Origin: a virus
Length of the DNA stretch: 20,140 nucleotides
IMG/VR virus record: IMGVR_UViG_3300020442_000889
Span: 1 to 20,140 of that record
Reading direction: 5' to 3' (one strand)
A program made the position numbers and the translations under genes. Below are positions 1-20,140 of the stretch, piece by piece (position 1 is the first letter of the stretch; each line of letters begins with the position of its first letter). The notes under the pieces were generated by a model. The model worked only from the letters and a program-made list of their open reading frames with translations, was not told the DNA's origin and searched no databases.

Positions 1-1982
1 AATTCTACACTATTGTTGAGAGAATTGCAAGCGATAGCAAAGAATGCATCGAACCCAACTTTCTTGATCACAACAGACTTCTCTTTACGCCACTGCTTAC
101 TGACTCGCTCACGATCTTCCCAAGAAACCCAATCACGTTGGAAGTTAGCAAAGTCACGACCACTGACCAGACGAATACCAATGATGTTAGTGTTAGGGAA
201 TGTTTCACTAAGATCTTTGATCAAGTTAGAAGTCTGGTCGCTGTAAGAACCAATTTTGGTAACATGACCAGTCTTACGATTGCGAAGATAAGTGCGATCA
301 TCTACACAATTGACTCCCCAGTAATCTTCACTATAGATACTTTGCTCCTTAGGAATGCAGATAGATGAACGAATCGGTGCAGATTCACCATCAGTCAGAA
401 TAATTGTATTGACTTTCTCAACACCAGTTTTGTTTTGGAAGTGAGGAATGATTTGATGCAGAGTAACAATAGCGGCGTTCAGTGGAGTGCCACAGAGACC
501 GTAACCAGGAGGAACACTGTAATCAACATAGTAACGGAAACTGTATGCCATTCTCCACAGATTGAGCATCTGCTGATCAAGTTGCTTAGTCTTTGATTCG
601 CTGCTGATAAGATTCAGCATTCTGAAATCATTGAAGAAAGCTACAGTGTTTTCAACTTTAGGAGACAACCAACGATCATCATCATCGCAAGGGAACGAAT
701 TGACAAATGCATAGAGTTCAAAAGGAATCTTGACTTTGCGGCAGAAAGAGATAAGGTTCAGGACTTGCTTGACAGTATCAAGAATAACCTCACCCATAGA
801 ACCAGACCAGTCAAGGACAAACACAAGACCATGATTCTTACCGTCAGGGAGGATGGTAACTTTTTTGAAAAGATCTTCATTGTACTTGTAAGTATGAAGT
901 TTGGTGCAGTCAAGAACTCCAGTGCGAGAAGTAGTTGCCCGTGCATAAGCAGCAGCAGACTTCTTACACTCAAACTCTTTCACCATGTAATTGACTTCTT
1001 TGATAGAAGACTTACAAAACTGATGATAGGAAAGGTCAGAGTTCTCGAAAGATTCTTCAGGAAAAACACTGAAGTGATATTTGATATCAGAAAGAACCTT
1101 GTCATGGGAATGAATAACCTTATCAAGATCAAGATTAGGGATCTCGATATACCTGTTATCATGACCACCAAATCCAATCAGATCTTTGAGTTGCTCATCC
1201 AACTCACTCTGAGTTTTTACCTCTGGTTCGGACGATTCAGCATCACCAAAATCTGGAAGAGACTGAACATCGCCACCAGCAGTGTTGTCAGAAGTCTCAA
1301 CTTGCTCCTGAGATTCATCAGAATCCTCTTCCGAATCGATCTGGACTGATTCCGATTGGGGTTGACCGTCAGTTGATGCTTGTGGAGAACCTTGATTGGT
1401 GGGTTGCTGTTGATCTTCCTGTTGCTTCTTGTGCTGATCCTTACAGTAGCGGTAGAGTTTTTTAGCCGCATCGATGGCATCCTCAAAAGTTTCTGCGTCT
1501 TCAATAATCTTGATGATATCACTCTCTTCCTGGTTGAAGAAAGGGACTGTAACAAAGTTACCAATCTTGAAATAAAGGTTGGCACGGTCGGCAAGGTTCA
1601 TCTCACCAACGTCTTCATCTCCAATAGAGAAGAAGTCTTCTTCAGCAAGGTGATTGTAACCTTTGTAAAAGGTCTTACGAAGACCACCAAACTTACGCTT
1701 CATCAGTTTCTCAACACGAACGTCCTCAGTGACATTCAGAAACTGCATAGGTACATTACATTTTTTCTTCCAATCTTCGTTAGGGGTGTACAGTGCATGA
1801 CCAACCTCATGAGCAACCAGCAGGTCAAACACTTGGTTGGAAGCACGTTTCCAATTGGGCAGAGTCAACACACGCTTCTGCACGTCAAACTGAGCAGTCT
1901 CAACGTTACGGTGCTCAACGATCAGGTTCTCTGTCGCGAGCAGTTTGGCGAGTTGACCCTTGACTTCTAGATTGACGGACAT
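1..1982 (-). CDS. VWA-domain protein with N-terminal HExxH zincin-like motif (CobT-like), 3' end cut by window
   Basis: 660 codons are visible from ATG at 1980-1982, and the frame is still open at position 3, so the C-terminus lies outside the window. AGAGAGG precedes the start. The N-terminal region has HEVGH at residues 58-62 and NVTEDVRVE at 83-91, a pattern like the HExxH plus downstream Glu of zincin metallopeptidases; E86 is a candidate third metal ligand. Residues of roughly 150-250 form a Q/S/E/D-rich, low-complexity linker. The C-terminal part is a von Willebrand A domain with a complete MIDAS: DWSGS (D391, S393, S395), T499 in CGTP, and D531 in LTDGES. CobT, the partner of the MoxR-type AAA+ ATPase CobS in cobaltochelatase, has a comparable acidic linker plus VWA layout. 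Many T4-like cyanophages carry a cobS gene, probably the next gene leftwards here (inference). The substrate is unknown: chelatase partner, protease and remodelling adaptor are all possible. Confidence 0.85.
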   Translation of the reverse strand, partial: MSVNLEVKGQLAKLLATENLIVEHRNVETAQFDVQKRVLTLPNWKRASNQVFDLLVAHEVGHALYTPNEDWKKKCNVPMQFLNVTEDVRVEKLMKRKFGGLRKTFYKGYNHLAEEDFFSIGDEDVGEMNLADRANLYFKIGNFVTVPFFNQEESDIIKIIEDAETFEDAIDAAKKLYRYCKDQHKKQQEDQQQPTNQGSPQASTDGQPQSESVQIDSEEDSDESQEQVETSDNTAGGDVQSLPDFGDAESSEPEVKTQSELDEQLKDLIGFGGHDNRYIEIPNLDLDKVIHSHDKVLSDIKYHFSVFPEESFENSDLSYHQFCKSSIKEVNYMVKEFECKKSAAAYARATTSRTGVLDCTKLHTYKYNEDLFKKVTILPDGKNHGLVFVLDWSGSMGEVILDTVKQVLNLISFCRKVKIPFELYAFVNSFPCDDDDRWLSPKVENTVAFFNDFRMLNLISSESKTKQLDQQMLNLWRMAYSFRYYVDYSVPPGYGLCGTPLNAAIVTLHQIIPHFQNKTGVEKVNTIILTDGESAPIRSSICIPKEQSIYSEDYWGVNCVDDRTYLRNRKTGHVTKIGSYSDQTSNLIKDLSETFPNTNIIGIRLVSGRDFANFQRDWVSWEDRERVSKQWRKEKSVVIKKVGFDAFFAIACNSLNNSVE

Positions 1983-2014
1983 CGGACCTCTCTGTGTATG
2001 CACATATTATAATA

Positions 2015-2037
2015 CCCCTAGGGAGGTTCCCCAGGGG
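2015..2037 (-). terminator. Hairpin between gp46 and the VWA gene
   Basis: On the minus strand CCCCT and AGGGG arms flank an inner GGGA/TCCC stem with a three-base loop and one mismatch. It starts about 12 bases after the gp46 stop codon. The downstream sequence is TATTATAATATG rather than a clean T-run, so termination may be partial; the hairpin may instead stabilise the mRNA end. The TATAAT at 2005-2010 could also be a -10 element, but nothing resembling TTGACA lies 15-19 bases upstream. Confidence 0.45.
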
Positions 2038-2048
2038 TGAGTGGACAC

Positions 2049-3764
2049 TTAGTTGACTGTCACCTTCTTACTGAAGTTCTTGACCTTCTCAAACTGGATG
2101 GTGTCTGCGAACTTGTCTTGTAGAACGTCACCCTTGTGTGAGATAACAAATGTATTTGCATCCTTGACAGCAAACCTAACAATCTTCAAGAAATCTTCTG
2201 TACCAGATGTATCAAGAGAACTATCAAAAATTTCATCAAGAATCAACAAGTTTGTGTTGACTGAGTTTTTGACTCTCGCAACTTCTCTCCAAGTAAACAG
2301 AAGTGCTAGGTCAATTCTCATCTTCTCACCTTCAGAAAAGGATGAATACGAAAAGTCTTCATGAACAGGAGACTTGATAGTTTCGTTGAACTCACCATCA
2401 AGAGAGAAGTTGATAGAGAAATCCATCTGAGTCAGATAATCTCTACAGGTTCTATTGATAAGAGGAAGATACTTTTTGATGATACGAGTCTTGACTCCAC
2501 TGTCTTTCAAAAGATAGTTGACTGCTTCATGCTCGTCCTTAGCTTTCTTAGTTTCAGAAAGCATATCATTCAAAAGTTTCTTCTGACCAAGGAACTCTTG
2601 TCTCTTCTCAATCTCTTTATCAACATTATTGTTTCCAATACTAGAGATCTCTTTGGTGATGTAATCAACCTTATCGTCGATATTCACACAATCATTCTTC
2701 AACTTTCTGAAATCATATTTCTTTTCCTGAATCTGTTCTGACAAAGATACGATATTATCGATACTCGTTTTCAATGATTCAAGTTCCACATCAAGTTTTT
2801 CAAGTGCATTTGACATTTCATCAACACTATCTTGATAGGTAGAGATCTTGTCCTGCTTGAATTCAGCATCAATGTGTTGACCACACGTTGGACAATCATC
2901 GGTCTGCTGAAAGAATTTCAGATCTCTAGCATGAAGATTCTTCTTAGAAGTAATCTGAAAAGAGAGAGTCTTCAACTTATCCTGCTTCTCCTGAAGTTTT
3001 TCTGGAGAGGTATACATCTTCTCCAGAGTTTCAATCGTAGTAAAGCATTCGTCGATTTGACCTGACAGAGTTCTCTTCTTATCCTTCAGTCTTCTAATCT
3101 CTTCCTGTTTCTCAGAAATCTTTTTATCTGATTGAGATGTAAGTTCTTCAATAAATCTATCTTGAATATTGATCTTCTCATTCACTAACTCGGTACGAGT
3201 TTCTAAGTCTCTGATCTCTTCATTGATCATCCTCAATTTCTCCTTTGCCAAGATATGCATAGTAGAGAAGATCTTGATATCAAGAATGTCTTCAATGACT
3301 TCACGTCTACCAGCAGCAGGTAGTTGCATGAATGGCACAAAAGTGCTGCTACCCAAGATAACAATCTGAGTAAATGACTTGAAGTTCAACTTCAATACAT
3401 TTTGTTCAAACCATTTCTGCTGGTCTGCAGCAGAAGAGTTCTGATCTAACTTAGTCCCATTCTTGTAGATCTCAAAGATGTTTGGTTTGATGCCACGAAT
3501 AATCTTCCACTCGATAGATCCAATAGAAAACTCTACCTCAGCAACACATTCTTTTGAATTGATAGAGTTGACTAGTTGAGGTTTGTTGATCTTTCTGAAT
3601 GGTTTACCAAACAGAGAGAATGTTAGAGCATCAAGAATGGTAGATTTTCCTGCACCATTTGTACCCACAATCAACGTTGCCTGAGAACTATCCAAGGCAA
3701 TCTCAGTGAAGGTATTGCCAGTAGAAAGAAAGTTCTTCCAGCGAATCGTTCTAAAAAATATCAT
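2049..3764 (-). CDS. 46: Recombination endonuclease subunit gp46 (Rad50/SbcC-like ATPase)
   Basis: SMC-like ATPase subunit of the phage gp46/gp47 complex. In T4 this complex resects double-strand ends for recombination-dependent replication and takes part in host DNA breakdown. The 571-residue protein has a Walker A GTNGAGKST at 34-42, long charged coiled-coil arms at roughly 165-430, and a zinc hook CPTC at 291-294 in the middle of them. The ABC signature FSEGEK lies at 476-481, Walker B LLILDE at 506-511, and a switch His in VISHK near 543. All features expected of a Rad50/SbcC head plus hook are intact, and the length is close to T4 gp46. The start overlaps the end of the upstream 87-residue gene by 14 bases and has no clear Shine-Dalgarno, so translation is probably coupled. 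Confidence 0.97.
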   Translation of the reverse strand: MIFFRTIRWKNFLSTGNTFTEIALDSSQATLIVGTNGAGKSTILDALTFSLFGKPFRKINKPQLVNSINSKECVAEVEFSIGSIEWKIIRGIKPNIFEIYKNGTKLDQNSSAADQQKWFEQNVLKLNFKSFTQIVILGSSTFVPFMQLPAAGRREVIEDILDIKIFSTMHILAKEKLRMINEEIRDLETRTELVNEKINIQDRFIEELTSQSDKKISEKQEEIRRLKDKKRTLSGQIDECFTTIETLEKMYTSPEKLQEKQDKLKTLSFQITSKKNLHARDLKFFQQTDDCPTCGQHIDAEFKQDKISTYQDSVDEMSNALEKLDVELESLKTSIDNIVSLSEQIQEKKYDFRKLKNDCVNIDDKVDYITKEISSIGNNNVDKEIEKRQEFLGQKKLLNDMLSETKKAKDEHEAVNYLLKDSGVKTRIIKKYLPLINRTCRDYLTQMDFSINFSLDGEFNETIKSPVHEDFSYSSFSEGEKMRIDLALLFTWREVARVKNSVNTNLLILDEIFDSSLDTSGTEDFLKIVRFAVKDANTFVISHKGDVLQDKFADTIQFEKVKNFSKKVTVN

Positions 3765-4014
3765 TGGGTTCAGGAATTACAAAGTCATCAGGAGTAATAA
3801 TGGAATACTTGTATCCCATGAGTTCGCATGTCTTGACGATACCATCGTCATCCACTTCTACGATTTCTAAAGCAGGGTGATCGTCTGCTTCCAGAAGACC
3901 AGCATAGCGCACCGCGTCGTCTTTGTCAATGAAAAGTTGCAAAGATCTACTTCCGTCTTTGGTGCTTGAGGCATATGCTTGCTGGTCTGATCCTTGGAGA
4001 GTGAGTATGTACAT
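3751..4014 (-). CDS. DUF3110-like small protein between gp47 and gp46
   Basis: An 87-residue acidic protein. Its core FIDKDDAVRYAGLLEA (28-43), then a short linker, LEIVEVDDDGIVKTCE (49-64) and MGYKYSIITP (66-75), matches from memory the layout of cyanobacterial DUF3110 proteins: 'ededdAtryalLLEaqdfp' followed by 'fCesaGyd'. The function of that family is unknown. The start codon overlaps the gp47 stop as TAATG, and the 3' end overlaps gp46 by 14 bases. It is therefore embedded in the Mre11/Rad50-type operon and probably made together with both subunits. No catalytic motif, signal peptide or membrane segment is visible. The family assignment is by pattern recall and needs a profile search. 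Confidence 0.8.
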   Translation of the reverse strand: MYILTLQGSDQQAYASSTKDGSRSLQLFIDKDDAVRYAGLLEADDHPALEIVEVDDDGIVKTCELMGYKYSIITPDDFVIPEPNDIF

Positions 4015-5054
4015 TACACTTCTGACGCTTCTACGTAAAGATTTTTTAGAATACAGGTCAAAGAAGACTTATTCAGATCCGTCTCAAGTTCGTTTACATA
4101 TTTCTCAAGAGTAGTCAAAGTATCTTCTACTTCAATTTCCTCTTCACTCTCTGCACTCAGATCAAAATTCTCAATGACTTTTACATCATGAGCACCAGAG
4201 TAGTAAACGTTTTCCAAAAACTTATCAAAGGTTTTGTAGTCAGTTTTCTTTTCTACAATTACTTTGATAAACTTCTCACTGTAATCTTCGTAATCATGTT
4301 CTGAATAATCATTGACTTCATCATTATAAGTGATTTTGTCAAAGATCGTGTATGGATTTCTGACATACCTGAGACTCAGATCATCAGTATCAAAGATGTG
4401 AAACCCTCTCCTATCACCGTAGTCATTCCAGTAGATTTGATATGGATTTCCAAGATATGTTACATTACCTTTAGTGCTCTTGGTATGGTAGTGACCAGAG
4501 AATACCTTCTCAAATTTTTTATATTTATCTACGCTATCACCACGTTGATGATTGTATCCAGGGTGTGCCTCAAACCCAGCAAGTTCTAGGTGACCCATGG
4601 CAACTTTTGCCTTCGTACTCTTGATGAGTTTGTCAGTTTCTACGACATTCTCTTCATTGATCCAAGGAATGAACAGGATAGGCAATCCACCAATCATCAC
4701 TTCAGTAGCTTGTGAGTAACATTCTACATTGTGATAGTCTTCAAGAAGAAGTTCTACTGTGTTGATCTTATTAGTATTCTTATAGTAAGCAGTATGATTT
4801 CCAATTACTGTATGCACCTTTGCATTATGTTGCCTGAGAATATCATAGTAATTTTTCTTTGCCCACTCCAAAGACCAGAAGTCAATACTCTTTCTATTAT
4901 CAAAGGTATCTCCCAAATCAATTATATTGTAGATACCTTCTTCTTCAAGAGTAGGAAAGAATACGTCTTTGTAAAACTTACCAATAAAATTATGGAAGAT
5001 CTGACTTCCCTTTCTCATACCAAAGTGTTGGTCAGTGATGATAGCTACTTTCAT
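4014..5054 (-). CDS. 47: Recombination endonuclease subunit gp47 (Mre11/SbcD-like)
   Basis: Nuclease subunit that partners gp46. The 346-residue protein has the calcineurin-like metallophosphoesterase motifs in order: DQH at 8-10, GDTFD at 48-52, GNH at 85-87, MGHLEL at 153-158 and GHYH at 187-190. These supply the two-metal active site known from Mre11 and SbcD. The C-terminal third is acidic and would be the Rad50-capping region by analogy. Its ATG overlaps the stop of the preceding 60-residue gene as ATGA, and its stop overlaps the next start as TAATG, giving a tightly coupled cluster. The length is close to T4 gp47 (about 340 residues). Confidence 0.97.
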   Translation of the reverse strand: MKVAIITDQHFGMRKGSQIFHNFIGKFYKDVFFPTLEEEGIYNIIDLGDTFDNRKSIDFWSLEWAKKNYYDILRQHNAKVHTVIGNHTAYYKNTNKINTVELLLEDYHNVECYSQATEVMIGGLPILFIPWINEENVVETDKLIKSTKAKVAMGHLELAGFEAHPGYNHQRGDSVDKYKKFEKVFSGHYHTKSTKGNVTYLGNPYQIYWNDYGDRRGFHIFDTDDLSLRYVRNPYTIFDKITYNDEVNDYSEHDYEDYSEKFIKVIVEKKTDYKTFDKFLENVYYSGAHDVKVIENFDLSAESEEEIEVEDTLTTLEKYVNELETDLNKSSLTCILKNLYVEASEV

Positions 5055-5233
5055 TTGGTTTCGTGATTGTACTCGATTACAATTTTTTCATGCTTTGTAG
5101 TTCTGTCAGAAACATAGTAATGTTTTGCTTTACCACCCAACAAATCCTCAATCTTTTTTACAAGATTTTCAACAATATTTTCATTGGCATACTTTTGCCA
5201 ATCTCCTTTGATCATGGGTTCGTTCTCAGTCAC
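5051..5233 (-). CDS. Small unknown protein upstream of gp47
   Basis: 60 residues, charged, family not recognised. The start is GTG at 5231-5233, supported by a strong GGAGGT five bases upstream; this GTG overlaps the previous gene's stop as GTGA. An internal in-frame ATG (residue 7) lacks such a site. The 3' end overlaps the gp47 ATG as ATGA. The middle is probably helical (residues about 17-34, NENIVENLVKKIEDLLGG), followed by a short strand-like segment. The coupled position suggests expression with the gp47/gp46 nuclease genes; nothing in the sequence gives a function. Confidence 0.75.
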   Translation of the reverse strand: MTENEPMIKGDWQKYANENIVENLVKKIEDLLGGKAKHYYVSDRTTKHEKIVIEYNHETK

Positions 5234-5529
5234 AGTTTACCTCCAACAACACCACTGTTTACAACGCGAGTATTTTCATCAAGTGATCCATCTTGCAAGC
5301 ATTTGAGATGCCAGCGTGACATGGTTAGCACTCCCTCGTATGTAGCACCAGTAATAAAATGTTGACCGAGAGGATCTTTTAGGATAGAAGTGAAGAGACC
5401 AAAGCGAGTCTTTTTGATGTAGAAAGCATCATCAATCCACTCCGCATCTTCTGGAATATTCTTCTCGACAGTGCCACCAAAAGAGTCAGACAGTTTTGCT
5501 TTTCTTTTTGTTTCTGTTTGTTCAGTCAT
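5230..5529 (-). CDS. Conserved-type hypothetical protein downstream of gp55
   Basis: 99 residues; no recognised domain. The N-terminus is polar and Lys/Thr-rich (1-22). The remainder contains aromatic and glycine-rich stretches such as FYIKKTRFGLFTSIL and GATYEGVLTMSRWHLKCL, suggesting a small beta-rich fold. ATG at 5527-5529 overlaps the gp55 stop as ATGA, with GAGGA upstream inside gp55. The stop overlaps the next GTG start. Its place in a chain of overlapping genes starting at gp55 suggests expression from the gp55 promoter. No membrane segment or catalytic motif is visible. Confidence 0.75.
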   Translation of the reverse strand: MTEQTETKRKAKLSDSFGGTVEKNIPEDAEWIDDAFYIKKTRFGLFTSILKDPLGQHFITGATYEGVLTMSRWHLKCLQDGSLDENTRVVNSGVVGGKL

Positions 5530-5999
5530 CGGTTCATCCTCACTTCAACATTTTCTTTGATTGTATTCATATCTGAGATATCATATCCTACATCGTTTGA
5601 GTCTGCAGTGAACACCTGATCAAAACCAGACCTCTCAATAATTTTGTTCTTGATCTCCAACTGCTTCTTTTCTCTCTGGATTCGTCTAAGAAATGCGTAG
5701 TATATAATCTGAGTGAAGTAAGCAAACGGATTGTTAGATTTATTTGGATCAAAATTATCTACATACTGGACACAGTTCTCCACCCCATCACAAATCATAT
5801 CGTCCTTGAACATATAGTTGACAAAGTTGGGACGATATGATAAATGATTAGCGATCTTCAAAAAGCATTCGCCAATGTAATTTGTAATTCTTGGTTTAGG
5901 TAGGTCGTTCTCTTTAGCATACGCCACCTTCGACCGATAAACAATCAGTGCTTCTAGGAATTGTTTGTTGTTTACATAATGTTCTGGTTTTGCAGCCAT
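5526..5999 (-). CDS. 55: Late-transcription sigma factor gp55
   Basis: 157 residues, a reduced sigma-70-family factor that directs host RNA polymerase to phage late promoters, in T4 together with gp33 and the gp45 clamp. The diagnostic segment is at about residues 65-115: MFKDDMICDGVENCVQYVD, then NFDPNKSNNPFAYFTQII and YYAFLRRIQREKK. It corresponds to sigma region 2 (core binding and -10 recognition) and matches the gp55 signature. The late promoters listed elsewhere in this window are its presumed targets. No Shine-Dalgarno precedes the ATG: the upstream sequence is GGATACCTCTCC. The start was kept because the N-terminus PEHYVNNKQFLEAL looks typical of the family. A strong sigma-70 promoter lies about 20 bases upstream of the start, giving a very short leader. 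Confidence 0.97.
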   Translation of the reverse strand: MAAKPEHYVNNKQFLEALIVYRSKVAYAKENDLPKPRITNYIGECFLKIANHLSYRPNFVNYMFKDDMICDGVENCVQYVDNFDPNKSNNPFAYFTQIIYYAFLRRIQREKKQLEIKNKIIERSGFDQVFTADSNDVGYDISDMNTIKENVEVRMNR

Positions 6000-6025
6000 G
6001 GAGAGGTATCCGTTTTCATGTGTAC

Positions 6026-6054
6026 ATCATAACACAGAAACCCAGGCTTGACAA
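6026..6054 (-). promoter_or_regulatory. Sigma-70 promoter for gp55
   Basis: On the minus strand: TTGTCA (6049-6054), a 17-base spacer, then TATGAT (6026-6031) preceded by TGT, an extended -10. The predicted transcription start is about 6019, roughly 20 bases before the gp55 ATG. This host-type promoter fits early or middle expression of the late sigma factor. Its -35 shares bases with the plus-strand promoter at 6048-6076. Confidence 0.75.
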
Positions 6055-6076
6055 CACCTCTGAATCAGTGTACAAT
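6048..6076 (+). promoter_or_regulatory. Divergent sigma-70 promoter reading into antisense of the gene at 6111-6524
   Basis: On the plus strand: a perfect TTGACA (6048-6053), a 17-base spacer (6054-6070), then TACAAT (6071-6076). The predicted start is near 6083. No plausible plus-strand gene follows: GGAGG at 6085-6089 has no start codon at suitable spacing. The transcript would run antisense to the 3' end of the 137-residue gene and towards uvsW. It shares its -35 bases with the gp55 promoter, so occupancy of the two should be mutually exclusive. Confidence 0.6.
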
Positions 6077-6110
6077 AACCTTGTGGAGGTTCAAAAGCAA
6101 TATAGCTTTA

Positions 6111-6524
6111 TTACTTAGAGTCTTTATTGAATAACTTCTCTAGAGAATCTCTAGCATCATCTATCTTAGAAACATATCCAACGTTCCTTTCAGGGTTGAC
6201 TTTGTTTGTAGAGATGATTGACTTCTGAGAAGCATATGCTTTTTCAAAACATTCTTCATAGAACTCAATTGCTCCTTCACTGAGTTCTGTAATAGTAAGA
6301 ATATTATGTCTTTCGATAACGAAACAATCTTCACCAGAATATTTCATCCACATATTAGGAATAACAATATTTGCTAATACTCCTGGTTGTGGGTTGATAG
6401 TATCTTCTCTGATAGTAATCGCATTAGATACCAAGAGAACATCATCATCAGGAATCCACATTACCTGAGCAAAAAGTTCTTCTCCTGATACCAGTTTGAT
6501 TGCTGCGTGAAAATCGTCTCCCAT
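6111..6524 (-). CDS. Sm/LSm-like small protein between uvsW and gp55
   Basis: 137 residues. The N-terminal half reads like an Sm fold. AAIKLVSGEELFAQV (7-21), followed by DDDVLLVSNAITI (26-38), resembles the Sm1 motif, a bent beta-sheet with a turn after 'L.sGeel.g.v'. FVIERHNILTITEL (68-81) resembles the Sm2 signature IRGnnIxxI. Between them is a loop of about 30 residues. The C-terminal 50 residues are charged and probably helical. Sm-fold proteins usually bind RNA as rings (LSm, Hfq), but some are only structural, and no RNA-binding residues can be assigned here. The ATG lies three bases after the uvsW stop with only a weak upstream ribosome site, so it probably depends on uvsW transcription. 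The gene call is firm; the fold is an inference. Confidence 0.8.
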   Translation of the reverse strand: MGDDFHAAIKLVSGEELFAQVMWIPDDDVLLVSNAITIREDTINPQPGVLANIVIPNMWMKYSGEDCFVIERHNILTITELSEGAIEFYEECFEKAYASQKSIISTNKVNPERNVGYVSKIDDARDSLEKLFNKDSK

Positions 6525-6527
6525 GTG

Positions 6528-7991
6528 TTATCTGAAATCGATGTTTATAATTTGATAATCAAAGTTTTCTTCATTGTAAATTTTTATTCTCTCAACGAGA
6601 TGATTCAAGGTATAGTTCTTTTTACCATTTTTGTTGGTAACATCATCAGACACATCATACAAAGTTGCAAGATTTTTTGCCTGACCTTTTCTAAGAACTC
6701 TTCCAATCGATTGGAGATTTCTAATTCTTGATTTAGAAGGACTAGAAAATATTACATTGTGAAGGTTTTTAATATTGATTCCAGTAGAGAAGGTTCCATA
6801 AGATGCTACAATAATTGCATTATCTTCAGACTCTGTAATTTTTCTTACATCTTCTCTCTCATCAGTATTCACTCCACCATGTATAAAGAATACTTTTCTG
6901 TCCTGAGTCTTACTATTATTTAGTAGGTCATAGATAACCTGACCATGGGTAGAAACCCTACTATAAAGAATCAAAGTATTACCTTTCAGATCCAATGCCA
7001 GGTTACTAATGAATTTGTTTCTACGATCATTGTTGATAAGAAACTGAATTTCATCCTCATAAGTTTCAAACTTCTGATACTCATGCTTTAGAATCAATAC
7101 TTTGATTTCAAACTTGGAAAGATATCCTTGATCAATAAGTTCTTCTGTGTTGACAATTTTATCTGCTGGACCAAACAAACCTTCCAATACCCACTTATGT
7201 GTCTTGGTTCCATCTAGTGTTCCAGTAAAACCAATTCTATATTTTGCATTATGGCACTTAGTCATGATACCAGTCAGTGACTTAGCTTTGAACTGGTGTG
7301 CTTCATCACCAATCACTGTAGTAAACTCATCAAAATATTTCTTTGGCATCTTGTAAATAGATTGCCAGGTTGTAATGGTTACATCTTTATCAGATACTTT
7401 TTCATATCCTGCATAGATCTTATGACAGTGTGCTTCAGCGTCCCAACCATAGTCAATAAAATCTTTATACATCTGCTCTACAAGAGATGTAGTAGGAACA
7501 ACAATAAGAATCTTTTCTCCCTTAGCAACATGATATCTAACTACAGAGTAAATCATCATTGATTTACCTGATGCTGTTGGTGAGATAATTAGTTTGCGAT
7601 TATTTTTGAGTGCTTGATATACTGCCTTGACTTGATAGTCTCTAGGTTTGAAAGAAGTAATAGATGTCATGAAGGACTTGACTCCTTCCATAGTCACCAT
7701 AGGATTTGATTCCAACACGTCACCGTAGTATTTGTTGGATTCAAATTTCATTTTATATTCATGTTCTCCACACCATGTAATCAATCTATCGAGAAGACCA
7801 CAATAGATCTCCCCTGTGTGTGGTGAAAACAAACGTATCTTGCCATCCCAATGCTTACTTCTATAGGATGGCATGAACGCTGCTTCAGGAACATCAAATG
7901 TAAATTGATCTGATAGTTCGTATTTGATGTGTGGTTCGCATTCTATTTTCAGATATACTTCATTCTTTTTTGAAATCAATAGTTCGCTCAT
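6528..7991 (-). CDS. uvsW: UvsW superfamily 2 helicase
   Basis: 487 residues. An ATP-dependent SF2 DNA/RNA helicase that in T4 unwinds R-loops and recombination branches, helping the switch from origin-dependent to recombination-dependent replication. Residues 1-110 form the small N-terminal domain typical of UvsW, with SKHWDGKIRLF at 45-55. Helicase motifs follow in order: Q-like RDYQ at 117-120, Walker A SPTASGKS at 137-144, VVPTTSLVEQ at 164-173, DEAH at 229-232, FTGTL at 255-259, and arginine-finger motif QSIGRVLRKG at 427-436. The set is complete. It follows uvsY with a one-base gap and precedes the LSm-like gene. In T4 uvsW is a late gene; the nearest recognised promoter here is the late-type one before the gp3-like gene at 9001-9008. 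Confidence 0.96.
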   Translation of the reverse strand: MSELLISKKNEVYLKIECEPHIKYELSDQFTFDVPEAAFMPSYRSKHWDGKIRLFSPHTGEIYCGLLDRLITWCGEHEYKMKFESNKYYGDVLESNPMVTMEGVKSFMTSITSFKPRDYQVKAVYQALKNNRKLIISPTASGKSMMIYSVVRYHVAKGEKILIVVPTTSLVEQMYKDFIDYGWDAEAHCHKIYAGYEKVSDKDVTITTWQSIYKMPKKYFDEFTTVIGDEAHQFKAKSLTGIMTKCHNAKYRIGFTGTLDGTKTHKWVLEGLFGPADKIVNTEELIDQGYLSKFEIKVLILKHEYQKFETYEDEIQFLINNDRRNKFISNLALDLKGNTLILYSRVSTHGQVIYDLLNNSKTQDRKVFFIHGGVNTDEREDVRKITESEDNAIIVASYGTFSTGINIKNLHNVIFSSPSKSRIRNLQSIGRVLRKGQAKNLATLYDVSDDVTNKNGKKNYTLNHLVERIKIYNEENFDYQIINIDFR

Positions 7992-7992
7992 A

Positions 7993-8421
7993 TCATCCGT
8001 ATCCTAATGTTAGTTTTTGAAACTCAATTGCGTTCCTGATTTGCCATTGCCTGTCACTGATTTGTTTCAGGATAGATTCTAAGAACAGCACAAGTTGTTC
8101 GTAATAGTCAATCTTTAGTTGTAGTTTTTGTATCTTGGGATCACTATCCAGATACCTATCGATGTCTTGTTTTAGAACTTTGAAGTCAAAAGGTTCTGAT
8201 TCGTATACTTCTGGGTCTGCTTTTCCAGTATAATATTCCCATCTTTGCCTTCTAAGAACTTTCAGATCTGACTCTGACTTCCTCTTGAGCAAACAGATTT
8301 CGTTATAAATTCTAAAATATTTTGAATGTAGTGAAGGGATTTTTTTAGATTCATCGCTAAGTTCATCACCCAACTGAGAGTCTTTCTCCCACTTGGTTTG
8401 CAAAGTTTCAAGATCAATCAT
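7993..8421 (-). CDS. uvsY: Recombination mediator UvsY
   Basis: 142 residues. UvsY loads the UvsX recombinase onto single-stranded DNA coated with gp32; it is a small hexameric protein. The N-terminal MIDLETLQTKWEKDSQL and the central LRRQRWEYYTGKADPEVY (about 57-74) match the T4 UvsY pattern 'ledLqeelkkD' and 'k..Ld YYsGrgd'. The C-terminal half is long amphipathic helix (YYEQLVLFLESILKQI), consistent with oligomerisation, and the length is close to T4 UvsY (137). The ATG overlaps the stop of the gp3-like gene as ATGA, so its translation is coupled to a virion gene. uvsX itself is not in the window. Confidence 0.9.
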   Translation of the reverse strand: MIDLETLQTKWEKDSQLGDELSDESKKIPSLHSKYFRIYNEICLLKRKSESDLKVLRRQRWEYYTGKADPEVYESEPFDFKVLKQDIDRYLDSDPKIQKLQLKIDYYEQLVLFLESILKQISDRQWQIRNAIEFQKLTLGYG

Positions 8422-8981
8422 ACAAAGTCAAAGTAAGTGTATTTGAATGCCACACTGGCACTTAGATATTCTACATCAGATTGCTGAGAATCAAATCTCA
8501 GTGTAGAAAGAGATACTGGGAAACAGTCTTTGAAGTTTACTGCCTTTACTCGATTGTAATTGCTGTTGAGAATTATCAGAGAGATATCAGATCTTTCATA
8601 TTTTTCTCTACTTGCATATTTTATTCTGTTGGAAACAATATCATTTGAGTTATACTTTTGATCAACTCCTCTCTCATCAAAGTCATATTCACCACCATAC
8701 TTAGGAAAACCAAGACCTCTCATCCAGTTGTGAATTTCTAAGTAGTTCCCCATGTCCTCATCTACCAAGAAATTTACTTCAAGATCTTGATAATAGAGTT
8801 CATCACCAGGAACTGGTAAGTTCCTAAGTCTAGTTGCTTGCTCTGCAGCAATCATTGAGATTGCTGGAATGTTTGCTGTCTGACAGAAAAACTGTACCTT
8901 TGGTGCTTCTTCAATGACGAGATCAAAACCACCTGGCGATAAAAAATTTCTGTTTGCGATTGGTGTGGTTACGTAAGACAT
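8418..8981 (-). CDS. 3: Tail-tube-family protein, probably tail completion protein gp3
   Basis: 187 residues. The stretch LEVNFLVDEDMGNYLEIHNWMRGLGFP (residues about 67-93) is the hallmark of the gp19/gp3/gp54 tail-tube fold and resembles, from memory, T4 gp3 'iVRFIVDEelksw.gmyeWM'. T4 gp3 caps the head-proximal end of the tail tube and fixes its length. In known cyanomyoviruses a gene annotated gp3 sits between gp23 and uvsY, which agrees with the position here. The start is ATG at 8979-8981 because AGGAGGT lies at good spacing; the in-frame GTG two codons upstream abuts that site and is unlikely. A late promoter overlaps the preceding gene's stop codon. A gp54-like role cannot be excluded. 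Confidence 0.8.
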   Translation of the reverse strand: MSYVTTPIANRNFLSPGGFDLVIEEAPKVQFFCQTANIPAISMIAAEQATRLRNLPVPGDELYYQDLEVNFLVDEDMGNYLEIHNWMRGLGFPKYGGEYDFDERGVDQKYNSNDIVSNRIKYASREKYERSDISLIILNSNYNRVKAVNFKDCFPVSLSTLRFDSQQSDVEYLSASVAFKYTYFDFV

Positions 8982-9000
8982 TCTCACCTCCTGTTATATA

Positions 9001-9008
9001 ATATTTAG
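9001..9008 (-). promoter_or_regulatory. Late promoter for gp3-uvsY-uvsW
   Basis: CTAAATAT on the minus strand, about 20 bases before the gp3-like ATG. It overlaps the stop codon of the upstream 104-residue gene (TAA at 9005-9007). The sequence matches the T4-type late -10 element, read by gp55, found in front of other genes here. Confidence 0.55.
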
Positions 9009-9319
9009 TCTCGTTGTCTCCAGTCGTCTGGTTTATCTTGTTTGAACCAATCTACGATTTCATCCGCTCCAGAGAACCCCGACTTATAATTAGATGGATC
9101 GGGGTCCCCAAGACCCATCTTATTCATAAAATCATCTATACTGCCCTCCTCAATATCTTGAGCAGCTTGACGACGTGCTTTATTCAACCAGTCTCTAGCA
9201 GTTGTGTATCTCTTGGCAATTTTTTCTGCCCAAATCATATCCTCAAGTTTGACTTCTTCCTTGTTAGCGATCTTCGTACAGATGAACTCCAGGCGGAGTC
9301 TGTATTGAGTTGACAGCAT
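9005..9319 (-). CDS. Unknown protein upstream of gp3
   Basis: 104 residues, no recognised family. The N-terminal two thirds are charged and probably helical (IANKEEVKLEDMIWAEKIAK, about 17-36). The C-terminal third is acidic, with the Gly/Asp/Pro turn GLGDPDPSNYKSGFSGADEI, and ends in WRQRD. The ATG lies just after the TAA of the 65-residue gene, with GGAAGA as ribosome site. No membrane segment or catalytic motif. It shares a transcription unit with the 65-residue gene behind the late promoter at 9543-9550, so it is probably expressed late with virion genes; a virion or assembly role is only a guess. Confidence 0.8.
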   Translation of the reverse strand: MLSTQYRLRLEFICTKIANKEEVKLEDMIWAEKIAKRYTTARDWLNKARRQAAQDIEEGSIDDFMNKMGLGDPDPSNYKSGFSGADEIVDWFKQDKPDDWRQRD

Positions 9320-9320
9320 A

Positions 9321-9518
9321 TTATTCTTCCGAGAGATAGTGCTCTAATTGATTGATCCGATTGAATTCCTGATACGCTACTTCTGAACGAGCGTGAAGTA
9401 CATCCCTAAGGTCGTCCATGATTACAGTTGGGTCAACGTAATCATCAAGGTACTTATCAATAGCTTCTTTCAAATATCTTTTCCTATGCCACTCTTGTGA
9501 ATATGGTTTGTAGTCCAT
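9321..9518 (-). CDS. Small unknown protein, first gene after the 9555-9581 terminator
   Basis: 65 residues, strongly charged and aromatic, predicted mostly helical (LKEAIDKYLDDYVDPTVIMDD at about 16-36, then RSEVAYQEFNRINQLEHYLSEE). Family not recognised. The start at 9516-9518 has no Shine-Dalgarno: the upstream sequence is an AT-rich TTATTATTTTTGTT. No other in-frame ATG exists between it and the late promoter. The stop TAA is one base from the next gene's ATG, giving a two-gene unit with the 104-residue protein. Confidence 0.7.
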   Translation of the reverse strand: MDYKPYSQEWHRKRYLKEAIDKYLDDYVDPTVIMDDLRDVLHARSEVAYQEFNRINQLEHYLSEE

Positions 9519-9542
9519 AACAAAAATAATAAAGTGCTGAAA

Positions 9543-9550
9543 TTATTTAG
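9543..9550 (-). promoter_or_regulatory. Late promoter for the 65- and 104-residue genes
   Basis: CTAAATAA on the minus strand, placed directly after the terminator T-run (9555-9561) and 25 bases before the start of the 65-residue gene. It restarts transcription immediately after the terminator. Same motif as in front of gp23. Confidence 0.55.
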
Positions 9551-9554
9551 ACAC

Positions 9555-9581
9555 AAAAAAAGAGGGTCCTTTCGGACCCTC
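9555..9581 (-). terminator. Intrinsic terminator after the 57-residue gene
   Basis: On the minus strand GAGGGTCC, loop GAAA, GGACCCTC, then seven T (9555-9561). A perfect 8-bp GC-rich stem with a stable GNRA tetraloop and T-run. It starts about 33 bases after the stop of the 57-residue gene and has the same plan as the terminator after gp23. Confidence 0.92.
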
Positions 9582-9613
9582 GGATACTTCCTTCACACGG
9601 AACCTGTATTATA

Positions 9614-9787
9614 TCATATAAGTATTCTCTTGCATATCCTCTTACATTGTGCTTGATTCAACAGGTCGCATTCGATTAGACATTCATAATAGTCATTTAG
9701 TTTTTGCATTTCTACATCAACTTCATCTATAGTGTTTTCAAAATGACGCCATTCGTCTAACTGACTACGAGATGTAATGTTGTGCAT
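9614..9787 (-). CDS. 57-residue unknown protein between two terminators
   Basis: ATG at 9785-9787 with GGAGTGAG a few bases upstream; stop TGA at 9614-9616. The protein (MHNITSRSQLDEWRHFENTI at 1-20) is mostly helical and ends with a Cys-containing basic tail: cysteines at 36, 40, 48 and 52, with KRICKRILI as the last nine residues. The C-x3-C and C-x3-C spacing could be a small metal site, but this is speculation. No family recognised. It is bracketed by strong terminators at 9931-9955 and 9555-9581 and has its own candidate promoters, so it forms a separate transcription unit between gp23 and the gp3 cluster. Confidence 0.65.
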   Translation of the reverse strand: MHNITSRSQLDEWRHFENTIDEVDVEMQKLNDYYECLIECDLLNQAQCKRICKRILI

Positions 9788-9837
9788 GATCTCACTCCAT
9801 AACTTGGAACCATAATAAATGATAGGTCAGGGATCAT
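9757..9837 (-). CDS. Possible 26-residue leader peptide overlapping the 57-residue gene
   Basis: ATG at 9835-9837 has a good ribosome site (AGGTGG, four-base spacing) and encodes MIPDLSFIMVPSYGVRSCTT and six more residues. It ends inside the 57-residue gene in a different frame, overlapping it by 31 bases. It may be a leader peptide that couples translation to the next gene, or a chance reading frame. The in-frame extension further upstream runs back through the gp23 terminator and is not credible. Confidence 0.25.
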   Translation of the reverse strand: MIPDLSFIMVPSYGVRSCTTLHLVVS

Positions 9838-9863
9838 TTTTCCACCTCGCATAATTCTGCTAC

Positions 9864-9871
9864 TATTTATC
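9864..9871 (-). promoter_or_regulatory. Candidate late promoter for the 57-residue gene
   Basis: GATAAATA on the minus strand, seven of eight bases of TATAAATA, between the gp23 terminator and the 57-residue gene. About 75 bases separate it from that ATG and about 27 from the small 26-codon frame. Confidence 0.4.
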
Positions 9872-9873
9872 CT

Positions 9874-9903
9874 AGTATATGTATCGTATAGAACATTTGT
9901 AAA
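9874..9903 (-). promoter_or_regulatory. Candidate sigma-70 promoter for the 57-residue gene
   Basis: On the minus strand TTTACA (9898-9903), an 18-base spacer, then TATACT (9874-9879), directly upstream of the late-type motif. Each hexamer has five of six consensus bases. In AT-rich DNA chance matches are common, so this is tentative. Confidence 0.35.
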
Positions 9904-9930
9904 TTTGTAATATAAAAAACACATATGTAC

Positions 9931-9955
9931 AAAAAAAGAGACCCTTTCGGGTCTC
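9931..9955 (-). terminator. Intrinsic terminator after gp23
   Basis: On the minus strand GAGACCC, loop GAAA, GGGTCTC, then seven T (9931-9937). A perfect 7-bp stem, starting about 25 bases after the gp23 stop. It would prevent the very abundant capsid transcript from reading into the small genes. Confidence 0.93.
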
Positions 9956-9980
9956 CTTTGTAAAGTATGTGAAGTATGAA

Positions 9981-11324
9981 TCACATGAGGTTGCGAACCA
10001 GGACTCTTCTGTAGTAACGGTTTGCGTTTGCAGAGCCGATACCAGCAGTTGGTTGAGTGCCGTCGTTGACAGCGCCAGTGCTGAATGGGTTTGCTTGCAT
10101 ACCGTAGCGAGTCTTGAAGCCAATCTTGGGCTGGAAGGTGTCCTCACCAACTGCACGAACCATCTGGAGAGGAACGTATGGGCAGTAGAACAGACCAGCG
10201 TCATAAGGATTGGTGCCCTTATAACCAACGACGAAGTACTGATCGTTGGAAACGTTGGAGGAATATGGGTCGATGTAGACCTTGAACTTACCGTTGATGG
10301 TGCCAGCGAAGGTGCTGCCAGTGTCATCAACATTCAGGTTAGCGTTGAGTGCTGGGGTGTAGTCCAGAACGCCTGCCATGGTCAGAGCAGATGCAACGTC
10401 AGCAGAGCAGACGATGATGTTGCCCTTTCCTCTACGAGTCTCTTGGGCGATAGCGTTTGCTTCGCGCTCGACTTGGAACAGCAGACCCTTGAACTTCTCA
10501 ACAGACCAGCGACCGTTTGAATCCAGGTCCAGATCGAAGATGCCAGCAGAGGCAACGTTGTTCTGAGCACCAGTTCTAGCGGTGATGTATACTGAGCGGA
10601 TAACCTCACGGTTGATTTCTGCCAGGATTTCAGTTGACAGAATGTTTGCCAGCTCAGCCTCTGCATCCAGACCATGGATAGCACGGAGGTCTTGAGCCAG
10701 TTCCAGTGAGTACTCAGCTTTCAGAGCGCGTGAGCGAGCAGTAACAGCAACCTTCTCGATGCTGAATGCCATCTCTCTGAAGTTGGTGCCGCCACCGTCA
10801 CCGAGTGCTTCAGACTCGGAGGTGGTCATGCCCAGAGCATCATCGGTCAGTTCATAGGTGCCTGAATCATTCAGGAGACCTGGGTTTGAACCTTCTGCGT
10901 CATTGTTTGCTGAAGATGATGCAGTAGGATCGTAACCTGAAGTACCACCACCAGAGAAACCAGCGTTAGGCTCATTGAACAGTGCCTCTGCGCCAGATGG
11001 GGTGTTGTAGCGTGAGCGCATTGCGAAGATCAGACCCGTAGGACCTGACATTGGCTGAACGCTAGCAATATCATAAGCGATCAGGTTAGGCATTGAACGG
11101 CGGATCAGTGAGATCAGCACGGGGTCAAATGTTCTAACTGCGCCTGAAGGTGCGGTTACGTTTGTAGGTGCCTCGGTGAGCATTTCTGACTCACGGAGGA
11201 ATTTCTCTTGGTTCTCCAGAAGAATAGCGGTTACATTTCTTCTGTAAGAATCTTTGATCTCGGGGAGATCTTCATGCTTGAGGAGTGGTGCCCACTTCTC
11301 TTGAAGGTGTTCGGATTTGAACAT
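9981..11324 (-). CDS. 23: Major capsid protein gp23
   Basis: 447 residues; the precursor of the hexameric head shell subunit (HK97 fold). The N-terminus MFKSEHLQEKWAPLL and the region RTFDPVLISLIRRSMPNLIA (about 64-83), followed by VQPMSGPTGLIFAMRSRY, are diagnostic of T4-like gp23. The N-terminal delta region should be removed by gp21: the T4 protease consensus (I/L)-x-E fits LTE at 49-51, which would give a mature N-terminus at A52 (inference). AGGAG lies eleven bases before the ATG, and a CTAAATAA late promoter lies 49 bases upstream. Base composition is more GC-rich than the neighbouring replication genes, in line with high expression. An intrinsic terminator follows. Confidence 0.98.
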   Translation of the reverse strand: MFKSEHLQEKWAPLLKHEDLPEIKDSYRRNVTAILLENQEKFLRESEMLTEAPTNVTAPSGAVRTFDPVLISLIRRSMPNLIAYDIASVQPMSGPTGLIFAMRSRYNTPSGAEALFNEPNAGFSGGGTSGYDPTASSSANNDAEGSNPGLLNDSGTYELTDDALGMTTSESEALGDGGGTNFREMAFSIEKVAVTARSRALKAEYSLELAQDLRAIHGLDAEAELANILSTEILAEINREVIRSVYITARTGAQNNVASAGIFDLDLDSNGRWSVEKFKGLLFQVEREANAIAQETRRGKGNIIVCSADVASALTMAGVLDYTPALNANLNVDDTGSTFAGTINGKFKVYIDPYSSNVSNDQYFVVGYKGTNPYDAGLFYCPYVPLQMVRAVGEDTFQPKIGFKTRYGMQANPFSTGAVNDGTQPTAGIGSANANRYYRRVLVRNLM

Positions 11325-11372
11325 TGATCTTTACTCCTAAAAGTTTGTTGCGATTTGTGAGTGAACTTGTTA

Positions 11373-11380
11373 TTATTTAG
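11373..11380 (-). promoter_or_regulatory. Late promoter for gp23
   Basis: CTAAATAA on the minus strand in the 65-base gap between gp22 and gp23, 49 bases before the gp23 ATG. It gives the capsid gene its own late transcript in addition to read-through from gp22. Confidence 0.65.
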
Positions 11381-11389
11381 TAAAAATGA

Positions 11390-12400
11390 TTACTTGAAGC
11401 GGGAAACTGCGCGAAGATATGCGTCCATGCTTGAAGAAACTTGCTCAACCTCTTCTGCTAATACTTCCTGCTCATCAGATTGTGCGACTGGAGTCTCTGA
11501 TTTGAAATATGATTCCTTCAGAGTCTCAATCTTTCCACGGTAGGATTCTTCACTCTCAAACCCAACGCCCTCTACGATCGAAGCGAACTTATCCTTCTGA
11601 GTTTCGGTGAGACCGCGAGCAACATCAGTGATGATTGACTCTTTTACAAATGTACCGATCTCTTGATTCAGATGAATATTTCTTTCAACCTGTTCGTTGA
11701 GCTTTTGCTCCATTTCATCAAGTTTTTCTACCATAGTATCGAATGCATCATATTTATCTTCAGGTACAGTTACATAATGTTCTTCAAAAAGTCCCTTGAG
11801 ACCTTCCATGAAGGACTCAGCGACCTCTGACTTGATGCCAGATTCGATAGCGAGAGCATTTTGCTCTGCCCATTCTTCAGCGGCATACTGGAGAGTAGCT
11901 TCAACTTTCTCTTCCAGTTGTGCCTTTGCAGCAGCAAGCTCTTCTTCAAACTTAGCAGCGTAATGCTCTTCCAGTTCTTCCTGGATAGCATGTACTTTGC
12001 TAGTGAGTGCTGCTTCAAAAATTGTTTTTGCCTTTTCTTTGAAGTCCTCAGAGAGTTCTTCAGTTCCTACAAGAGCATCAACGTCGTCTGAGAAGTCAAC
12101 GTTCTCATATGACATTCCTTTCTTGTCAGCGGTAGGCATTGCTTCTGCTTTGCCTGCCTTTGCGTTTACGGCAGTTTTGGACTGAGATCCGCCTGCGCTC
12201 TTCAGTTTAGAAGAGTCGTCGGTGGACTTGTAGTTTTGTGGTGTTGGACCACCAAGATCTTGGATAGCTCCGAGTCCAGTGCCAGGATCCGCCATCTTTT
12301 GCATGGCGTCGGCAGGTTTTGCAGATGCATTAACCTTGTCCTTTACCTGTTTAGGTGCTTCCATTTCTTGTAATTGATTGTCAATGACCTGTTCAGACAT
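11390..12400 (-). CDS. 22: Prohead scaffold core protein gp22
   Basis: 336 residues; main internal scaffold of the prohead, degraded by gp21 during maturation. The N-terminal ~110 residues are polar, rich in Ala, Lys, Ser, Gly and Pro and probably disordered. Residues about 115-260 are strongly acidic, Ala/Glu-rich coiled coil (IQEELEEHYAAKFEEELAAA). The C-terminal end MDAYLRAVSRFK is conserved in the family and by analogy contacts capsid protein. AAGGAG stands before the ATG, and a consensus late promoter is 46 bases upstream. It sits between gp21 and gp23 as in T4. Its length exceeds T4 gp22 (about 270), mostly through the N-terminal low-complexity part. Confidence 0.94.
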   Translation of the reverse strand: MSEQVIDNQLQEMEAPKQVKDKVNASAKPADAMQKMADPGTGLGAIQDLGGPTPQNYKSTDDSSKLKSAGGSQSKTAVNAKAGKAEAMPTADKKGMSYENVDFSDDVDALVGTEELSEDFKEKAKTIFEAALTSKVHAIQEELEEHYAAKFEEELAAAKAQLEEKVEATLQYAAEEWAEQNALAIESGIKSEVAESFMEGLKGLFEEHYVTVPEDKYDAFDTMVEKLDEMEQKLNEQVERNIHLNQEIGTFVKESIITDVARGLTETQKDKFASIVEGVGFESEESYRGKIETLKESYFKSETPVAQSDEQEVLAEEVEQVSSSMDAYLRAVSRFK

Positions 12401-12445
12401 TTTTGATACTCCTTAGTTAGGCAAAAATATGGTAATTTCTATATT

Positions 12446-12453
12446 TATTTATA
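12446..12453 (-). promoter_or_regulatory. Late promoter for gp22
   Basis: Perfect TATAAATA on the minus strand in the gap between gp21 and gp22, 46 bases before the gp22 ATG. Confidence 0.7.
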
Positions 12454-12456
12454 AAA

Positions 12457-13101
12457 TTATAATCCTCTAATAAACCTTTCAAACGCTTTTACTTTGCGTT
12501 CTTGGAGGTTGATCAGAGTAGCATGATCGATTTCATGCTTCAGTTCCGCGATTTCTCTTTCTCTGAGAAGACCACCTTCCCAGACCCATTCTTTTCCTTC
12601 CATGATACCTTCGACGAAAGCATCAGGAGCGGAAGGATCGGATACGATATCCGCTGCGGTAGCAAGCATAAAGTCTTCACCAACTACGTTGTATCCATTT
12701 TCACGCTTGAGCGTACCCATGCCTCTAGAAGAGACGCCGAGTTTTACACCTTCATCGAGCAAGTTCTTTGCGATATTGCCCATTGGGGTGTCCAGAAGTT
12801 TTGCCTTACCAATGAAGTTTTTACCTTCAGCAGCAAGACTAGTAATTCTGTGAGAAACACGATCCAGATTCACGGTAGGACCATCGGGGTGACCGAGTTC
12901 TCCTAGCGCACGATTGGTATTGATATACTTCTCGTTATAATTTTTTACTTCTCTATCAAGAACTTGATAGGGATACATTCTCCCATTTCTGTTCGTGATA
13001 TCGGACTGCAGAAAAACACCTTGAATGTAATGGGATTTTTTACCATTACTTTCTTCAGTGATAACTTCTACCTCCTCAGTCAGTTCCGTGATCAGTTTCA
13101 T
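12457..13101 (-). CDS. 21: Prohead core protein and maturation protease gp21
   Basis: 214 residues; serine protease of the herpesvirus-assemblin-like prohead protease group, which cleaves scaffold and capsid proteins inside the prohead. Visible signatures are NRNGRMYP (37-44), GELGHPD with catalytic His at 71, GVSSRG with the Ser at 124/125, and AADIVSDPSAPDAF (149-162) with D151 as a nearby acidic candidate. The first ~25 residues are acidic. ATG at 13099-13101 has AGAGGA upstream and lies inside the end of the preceding gene (26-base overlap in another frame), indicating coupled translation with the core protein. The length agrees with T4 gp21 (212). Confidence 0.97.
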   Translation of the reverse strand: MKLITELTEEVEVITEESNGKKSHYIQGVFLQSDITNRNGRMYPYQVLDREVKNYNEKYINTNRALGELGHPDGPTVNLDRVSHRITSLAAEGKNFIGKAKLLDTPMGNIAKNLLDEGVKLGVSSRGMGTLKRENGYNVVGEDFMLATAADIVSDPSAPDAFVEGIMEGKEWVWEGGLLREREIAELKHEIDHATLINLQERKVKAFERFIRGL

Positions 13102-13363
13102 CTTGTTCCTCTTCGGGTTCTTGGGTATTGTCTAATGACGCCTCAACATCAGTATCTACCTCTGCTTCCGCTTCAGTATCTACTTCTGTTTCTTCAGGTT
13201 CTGCTGGTTCTGCTCCAATAGCATCACCAAACATTTGCTGAGAGATTGCTTGTCTTTTGGCATCGATAATTTCGAGTGCTTTATCAGAAAGCATATCTTT
13301 CATACGCTCAACCGCTGATGCATTGTTCTGTGAAATAATTGCATCAATTACTGTAGTTTCCAT
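13076..13363 (-). CDS. Small prohead core protein, gp67/gp68-like
   Basis: 95 residues in the slot occupied in T4 by the core genes 67 and 68, between portal gp20 and protease gp21. The N-terminal half is one long helix-forming region (AISQNNASAVERMKDMLSDK type, residues 8-45, ending SQQMFGDAI). The C-terminal half is an extremely acidic tail of Glu/Thr/Asp/Val repeats (ETEVDTEAEAEVDTDVEA), matching the acidic core proteins that are degraded to internal peptides. No Shine-Dalgarno is visible before the ATG. A consensus late promoter is 28 bases upstream. Whether it corresponds to gp67, gp68 or a fusion of their roles cannot be decided from sequence alone. Confidence 0.7.
   Translation of the reverse strand: METTVIDAIISQNNASAVERMKDMLSDKALEIIDAKRQAISQQMFGDAIGAEPAEPEETEVDTEAEAEVDTDVEASLDNTQEPEEEQDETDHGTD
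13135..13215 (-). repeat. Degenerate repeats coding the acidic tail of the core protein
   Basis: The bases coding residues of about 50-76 contain imperfect repeats of a GTAGATACTGAAGC-type unit on the minus strand, giving (D/E)-V-D-T-E-A-like repeats. Slippage of such units would change tail length without a frameshift when whole codons are gained or lost. Confidence 0.4.
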
Positions 13364-13390
13364 ATCAATCTAAGTGAAATCCAATAGTAT

Positions 13391-13398
13391 TATTTATA
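13391..13398 (-). promoter_or_regulatory. Late promoter for the core protein and gp21
   Basis: Perfect TATAAATA on the minus strand, 28 bases before the core protein ATG. It overlaps the last codons of the gp20 gene (stop at 13394-13396). Confidence 0.7.
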
Positions 13399-15028
13399 TA
13401 AGTCCCTGTCCTTCTGGTGGTTCAGTTGCGGAACCATCTGCCTCGGGATCCATAGGAACGTCACCTAACGCTCCACCTTCTCCGCCTTGTTGCATTGCCA
13501 TCATCTCCTCCTCAGAAGGTGGGATGATTCCTGCTTCTTTCTCTTTCTCAATCTGATCGTCCATCTCATCCATTTCCGCATCAGTCTGATGAAGAATCTT
13601 GGAGCGGACATACTCGACAGAGAAGTATTTGCCAACGTATGGATCTGCAGCAGATGCCAGGTTGATTCTCTCTTGCAAGAGCTCGGACTCTTTGAGTTCT
13701 GAGAAGTGGTTGTCGTAGATGAAGTCGAACTGGATGTACTCCTTCATATCTTCCCACTCTTCAACGCTAGTAATTCCTTTCAGAATCAGTTGCGTCTTCA
13801 GCATGTCAATAAAGATTTCGCTAAACTTCTTGCGGAGTCTACCGACAAACTTTGTGAACTTGATTTCATCCCTCAGAATTTCTGAGGAACGACCAAGGTT
13901 GAATCCACCCTCTGCTTCCATTCTTGAAATGGGAACATTGAGGGCACGATATAATTTCTTCTTGAAGTATTCAACGTCAGTCAGTTCGCCAAGGTTCTGT
14001 CCACCAGGAAGTGTAGAAATTTCTGTTCCGCGACCACCTTCTCTACGTGGCAACCAGAAGTCCTCAAGCATCGACATATGTTTCTTGTCGTCCTTGATTT
14101 CACCTGTGCTTGCATCATAAACAAGTTTGTTACGGTAACGTCCCATTACCTCTCTGAGGTATTGTTCTGCTTTTACCTTGGGAAGATTGCCAACATCAAT
14201 ATAGAAAATACGACGTTCTGGTGCGCGTGACAAACGATAGATGACCAGAGAGTCCTCAATCATACGAAGTTGATTGAGTGCTTTGATTGCTTTATGAAGG
14301 TATGAAAGAACCATACCTTTGTTTGCGTCAAGAAGACCAGACTGTACAAAGGTGATTGCATCCTTTGCAATTTTGATGCCACCGCCAGTTGGTGCAGTAG
14401 CAGACTTCATTGGGTTCTGCTTCAGACCTTTTGGATTGTAGATGTAATACTCAAGTACGTTTCCATAATCGTACTTAGTATTCAGATCAGTTCTCATCTG
14501 ATCTGGATTTTTCTGTACTTCTTTTACAAGTCTAATTTTTTGTGGATCGACATATCTGATCTCCGTGATTCCTTTGGAAGGATCATCAAAGTCAATCATT
14601 TTATGATAATAAAGTCTTCCATCAACGTACCAACGGCGGAAGATTTCATGTGCTTTCTTATCAAAGTTGAGGAGTTTCTTGATGTACTCAAACTCTTCTC
14701 TGATGAGTTTCTTTACTTTACTACTTGCGTCCAGATTTGAAAGTTCGATCTGTACTGGACTATCATACAGATCACTTACGACTGCTTCATTGATAATATC
14801 TTCGATAGCACCATCCACCTCAGGGTGAAGTGCCATCTCACGATAACGTCTCAAAAGTTCCTGTTCGTTTTTTCCACCACCTTCTAGATCGACAAAGTAT
14901 CCATAGTGCCCACCAGCAGCTATGGATACCTGTCCATCATCTTCATTCGGCGGAACAGGAGAGATGGATTTTTTACCACCTCTCTCCTGTTCTGCTCGCT
15001 TGATTGAATATCCAAACAATTCAGGCAT
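13394..15028 (-). CDS. 20: Portal vertex protein gp20
   Basis: 544 residues, slightly longer than T4 gp20 (524). Forms the dodecameric portal at one head vertex through which DNA enters and to which the tail attaches. Recognised from MPELFGYSIKRAEQERGG at the N-terminus, LHPEVDGAIEDIINEAV (67-83), APERRIFYIDVGNLPK (269-284), DFWLPRREGGRGTEISTL (323-340) and GGFNLGRSSEILRDE (374-388), all characteristic of the T4-like portal family used as a cyanomyovirus marker. The C-terminus is acidic, Met/Gln/Gly-rich low complexity. A CTAAATAG late promoter lies 31 bases upstream. The ribosome site is weak (GAG directly before the ATG). Confidence 0.97.
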   Translation of the reverse strand: MPELFGYSIKRAEQERGGKKSISPVPPNEDDGQVSIAAGGHYGYFVDLEGGGKNEQELLRRYREMALHPEVDGAIEDIINEAVVSDLYDSPVQIELSNLDASSKVKKLIREEFEYIKKLLNFDKKAHEIFRRWYVDGRLYYHKMIDFDDPSKGITEIRYVDPQKIRLVKEVQKNPDQMRTDLNTKYDYGNVLEYYIYNPKGLKQNPMKSATAPTGGGIKIAKDAITFVQSGLLDANKGMVLSYLHKAIKALNQLRMIEDSLVIYRLSRAPERRIFYIDVGNLPKVKAEQYLREVMGRYRNKLVYDASTGEIKDDKKHMSMLEDFWLPRREGGRGTEISTLPGGQNLGELTDVEYFKKKLYRALNVPISRMEAEGGFNLGRSSEILRDEIKFTKFVGRLRKKFSEIFIDMLKTQLILKGITSVEEWEDMKEYIQFDFIYDNHFSELKESELLQERINLASAADPYVGKYFSVEYVRSKILHQTDAEMDEMDDQIEKEKEAGIIPPSEEEMMAMQQGGEGGALGDVPMDPEADGSATEPPEGQGLI

Positions 15029-15058
15029 CTCAAAAAATATGTGAATCGAATACTATAC

Positions 15059-15066
15059 CTATTTAG
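15059..15066 (-). promoter_or_regulatory. Late promoter for gp20
   Basis: CTAAATAG on the minus strand between gp19 (stop at 15074) and gp20, 31 bases before the gp20 ATG. Confidence 0.6.
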
Positions 15067-15073
15067 TCAGGTA

Positions 15074-15670
15074 TCAGAAGTTCGCTCCACCGATGGTTTC
15101 ACCACCTTCAGCGCCTGCCTGTGCTTGCCACCACTGAACTTGGAATTCAACGGTGAACTCTTCGACGGTATCGTTGTTGTCGAATGCCAGGTCAATCTGT
15201 GAAACATTGGTTGGGAAGATTCCGAAGAACTTATAAGTTCTCAGAAGATTCTCTGCTCTGTCGAGTTGACCAACGAATGCATCAACCTGATAGGTTGTTG
15301 GATCTTGTACACCGATGTTGGTGTAGTTATTGTTGATCTGGTTTGTCCAAGCTTCCATTGCTGAACGGATCTTGAAGTCAGTATCGTTGACGATAGTAAC
15401 AGTCCATGTGTCAAATGTTCTGTCACCAGCAACTTTCAACTGACGACCACGGAAAGGAACTTCTACAACACCAAGGTTGGAAGCAGGCAGCGCAGCTGCC
15501 TTGCAAAGGAATCTTGCATCACCCTGAACGCCAGAAGCGTCAGAAAAAGTAAGACCGTCTGGAAGTGAAAGAACCACTTCAAATAAGTTAGGGCGAGCGC
15601 CACCACCAGACAACCTCTGTTTGAAGGCGCTGATGTTGACGTTAGCCGCTCCAGTTGTAAATTCTGCCAT
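15074..15670 (-). CDS. 19: Tail tube protein gp19
   Basis: 198 residues (T4 gp19 is 163). Stacked hexamers form the inner tail tube. Diagnostic segments are ARPNLFEVVL (25-34), FLCKAAALPASNLGVVEVPF (54-73) and GRQLKVAGDRTFDTWTVTIV with NDTDFKIR, the conserved T4-like tube core. The sequence KFFGIFPTNVSQIDLAF then leads into the final beta-strands. The C-terminal tail is Gly/Ala/Glu-rich. GGAG is present before the ATG. The gap to gp18 is only 40 bases, and no convincing late promoter lies in it, so it is probably cotranscribed with gp18. Confidence 0.95.
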   Translation of the reverse strand: MAEFTTGAANVNISAFKQRLSGGGARPNLFEVVLSLPDGLTFSDASGVQGDARFLCKAAALPASNLGVVEVPFRGRQLKVAGDRTFDTWTVTIVNDTDFKIRSAMEAWTNQINNNYTNIGVQDPTTYQVDAFVGQLDRAENLLRTYKFFGIFPTNVSQIDLAFDNNDTVEEFTVEFQVQWWQAQAGAEGGETIGGANF

Positions 15671-15710
15671 TGTTTTACTCCGTTATTTTTTTATCGATAA
15701 ATGGATCGGA

Positions 15711-17927
15711 TCAACCTCTGTTTGCAGCAACGACTTCACTGAAGCTGACGCCCGTGCGGGTAGCAACGAATGTCAGGGTGATGAAGTTAATCGAACGAGC
15801 AGGCTTGAGGTAGATGTCTGCTCTAAACTCGTTTGCGTCGATAACAGCTGGGGTGTTATTAGTCTCGTCGCAAACTACCAGATAGTCAGTAAGACCTCTT
15901 CTTGACTGAACATCGCGGAGGAAAGGTTCAACAATTTGTGTAAACAGGGTTCTGGTTACAACATCGTTGAACTCAAACAGTTGAGCTCTTGCTGCTCTGG
16001 AGATTGCCTTCTCAAGAACAAGGAACAGTTTACGAACGTTGATTCTATCGAATGCGCTTCTAACGGAAAGACCAGTTTTGTCTCCGAAGAGAATAGTGCC
16101 TTCGCCAGGGAAAGCAGCGACTGGGTTGATTCTGTTGGTGTAAAGGGTGTCTCTATGACCCTTTCTTGGATTGAATGCAAGTTTGACAGCGTTGCGGATG
16201 TTACCTCTGTTCAGACCAGCAGGTGAGTACCAAGGATCAGCAACTGTTGCTGTGTTGACCATCAGACCAGCAAGGTCAGCGTTCAGAGGAACGTAACGAT
16301 ACTTGTCATTGAAGCGGTCATACATGTACTTGTAACCACTATCGAATACAACATAGGAGCTGCTTCCGAGTTGGTTGAAGAAGTCAACAACGTTTGCGAC
16401 CTGAGTAGCTGCTGAGGAAACTCCTACAACAGAACCTCTGAATGGTGAAATGAATCCCATGCAATCCTTTCTTGCTTCGCAGATAGAAATGATTTTCTTA
16501 GCATGAGTGATTGCATCGAGTCTGGTGCCACCACCAGGACCTTGGATGATGAAGTCAATGTCAATTGCTTCTGTATCTTCCAGTTGCTCATATGCAGTCA
16601 GCAGTTCACCAACTGTAGGTGACTGATCATCAGCACCATTTGCAAATGTCAGACCTACTGAACCGATCAGATCATATCTCAGAGTTGCTGAAGTAGTACC
16701 GAAGTCAGAAGAACCAATTTGACCATTGGTGTCTGTACCTGAACCAGGAGTTGCAATCAGACCAGAAATGTCTGTAACGGTATAAGATGTGCTCTTAGGA
16801 TATACATACTCAGACTTTGCCTGAACTACATCGAGGAAGTAGTTTGTACCACCCTGTGGAGTCTTAGCACCAGCGATCTTAGAAACATTGAGGAAAGTCT
16901 CAAGGATTGTTCCTGAAGTACCAGTGATCTTACCGTCTACGTCATAGACAGCAATGTGCATTTCGTCATACTTGACGTGCTTGTCAAGACCAAATGCTGA
17001 AGTGCCAGGCTTGCCTGCTACTTCATACCACTTCTTGTCAGCATAGACCTCTTGGAGATCGTACCAATCAGCGATTCCAGCAACTGTTGCTACTGCAGGA
17101 GTGCCAGCGGTGTCGAGGAATGTGTCACTAACACCTACCTTGTAAGCAGGGAAGATATCAGAGATAACATCCAGTGCCTTGGTTGCAGTGTCCCAGTTGT
17201 AAACATACAGAGTGAATGCTTGTACTGCTGATGCTGTACCAACAGCTGCACCACCTGAAGTTTCTGACAGGGAATCGCCAACAGCGACTGATTGACCTGC
17301 TTCCAGTCTTGCTCTTACAGTTTTTGTTTGTGCAGCAACTGAGGTAACGGTAGCAACTTTAGTTGCACCTACATACAGTTCGTCTGCTGCTGCCAGACCA
17401 GTTACGTCTGACATTACAATTTCGACCAGTGATGCCAGAGCATCGCCTTTTGCGAAAGTATAAGTGTCTGCGTCGAGTGTCAGTCTTTGATCTGCACCGT
17501 AGTCAACAACTGCAACACCCAGGCTGTTACCCAGTGTACCTGCAGTTCTTGCAACAAACTTGTATGTGCCTGCACCCTGTGATACTGTATCTTCCCAGTG
17601 CTCAAATGACTTGACCAATTCACCTGATTGTGAATCGGTAACTGCGTTCAGTTGTGATGCGTCAAGGATTCTGACAACGTAGCATACGCCACCATACTCC
17701 AGGAAGTTTGAAACCGAATACCAGTACTCGAAGTTATTGTCGTTTGGAGTACCGAAGATGTCGATAAATTCTGCCTCTGTAGTTACCAGAGTTGGGATGT
17801 CGATAGGACCCTTTTCAAAAACTCCGCAGATCGCACCGAAGTTCAAGAATGAAGGATCAATTCCACCTCTTGTAAAATCCCTCTCCTGGACGGCTACCCC
17901 TGGAGATGCTAACTTAGCTAATACCAT
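15711..17927 (-). CDS. 18: Tail sheath protein gp18
   Basis: 738 residues, longer than T4 gp18 (659). Builds the contractile sheath. The N-terminus SPGVAVQERDFTRGG (8-22), FGAICGVFEKGPIDIPTLVT (30-49), and the C-terminal domain with RKLFLVLEKAISRAARAQLF, DYLVVCDETNNTPAVIDAN and LKPARSINFITLTFVATRTG are typical of the family. These terminal domains lock neighbouring subunits. Residues of about 145-240 are an Ala/Thr/Val/Gly-rich beta-type stretch that appears inserted into the variable outer part. AGAGGAG precedes the ATG, and a consensus late promoter is 47 bases upstream. Composition is GC-richer than in gp17, as expected for an abundant virion protein. Confidence 0.97.
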   Translation of the reverse strand: MVLAKLASPGVAVQERDFTRGGIDPSFLNFGAICGVFEKGPIDIPTLVTTEAEFIDIFGTPNDNNFEYWYSVSNFLEYGGVCYVVRILDASQLNAVTDSQSGELVKSFEHWEDTVSQGAGTYKFVARTAGTLGNSLGVAVVDYGADQRLTLDADTYTFAKGDALASLVEIVMSDVTGLAAADELYVGATKVATVTSVAAQTKTVRARLEAGQSVAVGDSLSETSGGAAVGTASAVQAFTLYVYNWDTATKALDVISDIFPAYKVGVSDTFLDTAGTPAVATVAGIADWYDLQEVYADKKWYEVAGKPGTSAFGLDKHVKYDEMHIAVYDVDGKITGTSGTILETFLNVSKIAGAKTPQGGTNYFLDVVQAKSEYVYPKSTSYTVTDISGLIATPGSGTDTNGQIGSSDFGTTSATLRYDLIGSVGLTFANGADDQSPTVGELLTAYEQLEDTEAIDIDFIIQGPGGGTRLDAITHAKKIISICEARKDCMGFISPFRGSVVGVSSAATQVANVVDFFNQLGSSSYVVFDSGYKYMYDRFNDKYRYVPLNADLAGLMVNTATVADPWYSPAGLNRGNIRNAVKLAFNPRKGHRDTLYTNRINPVAAFPGEGTILFGDKTGLSVRSAFDRINVRKLFLVLEKAISRAARAQLFEFNDVVTRTLFTQIVEPFLRDVQSRRGLTDYLVVCDETNNTPAVIDANEFRADIYLKPARSINFITLTFVATRTGVSFSEVVAANRG

Positions 17928-17973
17928 TTTTTGTCTCCTCTGATAAGAGTGTCATGTGTAGATGATCTAAAAA

Positions 17974-17981
17974 TATTTATA
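17974..17981 (-). promoter_or_regulatory. Late promoter for gp18-gp19
   Basis: Perfect TATAAATA on the minus strand in the 66-base gap between gp17 and gp18, 47 bases before the gp18 ATG. Confidence 0.7.
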
Positions 17982-17993
17982 ATTTTCAACACT

Positions 17994-19640
17994 TCACTGG
18001 TAGTCCCACATGTAACTCATATCACCATATTCATCTGTATGCCATCTGTCACCATTAGCATCGACAAAACTAGTATCCTCTAATCCATCTGAAATAAATC
18101 CAAATGGTGCCATGTCTTGCTCTAATTGATTCTTCTGCTCATCATAAAGACGTTTCCTGACATCTTGGTCAGTCATCTCTTTGAAGTAGTCCTGAGCAAT
18201 CAACCAAGCATAGATAACCAGACACATAGCAAGGTCATCATTACATCCTTCTTCTGCCTCAAAGGATTGGTGTTTCTGAATGAATGTGGTCAACTCACTG
18301 ATAATCTCATAGTCCTTGAAGAGTAACTTATCATCTTCAATAACTGTCTTGAGGTTTGAACATCCAACCTTCTTGACTGCTTTTGACATCTTGACACCCA
18401 ACTGTGTCTTCTTACCTGAGAATCCTTGTCCAACAATCTGTCCTGCTCTACCACGCATGGAGCACATCAGAACGTTCTCATATTCAAGATCAAAGTTTAG
18501 AATAGAAGCAACCTGATCTCCAATGTCATTTACCTCACATAGGATATATGCATTGTTGTATGCCTTTGCCATGTCATGAATGACACTTGGGAACAGCATT
18601 GGTTTGATCTCATTGTTTCTATATTTTGCAACAACCTGATGAGGAAACGTTGTAATGTCAAATACTACAAATGCTGAGTAGTCAATACCGACTCCTCTAG
18701 CAACGTCCACAGTCATAATATAGTCATGATCCTTTTCAGGATTATTGTAAATATCTAATCCTTTGTTAGACTTGATTGGATCTTCATAAACCAAACTTCT
18801 AAGTTTCGATGGATTGATTAGTGTGTCAACAGATCCAAGGAACTCACACTCAAACTCAACTCGGAACTGCTGTTCAGAAGTGTTAGCAATAGTCTGTGCT
18901 TTCCATGCAGCATCCCTACCAGGAACTTCTGACCAGTGAACCTCAGTTGCTACATATTCATTCTTACCTCGTTCTGCATCATGCCAGTAACGATAAAAGT
19001 GGTTCATACCATGGGGGGTAGAAACCATGATGACCTTGGTAGATTTACCAGAGGAGATCGTAGGATATACAGACGCGAAGAACTGATCTGCGATGTGGTT
19101 TGGGATAAACGCAAATTCGTCCAAGAAAATAATATTGAACGACATACCACGAACAGCAGATGCTGATGTAGATGCAGCAATGATCTTAGAACCATTCTCC
19201 AGTTCCATAGATCCTTTGTTGTAGACTACAATACCCTGCTGCATCCATTTAGGAAGGTTCTCATATGCAAGTTGTAGTCTTCCTAAGAGATCTCTTGCAG
19301 TAGATGCTTTGTTTGCAAGAATGCCAATATTTACATTATCGTTGAAGATTAGATAATGCAACAAGTAAGACACACACGTTGTAGACTTACCAGTCTGTCG
19401 TGGCATCTTACAGATGTTGAATCTATTTTCATGAAAGTTCCTTACCAGTTTTTCCTGGAAAGGATACATTTTGAATGGGACGAGACCTTCATCAAGAGAA
19501 ACAATTTGAATATAGTTTCTAGCGAAGTAAACTGGATCGTCTTTACATTTGATAAACTCTGCAACGTTCTCTTCAGTCCACTGAATAGCAACGTTTGCTT
19601 TCTTTAGATTAGGATTACCAAGATATACACCATCAGCCAT
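17994..19640 (-). CDS. 17: Terminase large subunit gp17
   Basis: 548 residues; the DNA-packaging motor ATPase with headful nuclease. The N-terminal ATPase has Walker A RQTGKST (81-87), Walker B IIFLDE (170-175) and coupling motif STPHG (207-211). The C-terminal RNase H-like nuclease begins with MTVDVARG (acidic D312) and continues through CEVNDIGD and GCNDDLAM, which carry the other metal-binding acids. T4 gp17 has 610 residues. The ATG lies six bases after the stop of the 54-residue gene, and GGTGAT is the only ribosome-site-like sequence. The small subunit gp16 was not recognised nearby. Confidence 0.97.
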   Translation of the reverse strand: MADGVYLGNPNLKKANVAIQWTEENVAEFIKCKDDPVYFARNYIQIVSLDEGLVPFKMYPFQEKLVRNFHENRFNICKMPRQTGKSTTCVSYLLHYLIFNDNVNIGILANKASTARDLLGRLQLAYENLPKWMQQGIVVYNKGSMELENGSKIIAASTSASAVRGMSFNIIFLDEFAFIPNHIADQFFASVYPTISSGKSTKVIMVSTPHGMNHFYRYWHDAERGKNEYVATEVHWSEVPGRDAAWKAQTIANTSEQQFRVEFECEFLGSVDTLINPSKLRSLVYEDPIKSNKGLDIYNNPEKDHDYIMTVDVARGVGIDYSAFVVFDITTFPHQVVAKYRNNEIKPMLFPSVIHDMAKAYNNAYILCEVNDIGDQVASILNFDLEYENVLMCSMRGRAGQIVGQGFSGKKTQLGVKMSKAVKKVGCSNLKTVIEDDKLLFKDYEIISELTTFIQKHQSFEAEEGCNDDLAMCLVIYAWLIAQDYFKEMTDQDVRKRLYDEQKNQLEQDMAPFGFISDGLEDTSFVDANGDRWHTDEYGDMSYMWDYQ

Positions 19641-19646
19641 ACACTA

Positions 19647-19811
19647 TCACCCAAAATAATTTGTTACTTGTTTAGACATTCTGTCTCGCAAATCGTTTAT
19701 TCTTTGCTCATCAAACTTGGCAAAGTTTCCTCGTTTCTCTACCTTTTTATAATAGTGGAGAGCATTCAGAATAATAGTAAAATCTTCCATATTCATTTCA
19801 AACTCCAACAT
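19647..19811 (-). CDS. 54-residue unknown protein directly upstream of gp17
   Basis: ATG at 19809-19811, stop TGA at 19647-19649, within the gap between two larger genes. The sequence (MLEFEMNMEDFTIILNALHY at 1-20, then KFDEQRINDLRDRMSKQ near 32-48) is charged and predicted as two helices. GAGGATAATA precedes the start. The stop is six bases from the gp17 ATG, so translation is likely coupled to the terminase. In T4 this position is held by the small terminase subunit gp16, but this protein is only about one third of its length and shows no similarity by eye, so no function is assigned. Confidence 0.75.
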   Translation of the reverse strand: MLEFEMNMEDFTIILNALHYYKKVEKRGNFAKFDEQRINDLRDRMSKQVTNYFG

Positions 19812-19815
19812 ATTA

Positions 19816-20140
19816 TTATCCTCCGTATTGTCTAAGTTTTTTTCTATTTTCGTATCTTTCTATCATAAGAAGTTTTTGCTCATCGCTACATTCACAATTT
19901 TGTATGTTATATCTGAGTCTTTGTGTGCTCATATAATTACTAACCTTTTCGGGTACAGACGTAATAAAGATGGATGCTAGTGCAATTCCCGAAACAATTT
20001 TATAAATTGGAAAGTCTTTGTAACTTCTCAACCACTGAAAATTTTCTTTTGCTTTTTCAATGTATAATCTAACAAATTCTTTCGGACTCTTCCGCATACC
20101 TTTCCATCTCTCTTTGAGGTCTGCTACTTCCTCATCATAA
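19816..20140 (-). CDS. Unknown membrane-anchored small protein, 5' end probably outside the window
   Basis: The frame is open to the right window edge: upstream of the ATG at 20095-20097 it continues as YDEEVADLKERWKG, so the true start may lie outside. That ATG has GGAAAGG almost touching it, poor spacing, which supports an upstream start. Counted from that ATG, the product has 93 residues. A hydrophobic stretch IYKIVSGIALASIFITSV (about 31-48) is a likely single membrane helix. It is flanked by charged, basic and aromatic segments, and the C-terminal part (NCECSDEQKLLMIERYENRK) is hydrophilic. It ends four bases before the 54-residue gene. No family recognised. Confidence 0.65.
   Translation of the reverse strand, partial: YDEEVADLKERWKGMRKSPKEFVRLYIEKAKENFQWLRSYKDFPIYKIVSGIALASIFITSVPEKVSNYMSTQRLRYNIQNCECSDEQKLLMIERYENRKKLRQYGG

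Follow-up and report, generated by a model that had tools for sequence, protein, structure and literature searches.

The gp55 locus and its promoter pair

The window, by which we mean the entire 20,140-nucleotide stretch analysed here, is a fragment of a marine T4-like cyanophage whose closest relative is Synechococcus phage S-BM3 (94% over 999 bp). The locus considered below comprises uvsW, the gene for an Sm-like protein, an intergenic gap and the late sigma factor gene gp55 (Table 1); this order is preserved in annotated phages, and in the syntenic S-BM3 record uvsW and uvsY come next. Profile matches bore out both the identity of gp55 and the LSm-like nature of the 137-residue product beside it, as proposed in the initial annotation. 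The label 'methylamine utilization', by which cyanophage genes of the latter kind go, looks misleading in light of the Pfam assignment of the copy at this locus.

Table 1. Coordinates of the genes and regulatory features at the gp55 locus of the window
Feature	Coordinates	Strand	Basis
gp55, T4-type late sigma factor, 157 aa	5526..5999	minus	phrog_234, E 5e-67
Gap between gp55 and the Sm-like gene	6000-6110		Two back-to-back sigma-70-type promoters inside
gp55 promoter, -10 TATGAT with TG before it; expected start near 6019	6026..6031	minus	Promoter scan
gp55 promoter, -35 TTGTCA, common to the antisense promoter	6049..6054	minus	Promoter scan; shared thus in 47/77
Antisense promoter, -35 TTGACA	6048..6053	plus	Sequence and promoter scan; invariant in 77/77 relatives
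Antisense promoter, -10 TACAAT, 17 bp from the -35	6071..6076	plus	TANNAT in 77/77, spacing always 17 bp
Expected +1 (G) of the antisense RNA	6083	plus	Inferred from the -10 position, 7 nt after it; G inside the conserved TGT
Operator-like dyad AACCT-TGTGG-AGGTT, centred on the expected start	6077..6091		Arm pairing, joint arm changes, variant matching
Sm-like protein, 137 aa ('methylamine utilization', T4-GC 139)	6111..6524	minus	PF16243, E 2e-7; phrog_471
uvsW helicase	6528..7991	minus	Synteny with annotated S-BM3 and others

The gap holds two promoters on one TTGTCAA, whose coordinates and spacings had been read correctly to the base. The one pointing rightward (TTGACA-17-TACAAT) scores 11/12 and is the top match of the window in the promoter scan, with a -35 near TTGACA and a -10 near TATAAT at a spacing within the 16-18 bp of sigma-70 promoters; the one directed into gp55 (TTGTCA-17-TATGAT) scores 10/12 and has a TG preceding its -10. 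An RNA from the former would first traverse the 3' end of the Sm-like gene, with uvsW further along the same path. The clearest intrinsic terminator of the window, a strong one, lies at 9581-9562 on the minus strand (GAGGGTCC-GAAA-GGACCCTC followed by seven T).

The earlier view that such a pair is unlikely to arise by chance holds for the antisense promoter: in Syn9 (177 kb), TTGACA followed after 16-18 bp by a near-TATAAT hexamer occurs 21 times against 1.4 expected under an order-2 Markov model, and by the same figures the chance of such a promoter in a given 100-bp gap is below 1e-3. The shared hexamer itself, on the other hand, comes cheaply, as TTGACAA/TTGTCAA is approximately its own reverse complement and one good -35 thus provides a 5/6 match to a -35 on the opposite strand for free. 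Given this near-palindromic nature of TTGWCAA, and its shared use in only 47 of the 77 relatives described below, the common -35 is less remarkable than it looked; what is informative about the pair is that a second -10 lies exactly 17 bp away and is conserved. Both -10 regions (6020-6033 and 6069-6080) also carry GTGTACA, followed after 0-3 more bases by ATAAC; the copies of this short direct repeat read GTGTACATCATAAC and GTGTACAATAAC and are absent from most relatives.

Conservation of the antisense promoter and mobility of the gp55 promoter

Our comparison covered 77 distinct gp55-upstream regions, namely those of the window, S-BM3, DSL-LC03, S-SSM5, S-RSM4 and Syn9, together with viral contigs. 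On the antisense strand every one of them has TTGACA, exactly 17 bp and TANNAT, with a mean identity across relatives of 100% in the -35, 86% in the -10 and 47% in the spacer; the -35 carries 1.77 bits of information per base, the 15 bases that follow the -10 carry 1.12 and the spacer carries 0.44. The element is likewise found in S-SM1, S-RIM8, ACG-2014d, S-RIM2, S-CAM8, P-SSM2, P-SSM7, P-RSM6, S-RIM44, S-H38 and S-SCSM2R, with S-H34 having a weak form only (TTAACA-18-TACACT), and among strong promoters that are both intergenic and antisense it alone is common to the six complete genomes that we scanned. In P-SSM7 the annotated 33-codon PSSM7_137 (1122-1220 of the stretch examined) overlies the promoter and is unlikely to be a real gene. 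Still more distant T4-like phages, namely HTVC008M, DLP6, S-CRM01 and phiM7, have the antisense promoter too, with a different dyad in the same position after it.

Loss of the plus-strand promoter from a relative that keeps the gp55 promoter, the pattern that would speak against the proposal of the initial annotation, was not found among the 77 regions. Its suggestion that the two -10 elements be aligned across relatives had a divided outcome, with the antisense -10 kept as TANNAT in 77/77 and the gp55-directed promoter being less fixed. The gp55 promoter uses the common TTGTCAA in 47 of the 77, so that a single hexamer serves both strands as in a bidirectional promoter, whereas in the other 30 it has a different -35 offset by -10 to +27 bp. 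This constancy of the one and variability of the other imply that the gp55 promoter has moved around the antisense one. Judging by these alignments, it is the antisense promoter and not the common hexamer that is the conserved unit, and this promoter is almost certainly under selection.

These positions bear directly on an alternative in which the antisense promoter makes no useful RNA and simply occupies DNA needed by the gp55 promoter, so that the late sigma factor is held back until a regulator shuts the antisense promoter off. The two -35s lie no more than 27 bp apart in all 77 cyanophage loci and overlap in 47, making simultaneous polymerase binding unlikely; competition at strong bidirectional promoters has been shown in E. 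coli (PMC12825309); and neither an ORF nor a terminator follows the antisense promoter. Against this, the antisense promoter persists where the gp55 -35 is about 63 (HTVC008M), 70 (phiM7) and 174 bp (S-CRM01) away, implying that exclusion cannot be its general function, and the same module drives ordinary genes elsewhere. We thus regard a purely steric switch as a doubtful, if reasonable, account. The notion of a switch built on one shared -35 is borne out only in part: the hexamer is common to both promoters in the 47 loci but not in the 30 with another -35, and in the three distant phages the separation is too great for exclusion. The antisense promoter is likely to compete with that of gp55 only in genomes in which they overlap.

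The start-site dyad and further copies of the module

Directly after the antisense -10 stands a dyad that reads roughly AACYNTGTNRGGGTT across relatives. Its arms pair at 4.13 of 5 positions, as against 2.89 +/- 0.09 in shuffled sequences, and vary jointly between lineages, with a TGT in the loop conserved. The corresponding dyads of the distant phages are AGGCA-TG-TGCCT in HTVC008M, TCAGG-TGTCG-CCTGA in DLP6, CAGGA-ATG-TCCTG in phiM7 and CTTAG-TGTCG-CTAAG in the divergent freshwater S-CRM01; a perfect 5-bp dyad thus follows the -10 in four distant phages, with a chance of about 1.5% each. A dyad after every strong promoter of Syn9 was also considered and rejected, as the feature is not general.

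Copies of the entire module, i.e., promoter and dyad, are few: a profile search of Syn9 recovered one further copy, making two in all, with nothing else above threshold, and pattern scans gave one to three copies per genome. Among 80 exact-match loci in viral contigs, 62 are at gp55 and 18 elsewhere. Protein genes begin a short way downstream of 13 of these 18 and of the copies in reference genomes, namely genes for CP12, a CpeT-like protein, a RusA/PDDEXK-like nuclease, a SegE-like GIY-YIG protein and a 67-aa protein (phrog_718), with the module 24-72 nt ahead of the start codon. This placement is the best evidence for the module being a working promoter. The 67-aa family is repeatedly preceded by it (5 loci) and is a candidate host-takeover protein or regulator.

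The placement also bears on the possibility that the conserved sequence serves the uvsW-Sm-like mRNA as a 3' or terminator hairpin, with a chance promoter likeness on the opposite strand. The dyad does lie just past the Sm-like stop codon, and the sense-strand hairpin is followed by AUUNUA. However, the -35, 17-bp spacer, -10 and dyad occur in promoter orientation before unrelated genes with no uvsW operon upstream, the invariant TTGACA at exactly 17 bp is left unexplained and the wobble pairs described below are on the other strand; hence, we hold this to be very improbable.

Within a genome, the dyads of the different copies resemble each other: their identity is 0.90 against 0.76 when permuted (15 genomes), with a p-value of 5e-5 that is optimistic, as it ignores phylogeny and relatives are not independent. 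In contrast, the spacers of same-genome copies are effectively unrelated (identity 0.41 vs 0.37, p=0.06). Particular variants are doubled in this way in ACG-2014d (AACAATGTCAGATRT), S-SCSM2R (TACTCTGTGGAGTTT) and S-H38 (AACACTGTAGGGGTT). Matching dyads with non-matching spacers argue against recent duplication and in favor of one trans-acting reader per phage; a dyad at a fixed position, with variants that match within genomes, is what an operator-regulated set of promoters displays. The genomes of DLP6 and HTVC008M yielded no second occurrence of their respective dyads. In Sinorhizobium phage phiM7 there are two near-identical copies of about 50 bp (at 19586 and 159351) with promoter, spacer and dyad, and here the near-identity of the spacer points to the second copy being a duplication.

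Situated over the expected +1, the dyad would be the place where a repressor or other regulator sits, and we see an even chance that it is a protein operator. The pairing itself offers a counterpoint: when G-U pairs are allowed on the plus strand it rises up to 4.82/5, with almost no gain on the other strand, a bias that would be more in keeping with a hairpin than with an operator and counts against the operator reading. The dyad might then work, within or close to the nascent transcript, as a hairpin of RNA or single-stranded DNA instead of binding a protein, which would also suit a stem that varies across lineages around a conserved TGT. Yet, with the expected +1 at the G of that central TGT, the left arm is probably untranscribed, falling at about -6 to -2 and outside the expected RNA; a +1 G would likewise impose a central TGT; and the agreement of variants between promoters of one genome is what an operator predicts. 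On balance, a hairpin function is unlikely.

Probable antisense transcription, a proposed mechanism and comparison with known systems

Downstream of the antisense start there is no conserved plus-strand ORF in the 77 loci: the longest ORF starting within 120 nt has a median length of 14 codons, and ORFs of at least 40 codons occur at only five loci. A hidden small protein gene was rejected on this ground, and a known structured RNA family was likewise rejected, there being no Rfam match. Thus, the description of the right-hand promoter as having no gene before it, and as possibly giving rise to an antisense RNA that annotation has missed, is sustained, nothing conserved being encoded on the plus strand. 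The exception is the gp55-locus copy of phiM7, where gp36, annotated as a small gene, follows on the same strand. Intrinsic-terminator-like sites within 300 nt are seen at just 8 of the 77 loci with no consistent terminator, so the antisense RNA would be left with no defined 3' end, a point against the explanation that we favor below.

A promoter devoid of a coding sequence also recalls T4, where oriF and oriG combine a promoter with an A+T-rich unwinding element and their R-loops are unwound by UvsW (PMC3016281). The antisense transcript could by analogy form an R-loop that primes leading-strand synthesis, and the conserved non-coding promoter at this locus points into uvsW itself. However, across the six genomes neither a GC-skew change nor an A+T peak marks the site, the cumulative skew minimum is 15-25 kb distant in 6/6, and elsewhere the module drives genes; a T4-type R-loop origin, with its unwinding element and strand-composition shift, was hence rejected as unsupported by composition. 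Since T4 oriA and oriC likewise lack a skew shift, we consider an origin of this kind improbable rather than disproved.

Taken together, the comparative evidence indicates that the antisense site is a real host-type (sigma-70/SigA) promoter facing against the whole local gene direction. It is very likely transcribed, and it is probably a regulated, unannotated source of non-coding antisense transcription. We propose that it acts as follows. Ahead of late transcription, host RNA polymerase would initiate near 6083 and run rightward; the resulting non-coding RNA would be antisense to the Sm-like gene at its 3' end and perhaps to uvsW. A putative phage-encoded dimeric DNA-binding protein on the start-site dyad would control this promoter and those of the CP12, CpeT and nuclease genes. 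In the cyanophages only, firing of the antisense promoter would hold gp55 down, since a single polymerase footprint takes in the gp55 promoter, and silencing of the antisense promoter would free gp55. We assign this full scenario, with the host-type antisense promoter, the operator-like dyad and the gp55 effect, variants included, a probability of about 0.5; the alternatives overlap with it, and the confidences do not sum to one.

More tentatively, one uncharacterised regulator might have its operator both on the gp55-locus antisense promoter and on the host-takeover promoters (CP12, CpeT, nucleases). If so, a single protein would coordinate takeover of carbon metabolism and photosynthesis with the switch to late transcription, in T4-like phages of cyanobacteria and of some other bacteria. 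To our knowledge, cyanomyoviruses lack MotA, AsiA and Alt, and the question at issue is how they time the early, middle and late phases of transcription. Here, we have a family-wide element at the late sigma factor gene, belonging to a small promoter set with an operator-like dyad of its own, that predicts a specific RNA, a DNA-binding activity and target genes.

Several known systems resemble parts of this picture. In prokaryotic bidirectional promoters, a divergent sigma-70 pair arises from one symmetric element and the polymerases are mutually exclusive (PMC12825309, PMC10268837); the likeness is in the two divergent promoters on such an element. However, those share the -10, whereas the gp55 locus shares the -35, and that in some relatives only, and the conserved half of the pair is the antisense promoter, which has a start-site dyad of its own. 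The T4 origins oriF and oriG resemble the proposed reading in having a pre-late promoter whose function calls for no protein product, and oriF is near uvsW/uvsY (PMC3016281); they differ in being MotA-dependent middle promoters with an A+T-rich unwinding element, the gp55 locus having neither A+T peak nor skew shift. The antisense RNA CfrI of cyanophage S-PM2, directed against psbA and a gene for a homing endonuclease (PMC2984593, PMC5931967), offers a precedent for a non-coding antisense RNA in a T4-like cyanophage, though at a different place from gp55/uvsW, where the element is family-wide and the RNA predicted only. In the parts of the cyanophage review and transcriptome literature available to us, CfrI at psbA is the only antisense RNA described and the gp55-locus site goes unmentioned; the Syn9 transcriptome of Doron et al. 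(2016) lies outside this comparison.

That study (ISME J) reportedly describes an early regulatory element and host-like middle promoters in Syn9, which would be akin to the present module in being cyanophage-wide elements and host-like promoters. With only two copies in Syn9, the module is too rare to be a general early-gene element.
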